DNA of 64,000 bases from Actinomadura rayongensis (GTDB lineage: Bacteria > Actinomycetota > Actinomycetes > Streptosporangiales > Streptosporangiaceae), in assembly GCF_009831215.1 (NCBI RefSeq), contig NZ_WUTW01000001.1, forward strand, positions 977,192 to 1,041,191. The letters are read 5' to 3'. Under the pieces are notes generated by a model. It saw only the letters and a program-made list of their open reading frames with translations. It was not told where the DNA came from and did no database searches. The position numbers were made by a program, and so were the translations under genes. Position 1 is the stretch's first letter. Each line of letters starts with the position of its first letter. This document shows positions 1 through 64,000 of this stretch, piece after piece.

Positions 1-217
1 ACACCGCGCCCCCGTCGCCGCGCCCGTCGCCGAGGCGCCCGTCCCGCTCGCCGCGCCCGTCCCCGACGACGCGGCACCCCCGCAGGAACCGCCGCGCTCA
101 CCCGAGGCGATGCGGTCCAAGCTGTCCGCCATGCAGCGCGGCTGGGAGCGCGGCCGGTCGGAACCCGGCCCCGCCCCCGACGAGCCGATCCACCCCGAGG
201 AGGACGAGACCCGATGA
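1..217 (+). CDS. Conservon sensor kinase (CvnA-like), C-terminal tail only
   Basis: An open frame enters from the left edge (first full codon at base 2) and stops at TGA 215-217. The visible 71 residues are a low-complexity Ala/Pro tail followed by a short charged segment, MRSKLSAMQRGWERGRSE. A tail of this kind is typical of the nitrate/nitrite-sensor-like histidine kinases (CvnA) that head conservon operons. Kinase and ATPase domains lie outside the window, so the call rests mostly on context: the next three genes are cvnB, cvnC and cvnD in the standard order. The stop overlaps the cvnB start as ATGA, implying translational coupling. Confidence 0.7.
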   Translation, partial: HRAPVAAPVAEAPVPLAAPVPDDAAPPQEPPRSPEAMRSKLSAMQRGWERGRSEPGPAPDEPIHPEEDETR

Positions 218-645
218 CACAAGCCCAGCAGGCCGGTCCCGAGACCGCGGGCGCCGACGACCTGAACTGGCTGCTCGACAGCCTCGTCCAGCGCGTCGCC
301 CAGGTGCAGAACGCGGTGGTGCTGTCCAGCGACGGGCTGCGCATCGCGTCGTCCAGCGGCCTGGACCGCGCCCAGTCCGACCACGTCGCCGCGGTCGCCG
401 CGAGCTTCCAGAGCCTCGCGCGCGGCGCGGGGGAGGCGTTCGGCGGCGGCGCGGTGCGGCAGACGATCGTGGAGATGGAGTCGGCGTTCCTGTTCGTCAC
501 GGCGGCCGGGCGCGGCGCGTGCCTCGCGGTCCTGTCGGACGCCGACGCCGACCTCGGCCTCATCGCCTACGAGATGGCGATGCTCGTCACCCGCGTCGGA
601 CGCCATCTGTCCGCCGACCCGCGCACCGCCGACCCGGACGCGTGA
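214..645 (+). CDS. cvnB: Roadblock/LC7-domain protein, conservon component B
   Basis: This 143-residue protein has a Roadblock/LC7 fold over residues about 14-105, seen in the pattern LNWLLDSLVQRVAQVQNAVV, SSDGLRIASS and a late FVTAAGRGACLAVL strand. In conservons, the roadblock protein is thought to act as a GTPase-activating-like or scaffolding partner for the small GTPase CvnD beneath the membrane kinase CvnA. The ATG overlaps the stop of the upstream kinase (ATGA), and cvnC starts one base after its stop. No membrane segment is visible, so it should be cytoplasmic. The family assignment is firm; the signal sensed by this particular conservon is unknown. Confidence 0.9.
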   Translation: MTQAQQAGPETAGADDLNWLLDSLVQRVAQVQNAVVLSSDGLRIASSSGLDRAQSDHVAAVAASFQSLARGAGEAFGGGAVRQTIVEMESAFLFVTAAGRGACLAVLSDADADLGLIAYEMAMLVTRVGRHLSADPRTADPDA

Positions 646-646
646 C

Positions 647-1063
647 ATGCCCGGTTCCGCCTGGTTCGATGACGACGCCGGTCCGGTGGTGCGCCCCTAC
701 GCGCTCACCGGCGGCCGGACGAAGTACGACGGCGCGGACGTCTTCGACATGGTCGCGCTGATCGTCACCCGGGACGACGAGGACGCCGAGGCGGACGGGG
801 AGGTTCGTCCCGTTCCGCCCGGTGCGCCGCCGCCGATCTGGTCCCCCGATCCCGAACATGAGATGATCTTGGGCTTTTGCCGCACTCCGCTGTCGGTGGT
901 CGAGATAGCGTCGGAACTGGAACTCCCCCTCGGGGTCGTCCGGGTTCTGCTCGGCGACCTGCTCGACCGCTCGCTGATCGAGGTCCGGCGGCCCGCGCCG
1001 GTGGCCCGGTTCCCCGGCGAACGCGTACTCAAGGAAGTGATCGATGGAATCCGTGCGCTCTGA
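647..1063 (+). CDS. cvnC: DUF742 protein, conservon component C
   Basis: A 138-residue DUF742 protein. The N-terminal family signature VRPYALTGGRT is at residues about 16-26, and the C-terminal half (EHEMILGFCRTPLSVVEIAS onward) reads as a winged-helix-like domain. DUF742 proteins occur almost only between the roadblock and GTPase genes of conservons and associate with the membrane-proximal complex. The ATG sits one base after the cvnB stop, and its 3' end overlaps cvnD by 20 bases, so the module is one transcript. The third-position bias dips slightly around 850-910 but the frame is intact. A DNA-binding role for the winged helix has not been shown for the family. Confidence 0.9.
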   Translation: MPGSAWFDDDAGPVVRPYALTGGRTKYDGADVFDMVALIVTRDDEDAEADGEVRPVPPGAPPPIWSPDPEHEMILGFCRTPLSVVEIASELELPLGVVRVLLGDLLDRSLIEVRRPAPVARFPGERVLKEVIDGIRAL

Positions 1064-1649
1064 CCCAGGCCCCCGGCAGGGCGATTCCGCGTTGACCGTG
1101 AAGATCCTGGTCGCCGGCGGCTTCGGCGTCGGCAAGACGACCCTGGTGAGCGCGGTCAGCGAGATCCGGCCGCTGCGGACCGACGAGGCGCTCACCGAGA
1201 AGAGCATCGGGATCGACGACACGTCGGCGGTCTCGCAGAAGACCACGACGACCGTCGCGATGGACTTCGGGCGCATCACGCTCCCGAACGGCCTCGTGCT
1301 GTTCGTGTTCGGCACGCCCGGCCAGGACCGCTTCTGGTTCATGTGGGACGAGCTGGCCAAGGGCGCGCTCGGCGCGGTCGTCCTCGTGGACACGCGGCGG
1401 CTCGCCGACTGCTTCCCCTCGGTGGACTACTTCGAGCGGCGCGGCGTGCCGTTCATCATCGGCGTGAACCGGTTCGACGGCGCGGGCGCGCACACGCCCG
1501 AGCAGGTCCGGGACGCGCTGGACCTGCCCGCCGACATCCCCGTCATCGACTGCGACGTGCGCGACCGCGAGTCGGCCAAGCACGTGCTCATCACGCTGGT
1601 GGAGCACATCATGCGCTCCATGAGCGGCAAGCAGGCGAGCCGCATCTAG
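1044..1649 (+). CDS. cvnD: Conservon small GTPase (CvnD)
   Basis: A 201-residue ATP/GTP-binding protein of the conservon GTPase family. The P-loop GGFGVGKT is at residues 25-32, the switch II region reads FGTPGQDRF in place of a plain DxxG, and the base-specificity motif is NRFD. These proteins resemble bacterial MglA-like and eukaryotic Ras-like GTPases and act with CvnB and CvnC under the CvnA kinase. The first ATG gives a 20-base overlap with cvnC; the internal GTG before KILVAGG is less likely because it removes the normal N-terminal extension. A hairpin follows the stop. No P450 (CvnE) gene follows directly, although some conservons carry one. Confidence 0.92.
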   Translation: MESVRSDPGPRQGDSALTVKILVAGGFGVGKTTLVSAVSEIRPLRTDEALTEKSIGIDDTSAVSQKTTTTVAMDFGRITLPNGLVLFVFGTPGQDRFWFMWDELAKGALGAVVLVDTRRLADCFPSVDYFERRGVPFIIGVNRFDGAGAHTPEQVRDALDLPADIPVIDCDVRDRESAKHVLITLVEHIMRSMSGKQASRI

Positions 1650-1660
1650 CGGCCGTTCTT

Positions 1661-1691
1661 CGCCCGGGGACGCCGAGAGCGGCCCCGGGCG
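1661..1691. terminator. Hairpin between convergent cvnD and cupin genes
   Basis: Nine-base perfect inverted repeat CGCCCGGGG (1661-1669) and CCCCGGGCG (1683-1691) with a 13-base loop, lying between two converging stop codons. There is no U-run, as is common for actinobacterial terminators. It could serve both strands. Confidence 0.55.
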
Positions 1692-1707
1692 GTCGTTCGT
1701 CTCGCGG

Positions 1708-2379
1708 CTAGGCGCGGAAGTCGGCGAAGTCGAAGCCCGGGGAGACGATGCAGCTCACCAGGACCTCTTGGGCGGTGGCGGGGCGGGCGGCCTGCCAGTG
1801 GCCCGCCGGAACCAGGGCCTGGAAGGCGTGGCCCGCCGCGAGGTCGGGGCCAAGGGTGAACGGCGTCGGCGGGCCGGGACGGTCTCCGGTGCCGCCGAGC
1901 AGCAGCGTCAGCGGGCCGCCGTGGTGCCACAGCCACAGCTCGTCGGAGCGCACGACGTGCCACATCGACTCCTCGCCGGGCGGCAGCAGGAAGTGGATGC
2001 CGGTGGCCGACGCGCGTTCGCCGGGGTAGCCGGACGGCGTGAAGCGGTGCGCGGTGCGCCACGTCTCGCGGAACCAGCCGCCCTCGGGGTGGGGGAGCAG
2101 GTCCAGGGCGGCGGCGGTGTCCGGACGGTCCAGCAGGGCGCTGTGGCGTCCGTCCGGGGCACGGCGCAGGTAGCGCAGCGCGGCGTCGTCGAGGGCGGCG
2201 ACGTCCACGGCGTCGGCCGGGACGGGCGCCAGGTCGGCCGCCACGACCTGGCCCGCCGGGAAGGCGGCGTCGGCGGCCTCCAGGGCGGCGGCGGGCTCGT
2301 CCGGCGCCCAGACGGGGTCGGCGAGCGGGAGACGGGATGCGGCGGCGGTCCGCCAGTTGTCGAGCGTCGTCAGGAGCAC
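1708..2379 (-). CDS. DUF985-type cupin protein
   Basis: A 223-residue protein whose C-terminal part (residues about 90-222) is a cupin of the DUF985 (Cupin_5) family: LLPHPEGGWFRETWR, ATGIHFLLPPGEESMWHVV, DELWLWHHGGPL and SCIVSPGFDFADF are all recognisable family blocks. Members are small soluble beta-barrels of unknown enzymatic function; some carry metal-binding His residues. The first 85 residues are an Ala-rich extension without a clear domain. It is monocistronic, convergent with cvnD and divergent from the DUF1707 gene. The start is the only ATG in the region upstream of the conserved part. Confidence 0.85.
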   Translation of the reverse strand: MLLTTLDNWRTAAASRLPLADPVWAPDEPAAALEAADAAFPAGQVVAADLAPVPADAVDVAALDDAALRYLRRAPDGRHSALLDRPDTAAALDLLPHPEGGWFRETWRTAHRFTPSGYPGERASATGIHFLLPPGEESMWHVVRSDELWLWHHGGPLTLLLGGTGDRPGPPTPFTLGPDLAAGHAFQALVPAGHWQAARPATAQEVLVSCIVSPGFDFADFRA

Positions 2380-2516
2380 GGGTCCAGCCTAGGGGCGTGG
2401 CCGGAGGCGGTCTCGGGAACGGCGGCGGCACGGGCGGACAAGTTACGATACATCTCGACTTCCGGCGTCCGGCCGGTGAGTCGCAGGCCGCCATCCCCGC
2501 TCCCGGAGGAACGATC

Positions 2517-3083
2517 ATGAGCCTGGACACCCCCGCCGACCCCCGCGCCCGCGCGTCCGACGGCGACCGCGACGCCGTGCTCGTCCGGCTGCACACCGCG
2601 TTCGCCGAGGGCCGCCTGGACGAGCGCGAACTCGACGAGCGCATCGAGCGGACCCTCGCCTCCCGCACGCACGGCGAGCTGAGCGTCGTTTCCGCCGATC
2701 TGCCCGCCGCGCCCGCCCAGGCGTCCGGCCCGTCGCCCTCGGCGGGACGCGGCGCGCGGCTCCATCTGGCCTACAAGGGCGCGCTGAGCCGGACCGGACG
2801 GTGGACGCTGCCGGAGCGCGCGACGGTCGTCGTCTACAAGGGCTCGGGCGTGCTGGACCTGACGTCCGCCGAGTTCGCCGGGGCGCTCACGCGGCTGCGC
2901 GTCATCGCCTACAAGTCGGGCGTCGAGCTGATCGTGCCGCCGGGCGTGCGGGTGGAGGCGGGCGGCGTCGGCGTGTCGTCCGACGTGCGCGGTGCGGTGC
3001 GCGACGGCGCCCCGGTGCTGCGCGTGAAGGGCCTCGGCTACAAGGGGTCGATCACCGTGAAGGATCACGCCGCCCGCGCCTGA
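2517..3083 (+). CDS. DUF1707 domain protein
   Basis: A 188-residue protein with an N-terminal DUF1707 (SHOCT-like) domain: RLHTAFAEGRLDERELDERI and the following Leu/Arg pattern fit the family closely. The C-terminal half is predicted beta-rich (LHLAYKGALSRTGRW, VVYKGSGVLDLTSAEF, YKGSITVKD) and resembles the surface-response domains often fused to DUF1707. ATG 2517 is chosen because GGAGGA (2505-2510) stands 6 bases before it; the frame extends 60 codons upstream but has no comparable start. DUF1707 proteins in actinomycetes are usually membrane-associated or regulatory, but function is not established. No membrane helix is visible here. Confidence 0.85.
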   Translation: MSLDTPADPRARASDGDRDAVLVRLHTAFAEGRLDERELDERIERTLASRTHGELSVVSADLPAAPAQASGPSPSAGRGARLHLAYKGALSRTGRWTLPERATVVVYKGSGVLDLTSAEFAGALTRLRVIAYKSGVELIVPPGVRVEAGGVGVSSDVRGAVRDGAPVLRVKGLGYKGSITVKDHAARA

Positions 3084-3215
3084 AGTGATATGAACCTTTC
3101 CGGCGAGTCGTGGGGTGATGTTCGCTCTACTGCTCGCCTGAACCGGGTTCGGCGTGATCGGCCCGTGCGGGAGTAATGTGCCCCGGAACACAGGCCGACG
3201 GGTGGAGGAGCGGGA

Positions 3216-5600
3216 GTGGCAGCGAGGATCCCCCAGGACGGCTCCGCCCGGGTCGGCGCGGACGCTCCGGGGTCGCGGCACGTCCGGCGCCTCCTGGCCT
3301 TCGGCGACGCCCCCGCCGACGCCCCCGCCGACGACGACGGGCGCTCGCCCTGGCGCCGCTCCCACGACGCCTGGCAGGACGCGGGCATCAGCTGGCACGA
3401 CGGCCCGGCCCTCGTGACGTCGCGCCCCGCGCCCGCCGCCCCCGTGCAGGGCCCGGCCCGGCAAAGGCCCGTCGCGCGGCGCGGACGGCTCGTGACCGGC
3501 GCCGTCGCGGTCGTCGTGCTGGCCGCCGGCGGCGCGGCGTACGCGCTCACGCGCGGCGGTCCGGACGCCCCGCCGGTCCCGGCCGCGCGCCCGGCGGACG
3601 CCCTCTTCACGGCCGACGCGACGCTCCCCGACGGCCTCGTCCAGGACCTGCGGGCCGTCGCGGTCGCGGGCCAGGTGATCGTCGTCGCGGGCGCCGAGAC
3701 CGCCCCGGGGGCGCAGGCCGCGCGCGCCGAGTTCCTCGTCTCCCGCGACGCCGGACGCGCCTGGACGCTCGCCGACGTCCGCACCCCGGACGGCGCGGAG
3801 TCCCCGCGCGGGCCCGCGCCCGTCCTGCTCGCCGGGGCGCCCGGCGCGTGGGCCGCGCTCGGCGCCGACGGCACCACGCTGTGGACGAGCCCCGACGCCC
3901 GCACCTGGACGCTGCGCGGCTCCGGTCCCGGCGGGCGCGTGTCCGCCCTGGCCCGCACCGCGCAGGGCTTCGCGGCGGTCGGCACGGACGGGACCCGCGC
4001 CGTCGTGTGGACGTCGCCCGACGGCCGGACGTGGCAGCACGCCGCCGCGCCGCAGGCGACCGCCCTGGACGCCGTCGCCGCGTCCGGGACGACGCTGCTC
4101 GCGCACGGCACGACCGTCACGGCCAGGCGGGTCAAGAAGCGCACCGTCCGCACGACCGCCGAGGGCCTGTGGCGGTCCGCCGACGCCGGACGGTCCTGGA
4201 CGCCCGTGACCGTCCCGCAGGCCGACGGCTCGGCCGGGCCGGTGCGCGGGCTGACGGCCGGTCCCGGCGGGTTCTACGCCGTCCGCGACGCCCGCCGCGC
4301 GACCGGGTCGAAGAAGCGCCGCAGGACGGTCGCCGACGCCGTCGTGTTCGCGGCCCCCGACGGCGCCCGCTGGGCACCGGCCGGACGGCTTGCCGTGGAC
4401 GGCCTGGAACGCGTCGAGCGCTTCGGCGGCGCGGCGGGCGGCCTCGCGGCCGTCGTCCGGGCCAAGGGCGCGCTCACCGTGCTGCGCAGCACCGACGGAC
4501 GCACCTGGAGCCCCGGCGCCGTCCCCGGGACGGCCCCGGCCGTCGCGGGCCTCGGCGTGACGGCGGGCGGCGTGCCCGTCCTCGCCGGACGCGCCGCCGA
4601 CGACCCCTACCTCGCGGTCGGCGCCCCGGTGGACCTGCGGGCCGTGCCGGGCGCGATCGGGGTCCGCCGGGACGTGGCCGCGCTCGCCGCCGTCCCCGGC
4701 CGCGTCGTCGCGGTCGGCGGGACGAACGGCGCGGCGGCGCTGTGGACGTCGGCCGACGGCGTCCGCTGGATCCGCGCGGCGCGGCCGGACGTCCCGGCGA
4801 CCGCGCTGACCGCCGTCGTCCACGGCCCCGCCGGGTGGCTGGTGGCGGGCCGCAACGACGCCCGTCCGGCCGACTCGGTCCTGCTGACGTCCGGGGACGC
4901 GCTGACCTGGCGCGCCAAGGCGGCCACCAACGCGCGCGTCGCCGCCGTCGCCTACGGCCCGGCGGGCTATGTGGCCGTCGGCACCGGGTTCGGCACGGCC
5001 GCCGCGTGGCGCACGACCGATCTCGTGAGCTGGACGGGCGCCCCGACGCCCAAGGGCGTGGCGAAGGGCTCGTGGCTGGCCGGGGTCGCGGCGACGGCGT
5101 CCGGCTACGTCGCGGTCGGCGGGCGGCGCACGGCCGGCCGGGACGCGCCGGTGCTGTGGACGTCCCCGGACGGCCTGACCTGGACCCAGGCCACCCCGCC
5201 GGCGCTGCCGCCGGGCCTGGTCACCGGCTCGTTCACGCAGGTCGTCGCGGTGGGGAACAGGCTGGTGGCGGTGGGCCGGGGCACGACGGCGTCCGGTCCT
5301 GCGGGGTTCGTCGCGTCCTCGGCGGACGGCGGCGCCCACTGGACGGCCGCGCTCCGCCCGGAGGCGAACGTCACGGCCGCGGCGACGCCGCAGGGCTTCG
5401 CGCTCGCCGGAACGTCCGGCGGACGGCTCACGGTGCTCGTGTCGCCGGACGGCACGGCCTGGCGACGCGTCGCGGCGAAGGGCGACGGGACGGTCACGGC
5501 GCTGACGGTCGTCGGCCGCGACCTCGTCGCCGTCGGGAGCGCGGCGGGCCACCGGGGGGACGTGCCCTTCCTGTGGCGCGCGCCGCTCCCGTCCCGCTAG
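3216..5600 (+). CDS. Membrane-anchored BNR/sialidase-like propeller protein
   Basis: A 794-residue protein starting at GTG 3216 with GGAGGAG at 3204-3210. Residues 1-90 are a charged cytoplasmic-looking region, 91-111 a single membrane segment, and the rest an extracellular domain built from about twelve repeats of the form (L/V)WTSPDGRTW, for example near residues 172, 226, 263, 310, 504 and 640. That is the Asp-box/BNR repeat of sialidase-like beta-propellers. No sialidase catalytic set (Arg triad with Asp and Tyr) is evident, so it is more likely a binding or scaffold propeller than an enzyme. It is monocistronic; its stop overlaps the stop of a tiny minus-strand cysteine-rich frame. Confidence 0.8.
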   Translation: MAARIPQDGSARVGADAPGSRHVRRLLAFGDAPADAPADDDGRSPWRRSHDAWQDAGISWHDGPALVTSRPAPAAPVQGPARQRPVARRGRLVTGAVAVVVLAAGGAAYALTRGGPDAPPVPAARPADALFTADATLPDGLVQDLRAVAVAGQVIVVAGAETAPGAQAARAEFLVSRDAGRAWTLADVRTPDGAESPRGPAPVLLAGAPGAWAALGADGTTLWTSPDARTWTLRGSGPGGRVSALARTAQGFAAVGTDGTRAVVWTSPDGRTWQHAAAPQATALDAVAASGTTLLAHGTTVTARRVKKRTVRTTAEGLWRSADAGRSWTPVTVPQADGSAGPVRGLTAGPGGFYAVRDARRATGSKKRRRTVADAVVFAAPDGARWAPAGRLAVDGLERVERFGGAAGGLAAVVRAKGALTVLRSTDGRTWSPGAVPGTAPAVAGLGVTAGGVPVLAGRAADDPYLAVGAPVDLRAVPGAIGVRRDVAALAAVPGRVVAVGGTNGAAALWTSADGVRWIRAARPDVPATALTAVVHGPAGWLVAGRNDARPADSVLLTSGDALTWRAKAATNARVAAVAYGPAGYVAVGTGFGTAAAWRTTDLVSWTGAPTPKGVAKGSWLAGVAATASGYVAVGGRRTAGRDAPVLWTSPDGLTWTQATPPALPPGLVTGSFTQVVAVGNRLVAVGRGTTASGPAGFVASSADGGAHWTAALRPEANVTAAATPQGFALAGTSGGRLTVLVSPDGTAWRRVAAKGDGTVTALTVVGRDLVAVGSAAGHRGDVPFLWRAPLPSR

Positions 5601-5677
5601 CCGTTACAGCGGCAGCCGCAGCCCTTCGGGCAGGAGCAACCGCTGGCGTGTCCGCAACTGCATGCACCTTTGCTCAT
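5597..5677 (-). CDS. Possible 26-residue cysteine-rich (metallothionein-like) peptide
   Basis: A short frame from ATG 5677 to TAG 5597 encodes 26 residues with seven Cys and one His: after MSKGA come CSC, GCSC, then GCGCRC near the end. CxC pairs of this density are typical of metal-thiolate peptides such as bacterial metallothioneins, but I recognise no named family. It lies 60 bases downstream of the minus-strand nuclease-like gene and could be co-transcribed with it. No good ribosome binding site precedes the ATG. Two overlapping inverted repeats sit just upstream (CTGCGG 5692-5697 with CCGCAG 5721-5726, and CGGTT 5695-5699 with AACCG 5706-5710). Coding status is inferred from composition alone. 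Confidence 0.45.
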   Translation of the reverse strand: MSKGACSCGHASGCSCPKGCGCRCNG

Positions 5678-5737
5678 GAGTGGGAAGTTAGCTGCGGTTT
5701 GTCCGAACCGTCTATGACTGCCGCAGTAAGGCGACCC

Positions 5738-7591
5738 TCACTCACCGAAGGCGATGCGGACGAGCGCGGGATCCCGGTCCCCGTCGCTCTCGGCGAACTC
5801 CGCCACGCGGTGGACGACGTCCGCGCCCGTCACCCGTCCGGCCAGGGAGGGGCTGACGAGGATGTGGTCGAGCTGCCGCGCGATGCCCCCGCCCACCGAC
5901 GTGTACCGCCGCCGCGCCGGGATCCGCGCGGCCGTGTCGGTCAGCCCGCCGTCATGGACGAGCGTCCGCACCGCGCCGCCGGACGGCGTCTCGTTGAGGT
6001 CCCCGGTGACGATCACGGCCGCGTCGGAGTCCGCGCGCCGCACCGCCCGCACGAACCCCGCGATGACCTTGGCCTGCGCGTCCCGCCGCCACGCCGACGG
6101 CCGCGCGGGCGGCTGGCGGCGCCCGTACCAGGGCTGGTCGTCGGACGTCGTCGGGAACCACTGCGTCGTCACCACGATGATCTGGTGCCCGCGCCAGGTG
6201 ATCTCCCCGGCGAGCGGCTTGCGGGTGGCGTTCCACGCCGGGTCGGCGGGCTCGACGCGGCCCGGGCTGCGCGACAGCCGCACGCCCTTCCCCGCCGGGA
6301 CGACCCGGACGGGCGTGCGCGGCAGCTCGCCCGGACCGTCCCCGAGCGCCCCGGCGGGCGGCCCGGCCGGACGGTCGGTGAACGCGAGCCCCCGGTCCGT
6401 CCGGAACAGGAACCCGAGGCGCGCGTTCTCGCCCGGCCGACCGCCGTCGGCGTTGTTGCGCGGATCGACCGATCGCCAGTCGTAAGCGGGGCCGCCGAGC
6501 GCGCTGATCGCGTTGATCAGCTCGGCGACGGACTGGTCGGCGGCGGTCGTGCCGTCGTCGTCGGCGCCGGTGTTGTCCTGGAGGCCCGAGACGGTGATGA
6601 GGTCGGGCGCGTTCAGGCCGTGGACGATGTCGGCGGCGAGCGCGACGAGCCGGTCGGCGGGGGTGTCGGGGTTGACGCCGTCCAGCGCGAGCGTCGCGAC
6701 CGCCAGCTCCCCGGGGCGCTGGGCGCGGGTCGTCTCGCGGGACGGCTCGGCGGCCACGCGCGGCGGCGTCGCGGTGAGCAGCAGCGTGTAGTCGCCGAAG
6801 CCGTAGTCCAGGACGCCGTCGGACGCGCCGGGCAGCCGGTCCCCGACGTCCAGCGAGGGCAGCGGGGCGAGCGCGTCGTCCAGCACGATCCGGGCGGGGG
6901 ACGGGCCGGTCTCGCTGCGCACGCCGCCGCGCGCCGTCCGGCCGGGGACGCCCCGGCCGTTCGCGGGCAGCACCGGCACCTCGCCGCCGCGCGACGGGCC
7001 GACGGCGACCGCGTCGTTCACGCGGACCCGCATGCCCTCCAGCGCCTCGTAGAAGTCCAGGGCGTCGCGGCGCGGGTTCAGCCGCGCCGTTCCCTCGGCG
7101 GCCCGGGCGGGTCCCCGGTAGAGCGCGGCGGGCGGGCGGCGCCCGCCGGGACCGACGACGACGGGCGGCGGCAGCGGCACCCCGTGCCGGTCCACCGCGA
7201 CGGCCGCCGCCTCGATCTGCGTCCGCGACAGGTAGGCCGACGCCGGGCCGCCCGGACGGTACTCGACGGCCCGTCCGTTCACCCGCACGGCGTCGCCGAC
7301 GGTCGCGCGCGGCGGCGTGCCGGTGTGGACGAACACGCCCTCGGACGTGGCCTCGCTGCGGTCCGGGTGCTCGTCCTGCATCCAGAACCCGTTCGGGACG
7401 ACCGCCGTCACGACGCCGGGGACGCCCTGCACCGTCCGGCCGTCCAGCGGCGACACGGCCCGGTCGCCCTGGACGTCGTGGATCCGGACCTGCCGGGGCG
7501 CCGCGGCGGCGGGCGGGCTCGGCACGAGCGCGGCGGGCAGGCCCGCGACGAGAGCCGCCGCCACCAGCCGCCGTCCGCGTGGACGCTCCAC
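5738..7591 (-). CDS. Secreted endonuclease/exonuclease/phosphatase-like protein, probably catalytically dead
   Basis: A 617-residue protein. GTG 7591 is preferred over upstream starts because an Arg-rich, hydrophobic, Ala-x-Ala-type signal peptide (residues about 5-30) begins there and GGAGG lies just upstream. Residues about 35-130 look like the OB-fold domain found in ExeM/NucH-type extracellular nucleases; residues about 300-615 are an EEP (DNase I-like) domain. GDLNE (about 531) and LDHILVS (about 575) match the conserved Asp/Asn and Asp positions. However the usual LQE is VSGLQDN (about 335), the NHxKS position is TTQWFPTTSDD (about 477), and SDHDP is SDGDRDP (about 604). Three metal-binding or catalytic residues thus appear replaced. 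Confidence 0.82.
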   Translation of the reverse strand: MERPRGRRLVAAALVAGLPAALVPSPPAAAAPRQVRIHDVQGDRAVSPLDGRTVQGVPGVVTAVVPNGFWMQDEHPDRSEATSEGVFVHTGTPPRATVGDAVRVNGRAVEYRPGGPASAYLSRTQIEAAAVAVDRHGVPLPPPVVVGPGGRRPPAALYRGPARAAEGTARLNPRRDALDFYEALEGMRVRVNDAVAVGPSRGGEVPVLPANGRGVPGRTARGGVRSETGPSPARIVLDDALAPLPSLDVGDRLPGASDGVLDYGFGDYTLLLTATPPRVAAEPSRETTRAQRPGELAVATLALDGVNPDTPADRLVALAADIVHGLNAPDLITVSGLQDNTGADDDGTTAADQSVAELINAISALGGPAYDWRSVDPRNNADGGRPGENARLGFLFRTDRGLAFTDRPAGPPAGALGDGPGELPRTPVRVVPAGKGVRLSRSPGRVEPADPAWNATRKPLAGEITWRGHQIIVVTTQWFPTTSDDQPWYGRRQPPARPSAWRRDAQAKVIAGFVRAVRRADSDAAVIVTGDLNETPSGGAVRTLVHDGGLTDTAARIPARRRYTSVGGGIARQLDHILVSPSLAGRVTGADVVHRVAEFAESDGDRDPALVRIAFGE

Positions 7592-7729
7592 CCCGCCTCC
7601 ATGATCACTTCGTAGGGGCGTCCATTCCAGCACGGACGCCGCCGCCCCGCATCGCGCGCGGCGCAGGGAAAAACGGCGCGCGCGCTCAGCGGCGCAACAT
7701 TCCGCGCCGGGACGTGCCACGCAGGATAA

Positions 7730-8470
<741 letters not shown>

Positions 8471-8496
8471 GCGAGGACCGGGGCGGCGCGCGTCCG

Positions 8497-9624
8497 CTAG
8501 CGGCGGACGGGGGCGAGCGCGCAGCCGCACGCGTCGGGGTCGGCGGGCGCGGACGGGCCGAGCCGCCGCCCCGCGATCTCCTTGAACAGCCGCGCGCCCG
8601 GCGACGCGTCCGCGAGGACGTCGGCCGCCAGGATCACCGCCGCCGCCGTGTACGTGGACCGGTCCCCGGGGAAGTGGCGCTGGTTGGCGAACTGCCAGCC
8701 CGTCCAGTACGAGCCGTCCTCGTGCCGCAGGTGCTGGATCTCGGTGAACAGCTTGAGCGCCCGGTCCCGCTCGCCCGCCGCGTCCAGCGCCATCACCAGC
8801 TCGCAGCTCTCCGCCGCCGTCACCCACGGCTGGTCGGACACGCAGCGGCAGCCGAGGCCCGGGACGACGAAGGTGTCCCAGCCGTCGGCGAGCCGCGCGC
8901 GGGCGTCCGGCCCGCGCACCGGGCCGCCGAGCACCGGGTAGTACCAGTCCATCGACCAGCGGCTCTTGTCGGCGAACGCCTCCGGGTGGGCCGCGACGAC
9001 GTGCCCGAGCTGGTCGGCGGCCAGCTCCCACTCCGGCCGGGGCTCGCCCAGCCGCTCGCCGAGCGCGACCGCGCAGCGCAGCGACTGGTAGATCGACGAG
9101 CAGCCGGTCAGCAGCGCCTCGTCGGCCGCGACGCCGTTCTCGTGCCGGATCCACAGGATCTCGCCGCGCCGGGTCTGGAGTTCGAGCGTGTACTCGATCG
9201 CCCGCCGGACGGTCGGCCACATCGCCTTGGCGAACTCCTCGTCGCCCGTCATCTCCAGCTCGTGCCACGTCCCGACCGCGACGTACGCGGCCTGGTTGGA
9301 CTCGCCGCCCGGCTCGGTGACCTCGCCCAGCACCCACTTGGCGGGCCAGGACCCGTCCGGGCGCTGGACGCTCGCCAGCCACGTGTAGGCGCGGCGGGCG
9401 GGCTCGTGCAGCCCCGCCACCGTCAGCGCCATCGCGGCCTCGACGTGGTTCCAGGCGTCCACGTGCCCCGCGACGCCCCCGGTGGGGGTGAACCACGGGA
9501 TCGCTCCGGACGGCTCCTGCTGGGCGACGATGCTGCGCGCCGTCGCGACGACGTCGTCGGCGGTCAGCACTCCGGGGACGGACGGCGGCACGGGCGGCGG
9601 CGTGGACGCGGCCTCAGACCGCAT
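8497..9624 (-). CDS. Prenyltransferase/cyclase-like alpha-toroid protein
   Basis: A 375-residue protein made of repeating helical pairs with QEPSGAIPWF, QRPDGSWPAKW and RHEDGSYWTGWQ motifs. The QxxDGSW pattern is the hallmark of the (alpha/alpha)6 barrel shared by squalene cyclases, prenyltransferases and some glycoside hydrolases. No DxDD or DDxxD acid motif for terpene cyclisation is obvious, so the frequent annotation 'prenyltransferase' should be taken as fold, not reaction. A glycan-processing role is equally plausible next to a GT4. It is the third gene of a minus-strand operon; its ATG overlaps the methyltransferase stop by 11 bases. The C-terminus ends with a short Cys-containing tail. 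Confidence 0.72.
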   Translation of the reverse strand: MRSEAASTPPPVPPSVPGVLTADDVVATARSIVAQQEPSGAIPWFTPTGGVAGHVDAWNHVEAAMALTVAGLHEPARRAYTWLASVQRPDGSWPAKWVLGEVTEPGGESNQAAYVAVGTWHELEMTGDEEFAKAMWPTVRRAIEYTLELQTRRGEILWIRHENGVAADEALLTGCSSIYQSLRCAVALGERLGEPRPEWELAADQLGHVVAAHPEAFADKSRWSMDWYYPVLGGPVRGPDARARLADGWDTFVVPGLGCRCVSDQPWVTAAESCELVMALDAAGERDRALKLFTEIQHLRHEDGSYWTGWQFANQRHFPGDRSTYTAAAVILAADVLADASPGARLFKEIAGRRLGPSAPADPDACGCALAPVRR

Positions 9625-10375
9625 CCGCGATCTCCCTGTCCGCCTCGGCGGGACGTTCGGGAGTCGCGGGCTTGGTGACGTACACGACCACGCTCTTGCC
9701 GATCAGCGGGTTCAGCGCGCGCTCGGCGAGCCGGGTCGCCAGCGGGCGCTTCATGATGTCCCAGACGAGCACCTGGTGGTACGCCTTCGCCAGCGGGTGC
9801 TTGTCGTTGTTGACGCCGACCGCGCACTTGATCCACCAGTAGGGCGCGTGCAGGCCGTGGGCGTGGTGGTGCCCCCCGACCCGGAAACCGAGGGACTTCA
9901 GCTTGGCCTCCAGCTCCGCCCGCGTGTAGATGCGGACGTGCCCGCCGGGGGCGGTGTGGTAGTCCTCCGACAGCGCCCAGCACAGCCGCTCGGGCAGCCA
10001 GCTCGGCACCGTCACGGCGAGGTGCCCGCCCGGCTTGAGGACGCGCAGCAGCTCGCGCATCGCCCGCATGTCGTCGGGGATGTGCTCCAGCACCTCGGAC
10101 GCGATGATCTTGTCGAAGTGGTCGTCGGGGAACGGCAGGTCGAGCGCGTCGCCCTGGACGGTCGTCGCGGACGCGCCGGCGGGCACCTCGCCCTCCAGCC
10201 GCATCGCGCCGAACATCTTCTCGACGCCGTCCAGCTCCCCGGGGTCGAGGTCGAAGGCCACCACGTCGGCACCCCTGCGGTACAGCTCGAACGCGTGCCG
10301 TCCGGCGCCGCAGCCCATGTCCAGGACGCGTTCGCCGGGTGCCACGCGGAACCGCTGGAAATCCACGGTCAGCAG
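9614..10375 (-). CDS. Class I SAM-dependent methyltransferase with a CTG start
   Basis: About 253 residues. Motif I is VLDMGCGAGRHAFEL, followed by VVAFDLDP, DALDLPFPDDHFD and SEVLEHIPD, the standard Methyltransf_11/25 layout; the C-terminal third (HGLHAPYWWIKC) is specific to a subfamily found next to GT4 genes. No ATG or GTG is suitably placed: GGAAGGAG is followed 7 bases later by tandem CTG codons (10375 and 10372), giving LLTVDFQRF, while the next GTG is 16 bases from the ribosome binding site. I therefore take CTG as the start. It lies between the GT4 gene, 46 bases upstream, and the alpha-toroid gene. Substrate unknown. Confidence 0.85.
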   Translation of the reverse strand: MLTVDFQRFRVAPGERVLDMGCGAGRHAFELYRRGADVVAFDLDPGELDGVEKMFGAMRLEGEVPAGASATTVQGDALDLPFPDDHFDKIIASEVLEHIPDDMRAMRELLRVLKPGGHLAVTVPSWLPERLCWALSEDYHTAPGGHVRIYTRAELEAKLKSLGFRVGGHHHAHGLHAPYWWIKCAVGVNNDKHPLAKAYHQVLVWDIMKRPLATRLAERALNPLIGKSVVVYVTKPATPERPAEADREIADAV

Positions 10376-10421
10376 GGTCGTGCTCCTTCCGTACGGGGGC
10401 CGCCGGGGCGGCCCCTCCAAC

Positions 10422-11717
10422 TCAACGCGCGGCCGTGCGCCCGGCCGCGGCCCGCCGCAGGTAGTCCCGCCGCTCGATCGCGGCGCGGTAGTGGTCGACG
10501 GTGGCCTGCGCCACGGCGCGCCAGGCGTAGCGTTCGAGGACGCGCGCCAGGCCCGCCGCGCCGACCCGCTCCCGCTCGGCGGGGGAGTCGTGCAGCCGCA
10601 GCAGGACCGCCGCCAGCTCCTCGACGTCGCCGGGCTCGACCAGCGGCGCCGCGTCGCCCACGACCTCGGGCAGCGCGCCCGCCCGGCTCGCGACCAGCGG
10701 CGTCCCGGACGCCATGTGCTCGACGGCGGGGAGCGAGAAGCCCTCGTACCGGGAGGGGACCACCGCGATCTCCGCGGAGGCGAGCAGCTCGCCCAGCTCA
10801 TCGTCGCTGATGCCGCTCACGAACCGTACCCGATCGGTGAGGGCCAGCTCGCGGACGAGGCGCTCGGTCGGGCCGTCCTCGCGGGGCCGGCTGACGACGA
10901 CGAGATGAACGTCACGCTCGGTGGCGACCTTGGCGACGGCGCGCAGCAGGACGTCCACGCCCTTGATCGGGGCGTCGGCGCTCGCCATCGCCACGATCCG
11001 GCCGGGGACGCGCTCGCCGCGCGGGTGGAAGACGGAGGTGTCGACGCCGAGCGGAAGGATCTCGATGTCGGACGGGTCCACGCGGAAGTCGCGGACGATG
11101 TCGAACTTGGACGAGCCGGACACCGTCAGGACCGGGCCGACGCGCCGCGCGACCCGCGCCTGCATCCCGACGAAGCTGTAGAAGCGGCGCTTGCCGAACC
11201 TGGCGAGACCGTTCTCTGCGGCCTCCAGCTCGATGCGCCGGTCCACGCTGATCGGGTGGTGGATGCTCGTGACCATCGGCAGGCCGGTGCGCGGGATGGC
11301 GAGGTTGCCCCAGCCGAGGACCTGGTTGTCGTGGACGACGTCGAAGTCGCGCCGCCGCCGACGCAGCTCGCGCAGCACCCGGAGGCTGAAGGTCAGCGGC
11401 TCGGGGAAGCCGCCGGTCTTCATGTGGGCGAACTCCAGGACGTCGATCCAGTCGCGGAACTCCTCGCGCGCCGGCGTCCGGAACGGGTCCTCGTCGCGGT
11501 ACAGGTCCAGCGACGGGACCTTGGTCAGGGTGATCTCGTCGCGGTCCAGGTCCGGGTACGGCTGCCCGGAGAACACCTCGACGCTGTGCCCGAGATCGAC
11601 CAGTTCGCGGCTCAGGTGCCGCACGTACACGCCCTGGCCGCCGCAGTGCGGCTTGCTCCGGTAGGAGAGCAGGGCCACGCGCAGTGGACGATCCGACGGC
11701 TCAACTGCCTCAGCCAC
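10422..11717 (-). CDS. Glycosyltransferase family 4
   Basis: A 431-residue GT-B enzyme. The N-terminal Rossmann half begins LRVALLSYRSKPHCGGQGVY (residues about 12-31), with the Gly-rich acceptor loop typical of GT4. The C-terminal half has LPLGVDTSVFHPRG, the donor-binding block SRYEGFSLPAVEHMASGTPL with the EX7E motif, and a C-terminal helix. It should transfer a nucleotide-activated sugar to a lipid or glycan acceptor at the inner membrane face; donor and acceptor cannot be read from sequence. It is the first gene of a three-gene minus-strand operon with a methyltransferase and an alpha-toroid protein. The upstream 270 bases hold its promoter. Confidence 0.9.
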   Translation of the reverse strand: MAEAVEPSDRPLRVALLSYRSKPHCGGQGVYVRHLSRELVDLGHSVEVFSGQPYPDLDRDEITLTKVPSLDLYRDEDPFRTPAREEFRDWIDVLEFAHMKTGGFPEPLTFSLRVLRELRRRRRDFDVVHDNQVLGWGNLAIPRTGLPMVTSIHHPISVDRRIELEAAENGLARFGKRRFYSFVGMQARVARRVGPVLTVSGSSKFDIVRDFRVDPSDIEILPLGVDTSVFHPRGERVPGRIVAMASADAPIKGVDVLLRAVAKVATERDVHLVVVSRPREDGPTERLVRELALTDRVRFVSGISDDELGELLASAEIAVVPSRYEGFSLPAVEHMASGTPLVASRAGALPEVVGDAAPLVEPGDVEELAAVLLRLHDSPAERERVGAAGLARVLERYAWRAVAQATVDHYRAAIERRDYLRRAAAGRTAAR

Positions 11718-11990
11718 GCAAGCCCCTTGTCACGAGTCACTCCCGTCCGTCGCGTGGCCGCCCTGCACGTCCGCACAGGCGTCCCCGTGAGTGGATGTTG
11801 AAATCAGACCTTACGGTACCCGGCGACCCCGTATTGGGCAGGGTGTCTAAGAGTGTTTGGAAGGCCGGACGCAACCCGGGTGGTCCGGAAGGCCGGAAAC
11901 AGTCGTTTTCCGTCAAGGTTGTGCCCGGGCGCTACGGGAGGTCGGCCGAGGTTCGTTGGTCGGCGGACAGCAGAGCGACGAAGGTCACAT

Positions 11991-13199
11991 TCACGCGTAC
12001 GCGACGGGGAACGCGCGGATGCCGTTGACCCACGGCGAGCGCATCCGCTCGGGGCGTCCGGCGGCGCGGACGCCGGGCATCCGGTCGGCGACGGCCTCGA
12101 AGATCAGCGCGACCTCCAGCCGGGCGAGGTGGGCGCCGATGCAGTAGTGGGCGCCGCCGCCGAAGGCCAGGTGGGGGTTCGGGTCGCGGGTGATGTCGAA
12201 CGTCCCGGGGTTCTCGAAGACGTCCTCGTCGAAGTTGGCGGAGCTGTAGTACAGCGCGAGGCGGTCGCCCGCCCGGATTGGGACGCCGCCCAACTCGGTG
12301 TCCTCGGTGGCCGTCCGCTGGAAGGCGGTGACGGGCGTGGCCCAGCGGATGATCTCGTCGGCCGTCGTGGCGGGGCGCTCGGCCTTGAACAGCTCCCACT
12401 GGTCCGGGTCGTCCAGGAAGGCGATCATGCCGTGGGCGATCGCGTTGCGGGTCGTCTCGTTGCCCGCGACGGCGAGCAGGATCATGAAGTAGCCGAACTC
12501 GTCGTCGGTGAGGCCGCGTCCGTCCACGTCCGCCTGGACGAGCTTCGTCACGATGTCGTGCGCCGGGCAGGCCCGCCGCCGCTCGGCCAGGTCCATCGCG
12601 TAGCCGACCAGCTCGGCGGCGGGCACGGCCGGGTCCGCGTCGCCGAGCATCCGGTCGGACCAGTCGCGCAGCTTCCCCCGGTCGTCCTGCGGGACGCCGA
12701 GCAGGTCGGCGATCGCCTGCAGCGGCAGCTCGGCGGCCACCTCGGAGACGAAGTCGCCCCCGCCGCGCACCCGCGCCGCGCGGACGATCCGGTCGGCGCG
12801 CTCGGCCAGCGCCCCGCGCAGCCCGTCGATCACGCGCGGGGTGAAGCCGCGCGCGATGATGCGGCGGAGCTTGGTGTGCTTGGGCGGGTCGAGATTGAGC
12901 AGCAGATTCTCCCGCTGCAGCGCCAGCTCGTCGGGATCCACGCCGTTGAACCGGACGACGACCCCGTTGGCGTTGGCGGAGAACAACGCGTGGTCCCGGC
13001 TGATCTCCCGGACATGCGCGTGCTTGCTGACGACCCAGAACCCGTCGTCGTCGAATCCGGTCTCACCGCGCGGCTGCGCATTCCACCAGGGCCGCCCGGA
13101 CGCCCGCAGCGCCGCGAACTCGGCCAGCGGAACACGCTCGGCCAGCAGATCGGCGTCAGCGAAGTCGAAGCCCCGCGGAACGCCGGCGGACTCGGTCAT
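11991..13199 (-). CDS. Cytochrome P450 (CYP124/125/142-like)
   Basis: A 402-residue bacterial P450. The I-helix oxygen-activation motif is AGNETT, the K-helix ExxR is in DEIIRW, and the heme loop is FGGGAHYCIGAHLARLE with the axial Cys near residue 353. The N-terminal block LLLNLDPPKHTKLRRIIARG resembles steroid or branched-lipid P450s such as CYP124, CYP125 and CYP142; subfamily is a guess. ATG 13199 follows GGAGGGGG at good spacing. No ferredoxin or reductase gene is adjacent. It is monocistronic and divergent from a membrane-anchored unknown. It is distinct from the P450 inside the ole-like operon. Confidence 0.9.
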   Translation of the reverse strand: MTESAGVPRGFDFADADLLAERVPLAEFAALRASGRPWWNAQPRGETGFDDDGFWVVSKHAHVREISRDHALFSANANGVVVRFNGVDPDELALQRENLLLNLDPPKHTKLRRIIARGFTPRVIDGLRGALAERADRIVRAARVRGGGDFVSEVAAELPLQAIADLLGVPQDDRGKLRDWSDRMLGDADPAVPAAELVGYAMDLAERRRACPAHDIVTKLVQADVDGRGLTDDEFGYFMILLAVAGNETTRNAIAHGMIAFLDDPDQWELFKAERPATTADEIIRWATPVTAFQRTATEDTELGGVPIRAGDRLALYYSSANFDEDVFENPGTFDITRDPNPHLAFGGGAHYCIGAHLARLEVALIFEAVADRMPGVRAAGRPERMRSPWVNGIRAFPVAYA

Positions 13200-13425
13200 G
13201 GGACGACCCCCTCCCGGGATGAGACGCGAGTCTAGTCTTGAGTATCGTCGATTTCCACCCCTGAACCACGACGAACGGCCACAAGGCACCCGCCCGTCCG
13301 GCCTCCCGCCGCCCGGCGCGGGCTCCCGGCCGGTTTCGGCCCCAGGAAACTCGCTCAAAAATCACTGCCTCGGGTTCGTGGCGGACGGGGTTGTGGCGGC
13401 GCGGTGGTGCCGGGATGCTGGGCCG

Positions 13426-14160
13426 ATGGCGGTGTGGGGATTTGGGCGTGTAAGCGTGGTTTTGGCGTTGGTCGGGGTCATGTCGGCGGCGTTGTGGTTG
13501 GCGCGGCCGTTGGAGGTGCCCGAGTCGCGGGGGGACGCGGCGGGTGCCGGGCGGACGGTGGATCCAGGGGCGCCGTTCGCCGGGATGGATGCGGCCCGGT
13601 ATGCGGACGGGGAGTTCGGGCTGGTCACGCCTCGGGCGCGGGCCATGGGCGGGTTCACTCGGGAGGAGTTGGAACTCGCTTACTGGCATGTGCGGCGGAT
13701 GCTGTCGGCCGCGAGTCTCGATTCGCGCACTGTTTATCGGGGTGATGTCGGGCCGCTCGCCGGGTTGTTGGAGCCTGCGCAGCGGCGAGTGCTGACGCAT
13801 GGGCGCGGGCGGGCTTGGGTGACCGCGTTCGTTCCGGGGTCGGCGGTTTCTGCGGCCGAGACCGTCAAGGTGCGGGGGACGATCAGTGCGCGGCGGGCCG
13901 GGGCGGGGGTCGTGCGGGTGCGGGCGGACCACGCGTACGTCTACGCCGTCCGGGCGCCTCATGATGCCGGGACGGTGCGGCGTGTGGTCGTCCGGCGCGT
14001 CACGGTGATCACGATTCGGCGGGCGGGGCCGGGTGTCGTGCTGCGGCTGGAGCGGTCGTCGTTCAGTGCCACGGGCGCGACTTGTGCCGGGGTGCGGCTG
14101 CGGCCCGACTTCGGGCCGGCGGCCGGCCGCCGCGCGGCGCGGTGCCGGGCGGCGGCCTGA
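13426..14160 (+). CDS. Membrane-anchored protein of unknown function
   Basis: A 244-residue protein not matched to any family I know. It has an N-terminal hydrophobic segment (residues about 8-24) fitting a signal anchor, then an extracellular region in which residues about 75-130 are helical (FTREELELAYWHVRRML) and residues about 150-225 form Val-rich beta strands. Start ATG 13426 is chosen because it places the hydrophobic stretch at the N-terminus; the ribosome binding site is weak. Codon use differs from neighbours, with many TTG, GTT, GGG and CGG codons and lower third-position GC, suggesting a later arrival or weak expression. It is divergent from the P450 and convergent with the DUF5709 gene. 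Confidence 0.65.
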   Translation: MAVWGFGRVSVVLALVGVMSAALWLARPLEVPESRGDAAGAGRTVDPGAPFAGMDAARYADGEFGLVTPRARAMGGFTREELELAYWHVRRMLSAASLDSRTVYRGDVGPLAGLLEPAQRRVLTHGRGRAWVTAFVPGSAVSAAETVKVRGTISARRAGAGVVRVRADHAYVYAVRAPHDAGTVRRVVVRRVTVITIRRAGPGVVLRLERSSFSATGATCAGVRLRPDFGPAAGRRAARCRAAA

Positions 14161-14167
14161 GCGGGCG

Positions 14168-14674
14168 TCAGTCGCTGACGTGCGGGTCCCGGGGCTCGGC
14201 GTCGCGCGCCATGTCCAGGGCCTGGCTCTCCTCGGCCTGCTCCAGCGGCTCGCCCGGCGGGTCGTCCTGGACGGCCGCGCGGTCGGTGTCCTCGTCGGTG
14301 TAGTTCAGCGCCTTCTCCTCCGGTCCCGCGCCGAGCGCCCCGCCGGGCAGCTCGCCCGCGAGGACCTGGCCGTCGGCGGACGGGTCTGGCTCGATCCGGC
14401 TCGGCGGCGGCTCGGTGTCGGACGCCCACGCGTCGTCCCCGGGGGCGGCCGTGTCCAGGGCCGGGTCGGGTTCCTCCTGCCAGAACCGCTGGTCGAGGGT
14501 CTCGCCGCTCTGCTGCTCGCCCGCCGTCGCGCCGAAGCGCTCGGCGGTGGACCAGCGGTCGGGGACGGTGATCCCCTGGTCGAGCGGGTCGTCGTCGGGC
14601 GTGCCGTCCAGCGTGAGGCCGGGATCGAGGATCCCGTCGTTCACGAACTCGGGATCGTCGTTCTGTCGTGCCAT
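14168..14674 (-). CDS. DUF5709-family acidic protein
   Basis: A 168-residue, strongly acidic, Pro/Asp/Glu-rich protein beginning MARQNDDPEFVNDGILDPGL. The N-terminal pattern GILDPGLTLDGTPDDDPLD and the central DRWSTAERFGATAGEQQSGE match the DUF5709 family found across Streptomyces and relatives. Members are probably disordered and their function is unknown; they often sit near stress genes. ATG 14674 has GGGAGG 8-13 bases upstream. It is monocistronic, with 227 bases between its start and the end of the zinc-finger gene upstream. Confidence 0.85.
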   Translation of the reverse strand: MARQNDDPEFVNDGILDPGLTLDGTPDDDPLDQGITVPDRWSTAERFGATAGEQQSGETLDQRFWQEEPDPALDTAAPGDDAWASDTEPPPSRIEPDPSADGQVLAGELPGGALGAGPEEKALNYTDEDTDRAAVQDDPPGEPLEQAEESQALDMARDAEPRDPHVSD

Positions 14675-14901
14675 GTCTGCGTGCCCTCCCTTCGCATCTG
14701 CCCTCTCCCTCGCCGCCAGACGGCGGCGCAAACTTCCGGGAGCGCGGGGAGCGGGGAATTCGCGTCCGGGAAAGGGCGGACGGACGCGCGGACGGGGGTC
14801 CGCCCGCGCGTCCCCGACGTCGCACCGCCGCGAAACGGTCGCCGACCCAGGAAATCCCCTAGGTTTCGCAAAAACGGCGGGAGGTGCCGGGCCGTGCCCG
14901 T

Positions 14902-15027
14902 TCAGTTCCGCCCCGAACCATTGCACTCCGGACATGGCACCTCGACCGGAGCGTCCTCCTCCGTTTCGGCGCGTATTCCCGTTCCTTCGCACTCCGCGCA
15001 TTCCTCCGGCTTGCTGTGCTTTCCCAA
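14902..15027 (-). CDS. 41-residue CxxCxGxG zinc-finger protein (TTG start)
   Basis: A short frame from TTG 15027 to the stop at 14902 encodes 41 residues holding two copies of the DnaJ-type knuckle: CAECEGTG near residues 10-17 and CPECNGSG near 32-39, separated by an acidic linker. Two CxxCxGxG arms can bind one zinc. AGGAG stands 7 bases before the TTG, which decides the start. I know no characterised family for a stand-alone pair; comparable mini zinc-finger proteins occur in actinomycetes. A possible promoter (TTGTCG, 16 bases, TTTACT) lies upstream on the minus strand near 15065-15095. Followed by the DUF5709 gene. Confidence 0.7.
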   Translation of the reverse strand: MGKHSKPEECAECEGTGIRAETEEDAPVEVPCPECNGSGRN

Positions 15028-15261
15028 GTCCCCGCTCCTCTCCGAAAAGTCGTGGACACAGTAAATGCTTTCGGGTCGACACGACAAGACCCCGTCACCT
15101 GGGGTCGTCCAGGGCCGGGACGGACGAAGGCGGACGCCCGTGCGATGCGATGTCGGATTTGGCGCGCACGCGCTTCGGAGGCGGGAAATATCGTGTTCTT
15201 TTATCTTGTTTTCGGGGCCGGCCGCCGGGCGGCGGCGCCGGGTACGGGGGGCTCTGGTGGG

Positions 15262-15309
15262 GTACTCAGGTCTTGTACTCAGGGCAAACCGGGTTATTTT
15301 GCGTACTCG
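15262..15309. repeat. Three GTACTC direct repeats upstream of the ole-like operon
   Basis: GTACTCAGG occurs at 15262-15270 and 15275-15283, 13 bases apart, with a third GTACTCG at 15303-15309. The copies flank and overlap the best promoter candidate of this 400-base gene-free stretch (15028-15428). They may be a regulator-binding array; no dedicated regulator gene is adjacent. Confidence 0.4.
15273..15300 (+). promoter_or_regulatory. Candidate promoter of the ole-like operon
   Basis: TTGTAC (15273-15278) and TATTTT (15295-15300) with a 16-base spacer resemble a housekeeping-sigma promoter in an otherwise very GC-rich sequence. It lies about 130 bases before the first gene (ATG 15429). The rest of 15028-15428 shows no convincing coding frame. 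Confidence 0.4.
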
Positions 15310-15428
15310 TCCCTGCGTCCCGGTGCTCTGCCGCCGGACGCGCGGTCCGGCGAGGGTGTCAGCGGCGGTATCGAGCGGCACCGAGCACGAGGAGAACGAC
15401 CCATGGGCCCGACCCCGAGAGGCCGAGC

Positions 15429-16430
15429 ATGAGAGCGCGCATCACCGCGGCGGCGGCGCACCTGCCCGCGACCACGCTGACCAGCGCCGAGGTGGAGGCC
15501 CGCGTCGCGGCGGCGAGCGGAGGGTTCCGGCCGCTGCCGACGATCGTGGAGCGGATGACCGGGATCCGGTCCCGGCACGTCCTGGCCCCCGGCGAGCAGG
15601 CGTCCGACCTCGCGGTCGCCGCCGCCCGCACGGCCCTCGCCGAGCGCGGGCTCACGCCGGACGGCCTCGACCTGCTCGTCTTCGGGTCGGCGTCGCAGGA
15701 CCTCATCGAGCCGGCGACCGCGCACATCGTCGCGGCCAAGCTCGGCGCGTCCTGCCCGGTCTTCGACGTCAAGAACGCCTGCAACAGCCTGCTCAACGGC
15801 GTCCAGACGGCGGACGCGCTGATCCGCACCGGCCAGGCCGAGCGCGCGCTCGTCTGCACCGGCGAGTCGCCGTCGCGGGCGATCCGGTGGAACGTCGCCG
15901 ACCGGGCCGCGTTCGTGGACGCCTTCGCGGGCTACACGCTGTCGGACGGCGGCGCGGCCGTGCTGCTGGAGGCCGCCCCGGACGGCGGGATCTTCTACCG
16001 GGACTTCGCGGCCGTCTCGTCCGCGTGGCAGGTGGGAACGCTCCCGGGCGGCGGGTCCATGCACCCGCGCGACCCCGAGTTCACCTACTTCAGCGGCGAC
16101 GGCCGCCGGCTGAAGGACGTCTTCGTCGCCGCCGGGCCGGAGATCTTCCGGACGGCCCTGGAGAAGACCGGCCTGACCTGGGACGACTTCGCGATCGTCG
16201 CCGTCCACCAGGTGACGATGCCCTACCTGGAGCTGCTGCGGACGATGCTGGAGATCCCGGCGGGCAAGCTCGTCGTCACGCTGCCCGAGCACGGGAACCT
16301 GGCGTCGGCGAGCCTGCCGTTCCAGCTCGCGACCGCGCTGCGGACGGGCCGCTGCCGTCCCGGCGACCGGGTCGCGCTGCTCGGGCTGGCGGGCGGCGTC
16401 AGCCTCGGCGTGCTGTTCGCGGAGCTGTGA
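15429..16430 (+). CDS. OleA-like 3-oxoacyl-ACP synthase III family condensing enzyme
   Basis: A 333-residue thiolase-fold enzyme. The Cys-His-Asn triad is C118 (FDVKNACNSLLNG), H260 (VAVHQVTMP) and N290 (EHGNLASASLP). The spacings of 142 and 172 residues from Cys equal those I recall for Xanthomonas OleA, and the NAC context is more OleA-like than FabH-like. OleA condenses two fatty acyl-CoA chains head-to-head to a beta-keto acid. It is first in a five-gene coupled operon (15429-20785) that also encodes OleC- and OleD-like enzymes, supporting that role. The GT2 start overlaps its stop by one base. An alternative is a KAS III priming another lipid pathway. Confidence 0.85.
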   Translation: MRARITAAAAHLPATTLTSAEVEARVAAASGGFRPLPTIVERMTGIRSRHVLAPGEQASDLAVAAARTALAERGLTPDGLDLLVFGSASQDLIEPATAHIVAAKLGASCPVFDVKNACNSLLNGVQTADALIRTGQAERALVCTGESPSRAIRWNVADRAAFVDAFAGYTLSDGGAAVLLEAAPDGGIFYRDFAAVSSAWQVGTLPGGGSMHPRDPEFTYFSGDGRRLKDVFVAAGPEIFRTALEKTGLTWDDFAIVAVHQVTMPYLELLRTMLEIPAGKLVVTLPEHGNLASASLPFQLATALRTGRCRPGDRVALLGLAGGVSLGVLFAEL

Positions 16431-17182
16431 TGCGGCTCTGGGTGGTCGTCCCGGCCTACGACGAGGAACGGTCCATCGGCGCGACGCTGGCGCGGCTGGC
16501 GGAGCAGACCGATCCGGACTTCACCGTGCTGGTGGTGGACAACGGCAGCCGGGACGGGACGGCGGGCGTCGTCCGCGCGTTCGCCGCCGCGCACCCGAAG
16601 CTGGACCTGCGGCTCGTCGGCGAGGCGGAGAAGGGGACGGGCTCGGCCGCCGACACCGGGATGCGGCACGCGATCCGCTCCGGCGCGACCCATCTGGCCC
16701 GCACCGACGCCGACTGCCTGCCGGCGGCGGACTGGGTCGCGGCCGTCAAGCGCGCGTTCGACGGCGGCCTGGAGATGGTGAGCGGCCCGCTGCGTCCGCG
16801 CACCGACGAGTTTCCGCTGCGGCTCTGGGAGCGGCGGCTGCTGCCCGCGGTGATCGGCGTCGCCGCGCTGTTCGGGCGGCTGCGGCCCGGCAACCGCGAC
16901 CCGCTCGCGCTCGGCCCGTACGTGATGATGCCCGGCTGCAACATGGCGATCACCGCCGCGCTGTACGAGCTGTCGGGCGGGTTCCCGCGCACGCGGATCG
17001 AGGACGTCCACGAGGACCGGGCGCTCGTCAACCGCGTCCGCCGCCTGACCTCGGCCTACGGGCTGCGGCCGGACGTGGTCGTGCACGGGTCGGTGCGGCG
17101 GCTGCGGGCGTTCGGGCTGGTCCGGACGCTCGGCTGGTACGCCGACCACCGCTACCGGCCCGACGTCGTGGACGTCCGGTGA
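16430..17182 (+). CDS. Glycosyltransferase family 2
   Basis: A 250-residue GT-A enzyme. It begins MRLWVVVPAYDEERSIGATL, has VLVVDNGSRDGTAGVV for UDP binding, and the metal-binding DAD in ARTDADCLPAAD. YVMMPGCNMAITAAL and RIEDVHEDRALVNRV provide acceptor and catalytic-base positions of the GT2 family. There is no clear transmembrane helix, though LLPAVIGVAALFG (residues about 139-151) is hydrophobic. It is the second gene of the ole-like operon, starting in the last base of the OleA-like stop and overlapping the P450 by 4 bases. A glycosyltransferase is not part of known ole clusters, so it may decorate the lipid product. Confidence 0.87.
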   Translation: MRLWVVVPAYDEERSIGATLARLAEQTDPDFTVLVVDNGSRDGTAGVVRAFAAAHPKLDLRLVGEAEKGTGSAADTGMRHAIRSGATHLARTDADCLPAADWVAAVKRAFDGGLEMVSGPLRPRTDEFPLRLWERRLLPAVIGVAALFGRLRPGNRDPLALGPYVMMPGCNMAITAALYELSGGFPRTRIEDVHEDRALVNRVRRLTSAYGLRPDVVVHGSVRRLRAFGLVRTLGWYADHRYRPDVVDVR

Positions 17183-18372
17183 ACCGGCCGGTGAACTGGG
17201 AGCGGCGGCTGTACCTGGCCGCGCACCCGGTGGCGTACCCGTTCCTGCGCGGGCTGGCGAAGGCCGGGCCGGTCGTGCGCGTGCCCGGCGTCGGCGTGGT
17301 GGTGAACGACGCGGCGGCGGCGCGGGACGTCCTCATGAACGGAACCGTGTTCCGGAAGGACGGCCCCGGCTCGCCGGGCGACCTGTGGACGCCGGTGCTC
17401 GGGCCGTCCGTCCTGCTCAACATGGAGGGGGAGGCGCACCGCGCGCTGCGCGCCCGGCTGACGGGGCTGTTCACGCCCGCGTCCACGGCCGCGCTGTGCG
17501 GGCGCGTGCTGGCCGGGCCGCTCGCCGACCTCGCCGCCCGCCTCGACCGGGGCGACGCCGTGGACCTCGTGGACGTCGCCAAGACCGTCGCGGGCGCCGT
17601 GATCGCCACCGTCATCGGGCTGCCGGACGTCGACCACCGGCGGCTGTTCGCCGACGGCGAGCGGATCGTCGCGATGGTCTCGCTCCGCACCCGGACGCTG
17701 TCCCCGGCGCAGGTCGCCCGCGCCCGCGCCGTCCTGGACCCGCTCGGCGAGGCCGCCGCCGCGTCCTACGCCGCCGGGGACGACCGGACGGTCATGGGCC
17801 GGATGCGCTCCCTCGGCCTCTCGGCGGACGAGGCGCGCGGCGCCGCCGGGGCGTTCTTCCTCACCGGCACCGAGACGGTCGCGACGCTGCTGCCGCGCCT
17901 GTTCGCCCTGTTGCACGACACCGGGACGCTCACCGCCGTCGCCCGCGACCGCGCCCTGCTGGACCCGGCGATCGACGAGGCGATGCGCGTCACCACGCCG
18001 ACGCCGGTGATGCTCCGGAGCGTCGCGCGTCCGGCAAAGATCGGCAAAGTGGCGGTCAAGCCCGGCGACCGGGTGCTCATCGCGACCCACAACTGCTGCC
18101 GCGCCTACGGGCCGTTCGACCTGGACCGGCCGCACCCGCCGGAGCTGCGGCGGCTCTGGTTCGGCGCCGGGCCGCACTTCTGCCTCGGCTACCCGCTCGC
18201 GCAGGCCGAGATCCGCGCCGTCGCCGGGACGCTGCTGGACGCCGGCCCGCTCACCGTCACCGCCCGCACCGCCGCCCGGCGCGTGCTCATCCCGGCCTAC
18301 CGCCGCCTGCTCGTGCAACGCCGCACCACCCCCGCGCCGTCCGCGTCGTTCGGGACGGAGGCTGGGTCGTGA
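17179..18372 (+). CDS. Cytochrome P450 within the ole-like operon
   Basis: A 397-residue P450 starting at GTG 17179. The heme loop is FGAGPHFCLGYPLAQAE with Cys near residue 335, the I-helix motif is AFFLTGTETVAT, and ExxR is in DEAMRVT. The sequence is divergent from standard CYP107-type enzymes, lacks the usual PERF block (it reads FDLDRPHPPELRR) and has a short meander, so it may be a specialised family. It is translationally coupled to the GT2 upstream and to the ANL enzyme downstream (GTGA at 18369-18372). A hydroxylation, desaturation or epoxidation of an acyl chain in this pathway is the natural inference; there is no direct evidence of substrate. Confidence 0.9.
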   Translation: MNRPVNWERRLYLAAHPVAYPFLRGLAKAGPVVRVPGVGVVVNDAAAARDVLMNGTVFRKDGPGSPGDLWTPVLGPSVLLNMEGEAHRALRARLTGLFTPASTAALCGRVLAGPLADLAARLDRGDAVDLVDVAKTVAGAVIATVIGLPDVDHRRLFADGERIVAMVSLRTRTLSPAQVARARAVLDPLGEAAAASYAAGDDRTVMGRMRSLGLSADEARGAAGAFFLTGTETVATLLPRLFALLHDTGTLTAVARDRALLDPAIDEAMRVTTPTPVMLRSVARPAKIGKVAVKPGDRVLIATHNCCRAYGPFDLDRPHPPELRRLWFGAGPHFCLGYPLAQAEIRAVAGTLLDAGPLTVTARTAARRVLIPAYRRLLVQRRTTPAPSASFGTEAGS

Positions 18373-19856
18373 CGCTTGTTCGTCGGCTGCTCGATCAGGC
18401 CGCCGCCGCGCCGGACGCCGTCGCGCTCGTCGCGGCCGACGGGACGACGTTGAGCTTCGGGGAGCTGCGGCGGCGGGTGCTGGCCGTCCGGCACGGGCTG
18501 CTCGCGGCCGGGCTGCGCGACGGCGACCGGATGCTGTTCTCGGTGCGGCCGTCCCCGGAGTCGCTGGTGCTGGCGCTCGGCGTCGTCGCGGCGGGCGGCG
18601 TGGTCGTGTTCGCCGACCCCGGCGCCGGGCCCGAGATGTTCGCGGCGCGGCTGCGGCTGGCGGGCCCAAGGTGGTCGGCGGCCGAGTCGTTGCTGTACGC
18701 CGGGACGCGGCTGGCGCCCGTCCGGGCGTGGGCGCGGCAGCGCGGGCTGCTGCTGCCGAACCTCGCCGACCTCGGGATCCCGCACCACGTCCGGGCCGGA
18801 CGCTGGCTGCCGGGCGTGCCGCGCGGCGCGTTGTCGCTGGCGGCGCTTCAGCGCGGCCCTGCGCCCGAGCCCGGAGCGGACGGGGACCCGGACGCCCCCG
18901 CCGCCGTGATCTTCACCTCGGGCACGACCGAGCACCCGCGCGCGGTCGTCCACACGCAGGGCTCGCTGGCCGCCGCGCTCGACCTGTTCCGGGCGCGGCT
19001 GCCGCTCGGGCCGGGCGACGTCGTCCACACCGACCAGCTCATGCTGGGCCTGCCCGCGCTGATCGCCGGGGCGCGCTGGTCGCTGCCGCCGCTCGGCGGG
19101 TCCCCGGAGCGGTTCGCGCGGGACCTGGCCGCGCGCGGCGCGACGCACACGTTCTGCGTCCCGGTCCATCTCGCCGAGATCCTGGACGTCGCGCCCAGGC
19201 TGCCGGATTCGCTCCGGTACGTCCTGCTCGGCGCGGCGCCCGCCCCGGCCGCGATCCTGCGCCGGGCCGTCGCCGCCGCGCCCGCCGCCGAGGTGCTGTC
19301 GGTGTACGCGATGACGGAGATCCTGCCGGTGGCGCTCGCGACGGCCGCCGAGAAGCTGGCGCACACGGCGTCCGGCGCGGACGGCGACCTGCTCGGCACG
19401 CCGCTCGCGGACGCGACCCTCGCCGACGACGGGGAGCTGCTGCTGTCCGGCCCGAACCTGTGCCGGGGCTACCTCGGCGACCCGCCGCTGGACCGGCTCG
19501 CGACCGGCGACCTCGCCCGGCTGGACGCGGGACGGCTCGTCCTCACCGCCCGCAAGAAGGACATGCTGATCCGCGGCAAGTTCAACCTCTACCCGGGCCT
19601 GTACGAACCGGCGGTCGCGGCGCTGCCCGGCGTGGACGAGGCGGCGATCACGGGCGTCCCCGACCCGGAGACCGGGGACGAGCGGGTCGTCCTCGCGATC
19701 ACCGGGACGGCGACCCCCGCCGCGCTGCGCCGCCGCCTGCCGGACGTCCTCGACCACGCCGCGCTGCCCGACGAGATCGTCGTGCTGCCCGCCCTGCCGC
19801 GCGCCGGACGGTCCCGCAAGCTCGATCGCGCCGCGCTCCGGGAGCTGGTCCGATGA
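18369..19856 (+). CDS. OleC-like adenylate-forming (ANL) enzyme
   Basis: A 495-residue ANL-superfamily enzyme. The P-loop is FTSGTTEHPRAVVHTQ (about 178-193), in which the usual Gly-x-Pro-Lys is Glu-His-Pro-Arg. The A5-like motif is VYAMTEILPVA, close to the YGATEALPV block I recall for OleC; GELLLSGPNLCRGYLG, TGDLARLDAGR and the catalytic-Lys region LPRAGRSRKLDRAAL complete the fold. OleC enzymes convert beta-hydroxy acids to beta-lactones. Position between a P450 and an OleD-like reductase, and the OleA-like gene at the head of the operon, favour a beta-lactone synthetase over a plain acyl-CoA ligase, but the latter cannot be excluded. Confidence 0.82.
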   Translation: MTLVRRLLDQAAAAPDAVALVAADGTTLSFGELRRRVLAVRHGLLAAGLRDGDRMLFSVRPSPESLVLALGVVAAGGVVVFADPGAGPEMFAARLRLAGPRWSAAESLLYAGTRLAPVRAWARQRGLLLPNLADLGIPHHVRAGRWLPGVPRGALSLAALQRGPAPEPGADGDPDAPAAVIFTSGTTEHPRAVVHTQGSLAAALDLFRARLPLGPGDVVHTDQLMLGLPALIAGARWSLPPLGGSPERFARDLAARGATHTFCVPVHLAEILDVAPRLPDSLRYVLLGAAPAPAAILRRAVAAAPAAEVLSVYAMTEILPVALATAAEKLAHTASGADGDLLGTPLADATLADDGELLLSGPNLCRGYLGDPPLDRLATGDLARLDAGRLVLTARKKDMLIRGKFNLYPGLYEPAVAALPGVDEAAITGVPDPETGDERVVLAITGTATPAALRRRLPDVLDHAALPDEIVVLPALPRAGRSRKLDRAALRELVR

Positions 19857-20785
19857 GGGTCGCGGTGACCGGTGCGTCCGGGTTCGTCGGCGGGGCGGTG
19901 TGCCGGGCGCTGGCCGGGCAGGGCGTCGCGGCGCTCGCGTTCGGGCGCCGCGCCCGCGTCCCCGCCGCGCATCTGGGCGGCGCGCCCTACCGGTCGTGGG
20001 ACATCACCGCCGGGCCGCTGCCGGACGCGCCGGACGTCGACGCCGTCGTCCACTGCGCCGGGAGCGTCACCGACTGGGGGAGCGCGGCCGGGCTGTTCGC
20101 CGCCAACCTGCTCGGGACGCGCCGGGTGCTCGCGGCGTTCCCGGCGGCGAGGTTCGTCCACGTGAGCACGGCCAGCGTGTACGACCCGCGCCGCCCGACC
20201 GTCCGCGCGAAGGAGCACGAGGCGCCCGTCGCCCGCTACCCCGACGCGTACGGCGCGTCCAAGGCCGCCGCCGAGCGGGCCGTGCTGGCCGCGCGGCCGG
20301 ACGCGATCGTCCTGCGCCCGCACGCCGTCTACGGCCCCGGCGACACGACGCTGCTGCCGCGCGTGCTGGCGGCCGTGCGCGGACCGGTGCTGCCCGCCGT
20401 GGGGACGGGCCGCCAGCGCATCAGCCTGACCTCGATCGACACCCTCACCGCCGCGTGCGTGCGAGCCGCGACGGGACCGGCCGTGCGCGGCGTCTTCAAC
20501 GTCGCCGACGCCGAGCCAATGGCGCTGGACGACGCCCTGCGCGCGGTCCTCGCCGAGCGGGGCGTCCGCGCACGTCCGGTCTACCTGCCGCACGCCGCGC
20601 TGCGCCCGCTCGCGGCGGCGGCCGAGGGCGCGTACCTGCTCGCCGGGCGCGGCGAACCGCCGCGCCTGACCCGGTACGCGATCGCGCACCTGGCCGTCGA
20701 GCGGACGCTGGACCTCACGGCGGCCCGGACGGTCCTCGGCCTGCGCCCGGCCCCGACGTCGTTCGCGGGCGCCGCGCGCTGGTGA
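19853..20785 (+). CDS. OleD-like NAD(P)-dependent reductase / epimerase family
   Basis: A 310-residue extended short-chain dehydrogenase. VAVTGASGFVGGAV (residues 3-16) is the dinucleotide-binding loop, VSTASVY carries the catalytic Ser, and YGASK gives Tyr133 and Lys137. LRPHAVYGPGDTTLLPRVL is typical of the 3-beta-HSD/NSDHL and OleD branch. OleD reduces the OleA beta-keto acid to a beta-hydroxy acid before OleC. The ATG overlaps the ANL stop as ATGA. It is the last gene of the operon; a minus-strand small gene begins to converge one base after its stop. No OleB-type alpha/beta hydrolase follows. Confidence 0.87.
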   Translation: MRVAVTGASGFVGGAVCRALAGQGVAALAFGRRARVPAAHLGGAPYRSWDITAGPLPDAPDVDAVVHCAGSVTDWGSAAGLFAANLLGTRRVLAAFPAARFVHVSTASVYDPRRPTVRAKEHEAPVARYPDAYGASKAAAERAVLAARPDAIVLRPHAVYGPGDTTLLPRVLAAVRGPVLPAVGTGRQRISLTSIDTLTAACVRAATGPAVRGVFNVADAEPMALDDALRAVLAERGVRARPVYLPHAALRPLAAAAEGAYLLAGRGEPPRLTRYAIAHLAVERTLDLTAARTVLGLRPAPTSFAGAARW

Positions 20786-20786
20786 G

Positions 20787-21041
20787 TCAGCTCGTCTCGA
20801 TCGAGTTCTGCTGCCCCGGATAGCCGGGCTTCTGGCCCGGCAGGCCGACGCGCTCGTCGTAGAGATCGCCCGCCGTCGCCGGATGCTCGGGCGGATCCGC
20901 GGCGGGCGCGGGCGCGGCGGCGGGCGGCGGCGGGGCGTCGATCGGCGGGCCGGCGTTGATGCCCTGCGTCTCGATCAGTCCGTCGCTCTCGCCCTGGACA
21001 TGGGCATGGCGGCACTTGTGGTGCGGCGTCTCGTGCGGCAT
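20787..21041 (-). CDS. Small Pro-rich protein of unknown function
   Basis: An 84-residue frame starting MPHETPHHKCRHAHVQGE, with a Pro/Ala-rich centre and a polar C-terminus (GDLYDERVGLPGQKPG). No family is recognised. Codon bias fits a coding frame in the C-terminal 40 residues; the ribosome binding site is weak, so the true start could be a GTG 14 codons later. It occupies the gap between the ole-like operon and the purine operon and would be transcribed from the purine operon's upstream region in the opposite direction. His and Cys near the N-terminus might bind metal, which is speculation. Confidence 0.45.
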   Translation of the reverse strand: MPHETPHHKCRHAHVQGESDGLIETQGINAGPPIDAPPPPAAAPAPAADPPEHPATAGDLYDERVGLPGQKPGYPGQQNSIETS

Positions 21042-21146
21042 GGACGGCCCCTACCCCGTGAGCGCTTGGAGCAACGCACGAAGCGCGGCGGCACGCCGGC
21101 GGCGGGTTCGGAAGTTCGTCCCTCGACGCGAACGCCCGCGCGGCGA

Positions 21147-21161
21147 TCTACTGCAGGTAGA
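21147..21161. promoter_or_regulatory. Possible operator upstream of the purine operon
   Basis: TCTAC (21147-21151) and GTAGA (21157-21161) form an inverted repeat with a 5-base spacer, ending just before the Shine-Dalgarno of uraD. Its position at the transcript start region suits a repressor site. No regulator gene adjoins the operon. Confidence 0.3.
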
Positions 21162-21179
21162 CAGGGAGGAGGGACGTTC

Positions 21180-21695
21180 TTGACCGAGCCTGCGGGAGTG
21201 GACGCGTTCAACGCGCTGCCGGGCGACGCCGCCCACGCCGCGCTGCTCGCCTGCTGCGCGTCCCCGGTGTTCGCCGCCGAGGTGACCGCCCGGCGCCCCT
21301 ACAGCGACGCCGCCGACCTGCACCGCGTCGCCGCCGCCGCCCTCGCCCGGCTCGACTGGGACGACGTCGCCGACGCCCTCGCCGCCCACCCCCGCATCGG
21401 CGAGCGCGCCGCCGGACCCGACCGCGAGGCCGCCTGGTCGCGCGCCGAGCAGTCCGGGATGGACGCCGCCGACGACGCCCTGCGCCGCGCCCTCGCCGAG
21501 GGCAACCGCGCCTACGAGGCGCGGTTCGGCCACGTGTACCTGGTGTGCGCCAGCGGACTCGGGCCGGGCGCGCTGTTCGCGGCGCTGCGCGTCCGGCTCG
21601 GCAACGACCCCGGCGCCGAGCGCGCCGTCGTCCGCGCCGAACTCGCCAAGATCACCGCGCTGCGGCTCGACCGGATCACCGGAGGGGGCCGATGA
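21180..21695 (+). CDS. uraD: OHCU decarboxylase
   Basis: A 171-residue enzyme that decarboxylates 2-oxo-4-hydroxy-4-carboxy-5-ureidoimidazoline to S-allantoin, the last step of urate conversion. FNALPGDAAHAALLACCASP at residues about 10-29, the HPRIGE motif and RFGHVYLVCASG with the catalytic-site residues fit UraD. TTG 21180 is taken as start because GGGAGGAGGG lies 8 bases upstream and the N-terminus then matches the family. It heads the 11-gene purine operon, and its stop overlaps uraH by 4 bases (ATGA). In some bacteria it is fused to uricase; here it is separate. Confidence 0.9.
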   Translation: MTEPAGVDAFNALPGDAAHAALLACCASPVFAAEVTARRPYSDAADLHRVAAAALARLDWDDVADALAAHPRIGERAAGPDREAAWSRAEQSGMDAADDALRRALAEGNRAYEARFGHVYLVCASGLGPGALFAALRVRLGNDPGAERAVVRAELAKITALRLDRITGGGR

Positions 21696-22006
21696 CGCTC
21701 TCCACGCACGTCCTCGACGCGGCGGCCGGACGTCCCGCCGCCGGGGTCCCGGTGACGCTGGAGCGCCGCTGCGACGACCGGCGTGACGGCTGGACGGTCC
21801 TCGCGACGGCCGTCACCGACGACGACGGACGGGTCCGCGACTTCGGACCGGTCCACCCGGGCGTCCACCGGCTCACGTTCGACACCGAAGCCCTCTCGAC
21901 GTTCTACCCGGAGGTCGCGGTCGCGTTCGTCGTCGCGGATGAAGGGCACCACCACGTCCCGCTGCTGCTGAGCCCGTTCGCCTACTCGACCTACCGAGGG
22001 AGCTAG
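21692..22006 (+). CDS. uraH: 5-Hydroxyisourate hydrolase (transthyretin-like)
   Basis: A 104-residue transthyretin-like enzyme that hydrolyses 5-hydroxyisourate, the uricase product, to OHCU. It opens with STHVLDAAAGRPAAGVPV, containing the catalytic His of the family, has HHHVPLLLSPFAYSTY, and ends with the diagnostic C-terminal YRGS tetrapeptide. Length is normal. GGAGGGGG is in front of the ATG, which overlaps the uraD stop; uricase follows 2 bases after its own stop. It acts as a cytoplasmic tetramer between Uox and UraD. Confidence 0.95.
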   Translation: MTLSTHVLDAAAGRPAAGVPVTLERRCDDRRDGWTVLATAVTDDDGRVRDFGPVHPGVHRLTFDTEALSTFYPEVAVAFVVADEGHHHVPLLLSPFAYSTYRGS

Positions 22007-22008
22007 GA

Positions 22009-22893
22009 ATGTCCATCGTTCTCGGTCCGAACCGCTACGGGAAGGCGGAGACGCGCGTCGTCCGCGTGGACCGCGACGGCCCCGTCCACTCCCTCAAGGA
22101 CCTCAACGTGAGCGTGGCGCTGGCGGGGGACCTGGACGAGGTGTTCCTGTCCGGCGACAACGCGCCCGTCCTGCCCACCGACAGCCAGAAGAACACCGTG
22201 TTCGCGTTCGCCCGCAAGCACGGCATCGGGGAGATCGAGGACTTCGCGCTCCTGCTCGCCCGCCACTTCGTCGACTCCCAGCCCACGATCCACCACGCCC
22301 GCGTGGAGATCGAGGAGTACGCGTGGGAGCGCGTGCTCGTGCCGGGCAGCGAGGAGCGGCACTCGTTCGTCCGGGCCGGGACGGAGGTCCGCACGGCGCT
22401 CGTCCACAGCGAGGGCACCGGCGGGGCGGAGACGGTCGTGTCGGGGCTGAAGAACCTGGTCGTCCTCAACTCCACGGCCAGCGAGTTCCACGGCTACGTC
22501 GAGGACGAGTACACGACGCTGCCGCCCACCCGCGACCGCGTCCTCGCGACCGAGGTCACCGCGACCTGGCGGCACCGCGGCACCGCGACCGCCGACTACG
22601 GGGAGTCGTTCCGCGAGACGCGGCGCTGCCTGCTGGAGGCGTTCGCCGGGACGTACAGCCTGTCGCTCCAGCAGACGCTGTACGCGATGGGACGCAAGGC
22701 GCTGACGGAACGCACCGAGCTGTGCGAGGTCCGGATGGCGATGCCCAACAAGCACCACTTCGACGTCGATCTCAGCCCGTTCGGCCTGGACAACCCGAAC
22801 GAGGTGTTCTTCGCGGCGGACCGTCCGTACGGGCTGATCGAGGGAACCGTCCTCACCGGCGACGCGCCGGACGCGTCGTTCGCCTGGAACTGA
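22009..22893 (+). CDS. pucL: Factor-independent urate oxidase (uricase)
   Basis: A 294-residue cofactor-free uricase (urate plus O2 to 5-hydroxyisourate and H2O2). GPNRYGKAETRVVRVDRDG starts the first T-fold domain, and the catalytic Thr-Asp region LPTDSQKNTVFAFARKHGI and the second-domain signature NKHHFDVDLSPFGLDN are present. It is the normal length, unlike the longer PucL fusion of Bacillus that carries OHCU decarboxylase; that activity is supplied here by uraD. It is third in the operon with uraH upstream and xanthine dehydrogenase genes downstream, so the hypoxanthine-to-allantoin route is encoded together. Confidence 0.96.
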   Translation: MSIVLGPNRYGKAETRVVRVDRDGPVHSLKDLNVSVALAGDLDEVFLSGDNAPVLPTDSQKNTVFAFARKHGIGEIEDFALLLARHFVDSQPTIHHARVEIEEYAWERVLVPGSEERHSFVRAGTEVRTALVHSEGTGGAETVVSGLKNLVVLNSTASEFHGYVEDEYTTLPPTRDRVLATEVTATWRHRGTATADYGESFRETRRCLLEAFAGTYSLSLQQTLYAMGRKALTERTELCEVRMAMPNKHHFDVDLSPFGLDNPNEVFFAADRPYGLIEGTVLTGDAPDASFAWN

Positions 22894-22908
22894 GGAAAGC
22901 TGGACGGT

Positions 22909-23784
22909 ATGGAATTCCTGCGGCCCACGACCTGGGACGACGCGCTCGCCGCCCGCGCCGCCCACCCCGGCGCGCTGCCGATCCAGGGCGGCACCGACGT
23001 CATGGTCGAGCTGAACTTCGACGTCCGGCGCCCGGCCGCGCTGCTCGACCTGACCGGCGTCGCCGAGCTGCGCGGCTGGGACGCCGACGGCGACGCGATC
23101 CGGATCGGCGCGGGCGTCCCGTACGCGCGGATCATCGCCGAGCTGGGCGGACGGCTGCCGGGCCTCGCGCAGGCGGCGCGGACGGTCGGCTCGCCGCAGA
23201 TCCGCAACCGGGGCACGGTCGGCGGCAACCTCGGCGCGGCGTCCCCGGCGGGCGACAGCCATCCGCCGCTGCTGGCGTCCGGCGCCACCGTGGAGGCCGA
23301 GTCCGCCGCGCGGGGCGTCCGCGAGATCCCGGTCGGCGAGTTCTACACCGGGCCGAAGCGCAGCGCGCTGGAGCCGGACGAGCTGATCCGCGCGATCCGC
23401 GTCCCGACGGCGCCCGGCCCGCAGTACTTCGCCAAGATCGGCACCCGGAACGCGATGGTGATCGCCGTGTGCTCGTTCGCGGTCGCGCTCGACCCGGCGC
23501 GGCGGCGCGCGGGCACCGGCATCGGCTCGGCCGGGCCGACGCCGCTGCGGGCGCGCGAGGCCGAGGACTTCCTCGCCGCGCACCTGGACTGGGACGGCGG
23601 CGGCCCGCTGGACGACGTCGTCGCCCGCAAGTTCGGCGACCTCGTCGCGGGCGCCGCGTCCCCGATCGACGACGTGCGCGGCACCGCCGCGTACCGCGGC
23701 CACGCGCTCGGCGTGCTGGCCCGCCGCACGCTGGGCTGGGCGTGGCGCGAACATACCGGCCAGACGCGAAGGGAGGCGTCCTGA
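22909..23784 (+). CDS. xdhB: Xanthine dehydrogenase FAD-binding subunit
   Basis: A 291-residue FAD subunit of a molybdenum hydroxylase. PIQGGTDVMVELNF near residues 24-37 and TVGSPQIRNRGTVGGNLGAA near 87-106 are the two FAD-contact loops of the CoxM/XdhB family; the C-terminal CO-dehydrogenase flavoprotein domain follows. It passes electrons from the Fe-S subunit to NAD. The three XDH subunits are all in this operon, but the Fe-S and Mo subunit genes are separated by an aminohydrolase gene. AGGAAAG precedes the ATG. Confidence 0.93.
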   Translation: MEFLRPTTWDDALAARAAHPGALPIQGGTDVMVELNFDVRRPAALLDLTGVAELRGWDADGDAIRIGAGVPYARIIAELGGRLPGLAQAARTVGSPQIRNRGTVGGNLGAASPAGDSHPPLLASGATVEAESAARGVREIPVGEFYTGPKRSALEPDELIRAIRVPTAPGPQYFAKIGTRNAMVIAVCSFAVALDPARRRAGTGIGSAGPTPLRAREAEDFLAAHLDWDGGGPLDDVVARKFGDLVAGAASPIDDVRGTAAYRGHALGVLARRTLGWAWREHTGQTRREAS

Positions 23785-23785
23785 C

Positions 23786-24259
23786 ATGCGCGTGAACGTC
23801 ACCGTGAACGGGTCCGCCGCGACCGTGGACGACGTCTGGGAGGGCGAGAGCCTGCTCTACATGCTCCGCGAGCGGATGGGGCTGCCCGGCTCGAAGAACG
23901 CCTGCGAGCAGGGCGAATGCGGGTCCTGCACGGTCTATCTGGACGGCCTGCCGGTCTGCTCGTGCCTGGTCGCGGCGGGGCAGGCCGAGGGCCGCGCCGT
24001 CCGGACGGTGGAGGGCCTGGCGGGCGCGGACGGGCTCGACCCCGTCCAGCGGGCGTTCGTGGACGCGGGCGCGGTGCAGTGCGGCTTCTGCACGCCGGGC
24101 CTGATCGTCCAGACGCACGACCTGATCAACCGCGTCCCCGACCCGGACGACGCCGAGATCCGCGAGGCGCTGGCGGGCAACCTGTGCCGCTGCACCGGCT
24201 ACGAGAAGATCCTCGACGCCGTCCGCCTCGCCGCCGCGCGCCGGCGGGAGGACGCATGA
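23786..24259 (+). CDS. xdhC: Xanthine dehydrogenase 2Fe-2S subunit
   Basis: A 157-residue iron-sulfur subunit. The plant-ferredoxin-type cluster ligands are in CEQGECGSC and the following Cys in GLPVCSC (residues about 36-58); the second cluster ligands are in CGFCTPG and CRCTGY (about 97-135). Both clusters are complete. It links the molybdenum and flavin subunits. The ATG lies one base after the xdhB stop, and the stop overlaps the downstream aminohydrolase start by 4 bases (ATGA). Confidence 0.95.
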
Positions 24260-25605
24260 CCGTCGTCATCGAGAACGCGCACGTCGTCACGGTCTCCGGC
24301 GCCGAGCACCCCGGCGGCCATGTCGTCATCGAGGGTGACCGGATCACGGCCGTCGGCCCCGGCCCGGCGCCGGTCACCGGCGGCGAGCGGATCGACGGCA
24401 CCGGCTGCCTCGCGACGCCCGGCCTCGTCAACACCCACCACCACCTGTACCAGTGGGCGAGCCAGGGCCTCGCGCCCGACGCGACGCTGTTCGAGTGGCT
24501 GAAGACCCTCTACCGGCCGTGGTCGAAGATGGACGCCGAGGTCGTCGCGGGCGCCGCGACGGCCGGGCTGGCGTGGCTGGCCAAGTCGGGCTGCACGACC
24601 ACGACCGACCACCACTACATCTTCCCCAAGGGACGCGGGGACCTGTTCGCCGCCGAGATCGACGCGGCGCGCGAGGTCGGCGTCCGGTTCCACCCGTGCC
24701 GGGGGTCGATGGACCTCGGCGCGTCGCGCGGCGGCCTCCCGCCGGACGAGATCGTGGAGGACCTGGACACGATCCTCGAAGAGACCGCCGCCGCGATCGA
24801 CGCCCACCACGACCCGTCGCCGGGGTCGATGCTGCGGGTCGCGGTCGCGCCGTGCTCGCCGTTCTCGGTGACGAAGGACCTGCTCGTCCGGTCGGCGGAG
24901 CTGGCGCGGGACAAGGGCGTCCGGCTGCACACCCACCTCGCCGAGACGCTGGACGAGGAGGACTACACCCGCCGCGAGTTCGGCCTGACCCCCGTCGAGT
25001 ACATGGAGACGCTGGGCTGGCTCGGCCCGGACGTGTGGCTGGCGCACTGCGTCCACCTGCACGACGACGACGTGAAGCGGCTCGCCGACACCGGCACCGG
25101 CACCGCGCACTGCCCCAGCTCCAACGCCCGGCTCGGCTCCGGCATCGCCCGCGTGGCGCACCTGCTGGAGGCGGGCGCGCCGGTCGGGCTCGGCGTGGAC
25201 GGGGCGGCGTCCGCCGAGTTCGTCCCGCTCGCCGGCGAGATCCGCCAGGCGGTCTACATGCAGCGCGCCCGCTACGGCCCGCGCGCCCTCACCGCCCGGC
25301 AGGCGCTGGAGATCGCGACGCTCGGCGGGGCGCGCTGCCTCGGCCGGGCGGACGAGATCGGCTCGCTGGAACCCGGCAAGCTCGCCGACGTCGCGCTGTG
25401 GCGGGTGGACGGGTTCCACGCCGCCGCCGACGATCCCGTCCTCGCCTTCGCCTACGGGGCGACGCCGCCGCTGGAACGGCTGCTGGTCGGTGGCAGGACG
25501 GTCGTACGCGGCGACGAACTGGTCACCATCGCGCAGGACGAGGCCGGACGGCGCGGCGCCGCCGCCCACCGCCGCCTCATGACGCTCGCCCGGGAGGTGC
25601 TCTAG
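24256..25605 (+). CDS. 8-Oxoguanine deaminase-type amidohydrolase
   Basis: A 449-residue metal-dependent aminohydrolase of the TrzN/AtzB/8-oxoguanine deaminase group. Metal ligands are read in TPGLVNTHHHLYQW (residues about 55-68), THLAETLDEED (His, Glu), AHCVHLHDDD (His) and GVDGAASAE (Asp). Within a purine operon the best substrate guesses are 8-oxoguanine (to urate) or guanine (to xanthine); the long FEWLKTLYRPWSKMDAE block is typical of the 8-oxoguanine deaminase branch. Its place between the XDH Fe-S and Mo genes supports direct feeding of urate or xanthine. Coupled on both sides, with the Mo subunit ATG right after the stop. Confidence 0.88.
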   Translation: MTVVIENAHVVTVSGAEHPGGHVVIEGDRITAVGPGPAPVTGGERIDGTGCLATPGLVNTHHHLYQWASQGLAPDATLFEWLKTLYRPWSKMDAEVVAGAATAGLAWLAKSGCTTTTDHHYIFPKGRGDLFAAEIDAAREVGVRFHPCRGSMDLGASRGGLPPDEIVEDLDTILEETAAAIDAHHDPSPGSMLRVAVAPCSPFSVTKDLLVRSAELARDKGVRLHTHLAETLDEEDYTRREFGLTPVEYMETLGWLGPDVWLAHCVHLHDDDVKRLADTGTGTAHCPSSNARLGSGIARVAHLLEAGAPVGLGVDGAASAEFVPLAGEIRQAVYMQRARYGPRALTARQALEIATLGGARCLGRADEIGSLEPGKLADVALWRVDGFHAAADDPVLAFAYGATPPLERLLVGGRTVVRGDELVTIAQDEAGRRGAAAHRRLMTLAREVL

Positions 25606-27906
25606 ATGGCCGCTCCCGTGAAGGCGCCGGGCCGGGTCGACGCGCCCGGCCGGGGCCGCGTCGGCGACAGCCCGCCGCGTCCGGACGGCACGCTCAAGGT
25701 CACCGGCGAGTTCGCCTACGCGTCCGACCTGTGGATGAGCGGGATGCTGTGGGGCGCGACGCTGCGCAGCCCCCACCCGCGCGCCCGGATCCGGTCGCTG
25801 GACGTCGGTCCCGCGCTGGCGACGCCCGGCGTCCACGCCGTCCTGACGCACGAGGACGTGCCCGGCGCGAAGGTGTTCGGCTTGGACCTGCCCGACCAGC
25901 CCGTCCTGGCGGTGGACGAGGTCCGCTACCAGGGCGAGCCGGTCGCGCTCGTCGCCGCCGACCATCCGGAGATCGCCCGCCGCGCGCTGGACCGGATCGT
26001 CGTGGACTACGAGGTGCTGGAGCCGGTCACCGACGCGCGGGCCGTCGTCGCCGACCCCGAGCGGTACCGGGTGCAGGAGAACGGCGGGATCGTGCGGCAC
26101 CAGCCCGTCCGGGTCGGGGACGTCGACCGGGCCCGCGCGGAGGCGGAGGTCGTCGTCACCGGCGAGTACGAGGTCGGCATCCAGGACCAGGCGTTCCTCG
26201 GACCGGAGGCGGGGCTCGCGGTGCCCGCCGACGACGGCGGCGTCGACCTGTACGTCTCGACGCAGTGGATCCACCGGGACGTCGAGCAGATCGCGCCCTG
26301 CCTGGACCTGCCCGCCGAGAGGATCCGGATGACGATGGCCGGGGTCGGCGGCGCGTTCGGCGGGCGCGAGGACCTGTCGATGCAGATCCACGCCGCGATG
26401 CTCGCGCTGCGCACCGGACGCCCGGTGAAGATGTCCTACAACCGGCGGGAGTCGTTCTTCGGGCACGTCCACCGGCATCCGGCGTGGATGCGGTACGAGT
26501 ACGGCGCCACGAAGGAAGGGCGGCTGCTGTACGCGGACGTCCAGATCGTCCTGGACGGCGGCGCGTACACCTCGTCGTCCATGAACGTGGTCGGCAACGC
26601 GGCGTCGCTCGGCGTCGGGCCGTACGAGTTCCCGAACCTCCGCATCGACGGGTACGGCGCGTACACCAACAACCCGCCGTGCGGCGCGATGCGCGGGTTC
26701 GGGGCCGTCCAGGCGTGCTTCGCCTACGAGTCGATGATGGACAGGCTGGCCGCCGCGTGCGGGCTCACGCCCGTCCAGATCCGGCACCGCAACGCCGTCA
26801 CGCAGGGGTCGCGGCTGGCCACCGGGCAGATCATCGACTCCCCGGCGCCGCTCGCGCCGATGCTGGAGCGGCTGGAGGCGATGCCGCTGCCGCCCGTCGC
26901 GGACACCTCCGACCTGCGGAACCTGCCCGGCGGCGTCGCGCAGACCACGCACGGCGAGGGCGTCGTGCGGGGGATCGGCTACGGCGTCGGGATCAAGAAC
27001 ATCTGCTTCTCCGAGGGGTTCGACGACCTGTCCACCGCGCGCGTCCGGCTGGAGGCGATCGGCGGGGAGCCGACCGTGCTCGTCCACACCGCCGCCGCCG
27101 AGGTCGGGCAGGGGCTCGTCACGCTCAAGGCGCAGATCGCGCGGACCGAACTCGGCGTGGACCGGGTGACGATCGCCCCGGCCGACAACGCGGTGGGCAA
27201 CGCGGGGTCGTCCAGCGCGTCCCGGCAGTCGTACATGACGGGCGGCGCGGTGAAGGCCGCGTGCGAGGCGGTGCGCGCGGAACTGCTCGCGCGGGCCGCG
27301 CGCCGGACGGGCCGCGGCGACCTGTCGGTGCGGAACGGCGTGATCGTGTCGCGCGCGGCGGGCGAGGTCGCGACGGTCGCGGAGATCCTCGGGGACGACC
27401 CGATCGAGGAGACCCGCGAGTACCACCACCGGCCGACGACGCCGCTCGACCCGGTGACGGGCCAGGGCTCCAGCCACACCCAGCTGGCACTGTGCGTACA
27501 CCGCGCGGTCGTGGACGTGGACGTCGAACTCGGCCTGGTCAAGGTGGTCGAGCTGGCCGCCGTCCAGGACGTCGGACGGATCATGAACCGGCAGTCGCTG
27601 GAGGGCCAGATCCACGGCGGCACCGCGCAGGGCCTCGGGCTCGCGGTGATGGAGGAGATCGTCGTCGCGGACGGGGCGATCCGGAACCCGTCGTTCACCG
27701 ACTACCTCATCCCGACCATCCTCGACATGCCGCCGATGCGCCTGGACATCGTGGAATATCCGGACCCGCACGCCCCCTACGGCTTGCGCGGCGCGGGCGA
27801 ACCGCCGACGCTGTCGTCCACGCCCGCGATCGTCGCAGCCCTCCGCGACGCGACCGGCAAGGCGCTCACGCGGGTGCCCGTCCGGCCGGAACACCTCGTG
27901 GGCTGA
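25606..27906 (+). CDS. xdhA: Xanthine dehydrogenase molybdopterin-binding subunit
   Basis: A 766-residue large subunit. GGAFGGREDLSMQIHAAMLA, GAMRGFGAVQACFAYE, the Gln-rich GQGLVTLKAQ and the terminal GLRGAGEPPTLSSTPAIVAA, holding the active-site Glu, are the molybdopterin-pocket motifs of xanthine dehydrogenases. It hydroxylates hypoxanthine and xanthine to urate. Length is close to E. coli XdhA. No XdhC-type maturation chaperone is in the operon, so molybdenum insertion must be served elsewhere. It starts immediately after the upstream TAG; the next gene begins 13 bases downstream. Confidence 0.95.
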   Translation: MAAPVKAPGRVDAPGRGRVGDSPPRPDGTLKVTGEFAYASDLWMSGMLWGATLRSPHPRARIRSLDVGPALATPGVHAVLTHEDVPGAKVFGLDLPDQPVLAVDEVRYQGEPVALVAADHPEIARRALDRIVVDYEVLEPVTDARAVVADPERYRVQENGGIVRHQPVRVGDVDRARAEAEVVVTGEYEVGIQDQAFLGPEAGLAVPADDGGVDLYVSTQWIHRDVEQIAPCLDLPAERIRMTMAGVGGAFGGREDLSMQIHAAMLALRTGRPVKMSYNRRESFFGHVHRHPAWMRYEYGATKEGRLLYADVQIVLDGGAYTSSSMNVVGNAASLGVGPYEFPNLRIDGYGAYTNNPPCGAMRGFGAVQACFAYESMMDRLAAACGLTPVQIRHRNAVTQGSRLATGQIIDSPAPLAPMLERLEAMPLPPVADTSDLRNLPGGVAQTTHGEGVVRGIGYGVGIKNICFSEGFDDLSTARVRLEAIGGEPTVLVHTAAAEVGQGLVTLKAQIARTELGVDRVTIAPADNAVGNAGSSSASRQSYMTGGAVKAACEAVRAELLARAARRTGRGDLSVRNGVIVSRAAGEVATVAEILGDDPIEETREYHHRPTTPLDPVTGQGSSHTQLALCVHRAVVDVDVELGLVKVVELAAVQDVGRIMNRQSLEGQIHGGTAQGLGLAVMEEIVVADGAIRNPSFTDYLIPTILDMPPMRLDIVEYPDPHAPYGLRGAGEPPTLSSTPAIVAALRDATGKALTRVPVRPEHLVG

Positions 27907-27919
27907 TGGGAGGCCCGCC

Positions 27920-28669
27920 GTGAGACGCTTCGCGGTCAACTGCTCGATCCTGTTCACGGAGCTGCCGCTCCTGGACCGTCCGGCCGCCGCCGCTGCGGCC
28001 GGGTTCCGCGCCGTGGAGTTCTGGTGGCCGTGGCCGGGCGTGCCCGTGCCCGGCGCCGCCGAGGTGGACGCGTTCTGCGCGGCCGTCACGGACGCCGGGG
28101 TCGAGCTGGTCGCGCTCAACGCCTACGCGGGCGACATGCCCGCCGGGGAGCGCGGCGTCCTCGCCCATCCGGGCCGGGTCGCCGAGTTCCGGTCCAGCCT
28201 GCCCGTCCTCGCCGGGATCGCCGAGCGGACGGGCGTGCGCCGCTTCAACACGCTCTACGGGCAGGGAGAGGCCGCGACGGCGACCGCGAACCTCGTCCAC
28301 ATGGCGGGCGTGGTGCCGGGGACCGCGCTGATCGAGCCGCTGGCCCGCGAGTTCAACGGCGGGTACGCGCTGGCCACGGCCGCCGAGGCGGTGGCCGTCG
28401 TGGAGCGGGCGCGGGACGCGGGCGCCGATGCCGCGTTCCTGCTGGACACCTTCCACCTCGCGAGCAACGGCGACGACCCGGTGAAGGCGGCGCACGAGCC
28501 GACGCTCGGGCACGTGCAGGTCGCGGACGCGCCGGGCCGGGGCCGTCCGGGCACCGGCACGGTGGACTTCCCGGGCGTCCTCGCCGCGCTGGACGACGCG
28601 GGCTACGACGGCTGGATCTCACTGGAGTACGTCGGCCCCGCCGACTTCGGCTGGCTGGCGGCCTGGTGA
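27920..28669 (+). CDS. hyi: Hydroxypyruvate isomerase family TIM-barrel protein
   Basis: A 249-residue xylose-isomerase-like TIM barrel. [67 protein letters not shown] and [12 protein letters not shown] match the Hyi/OtnI group, with Glu, Asp and His metal or proton-transfer positions kept. In glyoxylate assimilation Hyi interconverts tartronate semialdehyde and hydroxypyruvate. The downstream glycerate kinase supports that use, but the needed glyoxylate carboligase and tartronate semialdehyde reductase are not in the window. GTG start with GGGAGG upstream. The stop overlaps the kinase start. Confidence 0.88.
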
Positions 28670-29802
28670 GCGGGACCATCCTCGTCGCGCCCGACAAGTT
28701 CAAGGGCACGCTGACCGCCGCCGAGGCCGCCGCGCGCATCGCCGACGGGCTGGCCGGGCTGGGCCTGCCGGTCGTCCCGCTGCCCGTCGCGGACGGCGGC
28801 GACGGCACCGTGGACGCCGTCGTCGCCGCCGGGTTCGCCCGGCGCACCGCGACCGTCACCGGCCCGGCGGGCGCGCCCGTCCACGCGTCCTACGCGGTGC
28901 GCGGGACGACCGCCGTGATCGAGCTGGCCGAGGCGTCCGGGCTGCGCCGCCTGCCGGGCGGGCGGCCGAGCCCGCTGACCGCCACCACGCGCGGCACCGG
29001 CGAGCTGATCGACGCGGCGCTGCGCGGCGGCGCGACCCGGATCGTCCTCGGCCTCGGCGGCAGCGCCACCACCGACGGCGGCACCGGGCTGGCCGCCGCG
29101 CTCGGCGCCCGGTTCCGCGACGCGGCCGGGCATCCGCTGCCGCCCGGCGGCGCCGCGCTGCGCGACCTCGCCGCCCTCGACCTCGCGGGCGTCGCGGCCC
29201 GGCTGCGCGGGGCGGAGATCGTCGTCGCGACCGACGTGGACAACCCGCTGCTCGGCCCGGACGGCGCCGCCGCCGTCTTCGGCCCGCAGAAGGGCGCGAC
29301 GCCCGGCGACGTGGCCGTCCTGGAGGCGGGCCTCGCCCGGCTCGCCGTGCTGGCGCCCGACCCCTCGGTCGCCGACCGGCCCGGCGCGGGCGCGGCGGGC
29401 GGCACGGGCTTCGCGGCGCTGGCGTTCCTCGGCGCGACGATCCGGCCCGGCATCGACTACCTCCTCGACCTGCTCGGGTTCGCCGACCGGCTCGCGGACG
29501 CGGCCGTCGTGATCACCGGCGAGGGGTCGCTGGACCACCAGTCGCTGCGCGGCAAGGCCCCCTACGGCGTGGCGCGCGCCGCCGCCCGCGCCGGGGTGCC
29601 GGTCGTCGTGCTCGCCGGGCGCAGCGAGCTGAGCGAGGCCGAGGCGCGGCAGGCCGGGTTCGCGGCCGTCCACACGCTGACCTCGCTCGTCCCGGCCGGC
29701 GCCGGGGACCCGCTGGCCTGGATCGTCGCCAACGGGCCCGGCCAGATGCTCCGGGCGCTCGCCGCCTCGATCGCCCGCGACCTCCCGGGAGGACCCTGGT
29801 GA
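28666..29802 (+). CDS. glxK: Glycerate 2-kinase (GarK/GlxK family)
   Basis: A 378-residue type I glycerate kinase. The opening [16 protein letters not shown] is the family signature, followed by [50 protein letters not shown] and [18 protein letters not shown]. It phosphorylates glycerate made from glyoxylate, the carbon end product of ureidoglycolate breakdown. GTG 28666 overlaps the hyi stop (GTGA), and its stop overlaps the allantoinase start in the same way. It links purine nitrogen scavenging to central carbon metabolism. Confidence 0.94.
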
Positions 29803-31106
29803 CCCACGACCTCGTGCTGCGCTCCCGCCGGACCGTGCTGCCGGACGGCGAACGGCCCGCCGCCGTCGCCGTCCGCGCCGGGACGATCGCCGCCGTCGCG
29901 CCCTACGACGCCGTCCTGCCCGCCGCCGCCGACCGCGACCTCGGCGACCTCGCGCTGCTGCCCGGCCTGGTGGACACCCACGTCCACATCAACGAGCCCG
30001 GCCGCACCGCGTGGGAGGGCTTCGCGACCGCGACCCGCGCGGCGGCGGCCGGGGGCGTCACGACGCTGGTCGACATGCCGCTCAACGCCCTGCCGCCCAC
30101 CACGACCGTGGAGGCGCTGCGGATCAAGCGCGCGGCGGCCCGCGACAAGATCGGCGTGGACGTCGGGTTCTGGGGCGGCGCGGTGCCGGGCAACCTGCCC
30201 GACCTGCGGCCCCTGCACGACGCGGGCGTGTACGGGTTCAAGTGCTTCATGTCCGACTCGGGCGTTCCGGAGTTCCCGCCGCTGGACGCCGAGCGGATGG
30301 CGGCGGCGTTCGCGGCCGTCGCGGCGTTCGACGGGCTCATGATCGTCCACGCCGAGGATCCGGGCGTCCTCACCGAGCCCGCGTCCGGGGAGTACGGCGC
30401 GTTCCTGGCGTCGCGTCCGCCGTCCGCCGAGCGCCGCGCGGTCGAACGGGTCATCGCCCTCGCCGAGCGGACGGGCGTCCGCGCGCACATCCTGCACCTG
30501 TCGGCCGCCGACTGCCTGGAACCGCTCGCGGCGGCGCGGGCGCGCGGCGTCCGGATCACCGCCGAGACCTGCCCGCACTACCTGACGCTGTCGGACGCCG
30601 ACGCCGTCACGCCCGCGTTCAAGTGCTGCCCGCCGATCCGCGACGCCGCCAACCGCGACGCGCTCTGGGACGGCCTGGCGGCCGGGGTGATCACCTGCGT
30701 CGTCACCGACCACTCGCCCTGCACGCCCGACCTCAAACAGGGCGACTTCGCGACCGCGTGGGGCGGGGTGTCCTCGCTCCAGCTCGGGTTCGCGGCCGTC
30801 TGGACGGCGGCGCGCGAGCGCGGGCGCACGCTCGCCGACGTCACCGGCTGGATGGCCGCCGCGCCCGCCGCCCTCGCCGGGCTGCCGCGCAAGGGCGCCA
30901 TCGCCGTCGGGAACGATGCCGACCTCGTGGCGTTCGACACCGGCGCCGTCCGCGTCGTGGACCCCGCCGACCTGCACCACCGCAACCCCGTCACCGCCTA
31001 CGCGGGCCGGACGCTCGCCGGCCGCGCCGTCACCACCTGGCTGCGCGGCGTCCCGGTGGACGACGTCCCGCGCGGCGCCCTGCTGACCCGGAACGGAGCC
31101 CCGTGA
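29799..31106 (+). CDS. allB: Allantoinase
   Basis: A 435-residue cyclic amidohydrolase that opens allantoin to allantoate. Metal ligands are in [14 protein letters not shown] (HxH), [10 protein letters not shown], where the carbamylated Lys lies, HAEDPG and [10 protein letters not shown], and TDHSPCTPD holds the catalytic Asp. These are specific for AllB rather than dihydropyrimidinase. GTG 29799 sits in a GTGA overlap with glycerate kinase, and the same device couples allantoicase at 31103. Substrate comes from UraD in the same operon. Confidence 0.95.
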
Positions 31107-32134
31107 GCGACTTCCCCGACCTGCCCGACCTCGCCGTCCGGACCCTCGGCGGCTCGGTCGTCGCGGCCAGCGACGAGTCCTTCGAGGAGAAGGAGAACCT
31201 GATCAACCCGTGGGCGCCGGAGTTCCGCCCCGCGACGTTCGGGCCGAAGGGCCAGGAGTACGACGGCTGGGAGACCGCGCGGCGCCGGCCGGGACCGGAC
31301 GGCGACTACGGCCACGACTGGGCGGTCGTCCGGCTCGGGCTGCCCGGCGTCATCCGGGGCGTCGTGATCGACACGGCCTGGTTCACCGGGAACTACCCGC
31401 CGCACGCGTCCGTCGAGGCGTGCGGGGTCGACGGCCACCCGTCCCCGGACGAGCTGGCCGCCGCCGAGTGGACCGAGATCGTCCCGCGCGCCGCGCTCCA
31501 GGGCGGCACCGCCCACGCGTTCCCGGTGGCGGTCGCGCGGCGGTTCACGCACGTCCGGCTCAACATCTTCCCCGACGGCGGGGTGGCGCGGCTGCGCGTC
31601 CACGGCGACGTCGTGCCCGACCCGCGCCCGCTCACCGGCCTCACCGTCGACCTCGCCGCGCTGGAGAACGGCGCCCGCGTCGTCGAGTGCTCCAACAGCT
31701 TCTACTCCGCGCCCGACCGGATGCTGTACCCCGGCTCGGCGCGCGACCAGTCCGAGGGCTGGGAGACCGCGCGGCGCCGCGACGGCGGGCACGACTGGGC
31801 GGTCGTCCGGCTGGCCGCGCCCGGGACCGTCCGGCTCGCCGAGATCGACACGACCCACCTCAAGTTCAACGCGCCCGGCCACGTCACCCTCGACGGCCGG
31901 GACGCGCGCGCCGGCGACCCCGACGACTGGACGCCGCTGCTGCCCCGCACCCGCGTCCAGCCCGACGGACGGCACCGGTTCCGGCTCGACGGCGGGCCCG
32001 AGGTCACGCACGTCCGGCTCGGCCTGCACCCCGACGGCGGGATGTCCCGGCTGCGCCTGTTCGGCGACCTCACGCCCGCCGGGGAGCGGGCCCTCGCCGA
32101 CCGGTTCGCCGCGCTGACCCGCCGGGAGGGCTGA
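31103..32134 (+). CDS. alc: Allantoicase
   Basis: A 343-residue enzyme built of two homologous jelly-roll repeats, seen in the doubled [16 protein letters not shown] and THVRL blocks (about residues 53 and 214 for the first). Allantoicase cleaves allantoate to ureidoglycolate and urea. [11 protein letters not shown]-like [16 protein letters not shown] at residues about 24-39 is family specific. It is the last gene of the operon; a 12-base-stem hairpin spans its stop codon. A ureidoglycolate lyase is not present in the window, so the final urea release is encoded elsewhere or done by a different enzyme. Confidence 0.95.
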
Positions 32135-32148
32135 CACCTCCCGGCGGG
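32118..32148. terminator. Hairpin closing the purine operon
   Basis: A perfect 12-base inverted repeat, CCCGCCGGGAGG (32118-32129) and CCTCCCGGCGGG (32137-32148), with a 7-base loop that contains the alc stop codon. It lies between converging genes and can terminate the long purine transcript and possibly the DUF397 gene. Confidence 0.65.
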
Positions 32149-32154
32149 ACGGGA

Positions 32155-32397
32155 TCAGCCGTTCTCGGCCGGCTCCTCCAGCAGGTCGTCGAACTCGCCG
32201 TCCTTCACGCCCGCGATGAACGCCTCCCACTCGGCCTCGGTGAAGTAGAGGGTCGGCCCCTCGTCGTTCGTCGCGCGCATCACGACGGCGCGGTCACCGA
32301 ACTCCTTGTGGTTCACGGGGACGTCCTTGCCGTCGATGAACTCGATGATCAGGCCGTCGCTGATGAACGGCTCTCTCTCGCTCACTGGCGCATCCAT
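32155..32397 (-). CDS. DUF397-like small protein
   Basis: An 80-residue acidic protein. The C-terminal half, VVMRATNDEGPTLYFTEAEW followed by EAFIAGVKDGEFD, matches the DUF397 pattern in which a short strand is followed by FTxxEWxAFxxGVKxGEFD. DUF397 proteins are found in actinomycetes beside XRE/DUF5753 regulators and are thought to be their partners, some acting in a toxin-antitoxin-like way; here no such regulator is adjacent, so it is an orphan. The first ATG is used. It is convergent with alc and separated by a hairpin. Confidence 0.75.
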   Translation of the reverse strand: MDAPVSEREPFISDGLIIEFIDGKDVPVNHKEFGDRAVVMRATNDEGPTLYFTEAEWEAFIAGVKDGEFDDLLEEPAENG

Positions 32398-32520
32398 TTC
32401 CGTTCGGCTTGCTGAGGGTCGTCTCCAGAGTAATGGCCGAAGGCTTCACGGGACCCGGTGTTTGGCGTGCGGCGGAACGGGGGAGGCGGGGCCGGACCCG
32501 TCGACCGGAGGAGGCACGCC

Positions 32521-33186
32521 ATGCCGATGGACCCGCGGACGAAGCAGACCGTGCGCGCCCTGCTGGACCGGTACCCGAGCGGCTACGCCACCGAGGAGGC
32601 CGGGTTCACGGTGACGGACTCGCCGACCGGGATCTTCCGGCTGCTGTGCCTCGGGATCCTCGCCGACGACAGCACGCCGTCCGAGGGCGCGATGGCCGGG
32701 ATGCGGGCCATGCTGCGCCGGGGCTTCGACGCCGTCGCCCCGCTTGCCGAGGCCGACGAGCGGGAGGTCGGCGACGCCCTCGCCCGCGCCGGGCACCCCG
32801 ATCCCGAGTACGGCGCGCGGAACCTGTGCGCGGCGGCCCGCCTGGTGCGCGACCGGTGGAACGGCGACGTCAACGCGATCCACCGCGAGGACGGCGGCGA
32901 CGCCCGGAAGCTCGACGCCCTGCTCGGCGAGATCCCCGGGATGGACGAGGCGGGCCGTGCCGTCTTCCTGCGCGAGGCGCAGATCTTCTGGCCCGAGGCC
33001 GGGCCGTTCCTGGACGCGCACGCCGCCCGCGCCGCCCGGCGCCTCGGCCTGCCCGACCGCGCCGACACGCTGCTGACCGACGTGGCGCGCGGCGAGCGCG
33101 AGGAGGAGCTGTCCTGGCTGGTCGGCGCGCTGGCCCTGGTGGACGCGCACGACGAGTACGGCGAGATCGAGGCCGCCGTCCGCTGA
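32521..33186 (+). CDS. Endonuclease III-like (HhH) protein
   Basis: A 221-residue all-helical protein resembling the HhH-GPD base-excision fold: an N-terminal helical region (TKQTVRALLDRYPSGYATEE), IFRLLCLGILADDSTPSEGA, a hairpin-helix-hairpin-like GEIPGMDEAGRAVFLREAQ, and a helical C-terminus. The catalytic Lys and Asp and the Fe-S cysteines of Nth are not visible, so glycosylase activity is doubtful. ATG 32521 follows GGAGGAGG. It converges directly on the TetR gene with no intergenic base, which suggests a compact pair. Function uncertain. Confidence 0.7.
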   Translation: MPMDPRTKQTVRALLDRYPSGYATEEAGFTVTDSPTGIFRLLCLGILADDSTPSEGAMAGMRAMLRRGFDAVAPLAEADEREVGDALARAGHPDPEYGARNLCAAARLVRDRWNGDVNAIHREDGGDARKLDALLGEIPGMDEAGRAVFLREAQIFWPEAGPFLDAHAARAARRLGLPDRADTLLTDVARGEREEELSWLVGALALVDAHDEYGEIEAAVR

Positions 33187-33837
33187 TCAGCCGGGCCGTC
33201 CGGCCTCGTCGATCAGGGCGGCGAACGCGTCCGACAGGGCGTCGGCGAGCGAGGTGTAGCCCATCGCGTCGTCCTTGACGCCGATCAGCGCGGCCTGGAA
33301 CACCGCCACCATCGTGGACGCGAGCACGTACGGCCGCAGGTCGGACGCCGCGTCCGCGCCCGTCCGCCGCGCGATGATCTCGGCGATGTCGCGCAGCCCG
33401 CGCTGGGCGTGCTCCAGGCTCCCGGCCAGCAGCCCGCCGCCGTCGCCGAGCAGCTTCAGCAGCAGCCGGAACCGGTCGCGGTCCGGGCCGGGGACGCCGC
33501 ACTCGTGGAGCCGCGTGACCGCGACGACCGCGTTGCGCAGCGCCGTGAGCGGCGGTTCCTGCGCGGGCCGGGCGGCGAGCGCGGCGAGCAGGGCCGTCCG
33601 CTGCTCCTCCTGGACGGTCAGCGCGACGTGCTCCTTGGACGCGAAATACCGGAAGAACGTCCGCGCGGACACGTCCACGGCGTCGGCGATCTCCTCGACC
33701 GTCGTCGCGTCGTAGCCCTTGGCCGCGAACAGCGTGAAGGCGGCGTCGATGAGGGCCTCGCGGGTGCGCTGCTTCTTGCGTTCCCGCCGGCCCGCCGTCC
33801 CGGCGGGGCCGCCGGTGCCGGGCGCGCTCGCGATCAT
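33187..33837 (-). CDS. TetR-family transcriptional regulator
   Basis: A 216-residue regulator. The N-terminal helix-turn-helix spans residues about 22-68: REALIDAAFTLFAAKGYDAT, then TVEEIADAVDVSARTFFRYF and ASKEHVAL, a canonical TetR DNA-binding domain. The C-terminal ligand domain is helical and includes a TetR_C_17-like region. It begins just downstream of the sigma-factor-like gene on the same strand, 70 bases away, and converges on the HhH protein gene. No obvious dyad precedes it; its target and ligand are unknown. Confidence 0.92.
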   Translation of the reverse strand: MIASAPGTGGPAGTAGRRERKKQRTREALIDAAFTLFAAKGYDATTVEEIADAVDVSARTFFRYFASKEHVALTVQEEQRTALLAALAARPAQEPPLTALRNAVVAVTRLHECGVPGPDRDRFRLLLKLLGDGGGLLAGSLEHAQRGLRDIAEIIARRTGADAASDLRPYVLASTMVAVFQAALIGVKDDAMGYTSLADALSDAFAALIDEAGRPG

Positions 33838-33907
33838 GGACGCATGCTAGTCACCCGGCGATCACGATCCAACCATGACAAGCCGGATGACCTGCGCAAG
33901 CCTCCGG

Positions 33908-35128
33908 TCAGCCGCCCGAGGGGGCGGGCGCCGGGTCGCCGGTCGGCGCCGTCGGCGGGTCGGACGGCGGCGGGTTCGACGGCGGGTCGCTCGGCGGGTC
34001 GCTCGGCGGGTCGCTGGGCGGGTCCGACGGGGGGTCGGACGGCGGGTCGCTCGGCGGATCCGACGGCTGCCCGCTCGGCGGCGGGTCCGACGGCGGCGGG
34101 TCCGAGGGCGGCGGAGTGGTCGGCGTGCCGGAGGCCGGCGGCGTCGTGGGCGCCTCGACCGTGTCCGGCTTGTTCTTCTTCTTGTCCTTCTTGGGCGGCG
34201 CCTGGTGCCCCTGGCCCGCCGCCGGCGGGACGATCGGCGCCGGGTCCTGCTCGTACTGGGTGAGCGGCCCGCCGTCGTGGGTCGGCGTGGGCTTGCCCGG
34301 CGTCGGGTCGTTGGCGGCCGTGTTCTGGATCGTGTGCGACGTCGTCGGCGTCTCGCCGTTCCCGGCGGACGGCAGCAGCGCGCTGACCCCGGCGGTCTTG
34401 CCGCCCGGCCACGCGGCCAGGATCCCGATCGCCGCCGCGACCGAGGCGGCGACGCCCGCGACGGCGCCCGCCGCCCGCGGCACCGCGCTCTTGCGCGCCT
34501 TCGGCGCCGGGCCGGGGCCGATGAGGACGACCGGGTTCGGGGCCGTCATCCGGGGGAGCGCCAGGGCGTCCTCCGGGCCGAGGTCGACCAGGCGGTCGCG
34601 CAGGCCGGGCGGGGCGGTGTCGGGGGCGCGGCGCGCGAGCAGGTGCGGCAGCCGGCCCTCCTCGAACGCCTCGATCAGGTCGAGGTCGGCGGGGGCCGCC
34701 CCGCGCATGAGGACGTCCAGCACCAGCGCTTCCAGCCGGGACCGCGCCCGCTGGAGGAGCTGGTGGGCGGTGTCGGGCGCGACGCCGAGGACGCGGGCGA
34801 GGTCGGCGACGTTCAGCCACTCGCCGGCCCACAGCAGCAGCGCCTCGCGGTGGTCGGCGCGCAGGGCCGCCGCCGCGCGCAGCAGCGGGTCCGAACCGGC
34901 GCCGGCGAAGGCGGGCGGGGTGCCGTCGAAGGCGCCGCGCTCGGCGCAGGCCGAGCGGGCGAGCGCGTACAGCCACAGCACGTCGTCGCCGCGCGGCGGG
35001 TGCTGGAGCGTCGCGACGAACGCGTCCGCCACGGCGTCGGCCGCCCGCCGGTCGCCGAGCAGCGACCAGGCGTAGGCGTGCAGCCGTCCGGCGTGCGCGT
35101 CGAAGAGGGAGCCCAGGTCCCCTCGCAT
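33908..35128 (-). CDS. Sigma-70-like protein fused to a membrane segment and SDPP-repeat tail
   Basis: A 406-residue chimera. Residues about 5-140 look like an ECF sigma factor: SLFDAHAGRLHAYAWSLLGD for region 2 and LLLWAGEWLNVADLARVLGV for region 4. Residues about 142-200 form a linker, 210-232 a hydrophobic membrane segment (AVAGVAASVAAAIGILAAW), and the remainder is a Pro/Ser/Asp-rich extracellular-type tail with tandem SDPP repeats. Sigma domains tethered to a membrane helix are known in actinobacteria and probably replace a separate anti-sigma factor. GGAGG lies 5 bases before ATG 35128, and a good promoter is upstream. The DNA-recognition helix is degenerate by eye, so promoter recognition is unproven. 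Confidence 0.78.
   Translation of the reverse strand: MRGDLGSLFDAHAGRLHAYAWSLLGDRRAADAVADAFVATLQHPPRGDDVLWLYALARSACAERGAFDGTPPAFAGAGSDPLLRAAAALRADHREALLLWAGEWLNVADLARVLGVAPDTAHQLLQRARSRLEALVLDVLMRGAAPADLDLIEAFEEGRLPHLLARRAPDTAPPGLRDRLVDLGPEDALALPRMTAPNPVVLIGPGPAPKARKSAVPRAAGAVAGVAASVAAAIGILAAWPGGKTAGVSALLPSAGNGETPTTSHTIQNTAANDPTPGKPTPTHDGGPLTQYEQDPAPIVPPAAGQGHQAPPKKDKKKNKPDTVEAPTTPPASGTPTTPPPSDPPPSDPPPSGQPSDPPSDPPSDPPSDPPSDPPSDPPSDPPSNPPPSDPPTAPTGDPAPAPSGG
33957..34116. repeat. 12-base tandem repeats encoding SDPP
   Basis: About nine in-register or near-register copies of a 12-base unit (plus-strand GGCGGGTCGCTC and variants) encode the Ser-Asp-Pro-Pro tail of the sigma-like protein. Copies are nearly identical between 33980 and 34050, as expected for a length-variable tract. 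It is coding, not a CRISPR. Confidence 0.85.
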
Positions 35129-35166
35129 GTGGCCTCCGTGCTGCGTCCGGCGGGTGAAACTGCTGG

Positions 35167-35195
35167 GTATCGCGGACTCTAACGGACAGGGTCAA
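35167..35195 (-). promoter_or_regulatory. Candidate promoter of the sigma-like gene
   Basis: On the minus strand, TTGACC (35195-35190) and CGATAC (35172-35167) are separated by exactly 17 bases. The implied transcript start is about 30 bases before ATG 35128. Confidence 0.45.
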
Positions 35196-35280
35196 GTCTG
35201 AGAAGCCCGTCCCAGCGTTCCCGCTTGTCTTTGAAGTTTCATGACAAGTCGTGATTCCTGATCCGGTTCAGCAGGGAAGG

Positions 35281-35300
35281 CTCCTCCCTCGTTGGAGGAG
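35281..35300 (+). promoter_or_regulatory. Hairpin able to sequester the egtA ribosome binding site
   Basis: CTCCTCC (35281-35287) pairs perfectly with GGAGGAG (35294-35300) across a 6-base loop; the latter is the Shine-Dalgarno of egtA (ATG 35308). A further inverted repeat, CTTGTC 35224-35229 with GACAAG 35243-35248, lies upstream in the leader. The layout would allow translational control of the ergothioneine operon. Confidence 0.5.
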
Positions 35301-35307
35301 GGATGCG

Positions 35308-36507
35308 ATGACCCGACTGACGGTGGACGGTGTCTACCAGTACATATGCGGTGTTTGTTTCAAGAAGGGGCCGCCCGGGACGGTCGGTGCGGAGACCGAA
35401 TGGCTCGTCCGCGCCGTGGACGACCCGGCGGCCCGTGTCGACGCGTCCGGGGTCCGCGCGCTGGTGGCGGCGGCGGGCGCCCCGCCGGGCGGCAGCGCGG
35501 TCACCTACGAGCCGGGTGGGCAGGTGGAACTCAGTTCCAAGCCGTTCCCGAGCCTCGGCGAACTGCACACGGCGCTGTCGCGCGACGTGACGTTCCTGCG
35601 CGAGACCCTGGCCCCCGCCGGGCTCGCGCTCGCCGGATACGGGGTCGATCCGGTGCGCGGTCCGGCGTTCCAGGCCGAGCATCCCCGTTATCACTGCATG
35701 CGCGATTATTTCGTCGCCGGTGGCTTCGAGGACGCGGGCCTCACGATGATGTGCACGACCGCCTCGGTTCAGGTGTGCGTCGACATCGGCGCGGACGCCG
35801 CCGACGCGGCCCGGCGCTGGCGGCTCGCGCACGCGCTCGGCCCGGTGCTGGTCGCGGCGTTCGCGAACTCCCCGGTCCGCAGGGGCCGCAGGACGGGCCT
35901 GCGGTCCACCCGGCAGAGCGTTTGGAACGCTCTCGACCCCAGCCGGACCGGGTCCGTCCTGCGCGACGGCGAGGCGCCCGAGGAGTCCTGGACCCGCTAC
36001 GCGCTGGACGCCCGCGTCATGGTCGTCCACACCGACGCGGGCGACTGGGTCGCCGACCCCGGCATGACGTTCGGCGAGTGGCTGGCCAAGGGCGAGCCGA
36101 CGCTGGACGACCTCGTGTACCACCTGTCCACGCTGTTCCCGCCCGTCCGGCCGCGCGGCTGGCTGGAGCTGCGGATGATCGACGCGCTGCCGGTGCGGTA
36201 CTGGCCCGTCCCGGTGGCGGTCGCGACCGCGCTGCTGGACGACCCGGTCGCGTCGGCGGTCGCCGAGGCGGCCGTCGAGCCCGTCCGGGAGCGGTGGGAG
36301 CAGGCCGCCCGCGACGCGCTCGGCGACGCCCCGCTGGCCGCCGCCGCCCGGACGTGCCTGGCCGCCGCGCTGGACGCCCTGCCCCGCCTCGGCGCGGACG
36401 CGCTGCGCCCGCTCGTCGCCGAATACGCCGACCGCTACGTCGACCGGGGCCGCTGCCCCGCCGACGACGCCCTCGGCGCCCTGACCCCCCGGGAGGCCGT
36501 GTCGTGA
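35308..36507 (+). CDS. egtA: Glutamate-cysteine ligase EgtA
   Basis: A 399-residue GCS2-type ligase that makes gamma-glutamylcysteine, the sulfur donor for ergothioneine. GAETEWLVRAVD (residues about 28-39), TYEPGGQVELSSKPFPSLGE, HPRYHCMRDYFV and SVQVCVDIG match the EgtA ATP/Glu site motifs. ATG 35308 follows GGAGGAGGG. It is the first of four coupled egt genes, with egtB overlapping by 4 bases. The leader can fold over the ribosome binding site. EgtE, the final C-S lyase, is not in the window. Confidence 0.95.
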   Translation: MTRLTVDGVYQYICGVCFKKGPPGTVGAETEWLVRAVDDPAARVDASGVRALVAAAGAPPGGSAVTYEPGGQVELSSKPFPSLGELHTALSRDVTFLRETLAPAGLALAGYGVDPVRGPAFQAEHPRYHCMRDYFVAGGFEDAGLTMMCTTASVQVCVDIGADAADAARRWRLAHALGPVLVAAFANSPVRRGRRTGLRSTRQSVWNALDPSRTGSVLRDGEAPEESWTRYALDARVMVVHTDAGDWVADPGMTFGEWLAKGEPTLDDLVYHLSTLFPPVRPRGWLELRMIDALPVRYWPVPVAVATALLDDPVASAVAEAAVEPVRERWEQAARDALGDAPLAAAARTCLAAALDALPRLGADALRPLVAEYADRYVDRGRCPADDALGALTPREAVS

Positions 36508-37811
36508 CCGACGACCACGCCCTGAAAGAACGCATCGCCGAGGAGCTGGGCGCCGTGCGCGACCGCAGCCTCGGCCTGACCACCGACGTCCTGGACGACG
36601 CCGCGCTCACCGCGCAGGTGTCGCCGCTGATGTCCCCGCTCGTCTGGGACCTCGCCCACGTCGGCAACTACGAGGAGCTGTGGCTGCTGCGCGCGGCGGC
36701 GGGCGCGGACGCGCTGCGGCCCGAGATCGACGGGCTGTACGACGCGTTCGAGCACCCGCGCGCCGAGCGCCCGTCGCTGCCGCTGCTGCCGCCGCGCGAG
36801 GCCCGCGCGTACATCGAGACCGTCCGGGCGAGGGTCCTGGACACGCTGGACCGTGCCCGGTTCGACACGCCCGACCCGCTGACGGCGGGCGGGTTCGTCT
36901 ACGGGATGGTCGTCCAGCACGAGCACCAGCACGACGAGACGATGCTCGCCACCCACCAGCTCCGGGCCGAGGGCGCGGCGCTGCTGGAGGACGGCGTCCC
37001 AGCGGCGCCCGGCGCGCCGGCCCCGGCGGACGAGGTCCTGATCCCCGCCGGGCCGTTCACGATGGGCGTCTCGGACGATCCGTGGGCCTACGACAACGAG
37101 CGTCCCGGCCACATCGTGGACCTCCCCGCTTATTACCTGGACGTTGAGCCCGTCAGCAACGCGGCCTACCAGGCGTTCATCGACGACGGCGGCTACGACG
37201 ACCCGCGCTGGTGGGATCCGCGCGGGTGGGAGTGGCGGCACTCGTCCGGCAAGCGCGCGCCCGCGTTCTGGACGCGCGAGGACGGCGCCTGGACGCGCCG
37301 CCGGTTCGGCCGCGTCGAGCCCGTCCCGGCCGACGAGCCCGTCCAGCACGTCTGCTGGTACGAGGCGGACGCCTACGCGCGCTGGGCGGGCCGCCGCCTG
37401 CCGACCGAGGCCGAGTGGGAGAAGGCCGCCGCGTGGGACCCCGAGTCCGCGCGGTCGCGCCGCTACCCGTGGGGCGACGCCTACGAGGAGGGCCGGGCGA
37501 ACCTCGGCCAGCGGGCGCTGCGGCCGTCGCGGGCGGGCGCCTACGCCGAGGGCGCGTCCGCGTACGGGGTGCGGCGGATGGTCGGGGACGTCTGGGAGTG
37601 GACGTCCTCGGACTTCCACGGCTACCCCGGCTTCCGCACCTTCCCGTACAAGGAGTACTCCGAGGTGTTCTTCGGCCCCGAGTACAAGGTGCTGCGCGGC
37701 GGGTCGTGGGCGACGCACCCGGTGGCCGTCCGGACGACGTTCCGGAACTGGGACTACCCGATCCGCCGCCAGATCTTCACCGGCTTCCGCACGGCCCGGG
37801 ACGCCCGCTGA
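36504..37811 (+). CDS. egtB: Ergothioneine sulfoxide synthase EgtB
   Basis: A 435-residue non-heme iron enzyme that couples gamma-glutamylcysteine and hercynine to a sulfoxide. The N-terminal DinB-like domain holds the iron ligands, WDLAHVGNYEE and QHEHQHDETML (residues about 50 and 140), and the C-terminal formylglycine-generating-enzyme-like domain contains IPAGPFTMGV, RRLPTEAEWEKAAAW, MVGDVWEWTSSDFHGYPGF and VLRGGSWATHP. GTG 36504 overlaps the egtA stop (GTGA). Length is typical for mycobacterial EgtB. Confidence 0.96.
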   Translation: MTDDHALKERIAEELGAVRDRSLGLTTDVLDDAALTAQVSPLMSPLVWDLAHVGNYEELWLLRAAAGADALRPEIDGLYDAFEHPRAERPSLPLLPPREARAYIETVRARVLDTLDRARFDTPDPLTAGGFVYGMVVQHEHQHDETMLATHQLRAEGAALLEDGVPAAPGAPAPADEVLIPAGPFTMGVSDDPWAYDNERPGHIVDLPAYYLDVEPVSNAAYQAFIDDGGYDDPRWWDPRGWEWRHSSGKRAPAFWTREDGAWTRRRFGRVEPVPADEPVQHVCWYEADAYARWAGRRLPTEAEWEKAAAWDPESARSRRYPWGDAYEEGRANLGQRALRPSRAGAYAEGASAYGVRRMVGDVWEWTSSDFHGYPGFRTFPYKEYSEVFFGPEYKVLRGGSWATHPVAVRTTFRNWDYPIRRQIFTGFRTARDAR

Positions 37812-38569
37812 TGTGCCGCCACCTCGCGTACGTCGGCCCGTCCCGCACGCTGCGGTCGCTGGTGTTCGACGGCGACCACTCGCTGGAGCACCAGTCGTAC
37901 GCGCCGCGGATGAACGTCGGCAACGTGCTCAACGCGGACGGGTTCGGCATCGGCTGGTACGGCGACGGGCCGGCGCCGTCCCGGTTCCGGCGGCGCGACC
38001 CGCTGTGGACGGACGTCTCGTTCCGGGAGATCGCCGGTTCGGTCGCGACGGGCTGCGCGGTCGCGGCCGTCCGCTCGGCGACCGTCGGGTTCCCGGTGGA
38101 CGAGAGCTGCGCCCAGCCGTTCCGGGCCGGGACGCGGCTGTTCAGCCACAACGGGATCGTCCAGGGCTTCGCGGGCGTCGAGGGCAAGCTGCGCGAGCTG
38201 GCCGCCGGGGGCCCCGTCGAGCCCGACGCCCGCGCGCCCGTCGACTCCGCCCTGCTGCTCGCCCTCGCCGCCCGCTACTGGGCGGACGGCGCCGACCTCG
38301 GGACCGGGCTCGCCGAGGTCGTCCGGACCGTCACCGGCCTCACCGGCGGCCGGTACAACCTGCTCGCCGCCGACGGCACCGGGCTCGCCGCGACGACCTG
38401 CGGCGACTCGCTGTTCGTCCGGGAGACGCCGGGCGCCGTGGAGATCGCCTCCGAGCCGACCGACGGCGCCCCCGGCTGGCGTCCCGTCCCCGACCGCGCG
38501 CTCGTGCGCGCGACCGCCGCGGGCGCCGTGACCACCCCACTCGAAGGAGACACGTGGACCGCTTCCTGA
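37811..38569 (+). CDS. egtC: Gamma-glutamyl hercynylcysteine sulfoxide hydrolase EgtC
   Basis: A 252-residue class II glutamine amidotransferase. Cys2 in MCRHLAYVG is the N-terminal nucleophile; NADGFGIGWYG and FSHNGIVQGF are the standard Ntn-hydrolase substrate loops. It removes the gamma-glutamyl group from the EgtB product. The ATG shares a base with the egtB stop (TGATG), and its 3' end overlaps egtD by 16 bases. Confidence 0.95.
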   Translation: MCRHLAYVGPSRTLRSLVFDGDHSLEHQSYAPRMNVGNVLNADGFGIGWYGDGPAPSRFRRRDPLWTDVSFREIAGSVATGCAVAAVRSATVGFPVDESCAQPFRAGTRLFSHNGIVQGFAGVEGKLRELAAGGPVEPDARAPVDSALLLALAARYWADGADLGTGLAEVVRTVTGLTGGRYNLLAADGTGLAATTCGDSLFVRETPGAVEIASEPTDGAPGWRPVPDRALVRATAAGAVTTPLEGDTWTAS

Positions 38570-39504
38570 CCGACGACGACCTCGCCGCCGCGCTGCGCCG
38601 CGACGTCCGGGCCGGGCTCACCGCCGACCCGAAGACGCTGCCGCCCAAGTGGTTCTACGACGAGCGCGGCAGCGCGCTGTTCGAGAAGATCACCGAGCTG
38701 CCCGAGTACTACCCGACGCGGCGCGAGCGCGAAATCCTGACCGCGCGGGCCGCCGACATCGCCGCCGCGACCGGCGCGGCGACGCTGCTGGAGCTGGGCG
38801 CGGGCTCGGGGGAGAAGACCCGGATCCTGCTGGACGCCCTGGCCCCGGCTCTGCGCACGTATGTGCCGGTGGACGTCAGCGGGGACTTCCTCGCCGACGC
38901 GGCCGGGAAGATCGCGGCCGACCATCCGGCGCTGACCGTCCGGCCCGTCGTCGCCGACTACGAGCGGCACCTGACGCTGCTGCCGGCCGGGGAGCGGCGG
39001 CTCGTCGCGTTCCTCGGCGGGACGATCGGGAACATGCCGTCCGACGCGCGGATCGCCTTCCTCGGCGGGCTGCGCGCCACGATGGGGCCCGACGACGCCC
39101 TGCTGCTCGGCGCCGACCTCGTCAAGGACCCCGGGCGGCTCGTCGCCGCCTACGACGACGCGGCCGGGGTGACCGCCGAGTTCAACCGGAACGTCCTGCG
39201 GGTCATCGACCGGGAGCTGGGGGCCGACTTCGACCCGGACGCGTTCGAGCACGTCGCCAAGTGGAACGCCGAGGACGAGCAGATCGAGATGTGGCTGCGC
39301 TCGCGGCGCGACCAGGACGTCCGGATCCCGGCGCTCGACCTCGCCGTCCGTTTCGCGCGCGGCGAGGAGATGCGCACGGAGATCTCGGCGAAGTTCCGCC
39401 GGGAGCGGCTTTCCGCCGAGCTGGCGGCGGCGGGGCTCGCGCTCACCGAGTTCTGGACGGACGCGGCGGGCGACTTCTCGCTCAGCCTCTCGCGTCCGGC
39501 CTGA
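38554..39504 (+). CDS. egtD: Histidine N-alpha-methyltransferase EgtD
   Basis: A 316-residue SAM enzyme that trimethylates histidine to hercynine. PPKWFYDERGSALFEKITEL (residues about 29-48) and PEYYPTRRERE are EgtD signatures; LLELGAGSGEKTRILLDAL is motif I, and FLGGTIGNMPSD and the histidine-binding EMRTEISAKFRRE are present. GTG 38554 lies within the end of egtC, with AAGGAG upstream. It is the last gene of the operon; the lipoprotein gene converges 6 bases later. Confidence 0.96.
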   Translation: MDRFLTDDDLAAALRRDVRAGLTADPKTLPPKWFYDERGSALFEKITELPEYYPTRREREILTARAADIAAATGAATLLELGAGSGEKTRILLDALAPALRTYVPVDVSGDFLADAAGKIAADHPALTVRPVVADYERHLTLLPAGERRLVAFLGGTIGNMPSDARIAFLGGLRATMGPDDALLLGADLVKDPGRLVAAYDDAAGVTAEFNRNVLRVIDRELGADFDPDAFEHVAKWNAEDEQIEMWLRSRRDQDVRIPALDLAVRFARGEEMRTEISAKFRRERLSAELAAAGLALTEFWTDAAGDFSLSLSRPA

Positions 39505-39510
39505 CCCGGT

Positions 39511-40260
39511 TCAGCGGCCCCGCTGCGGGTGGGTGAGCCCCAGCCGACGCAGGTCCTGGACGAGGCGGGCGGCCACGTACCGGCCGCCCGCCACGGTCGG
39601 GTGCGTGCCGTCGGGGAGGATGTAGCGCGGCGCGTTGCCCGTCCCGTCGGCGTGGTTCCCGGTGATCCAGCCCTCGGAGATCGGGTCCACGAACGGGATC
39701 TTGGCGTGCTCGGCGGTGAGCGCGAGGGCGTCCCGGACGGCCAGCGCGTCCGGCGGCGGCGATCCGTTGCCCCACAGCGGGCCGATGAGCAGCCGCCGCG
39801 TCCCCGGCCAGCGCTGCGCGGCGAGGTCGAGCAGCTCGCGGGCCGCCGCCGCGACCCGCTGCGGCGGGAACCGGGCGTCGTTGTGGCCGCCGGAGATGAT
39901 CAGCAGGTCCGGCGCGGGCCGCCAGCCGAGCTGGCTCTCGAACAGCGGCTTGAACGCGACCGTGCCGGTGCCGGTGGAGACGAAGCCCGTCCCGGCGCGT
40001 CCGGCCAGCACGACCTGCCAGCCGAGCAGCCGCGCGGTCGCCGCCGCGTAGGTGTTCTCCGGGAGCGTCCCCTTCTTGCCGACCGTGTAGGAGTCGCCGA
40101 AGAACATCACGACCGGTGCCGCGCTCGCGGGCGCCGGGCTGACCGCGGCGCGTTCGGCGCCGCCCCGGACGTCGGTGCCGAACGCCGAACAGCCGGTCAG
40201 CGGGAGGGCCGCGCACAGGGCGGCGGACGCGGCGGCACGGCGCGCGCGGCGAGATCGCAT
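39511..40260 (-). CDS. SGNH/GDSL-hydrolase lipoprotein
   Basis: A 249-residue secreted lipoprotein. Residues 1-24 are a signal peptide with lipobox LTGC. The SGNH blocks are MFFGDSYTVGKKG (nucleophile Ser), ISGGHNDARFP (block III, Asn) and DGTHPTVAGGRY (block V, catalytic Asp-x-x-His), so the hydrolase is probably active on an ester substrate at the cell surface. It is convergent with egtD and has no clear operon partner. Substrate unknown. Confidence 0.88.
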   Translation of the reverse strand: MRSRRARRAAASAALCAALPLTGCSAFGTDVRGGAERAAVSPAPASAAPVVMFFGDSYTVGKKGTLPENTYAAATARLLGWQVVLAGRAGTGFVSTGTGTVAFKPLFESQLGWRPAPDLLIISGGHNDARFPPQRVAAAARELLDLAAQRWPGTRRLLIGPLWGNGSPPPDALAVRDALALTAEHAKIPFVDPISEGWITGNHADGTGNAPRYILPDGTHPTVAGGRYVAARLVQDLRRLGLTHPQRGR

Positions 40261-40341
40261 GTGGGGGACTCCGCCGGGGTGGTTTCGGGGGGAAATACTG
40301 AGCCGAATCCTACTGTGGCGGAACGTTCACGATGTGCCGAT

Positions 40342-40384
40342 CCGCCGGGCTCCGCCCCGGATCGCAGGGGGCGGAGCCCGGCGG
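40342..40384. terminator. Strong hairpin after the cysteine dioxygenase gene
   Basis: A perfect 17-base stem (40342-40358 with 40368-40384) and 9-base loop lies 2 bases beyond the stop of the minus-strand cysteine dioxygenase gene. It is the most stable inverted repeat in the window and fits a transcription terminator for the amidohydrolase-CDO operon. Confidence 0.75.
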
Positions 40385-40385
40385 G

Positions 40386-40964
40386 TCACCCGGCGGGCTC
40401 CGGGTCGTTCGCCGGGTCGTTCGCGGGCTCGTCCAGCGGGCGCAGCTCGTCGGCGTAGCTGACCGACACGCGGCGCATCACGCCCGACGGGCTCACCGAG
40501 TACTGGCCGAGGCGCCACAGCGGCGGCGAGTAGGCGTGGATGGACACGCTCGCGTCCGCCGCGCCGACGAGCCGGTGGATGTGGTCCGGGCCGAAGCCGA
40601 ACGACGTCCCCTCGCCGACGCGCACGGTCAGGTGGTCGCCGCCGATGCGCGGGTTGTTCTCCTCCAGCGCGCCCTGCACGACCCGGACGGCCCCGGACGA
40701 GACGTCGTGGTCGTGCCAGCCGGTGTCGTTCTCGGGCGTCCAGCACAGGAGCCAGACGTCCACGAACTCGTCCCGGTACAGCGAGGCGTAGTGCCGCTGG
40801 TCGTCGGAGAACGCCACGTGCTGGCGCCAGACGCCCGGTTCGTCGGCCAGACGGTCGACCAGCTCCCGCAGCTCCTCCCGGTCCAGGGCGCGCGCGGGCA
40901 GGCCGTCCAGACACGAACCGCCACCGATCGCTGGAACGGCGTGGTCGAGCAGGTCACGCGGCAT
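40386..40964 (-). CDS. Cysteine dioxygenase family cupin
   Basis: A 192-residue type I cysteine dioxygenase-like cupin. TGWHDHDVSSGAVRVVQGAL (residues about 77-96) holds two of the three iron His ligands, and GPDHIHRLVGAADASVSIHAY the third with the C-terminal strand. Cysteine oxidation to cysteine sulfinate is the family reaction, though bacterial members can be 3-mercaptopropionate dioxygenases. It overlaps the upstream amidohydrolase by 11 bases, so both are one operon under the divergent LacI-type regulator. A thiol-derived substrate is therefore likely for the operon. Confidence 0.88.
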   Translation of the reverse strand: MPRDLLDHAVPAIGGGSCLDGLPARALDREELRELVDRLADEPGVWRQHVAFSDDQRHYASLYRDEFVDVWLLCWTPENDTGWHDHDVSSGAVRVVQGALEENNPRIGGDHLTVRVGEGTSFGFGPDHIHRLVGAADASVSIHAYSPPLWRLGQYSVSPSGVMRRVSVSYADELRPLDEPANDPANDPEPAG

Positions 40965-41886
40965 GGGTTCGCTCCTCTCCGGTGAGCAGGCGGTGCGGGT
41001 TGGAAACGCGGAACCCGTGCTGTGCGGCCTCGCCGAGCGCGAGGTCGCGGGGTCCCGCGTAGGGCCGGTCGGTGCCGTGCACGACGACGTCCACGCCGAG
41101 CGCGCGGACGGTCGCGTCGGCCGCCTTCGGGCCGTAGGACGAGGTTTCGAGGAACGCGTCCGGATCGACCGCGCCGCGTCCGCCGCCGCGCGCGGTCAGC
41201 CGTTCGCCGTGCAGCGGGGCGAGCCCGGCGAGCATGGCGAAGCAGACGCGCAGGCGGGGGTGGCGGGGGCGGCCGAAGGCGCGGAACGCGTACCAGGACG
41301 CGTGCATCTGCTGGACGTACGGGACGAGCGCGGGCCACCAGCCGGGCACGTCCCCGGCGGGCGCGGCGGGTCCGGGGTGGACGAACAGCGGCAGGTCCCG
41401 GTCGTCGAGCAGGTCGAGCAGGGGCGTGCAGCGGTCGAAGCCCTCCGGGTCCGCCAGGGCGGTGGCGGGCAGCTGGAGGCCGACGAAGCCGTGGTCGAGG
41501 GCTTCGGCGGCGGCGTCGGCGTCGACGGTGTGGACGTTCGCGGCGGCCCAGGCGCCGAACGGCGCGGGCAGCGCGGCGGCGCCCTCGTGGTAGGCGTCCA
41601 GCAGCGGCCGGGCCTCGCCGGGCGGCAGCGCCTCGATCCCGAGCGGCGTGGACAGCGAGACGAGCGCGCGGCCGAGGCCGTCGGCGCGGGCCAGCTCCGC
41701 GCGGGCCGCGACGTCGTGGTCCTCGGGGTGAACAGTGAAGGGCGGCTCACCGTCGAGATAGAGAGTCCACTCCTTGAGGTAAGGCGGAGTGGAGCGGGCG
41801 CGGAGCGCGGCGAGGAACGGGGGGCTCCAGAGGTGCTGGTGGACGTCGACGGCCTGCGGGCCGTCCCCTTCCCCGTTTCCGGACAT
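40954..41886 (-). CDS. Metal-dependent amidohydrolase (ACMSD-like TIM barrel)
   Basis: A 310-residue amidohydrolase_2-type enzyme. VDVHQHLWSPPF supplies the HxH metal ligands, LPLFVHPGPAAP a metal His, and VVHGTDRPY the C-terminal Asp. This is the pattern of 2-amino-3-carboxymuconate semialdehyde decarboxylase-like proteins. ATG 41886 follows GGAGGGGG. It is transcribed away from the LacI-family regulator across a 115-base region with two operator-like dyads. Reaction unknown; pairing with a cysteine dioxygenase is unusual. Confidence 0.82.
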   Translation of the reverse strand: MSGNGEGDGPQAVDVHQHLWSPPFLAALRARSTPPYLKEWTLYLDGEPPFTVHPEDHDVAARAELARADGLGRALVSLSTPLGIEALPPGEARPLLDAYHEGAAALPAPFGAWAAANVHTVDADAAAEALDHGFVGLQLPATALADPEGFDRCTPLLDLLDDRDLPLFVHPGPAAPAGDVPGWWPALVPYVQQMHASWYAFRAFGRPRHPRLRVCFAMLAGLAPLHGERLTARGGGRGAVDPDAFLETSSYGPKAADATVRALGVDVVVHGTDRPYAGPRDLALGEAAQHGFRVSNPHRLLTGEERTHAA

Positions 41887-41914
41887 GCTCCACCCCCTCC
41901 GCCGGACCTCGCGG

Positions 41915-41939
41915 TGAACCGGTTCAGTGAACCGCTTCA
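41915..41939. promoter_or_regulatory. Two abutting LacI-type operators
   Basis: TGAACCGGTTCA (41915-41926) is a perfect 12-base palindrome and TGAACCGCTTCA (41928-41939) a near-perfect second copy, 13 bases centre to centre. They lie between the divergent amidohydrolase operon and the LacI-family regulator and have the central CG of LacI/GalR sites. Confidence 0.75.
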
Positions 41940-42001
41940 AAAGCCTACCATTCAAGTTGGAAATATCAAAAGCGTCGGAGGCGGCGCCTAGTGTGGGGAG
42001 C

Positions 42002-43000
42002 GTGGCGGACAAGCGGAAGCGGGCGACGATCCGGGAGGTGGCGCAGGCGACGGGCCTCTCCCCGGCGGCCGTGTCGTACGCGCTGCGCGGCATCCAGACC
42101 TCCGAGGAGACCCAGGAGCGCGTCCGCGCGGCGGCCGAGGAACTCGGCTACGAGGCGCATCCGATCGCCCGCGCGCTCGCCAGCGGGCGCACCGGCATGG
42201 TCGGGCTGCTGTGCGGCTCGTTAGAGGACTACTGGCAGCAGTCCCTCGCCACCGGCATCGGCCGCGCGCTGCTCGCCCGCGACCGCTACGCGCTGATCGT
42301 GGACGCGGGCGGCGACCCCGACCGCGAGCGGGCGCTGGCCCGGCGGCTGCGCGACCAGCGGGTGGACGGCCTCATCGTCCAGCCCCTGGACCCGGCGGCG
42401 GGCCTGTGGGCCGAGCTGGCGGACGCGGTGCCCGTCGTGTCCATCGGCGACTCGCTGCGCGGCGGACGGGCGCAGGGCGAGGTCGTGTTCGACAACCGGC
42501 GCGGCGTCACGCTCGCGCTGGAGCACCTGCGCGACCTCGGCCACGAGCACATCGGCGTCCTCACGCCGACGCGGGCGAGCACGCCGGACCGTCCGGCCGA
42601 CGTCCACGTCCACGCCGAGGCGCTGCGGCTCGGGCTCCGGGTCGACGTCGCGGTCGCCCCGCAGGCGCTGGACGGCGCGACGGCCGCCGCCCACGCCCTG
42701 CTGGACCGCCCGGACCGGCCGTCCGCCGTGTTCTGCTTCTCCGACGTGATCGCCTACGGCGTGTACGCGGCCACGCGCGACCTCGGGCTCGCGGTCCCGG
42801 ACGACCTCGCGGTCTGCGGCTACGACGCGCACCCGATGTCGGCGCTGCTGACGCCGCCGCTCACCACGGTCGACTGGGACATCGACGGGATCGTCCAGGC
42901 GGCGGTCGGGCTCGTCGTCGAGGTGATCGACGGGACGCCCGCGACGCGCCGGGTCGTCCGGGAGCCCTCGCTGCGCGCCCGCGCGTCCACCGTGCGCTGA
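42002..43000 (+). CDS. LacI-family transcriptional regulator
   Basis: A 332-residue LacI/GalR regulator. The DNA-binding headpiece is ATIREVAQATGLSPAAVSYA (residues about 8-27), with the hinge LGYEAHPIARALASGR; the periplasmic-binding-protein-like sensor domain follows, with YDAHPMSALLTPPLTTVDWD near the C-terminus. GTG 42002 is selected because it places the headpiece at the N-terminus and GGGGAG precedes it; an upstream in-frame ATG at 41927 lies inside the operator region. It likely represses itself and the amidohydrolase-CDO operon through the two operators. The effector is unknown. Confidence 0.93.
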   Translation: MADKRKRATIREVAQATGLSPAAVSYALRGIQTSEETQERVRAAAEELGYEAHPIARALASGRTGMVGLLCGSLEDYWQQSLATGIGRALLARDRYALIVDAGGDPDRERALARRLRDQRVDGLIVQPLDPAAGLWAELADAVPVVSIGDSLRGGRAQGEVVFDNRRGVTLALEHLRDLGHEHIGVLTPTRASTPDRPADVHVHAEALRLGLRVDVAVAPQALDGATAAAHALLDRPDRPSAVFCFSDVIAYGVYAATRDLGLAVPDDLAVCGYDAHPMSALLTPPLTTVDWDIDGIVQAAVGLVVEVIDGTPATRRVVREPSLRARASTVR

Positions 43001-43246
43001 CGCTCCGCTATGGCGATCGTCACGTCGCTGCGGGGTGCCCGCGGGTGGCCGATACATGCCCTTCGGTGGCGAATCGGCGGTTTCCCAGCGGGGTTGCGGT
43101 AGGTTCTTGGCAATCCTGGTCGAATTGCACAAGATTTGGCGGGTCTCGGTCACGCAGGGTGTCCAAAAGATCGGGAATGACTAGTCTGGGCATAGAGCTG
43201 GGTGGACACCCGACGGAACGACGGCGCGACCGGCGCCGATGAGGAC

Positions 43247-44062
43247 GTGAGTCGTTTGATCACCTTTGCGGGCGTGACCAAGCGCTACGCGGACGGCACC
43301 GTCGCCGTCGACCACCTCGACCTGGAGATCCCGGCCGGGAAGATCACCGTGCTCGTCGGCCCGTCCGGCTGCGGCAAGACGACCACGCTGCGCATGATCA
43401 ACCGGATGGTCGAGGCCACCGAGGGGACGGTCACCGTCGACGGGCGCAACGTCCGCGACGTCGACCCGCCCACGCTGCGGCGCGGCATCGGCTACGTCAT
43501 CCAGCAGGCGGGCCTGTTCCCGCACCGGACGATCCTGGACAACATCGCGACCGTCCCGTTCCTGCTCGGCCGCGACAAGAAGCAGGCTCGCGCCGAGGCC
43601 CGCGCGCTCATGGACCGCGTCGGGCTGGACCCGGCGTTCGCCGGCCGGTACCCCGCGCAGCTCTCCGGCGGGCAGCAGCAGCGCGTCGGCGTGGCCCGCG
43701 CGCTCGCCGCCGACCCGCCGATCCTGCTCATGGACGAGCCGTTCAGCGCCGTCGACCCGATCGTCCGGGCCAGCCTCCAGGACGAGTTCCTGCGCCTGCA
43801 GAGCGAGCTGGAGAAGACGATCGTGTTCGTCACCCACGACATCGACGAGGCCGTGAAGCTCGGCCACCGCATCGCGGTCTTCCAGGTCGGCGGGCGGCTC
43901 GCCCAGTTCACCGCGCCGGACGACCTGCTGGCGGCGCCCGCGAGCGACTTCGTCCGCGACTTCCTCGGCGGCGAGCGCGGCATCCGGCGGCTCCGGTTCA
44001 CTCAGGAACTCGACGCCGAGCGCGACGCCGAGCGCGAGGCCGAGCGGGCGGGCGAGCGGTGA
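43247..44062 (+). CDS. Osmoprotectant ABC transporter ATP-binding protein (ProV/OpuCA-like)
   Basis: An approximately 271-residue ATPase. Walker A is GPSGCGKTTT, the signature is LSGGQQQR, Walker B is ILLMDEPFSA, and the switch His is in VTHDIDEAVKLG. Sequence style matches the betaine/carnitine/choline importer family; no C-terminal CBS domain is present, so ionic-strength sensing by tandem CBS is absent. GTG 43247 is a working start; TTG 43256 (MITFAGV) fits the family N-terminus equally well. The C-terminus carries an Asp/Glu/Arg repeat (ERDAEREAERAGER). It is the first of four coupled genes. Confidence 0.92.
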   Translation: MSRLITFAGVTKRYADGTVAVDHLDLEIPAGKITVLVGPSGCGKTTTLRMINRMVEATEGTVTVDGRNVRDVDPPTLRRGIGYVIQQAGLFPHRTILDNIATVPFLLGRDKKQARAEARALMDRVGLDPAFAGRYPAQLSGGQQQRVGVARALAADPPILLMDEPFSAVDPIVRASLQDEFLRLQSELEKTIVFVTHDIDEAVKLGHRIAVFQVGGRLAQFTAPDDLLAAPASDFVRDFLGGERGIRRLRFTQELDAERDAEREAERAGER

Positions 44063-44766
44063 CCGCGTTCGGGACGGGCGGCGAACCGCTGCTGCGGTGG
44101 AGCTACGTCCGCGACAACTACGACGGCGTGATCTGGGAGGCGCTGAAGGAGCACCTGGTGCTGTCCTTCACGCCCGTCCTGCTCGGCCTCGCGATCGCGC
44201 TGCCGCTCGGCCTGGCCTGCGCGCGGTGGCGGCGGCTGTACCCGCCGGTGCTGGCGGCGACGAGCGTCCTCTACGCGATCCCCGCGATCGGGCTGTTCGT
44301 CGTGTTCGTCGCGTTCACCGGCCTCACCTACACGACCGTGGTCGTCCCGCTGGCCCTCTACACGCTGTCGGTGCTCGTCCCGAGCGTCGTGGACGGGCTG
44401 CGCTCGGTGCCCGAGCACGTCCGGCAGTCGGCGGTCGCGATGGGCTTCGGGCCGCTGCGGCGGCTCGTCCAGGTGGAGCTGCCGATCGCGCTGCCCGTCC
44501 TGATGGGCGGGCTGCGCGTCGCGACGGTCGCCAACATCAGCCTGGTCAGCGTCGGCGCGCTCATCGGGATCGGCGGGCTCGGGCAGCTCATGGTCACCGG
44601 CATGAAGTGGCCCGGCGGCGCGTACCCGACGCCGATCGTCGTGGCGATCGTCCTGATCGTCGTGCTGGCGCTGCTGGCGGACCTGCTCCTGCTGCTCCTC
44701 CAGCGGTTCCTCATGCCGTGGGAGCGCGTCCGGCGGTCCCGGCGGCCCGCGGAGGTGACGCGGTGA
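44059..44766 (+). CDS. Osmoprotectant ABC transporter permease 1
   Basis: A 235-residue inner-membrane permease with about five or six transmembrane helices and the EAA-loop sequence RQSAVAMGFGPLRRLVQVEL that docks to the ATPase. IPAIGLFVVFVAFTGLTY and LVSVGALIGIGGLGQLMV are typical of OpuCB-type subunits. GTG 44059 overlaps the ATPase stop (GTGA) and its stop overlaps the second permease. It forms the translocation pore with permease 2. Confidence 0.92.
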   Translation: MTAFGTGGEPLLRWSYVRDNYDGVIWEALKEHLVLSFTPVLLGLAIALPLGLACARWRRLYPPVLAATSVLYAIPAIGLFVVFVAFTGLTYTTVVVPLALYTLSVLVPSVVDGLRSVPEHVRQSAVAMGFGPLRRLVQVELPIALPVLMGGLRVATVANISLVSVGALIGIGGLGQLMVTGMKWPGGAYPTPIVVAIVLIVVLALLADLLLLLLQRFLMPWERVRRSRRPAEVTR

Positions 44767-45461
44767 ACGCCCTGTGGAACGCTCTCGGCTGGTTCGGCGG
44801 CGCGGGCCGCTGGTCCGGGTCGGACGGCATCCCGAACCGGATCGCCGAGCACCTCTGGTACTCGCTGCTCGCCTTCGCCATCACCGTGGCGATCGCGCTG
44901 CCGCTCGGGCTGCTGCTCGGCCACCTGCGGCGCGGCCGGCCCGCCGCCGTGTCGGGGTTCCTCGTCCTGTCGTCGGCGAACGCGGCGCGGGCGCTGCCGA
45001 CGCTCGGCCTGCTCATCCTCGTCGTCGTGGTCTCGACGGCCGGGGACATCGTCCCGATCCTCGTGCCGCTGGTGCTGCTCGCGGTGCCGCCCGTCCTCGT
45101 CAACACCTACGCCGGGGTGCAGCAGGTCGAGGCTGGCCTGCGCGACGCCGCCGAGGGCATGGGGATGCGCGGCCGGCAGGTGCTGTTCCAGGTCGAGCTG
45201 CCGGTGGCGCTGCCGCTCATCCTGCTCGGGCTGCGCACGGCCCTCATCCAGATCGTCTCGACCGCCACGATCGCCGCCTACGTGGGCCTCGGCGGCCTCG
45301 GCCGCTACATCGTGGACGGCTACTCGCGCCAGGACTACGACAGCATGGCGGGCGGCGCGATCCTCGTGATCGTCCTCGCCGTCCTCACCCAGGCCGCGTT
45401 CGCCGCGCTGCACCGGTTCGCGGTGTCGCCCGGCGTCCGCCGCCGCGCCGCGTCGGACTGA
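44763..45461 (+). CDS. Osmoprotectant ABC transporter permease 2
   Basis: A 232-residue permease homologous to its neighbour, with helices at residues about 32-52, 66-90, 95-112, 160-185 and 198-220. The EAA loop reads RDAAEGMGMRGRQVLFQVEL, and TIAAYVGLGGLGRYIVDGY is a conserved OpuCD-type block. GTG 44763 is in a GTGA overlap with permease 1. The substrate-binding lipoprotein follows 58 bases later. Confidence 0.92.
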   Translation: MNALWNALGWFGGAGRWSGSDGIPNRIAEHLWYSLLAFAITVAIALPLGLLLGHLRRGRPAAVSGFLVLSSANAARALPTLGLLILVVVVSTAGDIVPILVPLVLLAVPPVLVNTYAGVQQVEAGLRDAAEGMGMRGRQVLFQVELPVALPLILLGLRTALIQIVSTATIAAYVGLGGLGRYIVDGYSRQDYDSMAGGAILVIVLAVLTQAAFAALHRFAVSPGVRRRAASD

Positions 45462-45519
45462 CGCCCGCACGCTTGCCGACCGGGCGCGGGACCGCGCCCC
45501 CGGAGGAAGGAAACCCAAC

Positions 45520-46434
45520 ATGTCCCGGATCATCCGCGGCGCGGCCGTGCTCGCCGCCGCCGTCCTCGCACTGGCCGCCTGCGGCGGAGGCGGCGACGAC
45601 GACCCGCTGGGCGGGGGCAGCGGCGGCGGCGGAGGCGCGGTCGTCATCGGCGGCGCCGACTTCCCCGAGAGCGGCCTGATCGGCGAGATCTACGCGCAGG
45701 CCCTGGAGGCCAAGGGCGTCAAGGTGCAGCGCAAGTTCGGCATCGGCTCGCGCGAGGTCTACATGAAACAGGTCCGCAGCGGCGCCATCCAGGTGTTCCC
45801 CGAGTACAACGGGGCGCTCCTGTCGTTCCTCGACAAGAACGACGCCGCCACGACCAGCGACGCCGTGGACGCCGCGCTCAAGCAGAAGCTCCCGGCGGAC
45901 CTGACGATCCTGAACCCCGCGCAGGCGGAGGACAAGGACACGCTCGCCGTGACGGCCGCGACCGCCGCCAAGTACAAGCTGAAGACGATCGAGGACCTGA
46001 AGCCCGTCGCGGGCCAGCTCGTCCTCGGCGGCCCGCCGGAGTTCAAGACCCGCAAGCAGGGCGTGGTCGGCCTCCAGTCCGTCTACGGCCTGACGTTCAA
46101 GGACTTCAAGTCGCTCGACACCGCCGGCCCGATCAGCGTGGCGAACCTCAAGGACGGCAAGGTCCAGATCGCCAACCTGTTCTCCACCGACCCGGCGATC
46201 AAGAAGAACGGCTTCCTGTCGCTCACCGACCCGAAGAACGTGTTCGGCGCGCAGAACGTCGTCCCGCTCATCAACAAGACGAAGGTGGACACCAACGCGC
46301 AGGCGGCCCTGAACGCCGTCTCCGCCAAGCTGACCACCGACGGCCTCCTGGCCATGAACACCGAGATGGCCGACAAGAAGGCCGACCCCGCCACGGTCGC
46401 CAAGAAGTGGCTCACCGACAACGGCCTGATCTGA
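45520..46434 (+). CDS. Glycine betaine/choline-type substrate-binding lipoprotein
   Basis: A 304-residue OpuAC-family binding protein. Residues 1-20 are a signal peptide with lipobox LAAC, followed by a Gly/Asp-rich linker. GGADFPESGLIGEIYAQALE starts the mature domain; SREVYMKQVRSGAIQVFPEY and KDGKVQIANLFSTDPAIKKN match the OpuCC/choline-binding subfamily. The quaternary ammonium cage aromatics are not mapped with confidence, so betaine, choline or carnitine are all possible. It is the last gene of the importer operon, followed by a hairpin. Confidence 0.92.
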   Translation: MSRIIRGAAVLAAAVLALAACGGGGDDDPLGGGSGGGGGAVVIGGADFPESGLIGEIYAQALEAKGVKVQRKFGIGSREVYMKQVRSGAIQVFPEYNGALLSFLDKNDAATTSDAVDAALKQKLPADLTILNPAQAEDKDTLAVTAATAAKYKLKTIEDLKPVAGQLVLGGPPEFKTRKQGVVGLQSVYGLTFKDFKSLDTAGPISVANLKDGKVQIANLFSTDPAIKKNGFLSLTDPKNVFGAQNVVPLINKTKVDTNAQAALNAVSAKLTTDGLLAMNTEMADKKADPATVAKKWLTDNGLI

Positions 46435-46440
46435 CCCACC

Positions 46441-46471
46441 GGGCCGCGCGACCCCACCGGCCGCGCGGCCC
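46441..46471 (+). terminator. Terminator hairpin of the osmoprotectant operon
   Basis: GGGCCGCGCG (46441-46450) and CGCGCGGCCC (46462-46471) form a perfect 10-base stem with an 11-base loop, beginning 6 bases after the TGA of the binding-protein gene. Confidence 0.65.
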
Positions 46472-46505
46472 GCACCCGCCGCCCATGCGTGTACGTGCAT
46501 AGGCG

Positions 46506-46534
46506 TTGACCGGCGCGCGGGCGCTCCCTAGCGT
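46506..46534 (+). promoter_or_regulatory. Promoter of the DUF6879/XRE operon
   Basis: TTGACC (46506-46511), a 17-base spacer and TAGCGT (46529-46534) give a well-formed housekeeping-type promoter about 35 bases before ATG 46568. The sequence CTAGCGTCGTG at its -10 recurs upstream of the peptide gene at 48135-48145. Confidence 0.6.
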
Positions 46535-46567
46535 CGTGGTCACGTTCACGCAGGAGCGGAGGTCGCG

Positions 46568-46762
46568 ATGGAGCCGGTCGAGCTGACGCGTCTCGCGGGT
46601 ACCTGCACCCGTGGAGACTGTCCGACGGTCTACCGCACGGACAGGGGGACGCTCGCCGTCCAGGGGAATCATCTCTCCGGCAACGAGTCGCCCGCCGGAG
46701 AAGCGATCGTCGAGATTCCCGACTGGTTGCTTCTGGAGGCGGCCCGTGCGCTTGGAGGGTGA
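46568..46762 (+). CDS. Small protein paired with DUF6879
   Basis: A 64-residue protein beginning MEPVELTRLAGTCTRGDCPT, with two Cys at residues 13 and 18 and a short C-terminal helix (EIPDWLLLEAARALGG). Proteins of this size and pattern often precede DUF6879 genes in actinomycetes (recalled, not checked). It heads a coupled three-gene operon with the DUF6879 protein and an XRE regulator, and GGAGG lies 5 bases before the ATG. Function unknown. Third-position GC is lower than in surrounding catabolic operons. Confidence 0.65.
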   Translation: MEPVELTRLAGTCTRGDCPTVYRTDRGTLAVQGNHLSGNESPAGEAIVEIPDWLLLEAARALGG

Positions 46763-47258
46763 CGACTGGACGCGTTTCTTCGACTCCTTCCACCGGGACG
46801 CCTTTCGGCTGGAGACACTTCCCGCCTACGGCGTCGCGAGCGAAGAGACGGAGTACCGGATCTGGCGGGAGACCGGACGCCTCGACGTCCCCGCCGACGA
46901 TGAATGGCTGGTGCGCCTGCGCGCGTTCCGGTCGGCCGGGCGGACGATCGGCCGCGTTCGCGTTCTCGCGCGCCCGCTGACGCAGTACATGAGGTACCAG
47001 TTCGCTTTTTACCCGTACAGTTCGGCGGCCGGCGAGAGCATCCGTATTCTCGATGTCACCGGTCGCGCCAATCCGGTCGCCGGCGCACAGGACTTCTGGC
47101 TGTTCGATGAATCGAAAGTCGTCCTCATGCACTACGCGGACGATGGGACGCAGACCGGACGCGAACTGCTTGAGGGTGCGGATCCGGCGCCTTATGTGGA
47201 GTGGAAGCGGCGCGCGCTCAGAGACTCGGTACCGTTCTCGGAGTACCGCGACGCGTGA
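46746..47258 (+). CDS. DUF6879-family protein
   Basis: A 170-residue protein of the DUF6879 type: residues about 5-35 (DWTRFFDSFHRDAFRLETLP), then a beta-rich middle (RIGRVRVLARPLTQYMRYQF-like) and the WLFDESKVVLMHYADDGT block. GTG 46746 has GGAGG 6 bases upstream and overlaps the preceding gene by 17 bases. DUF6879 proteins lie beside DUF5753 XRE regulators and may bind the same partner or ligand. The stop overlaps the XRE start as GTGA. No catalytic motif is visible. Confidence 0.82.
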   Translation: MRLEGDDWTRFFDSFHRDAFRLETLPAYGVASEETEYRIWRETGRLDVPADDEWLVRLRAFRSAGRTIGRVRVLARPLTQYMRYQFAFYPYSSAAGESIRILDVTGRANPVAGAQDFWLFDESKVVLMHYADDGTQTGRELLEGADPAPYVEWKRRALRDSVPFSEYRDA

Positions 47259-48109
47259 CGCTGGATCCAGGGCGGGCCGGAGCCGACCGCAGACAACTCG
47301 CGGCGGCCCGCCGCGACCTGCGCTCGGCGTCGGGCCTGTCCGGCGAACGGCTGGCCCGGCGCTGCCACATGAGCCAGTCGAAAATCTCACGGATCGAGAA
47401 CGGCAGAACGCTGCCTTCGATCACGGACGTCGAACGCATACTCCACGCACTCGGCGCGGACCGTGATACCGGAGAGGAACTCGTCCGCCTCGCGCGGACT
47501 GCGAACACGGAGTACCAGGACGTCAGGGCCTCGGTCCGGCAGGGCTTGCACCACCGGCAACGCGAACTGGCCGGACTCGATGCGGACGCCCGAAGGCTGA
47601 GCTTTTTCCTTCCCGCCCTGATCTCCGGGCTCCTTCAGACGCCGGCGTACATGAAAAGAGCGATGGACATGGCCGTGGAGCCCGCTCAAGGCGACACGGC
47701 ACGCGCCATAGCGCTCAAGCTCGAACGCCAAGCGGTCCTGCATGACGCGTCGAAAGCCTTCGATTTCCTGCTGACCGAGCAGGCCGTCCGGTGGCGGCTG
47801 TGTCCGCCCGAGACCATGTGTGAGCAGATCGACCGGATCATCGCCCTCTCGCGGCTCGACAACGTGCGCATCGGAGTCGTTCATCCGGGCCGGGACGTCG
47901 AAGTCGGGCCGATGAACACGTTCACGGTTTACGACGACCGATTGGTGACCGTGGAGATCTTCACCGGACGTGTCGTGCTGCGCGATCCCAAGGACATCGC
48001 CTACCATCGGCGGCTCTTCGCCTATTTCGAGCGTCACGCCCTCTGGGGAGACGATGCGAGGGCGCTGCTGGCCGATTTCTCCCGAGAATTCATGCGGGAA
48101 CGTGACTGA
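47255..48109 (+). CDS. XRE-family regulator with DUF5753 domain
   Basis: A 284-residue regulator. The helix-turn-helix is in residues about 15-70 (GLSGERLARRCHMSQSKISR, then IENGRTLPSITDVERIL), and the C-terminal 180 residues are a DUF5753 ligand-like domain with LLQTPAYMKRAMDM and FLLTEQAVRWRLCPPE. DUF5753 proteins are abundant developmental and secondary-metabolite regulators in actinomycetes. It is the last gene of the operon and lies directly upstream of the peptide/methyltransferase pair, so it is a candidate regulator of that pair. Codon bias is weaker than average. Confidence 0.92.
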   Translation: MTLDPGRAGADRRQLAAARRDLRSASGLSGERLARRCHMSQSKISRIENGRTLPSITDVERILHALGADRDTGEELVRLARTANTEYQDVRASVRQGLHHRQRELAGLDADARRLSFFLPALISGLLQTPAYMKRAMDMAVEPAQGDTARAIALKLERQAVLHDASKAFDFLLTEQAVRWRLCPPETMCEQIDRIIALSRLDNVRIGVVHPGRDVEVGPMNTFTVYDDRLVTVEIFTGRVVLRDPKDIAYHRRLFAYFERHALWGDDARALLADFSREFMRERD

Positions 48110-48174
48110 ACCTGCAGCCTTCGTCACCGGCGGCCTAGCGTCGTGTGCGAACGCTTCGAGGTGAGGAGTGCGGC

Positions 48175-48285
48175 GTGGGGAAGCATGCGGGGGACAAGCC
48201 GGTGGACAAGCCGTTCGAGCCGATCAAGCCGAGTCCGGACGGGGACCGGCCCGACAAGGGCGGCGCGCACGAGAAGGGCAAGTGA
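48175..48285 (+). CDS. 36-residue charged peptide, candidate RiPP precursor
   Basis: A short frame, GTG 48175 to TGA 48285, with AGGAG 6 bases upstream. The 36 residues are rich in Lys, Asp, Pro and Gly: it starts MGKHAGDKPVDKPF, has EPIKPSPDGDRPDK centrally, and ends with GGAHEKGK. It contains no Cys, Ser/Thr-rich core or hydrophobic stretch. The stop overlaps the methyltransferase start as GTGA, so the two are translationally coupled. A short precursor beside a stand-alone PIMT homologue is the arrangement of imiditides, in which one Asp is converted to aspartimide. The Asp-Gly at PSPDGD is the most succinimide-prone site. Membership in that class is inferred. Confidence 0.65.
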   Translation: MGKHAGDKPVDKPFEPIKPSPDGDRPDKGGAHEKGK

Positions 48286-49376
48286 GGCCGGTGCCGGGCG
48301 CGGGCGCCGGGTGGGCGGACGGGGCATGGCGGGCGGCGGTCGAGGCGGTGCCTCGGGAGTTGTTCGTGCCGGAACGCGGGTGGTGTGTTTCCGGGGACGG
48401 GGTGGGGCGGCTCATCGACCGGTCGGCTGATCCGGAGGGGTGGGCTGCGGCGGCTTACGCGGATTGCTCGGTCGTCACGCAACTGGACGACGGCGCGAGT
48501 GACGTTGCGACGGGAGTGGGCGAGTACAGCTCGTCGCTCTCCGCGCCGGGTGTCGTGCTGGCGTTTCTGGAGCTGCTGGACCCTTACGACGGTGACGAGG
48601 TGCTGGAGATCGGTACGGGCACCGGGTGGACGGCGGGGTTGCTGGCGCAGCGTCTCGGGGACGGGAGCGTCACCAGTGTCGAGGTCGACCGGGCCGTCTT
48701 GGAGGTGGCGGCCGGGAATCTTCGGCGGGCCGGGCGCTCGCCCCGGCTCGTCCTCGGCGATGGGGCGGACGGATGCCCGGACGGGGCTCCTTACGACCGG
48801 GTGCACGTCACGGCGGGGGTTCGCCGGGTGCCGTACGCCTGGCTGGAGCAGACGCGGCCCGGCGGGATGATCGTGTTTCCGTGGATGCCGGGGTGGGAAG
48901 GCGGCCACCGCACCCGGTTGACCGTCGTCGGTGATGGGACCGCTGTAGGGCGTTTCCATGGCGGCAGCGCGTTCATGATGCTGCGGTCCCAGCGTCCTCC
49001 CGCGCCCGCCGTGGACGGCGAGGTGCGACGGTCGTCCACCGACCTGGATCCCCGGCGCGTCGTGCGGACCTCCGCCGGAGCGGACGTGGCCGTCGCGGGC
49101 GCCCTGCCCGACGTCTACGGCAACCACACGGCCGCCGAGGACGGATCGTTCGATCTGTGGTTGTGGGCCGGTGATTCCAGCGCGCACGTTCATTACGCGC
49201 CCGACTACCGGCGGTCGGCGGTGGCGCAGCGTGGGCCGCGCGATCTGTGGGACGAGCTTCGGGACGTCTTCCTGCGCTGGGTCTCCTGGGGCGGCCCCGG
49301 GCGCGACCGGTTCGGCATGACGGTCACCGCCGACGGCGACCGCATCTGGCTGGACGACCCGCGCGACGTCCTCTGA
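48282..49376 (+). CDS. PIMT-like O-methyltransferase of RiPP type
   Basis: A 364-residue protein-L-isoaspartate O-methyltransferase homologue, much longer than housekeeping PIMT (about 210-230). PRELFVPERGW near residue 22 and SSLSAPGVVLAFLELLDPYD near residue 85 are PIMT-like; motif I is VLEIGTGTGWTAGLLAQRLG, and VHVTAGVRRVPYAWLEQTRP follows. Residues about 225-364 are an extra C-terminal domain as in graspetide and imiditide methyltransferases. GTG 48282 overlaps the peptide stop. No ATP-grasp or lanthipeptide synthetase lies nearby. It would methylate an Asp of the coupled peptide, which then closes to aspartimide. A terminator follows. Weak GC3 bias. Confidence 0.85.
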   Translation: MRPVPGAGAGWADGAWRAAVEAVPRELFVPERGWCVSGDGVGRLIDRSADPEGWAAAAYADCSVVTQLDDGASDVATGVGEYSSSLSAPGVVLAFLELLDPYDGDEVLEIGTGTGWTAGLLAQRLGDGSVTSVEVDRAVLEVAAGNLRRAGRSPRLVLGDGADGCPDGAPYDRVHVTAGVRRVPYAWLEQTRPGGMIVFPWMPGWEGGHRTRLTVVGDGTAVGRFHGGSAFMMLRSQRPPAPAVDGEVRRSSTDLDPRRVVRTSAGADVAVAGALPDVYGNHTAAEDGSFDLWLWAGDSSAHVHYAPDYRRSAVAQRGPRDLWDELRDVFLRWVSWGGPGRDRFGMTVTADGDRIWLDDPRDVL

Positions 49377-49397
49377 TCCCGCCCGTGCGGCATGAGG

Positions 49398-49419
49398 AAC
49401 CCCCGCCGGGGCGGGGGTT
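49398..49419. terminator. Bidirectional intrinsic terminator
   Basis: AACCCCCGC (49398-49406), a CGGG loop and GCGGGGGTT (49411-49419), followed by T on the plus strand and preceded by AA for the minus strand. It lies between the converging methyltransferase and DUF397 genes. Confidence 0.8.
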
Positions 49420-49428
49420 TCGGGTGGG

Positions 49429-49629
49429 TCAGAGGTCGAGGGCGCCGGTGCGGGCGGCGGTCAGGACGGCGGCGAAATGGGGGGCGGGGAGGATGATCGC
49501 GCCTGCCTGGCGGTCGGTGGTGTCGCGGATGCCCACTCGGCCCTGGTCGGAACCGGCCTCGACGCAACTACCGTACTCACCGTTGGAGTGGCGGGACTTG
49601 CGCCAGTTGCGGGGTTCAAACGTGCTCAC
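49429..49629 (-). CDS. DUF397 domain protein
   Basis: A 66-residue protein beginning (GTG) STFEPRNWRKSRHSNGEYGS, the classical DUF397 opening (WxKSxxSxxxGxCVE), followed by VGIRDTTDRQAGAIILP and a short C-terminal helix. GTG 49629 overlaps the XRE stop as GTGA, with GGGAG upstream. DUF397 proteins act with XRE/DUF5753 regulators, as BldB-like partners. The pair is convergent with the peptide-methyltransferase genes. Confidence 0.92.
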   Translation of the reverse strand: MSTFEPRNWRKSRHSNGEYGSCVEAGSDQGRVGIRDTTDRQAGAIILPAPHFAAVLTAARTGALDL

Positions 49630-50447
49630 AAAGACTCCCGAATATTCTTCAGCAGTTGGTGGCTCTCCTCGGTGGACATGGCCTTCGACCTGATGAGGTC
49701 GTAGGTGTCCACCAGGTCTGCGATGATATCGGGGTCTTCGATAACCCGGCCCAGCTTGCCGACCGCGCTCTGCCAAGCGGCCAGCGAACTGCCTTTGCGG
49801 GGTTCCATGAGCTGGAAATCGCCGTGGAGGCCGGGGTAGGTGACGTTCGTCTGCGCGACGATCTGAACCTGAACGTTCCACTGCTCGGTCCGCTTGAGGA
49901 TCGCGTCGATCTGGTCACGGGCGAGATCCGGCCGGTTCGCGAGGCGCCGGAACACTCCTTCGTCCATGATCGCCAGGAGCCTGGCGGGGTCCTCGCCGTC
50001 CAGGATCCCCTGACGGCGGACCCGCTCTTCGGCGACGCTCTCTGCGGCCAACGGGATCAGGCCGTCGAGGGCGAGCGCCTTCACGTAGGACTCCGTCTGC
50101 AAGAGTCCGAAGACAGCCGCGAGTGAAAACGCCTTGATCGTTTTGGACGCCTTCTCGTGGTACGCGAGCGCCCGGGCCTGCTCGGGGATGCGGGAGACGT
50201 TGGCGACCTCGCGGTGACGGGTGAAGTAGTCGCCCGTCCCGAACAGTTCGTCTAGGAGTCGAGCCGTCGGCGGCTGTGGGGTGAGGTAGCCGAGTTCGTA
50301 GCGGCTGACCTGGGAGTCGTCGCAGATGAGCTTCGCGGCCAGCTCTCCCTGCGTCCAGCCCTTCTTCTCCCGATTTTCCCGGATCTCGTTGCCGTAGTAC
50401 TGGGCGAAGGACTCGTTGGGGGTTGTCTTCTTCGGGGGGCGGGCCAT
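49626..50447 (-). CDS. XRE-family regulator with DUF5753 domain (partner of DUF397)
   Basis: A 273-residue regulator. The helix-turn-helix is at residues about 18-72 (GNEIRENREKKGWTQGELAA, DSQVSRYELGYLTPQPP). The C-terminal DUF5753 domain includes VFGLLQTESYVKALALDG and RRQGILDGEDPARLLAIMDE. It is transcribed with the DUF397 gene. The upstream 190 bases (50448-50637) are comparatively A/T-rich and hold direct repeats GTTCTGCG at 50520 and 50558 that could be its sites. The family is sure; its targets are unknown. Confidence 0.92.
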   Translation of the reverse strand: MARPPKKTTPNESFAQYYGNEIRENREKKGWTQGELAAKLICDDSQVSRYELGYLTPQPPTARLLDELFGTGDYFTRHREVANVSRIPEQARALAYHEKASKTIKAFSLAAVFGLLQTESYVKALALDGLIPLAAESVAEERVRRQGILDGEDPARLLAIMDEGVFRRLANRPDLARDQIDAILKRTEQWNVQVQIVAQTNVTYPGLHGDFQLMEPRKGSSLAAWQSAVGKLGRVIEDPDIIADLVDTYDLIRSKAMSTEESHQLLKNIRESL

Positions 50448-50637
50448 GTCGCTTTCCTTTCGGGGGTTCCTCGGCCGTCCTTGCGGAGACTACGGCAGGA
50501 GGCCGCGAAAGGGATGGAAGTTCTGCGAAAAAACCGAGATCCCGGCTGAAGGCAAGCGTTCTGCGGAAATGCTGCGAGGCGGTTTTTCCTAACTTTCCTT
50601 TCTGTCCAATCTTTAGCACCGCACTGTGCGTGGACGG

Positions 50638-51414
50638 TTATTTCCACGGCCCACTAACGGGTGGGCGGCCGGTGAGGCGGGTCGTCAAAGACGCGGCGGC
50701 GGCCTTTACCGGCGCCGCCAGGTCGGGCCAGGTTTCCGGAGGACGGGCGGCGCGGCGGAAGGTAACGGTGATAGCCGCCGCCGGGTGGCCCGTGTGGTCG
50801 AACGCGCAGGCCGCGATGCTCGCGAAGCCCTCGGTGACCAGGCCGTCCTCGGCGGACCAGCCGCGTGCGGCGTCCTCGCGCAGGTCGCGGCGCAGGGCGG
50901 TCAGGGTCATCGGGGCGCGGGTCGTCCGGGTGACGAGCGGCGCCGGGAACAGGGCTCGGAGCTGGGCGGGCGGGAGGTGCGCGAGCATGGACCGGCCGCT
51001 CGCGGTGAGGTGCGCGGGGATGCGGACGCCGACGTCCGTGACCAGGGTCGCGTGCCGGGGCGGCTGCTCTTTCAGCAGGTAGAGCGTGTCGGCGCCGTGC
51101 AGGACGCCCAGCTGGACGATCTCGCCCGTGCGGTCCACCAGGCGGCGCAATAGCGGGCGGGCCAGGCGTTCCAGCGGGCCGTGCCGCAGGTAGGCCGAGC
51201 CGACCTCGAACGCTGCCACGCCTAGGCCCCAGCGGCGTTCTTCGGGGAGTGGGACGACGAAGCCTTCGGCGGCCATTTCCGCCAGCAGGTGGTAGGTGCT
51301 GGAGCGGGGCAGGCCGAGTTCGCGGGCGATCGTGGAGGCGGGCAGGGGTCCGGCCGACGCCGCGAGCAGGCGCAGCACCGCGAGGGTCCGCCGGGCGGCG
51401 GGTACCTGGTCCAC
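50638..51414 (-). CDS. IclR-family regulator of the hut cluster
   Basis: A 258-residue IclR-type regulator. GTG 51414 gives the family N-terminus VPAARRTLAVLRLLAASAGP; the winged HTH reads STIARELGLPRSSTYHLLAE, and the effector domain contains GRSMLAHLPPAQLRAL and TEGFASIAACAFDHTG. A longer frame starts upstream but would run through the divergent hutH promoter. No Shine-Dalgarno precedes the GTG. A perfect dyad at 51424-51441 begins 10 bases upstream. The divergent hut operon is the obvious target, with histidine or urocanate as a likely effector (inference). Confidence 0.9.
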   Translation of the reverse strand: MDQVPAARRTLAVLRLLAASAGPLPASTIARELGLPRSSTYHLLAEMAAEGFVVPLPEERRWGLGVAAFEVGSAYLRHGPLERLARPLLRRLVDRTGEIVQLGVLHGADTLYLLKEQPPRHATLVTDVGVRIPAHLTASGRSMLAHLPPAQLRALFPAPLVTRTTRAPMTLTALRRDLREDAARGWSAEDGLVTEGFASIAACAFDHTGHPAAAITVTFRRAARPPETWPDLAAPVKAAAASLTTRLTGRPPVSGPWK

Positions 51415-51423
51415 AGGGGCGAT

Positions 51424-51441
51424 TGTCTCGTATCCGAGACA
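51424..51441. promoter_or_regulatory. Perfect dyad between the IclR gene and hutH
   Basis: TGTCTCG (51424-51430), TATC, CGAGACA (51435-51441): a 7-4-7 perfect inverted repeat in the intergenic region of the divergent IclR regulator and hutH. Size, symmetry and position fit an IclR-family operator controlling both. Confidence 0.7.
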
Positions 51442-51496
51442 GATCGAGGCTCGCGGGGCTCGTGCGGGGGCGCGTCGCATCGGTCCAATGGTGGGT

Positions 51497-53053
51497 ATGA
51501 CGTCCGTTATGGGGGCACACAGCATCGAGGTGGGGACGGCGCCGCCGTCGCCCGCCGAGGTCGTGGCGGTGGCGCGGGACGGTGCGCGGGTCGGGCTGTC
51601 GGCCGCCGCCGAGCGCGCCATGGCCGCGTCGCGGGCGCACATCGAGGAGCTGGCGGCGCGGCCGACGCCCGTCTACGGGGTGTCGACGGGGTTCGGCGCG
51701 CTCGCGTCCCGGCACATCCCGCCGGAGCTGCGGACGCGGCTCCAGCTCAACATCGTCCGGTCGCACGCGGCCGGGACGGGTCCGGAGGTGGAGCGCGAGG
51801 TCGTCCGGGCGATGATGCTGCTGCGGCTGAAGACGCTCGCCACCGGCCGCACCGGCGCGCGGCCCGAGACGGCGCGGGCGCTCGCGGCGCTGCTCAACGC
51901 GGGGATCACGCCGGTCGTCCACGAGTACGGCAGCCTCGGCTGCTCCGGGGATCTCGCGCCGCTCGCGCACGTCGCGCTGGCGCTGCTCGGCGAGGGACGG
52001 GTCCGGGACGCCGACGACCGCCTCATCCCCGCCGCCGACGCGCTGAAGCGGGCCGATCTGCGTCCCGTCGAACTCGGCGCCAAGGAAGGGCTCGCGCTGC
52101 TCAACGGCACGGACGGGATGCTCGGGATGCTCGTCCTCGCCCTGCACGACCTGCGCGGCCTGCTCACCGCCGCCGACATCGCGACCGCGATGAGCGTGGA
52201 GGCGCTGCTCGGCACCGACCGCGTCTTCGACGCCGACCTCCAGGCGCTGCGCCCGCATCCCGGCCAGGCCGCGTCGGCGGCGAACCTGCGGCTGCTGCTC
52301 GCCGGGTCGCCGATCGTGGAGTCCCACCGGGGGCCGGAGGACACGCGCGTCCAGGACGCCTACTCGCTGCGGTGCGCGCCGCAGGTCAACGGCGCGTTCC
52401 GGGACACCGTCGCGCACGCCGCGCTGGTCGCCGACCGCGAGCTGGCGGCGGCCGTGGACAACCCGGTCGTGCTGACGGACGGACGCGTCGAGTCCAACGG
52501 CAACTTCCACGGCGCCCCGATCGCCTACGCGCTGGACTTCCTCGCGATCCCGCTCGCCGACGCCGCGTCGATGGCCGAGCGCCGCACCGACCGGATGCTC
52601 GACAAGGCCCGCTCGTTCGGGCTGCCGCCGTTCCTCGCGGCCGACCCCGGCGTCGACTCCGGCCACATGATCGCCCAGTACACGCAGGCGTCGATCGTGG
52701 CGGAGCTGAAGCGGCTGGCCGTCCCGGCGAGTGTCGACTCCATCCCGTCGTCGGCGATGCAGGAGGACCACGTGTCCCTCGGCTGGAACGCCGCCCGCAA
52801 GCTGCGCCGGGCCGTGGACGGGTACGCGCGCGTCGTCGCGATCGAGCTGTTCACCGCCGCCCGCGCGCTGGACCTGCGCGCCCCGCTGCGCCCCGGTCCC
52901 GCGACCGCGACCGTCCTCGCGGCGCTGCGCCGGCACGTCCCGCCGCCCGGCCCCGACCGCCACCTGTCGCCCGAGATCGACGCCGCGACCGCGCTCGTCC
53001 GGGACGGGACGCTCGTCGCCGCCGCCGAGTCCGTCACCGGCCCGCTCGCCTGA
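51497..53053 (+). CDS. hutH: Histidine ammonia-lyase
   Basis: An approximately 518-residue MIO enzyme that deaminates histidine to urocanate. GSLGCSGDLAPLAH carries the MIO-forming tripeptide as Cys149-Ser150-Gly151 instead of the textbook Ala-Ser-Gly; VYGVSTGFGALA, the Tyr loop, and QDAYSLRCAPQVNGA and NGNFHGAPIAYALD are standard. Start choice is open: ATG 51488, 51497 and 51509 are in frame; the 51509 start matches the family length best but none has a good ribosome binding site. It is the first of five catabolic genes. Confidence 0.93.
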   Translation: MTSVMGAHSIEVGTAPPSPAEVVAVARDGARVGLSAAAERAMAASRAHIEELAARPTPVYGVSTGFGALASRHIPPELRTRLQLNIVRSHAAGTGPEVEREVVRAMMLLRLKTLATGRTGARPETARALAALLNAGITPVVHEYGSLGCSGDLAPLAHVALALLGEGRVRDADDRLIPAADALKRADLRPVELGAKEGLALLNGTDGMLGMLVLALHDLRGLLTAADIATAMSVEALLGTDRVFDADLQALRPHPGQAASAANLRLLLAGSPIVESHRGPEDTRVQDAYSLRCAPQVNGAFRDTVAHAALVADRELAAAVDNPVVLTDGRVESNGNFHGAPIAYALDFLAIPLADAASMAERRTDRMLDKARSFGLPPFLAADPGVDSGHMIAQYTQASIVAELKRLAVPASVDSIPSSAMQEDHVSLGWNAARKLRRAVDGYARVVAIELFTAARALDLRAPLRPGPATATVLAALRRHVPPPGPDRHLSPEIDAATALVRDGTLVAAAESVTGPLA

Positions 53054-53065
53054 AGGAGCCCCGCC

Positions 53066-54709
53066 ATGTCCGGTCCCCGTCCCGTCCGCGCGCCGCGCGG
53101 CTCCGCGCTCACCGCGCGGGGCTGGCCGCAGGAGGCCGCGCTGCGGATGCTCCAGAACAACCTGGACCCCGAGGTCGCCGAGCATCCGGACGAGCTGGTC
53201 GTCTACGGCGGCACCGGACGGGCCGCGCGGAGCTGGGACGCGTTCGACCGCATCGTCGGCGCGCTCTCCCGCCTGGACGGGGACGAGACGCTGCTCGTCC
53301 AGTCCGGCAAGCCCGTCGGGATCTTCCGGACGCACGAGTGGGCGCCGCGCGTCCTCATCGCCAACTCCAACCTCGTCCCGGAGTGGGCGACGTGGGAGGA
53401 GTTCCGGCGGCTGGAGGCCGACGGGCTCACGATGTACGGGCAGATGACGGCCGGGTCGTGGATCTACATCGGCACGCAGGGGATCCTCCAGGGCACCTAC
53501 GAGACGTTCGCGGCCGTCGCGGCGAAGCGGTTCGGCGGGAGCCTCGCCGGGACGATCACGCTGACCGCCGGGCTCGGCGGGATGGGCGGCGCGCAGCCGC
53601 TCGCCGTCACGATGAACGGCGGCGTGGCGCTGTGCGTGGAGTGCGACCCGTCCCGGATCGACCGGCGGGTCGCGCACGGCTACTGCGACGTCCGCGCCGA
53701 CTCGCTGGACGAGGCGCTGCGGCTGGCCGAGACGGCGAAGGCCGGGCGGCGGGCGCTGTCGATCGGGGTGCTCGGGAACGCGGCGGACGTCGTCCCGGAA
53801 CTGCTGCGGCGTGGCGCGCCCATCGACGTCGTCACCGACCAGACCAGCGCGCACGACCCGCTCGCCTACCTGCCGCGCGGCGTCGCGTTCGACGCCTGGG
53901 CGGACGAGCGCGACCGCGACCCCGCCGGGTTCACCGCGCGGGCGCGCGAGTCGATGGCCGAGCACGTCGCGGCGATGGTCGGGTTCCAGGACGCGGGCGC
54001 CGAGGTCTTCGACTACGGCAACTCGATCCGGGGCGAGGCGCGGACGGCCGGATACGCGCGGGCGTTCGACTTCCCCGGGTTCGTCCCGGCGTACATCCGG
54101 CCGCTGTTCTGCGAGGGCAAGGGGCCGTTCCGGTGGGCGGCGCTGTCGGGCGACCCGGCGGACATCGCCCGCACCGACCGCGCGATCCTCGACCTCTTCC
54201 CGGAGAACGAACCGCTCGCGCGGTGGATCCGGATGGCGGGGGAGCGGGTGCGGTTCCAGGGGCTTCCGGCGCGGATCTGCTGGCTCGGGTACGGCGAGCG
54301 GGACAAGGCGGGCGCGGTGTTCAACGATCTCGTCGCGCGCGGAGAGGTGAGCGCGCCGATCGTCCTCGGCCGCGACCATCTGGACTGCGGGTCGGTCGCG
54401 TCGCCGTACCGGGAGACCGAGGCGATGGCGGACGGCTCGGACGCCATCGCGGACTGGCCGCTGCTGAACGCGCTGCTCAACACGGCGTCCGGGGCGACCT
54501 GGGTGTCGATCCACCACGGCGGCGGCGTCGGGATCGGCCGGTCCATCCACGCGGGCCAGGTCTGCGTCGCGGACGGCACGGACCTCGCCGCGCGCAAGCT
54601 CGAACGGGTGCTGACCAACGACCCGGGCACGGGCGTCATGCGGCACGTGGACGCGGGATACGAACGGGCCGCCGAAGTGGCCGACGAGCGAGGCGTTCAC
54701 ATCCCGTGA
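53066..54709 (+). CDS. hutU: Urocanate hydratase
   Basis: A 547-residue urocanase using tightly bound [38 protein letters not shown], the glycine-rich [20 protein letters not shown], and the C-terminal [17 protein letters not shown] are diagnostic. It converts urocanate to imidazolonepropionate. AAGGAG is 7 bases ahead of ATG 53066. The next gene overlaps its stop by 4 bases. Confidence 0.96.
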
Positions 54710-55902
54710 ACTTCGACGCGATGTGGGCGGAGCTGCTGCCCGTCGGCCGGGACCCGGCGGGCGGCTACCGGCGTTTCGCGTTCACGCCGCCGGAGCTGGA
54801 GTGCCGCGCGTGGTTCCTCGAACAGGCGCGGCGGCGGGCGCTGGACGTCGAGCGGGACGCGAACGGCAACCTGTTCGCCTGGTGGCTCCCGCCGGACGGG
54901 CGGCGCGACGGGGCCGTCCTCACCGGCAGCCATCTGGACTCCGTCCCGGGCGGCGGGGCGTTCGACGGGCCGCTCGGGATCGTGTCGGCGTTCGCGGCGA
55001 TCGACGTCCTGCGGGAGCGGGGCGCGGTGCCGGCCCGGCCGGTCGGGGTGGCGGCGTTCGCCGAAGAAGAAGGCGCGCGGTTCGGCGTCGCGTGCCTCGG
55101 GTCGCGGCTGCTCACCGGGACGATCGACCCGGAGCGGGCGCGGGCGCTGCGCGACGGTGACGGGCGCTCGTTCGCGGCCGTCCTCGCCGAGCACGGCCTC
55201 GACCCGGCGCTGATCGGCCCGGACGACGACCTGCTCGGCCGGTGCGCCTGCTTCGTCGAGCTGCACATCGAGCAGGGCCGGGCGCTGGACGTCCCGGTGG
55301 GGGCGGCGAGCGCGATCGTCCCGCACGGCCGCTGGCGGTTCGGCTTCACCGGCGCGGGCGACCACGCGGGCACCACCGCGCTCGCCGACCGCCGCGACCC
55401 GATGCTGCCGTTCGCGCGGACCGTCCTCGCGGCGCGGTCGGCGGCCGAGCGGTTCGGCGCGGTCGCGACGGTCGGGAAGGCGGAGATCGTGCCGGGCGGG
55501 GTGAACGCGATCCCGTCGTCGGTCACGGCGTGGCTGGACGCGCGCGGGCCGGTGGACGACGCCGTCCGCCGCACCGTCGCCGAGGTCGAGCGCGCCGCGC
55601 GGGACGCCGCGTCCGCGCACGGCGTGACCGTGGACGTCGCCGAGGAGTCCTACAGCCCGGCCGTCGCGTTCCGGCGCGAGCTGCGCGACCGGATCGCCCG
55701 GGTGCTCGGCGGGGTGCCGGTGCTGCCGACCGGGGCGGGGCACGACGCGGGAGTGCTCGCCGCGCGGCTCCCGACGGCGATGCTGTTCGTCCGGAATCCG
55801 ACCGGTGTGTCCCATGCGCCCGCCGAGCACGCCGAACCGTCCGACGTCGGGGCGGGCGTCGCGGCGCTCGCCGCCGTCCTGGCCGACCTGGCGGAGGCGT
55901 GA
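54706..55902 (+). CDS. M20-family amidohydrolase (allantoate amidohydrolase-like) in the hut operon
   Basis: A 398-residue binuclear Zn hydrolase of the AllC/HyuC/beta-ureidopropionase branch. [53 protein letters not shown] and [13 protein letters not shown] are the metal and substrate motifs. By similarity it would act on allantoate or N-carbamoyl amino acids, but it sits between hutU and hutF where N-formylglutamate deformylase (HutG) is expected. I recall the same arrangement in Streptomyces coelicolor. A role on N-formyl-L-glutamate is the contextual hypothesis. Coupled on both sides (GTGA, TGATG). Confidence 0.87.
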
Positions 55903-57209
55903 TGCGGTGGTTCGCCGAGTACGCGTGGGTGGACGACGCCGTGCTGCCCGGCGTGCTACTGGAGGCCGACGGCGACCGGTTCGCCCGGATCGTCCCCGGC
56001 GAGGCGCCGCCGCCGGACGCGCGGCGCCTGCCCGGCCTGACGATCCCCGGCCTCGCCAACGCCCACTCGCACGCCTTCCACCGGGCGCTGCGCGGCGGCG
56101 TCCAGTCCGGCCGGGGCACGTTCTGGACGTGGCGGGAGCGCATGTACGCCGTCGCCGACCGGCTCGACCCCGCGTCCTACCGGGCGCTCGCGACGGCCGT
56201 GTACGCCGAGATGGCGCTCGCCGGGGTCACCTGCGTCGGCGAGTTCCACTACCTGCACCACCGGCCCGGCGGCGGCGCCTATCCGGAGCCGAACGCGATG
56301 GGCGACGCGCTGCTCGCGGCGGCGTCGGCGGCCGGGATCCGGATCACCCTGCTCGACGCCTGCTACCTGACCGGCGCCCCGGGCACGCCGCTCGCCGGGA
56401 CGCAGCGCCGGTTCGGGGACGGCACCCCCGGCGCCTGGCGCGACCGAGTCCGCGCCCTGCTGTCCCGGGCCGGGCCTGACGTGCGGATCGGCGCGGCGAT
56501 CCACTCGGTGCGGGCCGTCCCGCGCGCCGCGCTGCCGGTCGTCGCGGACTTCGCGCGCGAGCACGGCGTGCCCCTGCACGTGCACGTGTCCGAGCAGCCC
56601 GCCGAGAACGCCGCGTGCCTGGACGCCTACGGGGTCACGCCGGTGCGGCTGCTCGGCGACGCGGGCGCGCTCGGGCCGCTGACGACGGCCGTCCACGCGA
56701 CCCATCTCGACGCCGCCGACGTCGCGCTGCTCGGCGGGACGGACACGACCGTCTGCCTGTGCCCGACGACCGAACGCGACCTCGCCGACGGGCTCGGGCC
56801 GTCCGGGGACCTCGTCCGCGCCGGCGCCCCGCTGTGCGTCGGCTCCGACCAGCACGCCGTTGTGGACCTCCTGGAGGAGGCCCGCGCGGTCGAACTGCAC
56901 GAGCGGCTGCGGACGGGCGAGCGCGGGCACTTCCGGGCGAGCGCGCTGCTGGCCGCCGCGACGTGGCACGGGCACGCGGCGCTCGGCTGGCCGTCCGCCG
57001 GGCGCCTGGAACCCGGCGCGCACGCCGACCTCGTGACCCTGCGCCTCGACTCGCCCCGCACCGCCGGCTGCGCGCCGTCGCCGGAGACGGCGGTGTTCGC
57101 CGCGACCGCCGCCGACGTGACGACCGTGGTGGCGTCCGGGCGCGAGATCGTCCGCGACGGCCGCCATCTGACGATCGACGTCCCGTCCGCCCTCCGGGAG
57201 GTCCTATGA
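55902..57209 (+). CDS. hutF: Formimidoylglutamate deiminase
   Basis: A 435-residue amidohydrolase-superfamily enzyme that deiminates N-formimidoyl-L-glutamate to N-formylglutamate and ammonia. Motifs: [20 protein letters not shown] (HxH), [33 protein letters not shown] and [16 protein letters not shown] with the metal Asp. The [12 protein letters not shown] block separates HutF from other deaminases. It shares one base with the upstream stop and overlaps hutI by 4 bases. Its product is formylglutamate, so a deformylase is needed downstream. Confidence 0.94.
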
Positions 57210-58372
57210 GTCTGGTGATTCATGGGATCGGGGAGTTGGTCACGGCGGATCCGGCGGCGGGGGACGGGCCGCTCGGGGTGCTGCGGGACGCGGCGGTCGT
57301 GTTCGACGGCGGACGCGTCGCGTGGGTGGGCGCGTCGGGTGCCGCGCCTGCCGCCGATGAGGCTGTGGACGCGCGCGGGCGCTGCCTTCTGCCGGGGTTC
57401 GTGGACTCCCACGCGCATCTGGTGTTCGCGGGGGACCGGGCGGACGAGTTCGCCGCCCGCATGACGGGGCGTCCGTACGCGGCGGGCGGGATCCGGACGA
57501 CCGTCGAGGCGACGCGCGCCGCGTCCGACGACGCGCTGCGCGCCAACCTGCGGCGGCTCGTCGCGGAGATGGCGCGGCAGGGCACCACGACCGTCGAGTG
57601 CAAGTCCGGGTACGGCCTGACGGTCGAGCAGGAGCGGCGGTGCGTGCGGATCGCGGCGGAGGTGACCGGGGAGGTGACGTTCCTCGGCGCGCACGTCGTC
57701 CCGCCCGAGTACGACGGCGACCCGGGCGGGTACGTCCGGCTGGTGTCGGGCGCGATGATGGCCGCGTGCGCCCCCTACGCGCGCTGGATCGACGTGTTCT
57801 GCGAGCGCGGCGCGTTCGACGCCGCGCAGGCCCGGACGGTCCTCGCGGCGGGCGCGGCGGCGGGGCTCGTGCCGCGCGTCCACGCCAACCAGCTCGGGCC
57901 CGGCCCCGGCGTGCGGCTCGCGGTCGAGATGGGCGCGGCGTCCGCCGACCACTGCACGTTCTTGGCCGACGCCGACGTGGACGCCCTCGCCTCGTCCCCG
58001 ACGGTCGCGACGCTGCTGCCCGCCGTCGAGTTCTCCACCCGTCAGCCGTATCCGGACGCGCGCCGCCTGCTCGACGCGGGCGCCGCCGTCGCGCTCGCCA
58101 CCGACTGCAACCCCGGGTCCGGCTACAGCTCCAGCATGGCGTTCTGCGTGGCGCTGGCCGTCCGGGAGATGGGGATGAGCCCGGCGGAAGCGGTTCTCGC
58201 GGCGACGGCGGGCGGGGCGCGTGCGCTGCGGCGCGGGGACGTCGGACGCCTCTCGCCCGGCGCCCGCGCGGACGCGCAGCTCCTCGACGCGCCCAGCCAC
58301 ATCCACCTCGCGTACCGTCCGGGGGTGCCGCTGACGGCCGCCGTCTGGAAGGACGGCGTCCGGCAGGTGTGA
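57206..58372 (+). CDS. hutI: Imidazolonepropionase
   Basis: A 388-residue amidohydrolase. [20 protein letters not shown] (HxH and Arg), [59 protein letters not shown] and [14 protein letters not shown] are HutI blocks. It opens 4-imidazolone-5-propionate, the HutU product, to formimidoylglutamate. ATG 57206 overlaps hutF (ATGA). It is the last hut gene; a ferritin-like gene follows after 58 bases. Confidence 0.96.
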
Positions 58373-58430
58373 ATCGCGCAGGGCGGGTACGACGGGTCGC
58401 GTCCATCCGACCGGGCACGGGGAGGCGCGA

Positions 58431-58976
58431 ATGGCCGAGTTCCTGACCGACATGAAGGTGCTGCGCGAGCGGGCGCGCGAGGAGATCGCGAAGGGGCCGG
58501 TGACGTCGGCGTACGGCGCGGACGTCCAGCGCGTGATCCAGGTGCTCAACGAGGCGCTGGCCACCGAGATCGTGTGCGTCCTGCGGTACAAGCGGCACCG
58601 GTTCACCGCGACCGGCATCCACGCCGAGGGCGTCGCGGCCGAGTTCGCCGAGCACGCCGCCGAGGAGCAGGAGCACGCGGACCTGCTCGCCGAGCGGATC
58701 GTCCAGCTCGGCGGCGAGCCGGACTTCGCGCCGGACACGCTGACGTCCCGCGCGCACGCCGAGTACGACGCGAGCCTGGACCTCGCCGAGATGATCAAGG
58801 AGGACCTGGTCGCGGAGCGGATCGCCGTCGCGTCCTACACCGAGATCATCCAGTGGCTCGGCGACGACGACCCGACGACGCGGCGGCTGTTCGAGCAGAT
58901 CCTCGCGCAGGAGGAGGAGCACGCCGACGACCTGCGCGGCCTGCTGGAGCGGCTGCCCGCCGCGCTGGAGTCCTAG
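58431..58976 (+). CDS. Ferritin-like (bacterioferritin/Dps-type) diiron protein
   Basis: A 181-residue four-helix-bundle protein. Helix A has VLNEALATEIVCVLRYKRHR, helix B FAEHAAEEQEHADLLAERIV, helix C AEMIKEDLVAERIAVASYTE and helix D FEQILAQEEEHADDLRGLLE. The paired Glu and ExxH residues form a complete di-iron ferroxidase site. This resembles the DNA-protecting ferritin-like proteins of actinobacteria more than 24-mer bacterioferritin; no heme Met is obvious. GGGGAGGCG precedes the ATG. Likely function is iron storage and peroxide protection. Confidence 0.88.
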   Translation: MAEFLTDMKVLRERAREEIAKGPVTSAYGADVQRVIQVLNEALATEIVCVLRYKRHRFTATGIHAEGVAAEFAEHAAEEQEHADLLAERIVQLGGEPDFAPDTLTSRAHAEYDASLDLAEMIKEDLVAERIAVASYTEIIQWLGDDDPTTRRLFEQILAQEEEHADDLRGLLERLPAALES

Positions 58977-58978
58977 GG

Positions 58979-60097
58979 TCAGAGCACCGGGAACCGCAGC
59001 GTGAGTTCCAGCCCGCCGCCGGGGTTCGGCCGCGCGTCGACGGATGCGCCGTGCGCCTGCGCGATGGACGCGACGATCGACAGGCCGAGGCCCGTCCCGT
59101 CCGCCGCGGAGCGGTCGGCGTGCAGGCGGCGGAACGGCTGGAACAGCTCGGCGACGCGGTCGGCGGGGACCTCGGGTCCGGTGTTGCGGACGGTGAGCGT
59201 CCCCGCCGCCGACAGCGCGAGCAGCACCGTCCCGCCCGGCCGGTTGTACCGGACGGCGTTGCCGAGCACGTTCGCCAGCAGCCGGTTCAGCAGCACCGGA
59301 TCGCCCGCGACGACGGCGCGCTCGGTCGTGAGCGTCACCGTGACGTCCCCGGCGGGCAGCTCCTCGGCGGCCTGCCGGGCGAGGACGTCCAGCGCCACCG
59401 GCTCGGTCCCGTCCAGCCCGTGCTCGGCCTGCGCGAGGATGAGCAGCGCGTCGATCAGCCGTTCCGTCCGGCGGTTGGCGGTGAGCAGCTTCGTCCGGAC
59501 CGGGACGAGCCGGTCGGGCAGCGGGTCGTCCAGTCCGATCTGGATCGCGGCGCGCTGCACGGCGAGCGGCGTCCGCAGCTCGTGCGCCGCGTCGGCGATG
59601 AACCGCCGCTGCGCCCGCACCGACCGGTCCAGGCGTTCCAGCATCGCGTCGAAGGTGTCGGCGAGGTCCTTCAGCTCGTCGCGCGGGCCGTCCAGCGCGA
59701 TCCGCTCGTGCAGGTTGGACAGCGACAGGTGGCGCGCGGCGGCGGTGATGTCGTGCAGCGGGCGCAGCATCCGCCCGGCGATCCACCGGCCGAGGACGAG
59801 CGACACGACCGCCAGCACCGCCAGCGTCGCGCCCGTCACGCCCCACTGGTAGTGCAGGACCTGGTCGGGCAGTGACTGGATGACGGACGTGCCCGCGAGC
59901 ATCCGCGGCGGCGGGACGACGCCGCCGGGCGGCGGGATGTCGCCGCCCTGCTTGATGAGCCCGTCCACGCGGTGTTGCAGCATCTCCCGCAGCAGCACGT
60001 TCACGACCGTCAGCGCGATCAGCGACGTCAGCAGGTACAGGCCGCTGGAGAACAGCGTGAGCCGCATCCGGACCGTCCGCAGCGGCCCCGGGATCAC
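58979..60097 (-). CDS. Two-component sensor histidine kinase (HAMP type)
   Basis: A 372-residue membrane kinase. TM1 spans residues about 8-33 and TM2 about 90-115, bounding a short Pro-rich extracytoplasmic loop. A HAMP region follows (GRMLRPLHDITAAARHLSLS), the H-box is FIADAAHELRTPLAVQRAAI, the N-box NVLGNAVRYN, and the G-boxes VRNTGPEV and DGTGLGLSIV. GTG 60097 overlaps the response regulator stop, and the two form one operon. The loop is too small for a large ligand domain; cell-envelope stress is a possible signal (inference). Confidence 0.93.
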   Translation of the reverse strand: MIPGPLRTVRMRLTLFSSGLYLLTSLIALTVVNVLLREMLQHRVDGLIKQGGDIPPPGGVVPPPRMLAGTSVIQSLPDQVLHYQWGVTGATLAVLAVVSLVLGRWIAGRMLRPLHDITAAARHLSLSNLHERIALDGPRDELKDLADTFDAMLERLDRSVRAQRRFIADAAHELRTPLAVQRAAIQIGLDDPLPDRLVPVRTKLLTANRRTERLIDALLILAQAEHGLDGTEPVALDVLARQAAEELPAGDVTVTLTTERAVVAGDPVLLNRLLANVLGNAVRYNRPGGTVLLALSAAGTLTVRNTGPEVPADRVAELFQPFRRLHADRSAADGTGLGLSIVASIAQAHGASVDARPNPGGGLELTLRFPVL

Positions 60098-60747
60098 AAC
60101 CGGTATCCGGCGCCCTTGACGGTCTCGATGCACGGCGGGTCGCCGAGCTTGGCGCGCAGCCGGCTCATCACGACCCGGACGGCCGTCGTGAACGGGTCCG
60201 CGTGCTCGTCCCATGCCTGCTCCAGCAGCGTCTCGGCGCTCACGACCGTCCCGTTCGCGCGCAGCAGCACCTCCAGCACGGCGAACTCCTTCAGCGACAG
60301 CCGCAGGAACCGGCCGTCGCGGAACGCTTGCACGCGCCGCGGGTCCAGCGTGATGCCGCCGCGCCGCAGGACGGGCGGGGACGGCGTGTGGCTGCGCCGG
60401 CCGAGCGCCTGCACGCGCGCGACCAGCTCGCCGTAGTCGAACGGCTTGGGCAGGTAGTCGTCGGCGCCGAGCCCGAGGCCCGCGACGCGCTCGGACACCG
60501 ACGCGGCGGCCGTCAGCATGAGGATCCGCGTGCGGGCGCCGCTCTCCACGAGGTCGCGGCAGACGGCGTCGCCGTGGATCCCCGGCAGGTCCCGGTCCAA
60601 GACCAGGACGTCGTAGTCGTTCACGGACAGGCGCTCGACGGCGGCGGTCCCGTCGTGGGCGACGTCCACCGCCATCGCGTGCCGCCGCAGGCCCTCGGCG
60701 ACGAGATCCGCCAAGTCCCGTTCGTCCTCCGCCACGAGCACTCGCAT
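60094..60747 (-). CDS. OmpR-family response regulator
   Basis: A 217-residue regulator. The receiver domain has the acidic DE pair (VAEDERDL), phospho-acceptor Asp51 in VLVLDRDLPG, Thr in MLTAAAS and Lys in LPKPFDYGEL. The C-terminal winged helix (RLSLKEFAVLEVLLRANGTV, RVVMSRLRAKLG) is OmpR/PhoB-like. ATG 60747 is the natural start; a longer frame upstream lacks support. It precedes its cognate kinase and is divergent from a lipoprotein gene across 89 bases that hold TTAACG-like repeats. Confidence 0.94.
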   Translation of the reverse strand: MRVLVAEDERDLADLVAEGLRRHAMAVDVAHDGTAAVERLSVNDYDVLVLDRDLPGIHGDAVCRDLVESGARTRILMLTAAASVSERVAGLGLGADDYLPKPFDYGELVARVQALGRRSHTPSPPVLRRGGITLDPRRVQAFRDGRFLRLSLKEFAVLEVLLRANGTVVSAETLLEQAWDEHADPFTTAVRVVMSRLRAKLGDPPCIETVKGAGYRL

Positions 60748-60836
60748 GCCCCGAAGTCCTACCGCGCGGGACGTAACACCACCGTTAACGCCCGCGTTCA
60801 CGGCCGCGCAAACGTCCGCGCGCCAGGGTGGGCGGC

Positions 60837-61388
60837 ATGACCACCAAGAGGATCGCCGTGCTGCTCCCCGTCGCGCTGCTGGCCGCGGCGTGCTCGGGGA
60901 ACGCGCCGGGGAAGGCGGTGCCGAGCCTGAAGGCCGCGAAGCCGTCCGCCACCGCCGCGACGGGCAAACCGGACCTTCTGGCGTTCGCGCGGTGCATGCG
61001 CAGCCACGGCGTGCCCGACTTCAAGGACCCGGACGCGTCCGGCGGCGTCGGCGTCACCCGCGCGCAGGCGCAGTCCCCGGCCTTCAAGGCGGCGGACAAG
61101 GCGTGCCGCGCCTACGCCGGCGCCCCGCCCGGCGGCGGCCAGCAGCCGCACATGGAGAACCCGTGGCCCGCCGCGCAGCAGCTCAAGTACTCCCAGTGCA
61201 TGCGCGCCCACGGCTTCCCGCAGTTCCCGGACCCGTCCGGCGACGGCAGGCCGCCGATGATCGACGAGGACTCGGGCATCGACCCGAAGTCGCCGACGTT
61301 CCAGGCGGCGGACAAGGCCTGCGCCGCCTACCGCCCGAAGAACGTGGGCAAGGCGGGCGGCCCGAAGGGCGTCCAGCCCGGCCCCTGA
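60837..61388 (+). CDS. Lipoprotein with duplicated CMRxHG motif
   Basis: A 183-residue lipoprotein; residues 1-20 are a signal peptide with lipobox LAAAC. The mature part is an internal duplication: FARCMRSHGVPDFKDP with FKAADKACRAY, then YSQCMRAHGFPQFPDP with FQAADKACAAY. Each half has two Cys that could form a disulfide, or a CxxxHG metal site. The pattern recurs in actinomycete lipoproteins beside two-component systems (recalled). It is divergent from the response regulator gene and may be its target or a sensor accessory. Function unknown. Confidence 0.82.
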   Translation: MTTKRIAVLLPVALLAAACSGNAPGKAVPSLKAAKPSATAATGKPDLLAFARCMRSHGVPDFKDPDASGGVGVTRAQAQSPAFKAADKACRAYAGAPPGGGQQPHMENPWPAAQQLKYSQCMRAHGFPQFPDPSGDGRPPMIDEDSGIDPKSPTFQAADKACAAYRPKNVGKAGGPKGVQPGP

Positions 61389-61391
61389 CCC

Positions 61392-61432
61392 GGCGCGGGG
61401 ACGGGCCGCCACGGGGGCCCCGTCCCCGCGCC
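61392..61432 (+). terminator. Terminator hairpin after the duplicated-motif lipoprotein
   Basis: A perfect 14-base inverted repeat (61392-61405 and 61419-61432) with a 13-base loop, starting 4 bases after the stop codon. Confidence 0.7.
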
Positions 61433-61451
61433 CTCTGATAGACCGTTCCGC

Positions 61452-62006
61452 ATGGCCGTCGACTTCGGGGTGCGCGAGTTCCAGTTCACGCTGCTGCCGC
61501 GCATGGCGGACCTGGCGCCCGACCGCGTAGAACAGGCCCTGACCGACCTGGACGCGACACGCGCCGAGATGCGCGCGGCCTACCGCCGCTGGCTGGCGAT
61601 GGCCCACGCCCGGCGCGCCCCCCGGGGCCTCACCCGCTACAAATGGGCCCTGGGCCCGCCCGCGACCACGACCCGCCGCCGCTTCGGCGACCTGACCTGC
61701 GGCGTGGCCCGCTGGCCCCTCCCGCTCTGGCCCGACCTGCTGTTCGAGGTCCTGACCGGCCCCGACGGCGACGTCTGGAACGACTGGCTGATCCGCCCGC
61801 CGTCCAGCCCGCCCCCCGACCTGCCGCCCCCACCGGACCTGACCCCTTGGTCCTGCGTGGTCTCCGACGTGACCGAGCGCTTCCCCGACGCCCGCGACCA
61901 GGAGGGCTCAGCCCCGACCCGCTGGACCGTCCTGATCCCCTGGCACGACGGAACCCACCGCGCCGATTTCGTCCACGGCCTCCTCCAACACGTCACCCCA
62001 CCCTGA
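61452..62006 (+). CDS. Protein of unknown function
   Basis: A 184-residue protein I do not recognise. An N-terminal helical region (ALTDLDATRAEMRAAYRRWL) is followed by RFGDLTCGVARWPLPLWPDL, a Pro-rich linker (residues about 119-131) and a C-terminal TRWTVLIPWHDGTHRADFVH segment. Trp and Pro are abundant. No signal peptide or membrane helix. The ATG lacks a clear Shine-Dalgarno but codon bias is strong throughout. Its 3' end overlaps the converging flavin reductase gene by 14 bases. Confidence 0.7.
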   Translation: MAVDFGVREFQFTLLPRMADLAPDRVEQALTDLDATRAEMRAAYRRWLAMAHARRAPRGLTRYKWALGPPATTTRRRFGDLTCGVARWPLPLWPDLLFEVLTGPDGDVWNDWLIRPPSSPPPDLPPPPDLTPWSCVVSDVTERFPDARDQEGSAPTRWTVLIPWHDGTHRADFVHGLLQHVTPP

Positions 62007-62493
62007 CGTAGTGGTGGTTGACGCGGAGGAGGGGGGTTCTCGCGGACGGGGCGGGGTCGATGGCGAGGACGTCGGCGATGAAGAGGGTGTGGTCGCCGGC
62101 GGGGACGCGGTCGCGGGTCGCGCACTCGAAGGCCGTCACGCCGCCGTCGAGGATCAGGGCGCCGGACGCCGGGCCGCGGTGGTGGGGTTCGGCGGCGAGC
62201 AGGATGCGGGCGCCGGGGCGGCCGGGCATGGCGAAGCGGCCCGCCAGGGCGCGTTGGTCGGCGGACAGGATCGTCGCGGCCCAGCGGTCGCGGCGGGTCA
62301 GGACCTCGGCGAGGTAGGACGTCGTCGTCAGGCTCGCGAGGACGGTCGGGGGGTCGGCCGACACCGACAGGAACGACGAGACCGTCACGCCGTGGTCGTC
62401 GCGGCCGTCGCGGACGGTCAGGACGACCACGCCGGTCGCGAACCCGGCCATGGCCGCGGTGAAGTCCTCGCGCGCCGGGCGGCTCGCGGTCAG
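61993..62493 (-). CDS. Flavin reductase-like protein with a CTG start
   Basis: A 166-residue FMN-binding split-barrel protein: FTAAMAGFATGVVVLTVRDG, VSSFLSVSADPPTVLASL and DHTLFIADVLAID are the HpaC/flavin reductase motifs. Such enzymes supply reduced flavin to monooxygenases, but no partner is adjacent. The best start is CTG 62493, which overlaps the sppA stop as CTGA, with GGAG 5 bases upstream; no ATG, GTG or TTG lies between the sppA end and the conserved domain. Translational coupling to sppA is thus inferred. Confidence 0.85.
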   Translation of the reverse strand: MTASRPAREDFTAAMAGFATGVVVLTVRDGRDDHGVTVSSFLSVSADPPTVLASLTTTSYLAEVLTRRDRWAATILSADQRALAGRFAMPGRPGARILLAAEPHHRGPASGALILDGGVTAFECATRDRVPAGDHTLFIADVLAIDPAPSARTPLLRVNHHYVRVG

Positions 62494-64000
62494 CGGAACT
62501 CCCAGTGGCCGGGGAGGGTCAGCGGGCCCGCGGCGGGCAGGCCGAGCCGGGCCGCGACGCCGCGCAGCGCGCCCCAGCCGGAGAACGCGTCGAACCGCGC
62601 GGCGGCGGCCGTGCGGTCGTCGCTGGACTCGGGCGGACGCAGCCGGTCCAGCGGCGAGGTGTGCGGGAACGTCCGGACGGGCGCGTCCGCGCGCAGGCCC
62701 GCGCGGGAGCGGGCGAGGTCGAACGCGCGCTCCAGGCCGCCGAGTTCGTCCACCAGGCCGTTCTCGCGGGCGTCCGCGCCGGTCCAGACCCGGCCGCGCG
62801 CCAGCTCGTGGACGCGGTCGCGGGACAGGCCGCGCCCGTCGGCGACCTTGCCGGTGAAGTCGGCGTAGATCGCGTCGAGGGAGCTGTCGATGCGCGCCCA
62901 CTCGTCCTCGCTGAACGGCTTGGTCGCCGAGAACATCCGCGCGTGCTCGCCGGACGCGACGTGCCCGAGCCCGACGCCGAGCCGGTCCAGCAGGTCGGTG
63001 ACCACGGCCTTGCCGACGACGACGCCGATGGACCCGGTGATCGTTCCGGGCTGCGCGACGATCGTGTCCGCCGCCATCGCGACGTAGTAGCCGCCGGACG
63101 CCGCCACGTTCCCCATCGACACCACGACCGGCTTGCCCGCCTCGCGCGCGAGCACGACCTCGCGCCAGATCGCGTCCGAGGCGACGGCCGACCCGCCGGG
63201 GCTGTTCACGCGGAACACGATCGCCTTCACGTGCTCGTCGCGGACGGCCGCGCGGAACGCCGCGCCGATCGTGTCCGAACCCATCGCCGGTCCCTGCGAC
63301 GGGAGCGGTCCGCCGCGTCCGCTGCGGCCGAGCCGGATCGGGCCGATGCCGTTGATGAGCGCGATCCCGTCCCGGCGGCCGGGCTGGGGGAGGCGGCGCG
63401 CGACCGACTGCGTCCGCTGGTAGCGGGTGACGTACCGCAGCAGCGGCTCCCCGCCGACCTTCGCGCGGACGTGCGCGTACACCTCGTCGCGGTACCCGAG
63501 CCGGTCGACCAGGCCGGTGGACAGCGCCTCGGACGCCAGCAGCGGCCCCGAGTCCACGCACGCCCGGACCTCGGCGGCGGACCGGTTCCGCGCCGCCGCG
63601 ACGTCCGCCGTGATCTGCTCGCCGAGCGACTCCACGAGCCGCCGCGACGACTCCTCGTGCTCGGGCGTGTAGCCGCGCTCCATGAACGTGTTCGCCATGG
63701 TCTTGTACTCCGACCGCTTGGCGAACTGCGGCCGGACGCCGAGCTTCTCCGCCGCGCCCGCGAAGAACGGCTCCTCCAGCGCGACGCCGGTCAGCCCGAG
63801 TTCGCCGGTCGGCTGCATCCACACCTGCTCGAACGCGCTCGCCAGGTAGTACGGGACGGTCCCCTGCCCGCCCTCGCCGAACGTCTCCGCCCACGCCACG
63901 GTCAGCTTGCCCGCCCTGCGGAACGCGGTGACGGCGTCGCGCAGCTCCTGCGCCTGCGCGAGCGCGACGCCGGGGACGACCTTGGCGACGAGCGCCTTCA
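62490..64000 (-). CDS. sppA: Signal peptide peptidase SppA, N-terminus outside the window
   Basis: About 503 residues are visible and the frame continues past the right edge (first full codon at 63998). It belongs to the long, 67K-type SppA with two tandem peptidase S49 domains. RSEYKTMANTFMERGY carries the catalytic Lys of the N-terminal domain and VAASGGYYVAMAADTIVAQP the nucleophilic Ser of the C-terminal domain; FRVNSPGGSAVASD precedes it. The enzyme degrades cleaved signal peptides in the membrane. Its stop overlaps the flavin reductase start. Confidence 0.93.
   Translation of the reverse strand, partial: KALVAKVVPGVALAQAQELRDAVTAFRRAGKLTVAWAETFGEGGQGTVPYYLASAFEQVWMQPTGELGLTGVALEEPFFAGAAEKLGVRPQFAKRSEYKTMANTFMERGYTPEHEESSRRLVESLGEQITADVAAARNRSAAEVRACVDSGPLLASEALSTGLVDRLGYRDEVYAHVRAKVGGEPLLRYVTRYQRTQSVARRLPQPGRRDGIALINGIGPIRLGRSGRGGPLPSQGPAMGSDTIGAAFRAAVRDEHVKAIVFRVNSPGGSAVASDAIWREVVLAREAGKPVVVSMGNVAASGGYYVAMAADTIVAQPGTITGSIGVVVGKAVVTDLLDRLGVGLGHVASGEHARMFSATKPFSEDEWARIDSSLDAIYADFTGKVADGRGLSRDRVHELARGRVWTGADARENGLVDELGGLERAFDLARSRAGLRADAPVRTFPHTSPLDRLRPPESSDDRTAAAARFDAFSGWGALRGVAARLGLPAAGPLTLPGHWEFR

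Follow-up and report, generated by a model that had tools for sequence, protein, structure and literature searches.

Introduction

A reading frame of 36 codons that overlaps the gene for a PIMT-like methyltransferase raises three questions: whether the pair encodes a RiPP and the enzyme that modifies it, which of the aspartates in the peptide would be modified, and what the regulators on either side of the pair signify. The pair considered here lies in the genome of Actinomadura rayongensis (6.87 Mb), in a stretch of 64,000 nucleotides that we call the window. In the portions of the literature available to us, type I pamtides are described as clusters of two genes, one for a Gly/Pro/Asp-rich precursor and one for a PAMT that carries a C-terminal domain (Lee et al. 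2023, PMC10787088). A 2026 review equates type I pamtides with imiditides, finds them most commonly in Streptomyces and Actinomadura, and names their link to biological function as the bigger challenge (PMC13001092, available text). The imiditide NmaA/NmaM comes from Nonomuraea maritima (Cao et al. 2023, via the available text of PMC13001092 and PMC11048544), and both NmaA and SpaA are modified by their enzymes, according to the available parts of PMC10787088 and PMC13001092.

A short gene coupled to a methyltransferase gene

The TGA of the short frame (48283-48285) overlaps the GTG of the methyltransferase gene (48282-48284) in the sequence GTGA (table 1). The original prediction had described a GTG frame with a good ribosome-binding site, overlapping in this way the gene for a 364-residue PIMT-like enzyme, and its coordinates proved exact. 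A scan of 47.9-49.6 kb found neither promoter nor terminator.

Table 1. Features of the locus, in positions of the window.
Feature	Position	Strand	Evidence or remark
DUF6879 protein, open frame, true start perhaps further in	46611..47258	+	stop overlaps inferred XRE start
XRE-type protein with DUF5753, possible regulator, start at GTG 47255 inferred	47255..48109	+	Pfam; stop 65 bases 5' of precursor start
Ribosome-binding site GAGGAG of precursor gene	48163..48168	+	six bases 5' of GTG 48175 (sequence)
Precursor peptide gene, 36 aa, GTG start, MGKHAGDKPVDKPFEPIKPSPDGDRPDKGGAHEKGK	48175..48285	+	family conservation, selection, chance control
Asp22 codon (PD-G), earlier candidate	48238..48240	+	0/8 alignment settings; Asp 5/6, Asn in A. 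rupiterrae
Asp24 codon (GD-RP), preferred modification candidate	48244..48246	+	7/8 alignment settings; 6/6 subgroup members
PAMT, PIMT-type aspartyl O-methyltransferase, 364 aa	48282..49376	+	GTGA-coupled; PF01135, model, motif
SAM motif LEIGTGTGW, residues 108-116	48603..48629	+	alignment of 15 sequences
C-terminal domain typical of RiPP-associated PIMT homologues	48999..49373	+	alignment, model, structure match
WVSWGGP (= WXXXGXP), residues 333-339	49278-49298	+	motif described in available text of PMC13001092
DUF397 protein	49429..49629	-	Pfam; convergent with PAMT gene
Second XRE-type regulator with DUF5753	49626..50447	-	Pfam

The peptide gene is real: it is under purifying selection and conserved in a family. 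When the 772 ORFs of 25-80 aa in the window were ranked with a family profile of 46 precursors, from which the window's own subgroup had been excluded (it used the hand-edited set of the alignment below, with L113 kept), the peptide came first with 25.7 bits, followed by an ORF in another frame with 6.8 bits. None of 5000 shuffles reached its score (best shuffle 17.4). Summed over 16 non-independent pairs of related precursors, pS was 0.37 and pN 0.09; the highest dN/dS of any single pair was 0.88 (L146-L152), and the exceptions to the synonymous bias sit among Nonomuraea pairs. For the window precursor itself, dN/dS was 0.26 against A. rupiterrae and 0.59 against the more distant Microbispora precursor, the latter comparison standing outside the 16-pair sum.

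These figures bear on a reading in which the short frame is a leader that controls the methyltransferase by translation, the enzyme being a spare protein-repair PIMT. The stop-start overlap would suit a leader, as would those relatives that keep the enzyme while an intact frame is absent. Against it stand the mostly synonymous changes in the frame, the recurrence of head, core and tail in other genera, the enzyme's low repair-PIMT score and RiPP-type extra domain (see below) and the published modification of NmaA and SpaA, which have the same build (PMC10787088, PMC13001092, available text). We hold the leader reading to be highly improbable, and treat the frame as a precursor gene.

The methyltransferase is of the RiPP-associated type

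The enzyme matches PF01135 with 90.3 bits and contains the motif LEIGTGTGW, which binds SAM in this family; L108 and G111-W116 are invariant across 15 aligned enzyme sequences. Its best NCBI model is TIGR04188, that of a graspetide-associated methyltransferase (280.7 bits over residues 12-354, cut-off 380), and the best repair-PIMT model gives 88.3 bits against a cut-off of 188 (NCBI equivalog). The latter score and the C-terminal extension speak against a housekeeping repair PIMT.

In the predicted model (pLDDT 90.5) the extension begins at about residue 240. Its elements follow in the order E248-253, H257-274 (in two pieces), E279, E290, E299, E312 and H322, then two strands, which is the published order with two extra strands at the end. 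The top Foldseek match is 1dl5, the T. maritima PIMT with a C-terminal domain. In a second structure comparison the same entry led by a wide margin in the number of aligned residues (297, spanning residues 3-362; Z 25.6). The large rmsd of this whole-chain comparison, 6.4, points to a different arrangement of the two domains in the modelled enzyme and in 1dl5.

A probable stand-alone imiditide cassette

By analogy with described systems, the locus is very probably a stand-alone imiditide (type I pamtide) cassette of two genes, which would place an aspartimide on one Asp of the precursor. The imiditide class had been proposed from the start, and it is borne out by the NmaA/NmaM-like build, the RiPP-type C-terminal domain and the WXXXGXP motif. 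The unit consists of a PAMT and a short precursor, and the scanned neighbours include no primary enzyme from other RiPP classes. No ATP-grasp, lanthipeptide or lasso enzyme was found among nine neighbour proteins from 43.2-54.7 kb (E 1e-10; one permease frame lay outside the scan), nor among seven neighbour proteins run against Pfam, in agreement with the earlier description of a PIMT homologue that acts alone. The precursor contains 17 % Gly, 17 % Pro, 14 % Asp and 19 % Lys; the published type I composition is 17.3 % Gly, 16.8 % Pro and 10.2 % Asp (PMC10787088, available text). With 36 aa and no Cys, it has the type I character of a peptide of about 45 aa that is rich in Gly, Pro, Asp and Lys and free of the tetracysteine motif.

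NmaA/NmaM is a described system of like build. A scan of named genomes (the best 80 of 554 relatives) found an N. maritima locus, L162, whose precursor is MGRHAEDPESQKVVPFDPKKRQDTDSADHNETPSGKHSDHGKGGKK and contains two Asp-His pairs, at 28-29 and 39-40. The available text of the review names a DEDGD loop for NmaM and Asp-His for NmaA (PMC13001092), and from species, loop and Asp-His we infer that L162 is NmaA/NmaM. Both loci have the two-gene build, and both precursors have an MG[KR]HA head, PF[DE]P, a core Asp and a basic GxH tail. The L162 enzyme is 48 % identical to that of the window and keeps WXXXGXP. The window peptide, however, is 10 residues shorter, and its core Asp is followed by Arg (Asp22 by Gly), whereas that of NmaA is followed by His. 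The DEDGD of NmaM is not kept as such in the window enzyme, where it aligns near AAEDGS; the tail of the window precursor, GGAHEKGK, is basic. Recognition in imiditides is expected to depend on charge, with a basic tail on the precursor facing an acidic loop in the C-terminal domain of the enzyme. The likeness to SpaA/SpaM of Streptomyces sparsogenes is one of description, in the available text of PMC10787088: two genes, no cyclase, a linear Gly/Pro/Asp-rich precursor and a PAMT of more than 300 aa with a C-terminal domain.

Two other classes were considered and rejected. Type II pamtides (cysimiditides) likewise have a PAMT as sole modifying enzyme, and some Cys-type peptides encoded next to PAMT genes share the MGKH head; type II precursors, however, require CXXCXGXG twice, and the window peptide has no Cys, which excludes this class. 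Graspimiditide methyltransferases (TIGR04188) are homologous to the window enzyme, but the latter scores below the family cut-off, and ATP-grasp is absent among the scanned neighbours.

The proposed chemistry can be outlined as follows. The upstream gene would yield a charged, linear precursor of 36 residues, and translational coupling would yield the methyltransferase from the same mRNA. By homology with NmaA/NmaM and SpaA/SpaM, the extra C-terminal domain of the enzyme would recognize the precursor, and the enzyme would use SAM to methylate the side chain of one L-Asp, for which the alignments point to Asp24 as the most likely target. Attack of the next backbone amide on the ester would then form the aspartimide, which may hydrolyse to isoAsp or Asp.

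A Cys peptide with an MGKH-type head, LGKHSKPEECAECEGTGIRAETEEDAPVEVPCPECNGSGRN, is encoded elsewhere in the window (14905-15027, minus strand, TTG start) and resembles a type II pamtide precursor. No PAMT was found within 1.5 kb of it. An 83 % identical copy in another genome (L292, in G011) is likewise without a PAMT. Matches to the Cys peptide numbered 20, in 12 of 40 genomes; among the 18 checked, 16 adjoin a PAMT and two (the window's and L292) do not.

Precursor and enzyme across genomes

MGKH-headed peptides of 28-44 residues precede homologous enzymes in relatives of the same genus. A precursor profile of 18 sequences, run over 59 genomes (the host genome and 58 relatives), gave 36 matches in 25 genomes, and coordinate comparison placed all 36 upstream of a methyltransferase match on the same strand, a count that is partly circular because some of the matches are rows of the profile. 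The distance to the methyltransferase was within about 0.2 kb for 35 of them, and the remaining one (G003) lies about 0.45 kb from the projected start. In the host genome just two matches reach E < 0.9: one is the window peptide, the other belongs to a further pair, on contig 2 (L096, L207). An iterated profile gave 26 upstream matches at E < 0.01, one of them false (L072; the profile held an untrimmed seed), and its antisense and downstream controls gave no matches at E < 0.01.

Among the five closest homologues (drawn from the best 80 of 554), intact precursors are present at L101 (A. rupiterrae) and L102 (Microbispora). The other three combine an open enzyme frame with a precursor that is decayed or unrecognizable. 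In L100 (A. rudentiformis) the region of the MGKH start is missing and there is a shift by one base, though a shorter frame that includes the core remains readable; L099, a metagenome assembly, retains the precursor tail alone (RPDKGGKHEKGK); no recognizable precursor was found upstream of the enzyme at L103. The enzyme frames there encode 368, 349 and 370 aa, respectively. Since the precursor is decayed or gone and the enzyme open at three of five, the pair is not strictly kept, and from these sequences the PAMT enzyme seems to outlive its substrate gene.

More distant homologues give a mixed picture. A looser filter finds a candidate precursor at 52 of the 80 named loci (best 80 of 554), from which we set aside L100 as decayed and L107 and L173 as doubtful. 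By a strict pattern, type I precursors stand at 27 of 62 places (window included) and 43 of the 80 named loci, Cys-type (type II) precursors at four of each (eight in all), and neither type at 31 of the 62 and 33 of the 80; the pattern misses at least L042, L102, L105, L109, L111, L121, L144 and L145. For many of the more distant homologues in these two sets a type I precursor was thus not found. Homologous methyltransferases lacking a conserved upstream peptide, which the original prediction had named as evidence against itself, do in part occur, both at L099, L100 and L103 and among distant homologues. In our judgement, the pairing of the profile matches and the published biochemistry outweigh the homologues without a precursor.

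The suggestion that the precursor might represent a new subgroup is not upheld. Many such precursors stand before the enzymes of relatives in Actinomadura, Microbispora, Nonomuraea and other genera, and the head, PF[DE]P, core Asp and tail are shared with L162. The window pair is a further member of the peptide family described in 2023.

Which aspartate is modified

The residue first proposed was Asp22, which precedes Gly in PSPDGD. Six DGDRP-type precursors are intact: those of the window, L101 (A. rupiterrae), L102 (Microbispora), L112 (A. terrae), L117 (A. flavalba) and L171 (Actinomadura sp.). Position 24 is Asp in all six and position 22 in five, A. rupiterrae having Asn there. For a wider comparison, the window peptide was aligned by MAFFT under eight settings with 45 other precursors, in a set edited by hand (four rows dropped, L113 among them for want of a core Asp; L114 and L121 added; L167 trimmed). 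Under seven settings the column richest in Asp (33-43 of 45) contains Asp24 of the window peptide and Asp28 of the N. maritima peptide. Under the eighth, a fast mode, the richest column holds 25 Asp, the window is gapped there and Asp24 stands in a column of 22 of 45. The column of Asp22 holds 2-11 Asp under all eight. A smaller alignment of 18 rows favours Asp22, which has an Asp-rich column there, so the choice of Asp24 rests on the wider set.

On these alignments we take Asp24 to be the modified residue, with moderate confidence. With Arg next to it, however, Asp24 is less well placed to close a ring than Asp22 with its Gly. A further point against Asp24 is that the modified Asp of NmaA is not numbered in the available review text, whose wording both Asp-His pairs, 28-29 and 39-40, would fit (PMC13001092).

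The same class with Asp22 as its site draws on the chemistry, Asp-Gly being the best former of aspartimide, on the Asp in five of the six subgroup precursors and on the 18-row alignment. It conflicts with A. rupiterrae, which has Asn there in a pair that is intact in other respects, with the failure of Asp22 to align with the family's conserved Asp under any of the eight settings, and with L145, whose core GDR..GG.H has a single Asp, the equivalent of Asp24. The original choice of Asp22 is thus unlikely, and Asp24 is preferred. Comparison can in this way separate a conserved Asp from a tempting Asp-Gly decoy.

Two further variations were seen by eye. The precursors of L101, L128, L204 and L205 have Asn-Gly where relatives have Asp. 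Since Asn-Gly closes to the same ring spontaneously, the first enzymatic step might be skipped in some precursors. Ten WD[RK]P[IV]PP precursors (L195-L199, L201-L203, L207 and L178) have Asp-Pro or Asn-Pro at the place of the core, where the usual aspartimide ring cannot form. In six of the ten, no Asp with another neighbour is left at that place, and the modification site may therefore have moved to the N-terminal half.

Regulators on both sides

The cassette follows a co-directional gene for an XRE/DUF5753 protein and faces a convergent DUF397-XRE/DUF5753 pair downstream. The interest of the locus lies less in the pair than in these regulators. Streptomyces uses XRE-DUF397 pairs to control differentiation and the production of antibiotics, according to the available text of PMC10364602. 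An association of DUF397/DUF5753 with graspetide loci has already been published (PMC13097080, PMC8939145, available text). No report of XRE/DUF5753 beside imiditides was found in the available imiditide, pamtide and cysimiditide literature, which was covered in part by text terms and did not include the original description.

XRE/DUF5753 genes occur far more often beside PAMT genes in Actinomadura than in flanking DNA, an over-representation apparently newly noticed for imiditides. Around the 60 PAMT loci of the genus (L039-L098, 4 kb per side where the contig allows), 534 kb of DNA contain 21 DUF5753 ORFs, spread over 20 loci. Twenty of the 60 loci supplied 40 flanks, at a distance of 5-24 kb, with two such ORFs in 758 kb; 40 arbitrary stretches, in which PAMT genes may occur, had six in 800 kb. 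The rate ratio is 14.9 against the flanks (p 8e-7) and 5.2 against the arbitrary stretches (p 8e-5), p values that are too small because paralogous loci are non-independent and because PAMT loci supplied part of the training set of the profile. The window's two regulators served as its seeds, and it may favour such loci. At the 20 matched loci the count was 11, against two in their flanks. The Pfam DUF5753 model gives at least 1585 matches in 40 genomes (about 356 Mb), or at least 0.44 per 100 kb. The host genome has 31 DUF5753 genes, and six of its eight PAMT-like places are at most 5 kb away from one of them. Among 200,000 random placements none did as well, though this null takes no account of clustering in variable DNA. 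Each of the two type I pairs of the genome has an XRE/DUF5753 gene on both sides, co-directional upstream and convergent downstream.

L117, L119 and L154 also stand between such genes, and no precursor was found at L154. The DUF6879 protein of the locus is the sole DUF6879 match of the genome. DUF6879 homologues were seen at 3 of 60 and 6 of 80 PAMT loci (partly overlapping sets); the 80 control and flank stretches contained none.

The upstream regulators of L096, L117, L119, L154, L074, L090 and L157 are 41-67 % identical to one another among the matches listed, and the window's upstream regulator is 28-35 % identical to them, again among the matches listed. A conserved neighbourhood is ruled out: none of the window's regulators was found in the flanking DNA examined around L099-L103, so it is the cassette, not the locus, that is shared with the closest relatives.

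The cassette might itself be part of an XRE/DUF397 locus, with the imiditide or its hydrolysed form as an internal signal read by the DUF5753 regulators, or with the cassette under their control. This would accord with the 20 of 60 genus loci that have a DUF5753 regulator within 4 kb, with the enrichment over flanks and random placements, and with the two regulators around each type I pair of the genome. Yet 40 of the 60 loci have no such regulator within 4 kb, the five closest homologues (from the best 80 of 554) have none in the flanking DNA examined, and co-location may reflect nothing beyond transcriptional control or a common position in variable DNA. We consider such integration decidedly unlikely, and the imiditide cassette remains our reading of the pair. 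In its general form, the proposal is that Actinomadura imiditides belong to XRE/DUF5753-DUF397 loci and that the aspartimide peptide, with hydrolysis as a built-in clock, is a putative cell-internal signal for the flanking regulators; we offer it as a speculation with a slim chance of being right. If it were true, signal reading would assign a function to a RiPP class without one. The co-location of PAMT genes with XRE/DUF5753 genes is itself a concrete lead on the regulation or function of imiditides.
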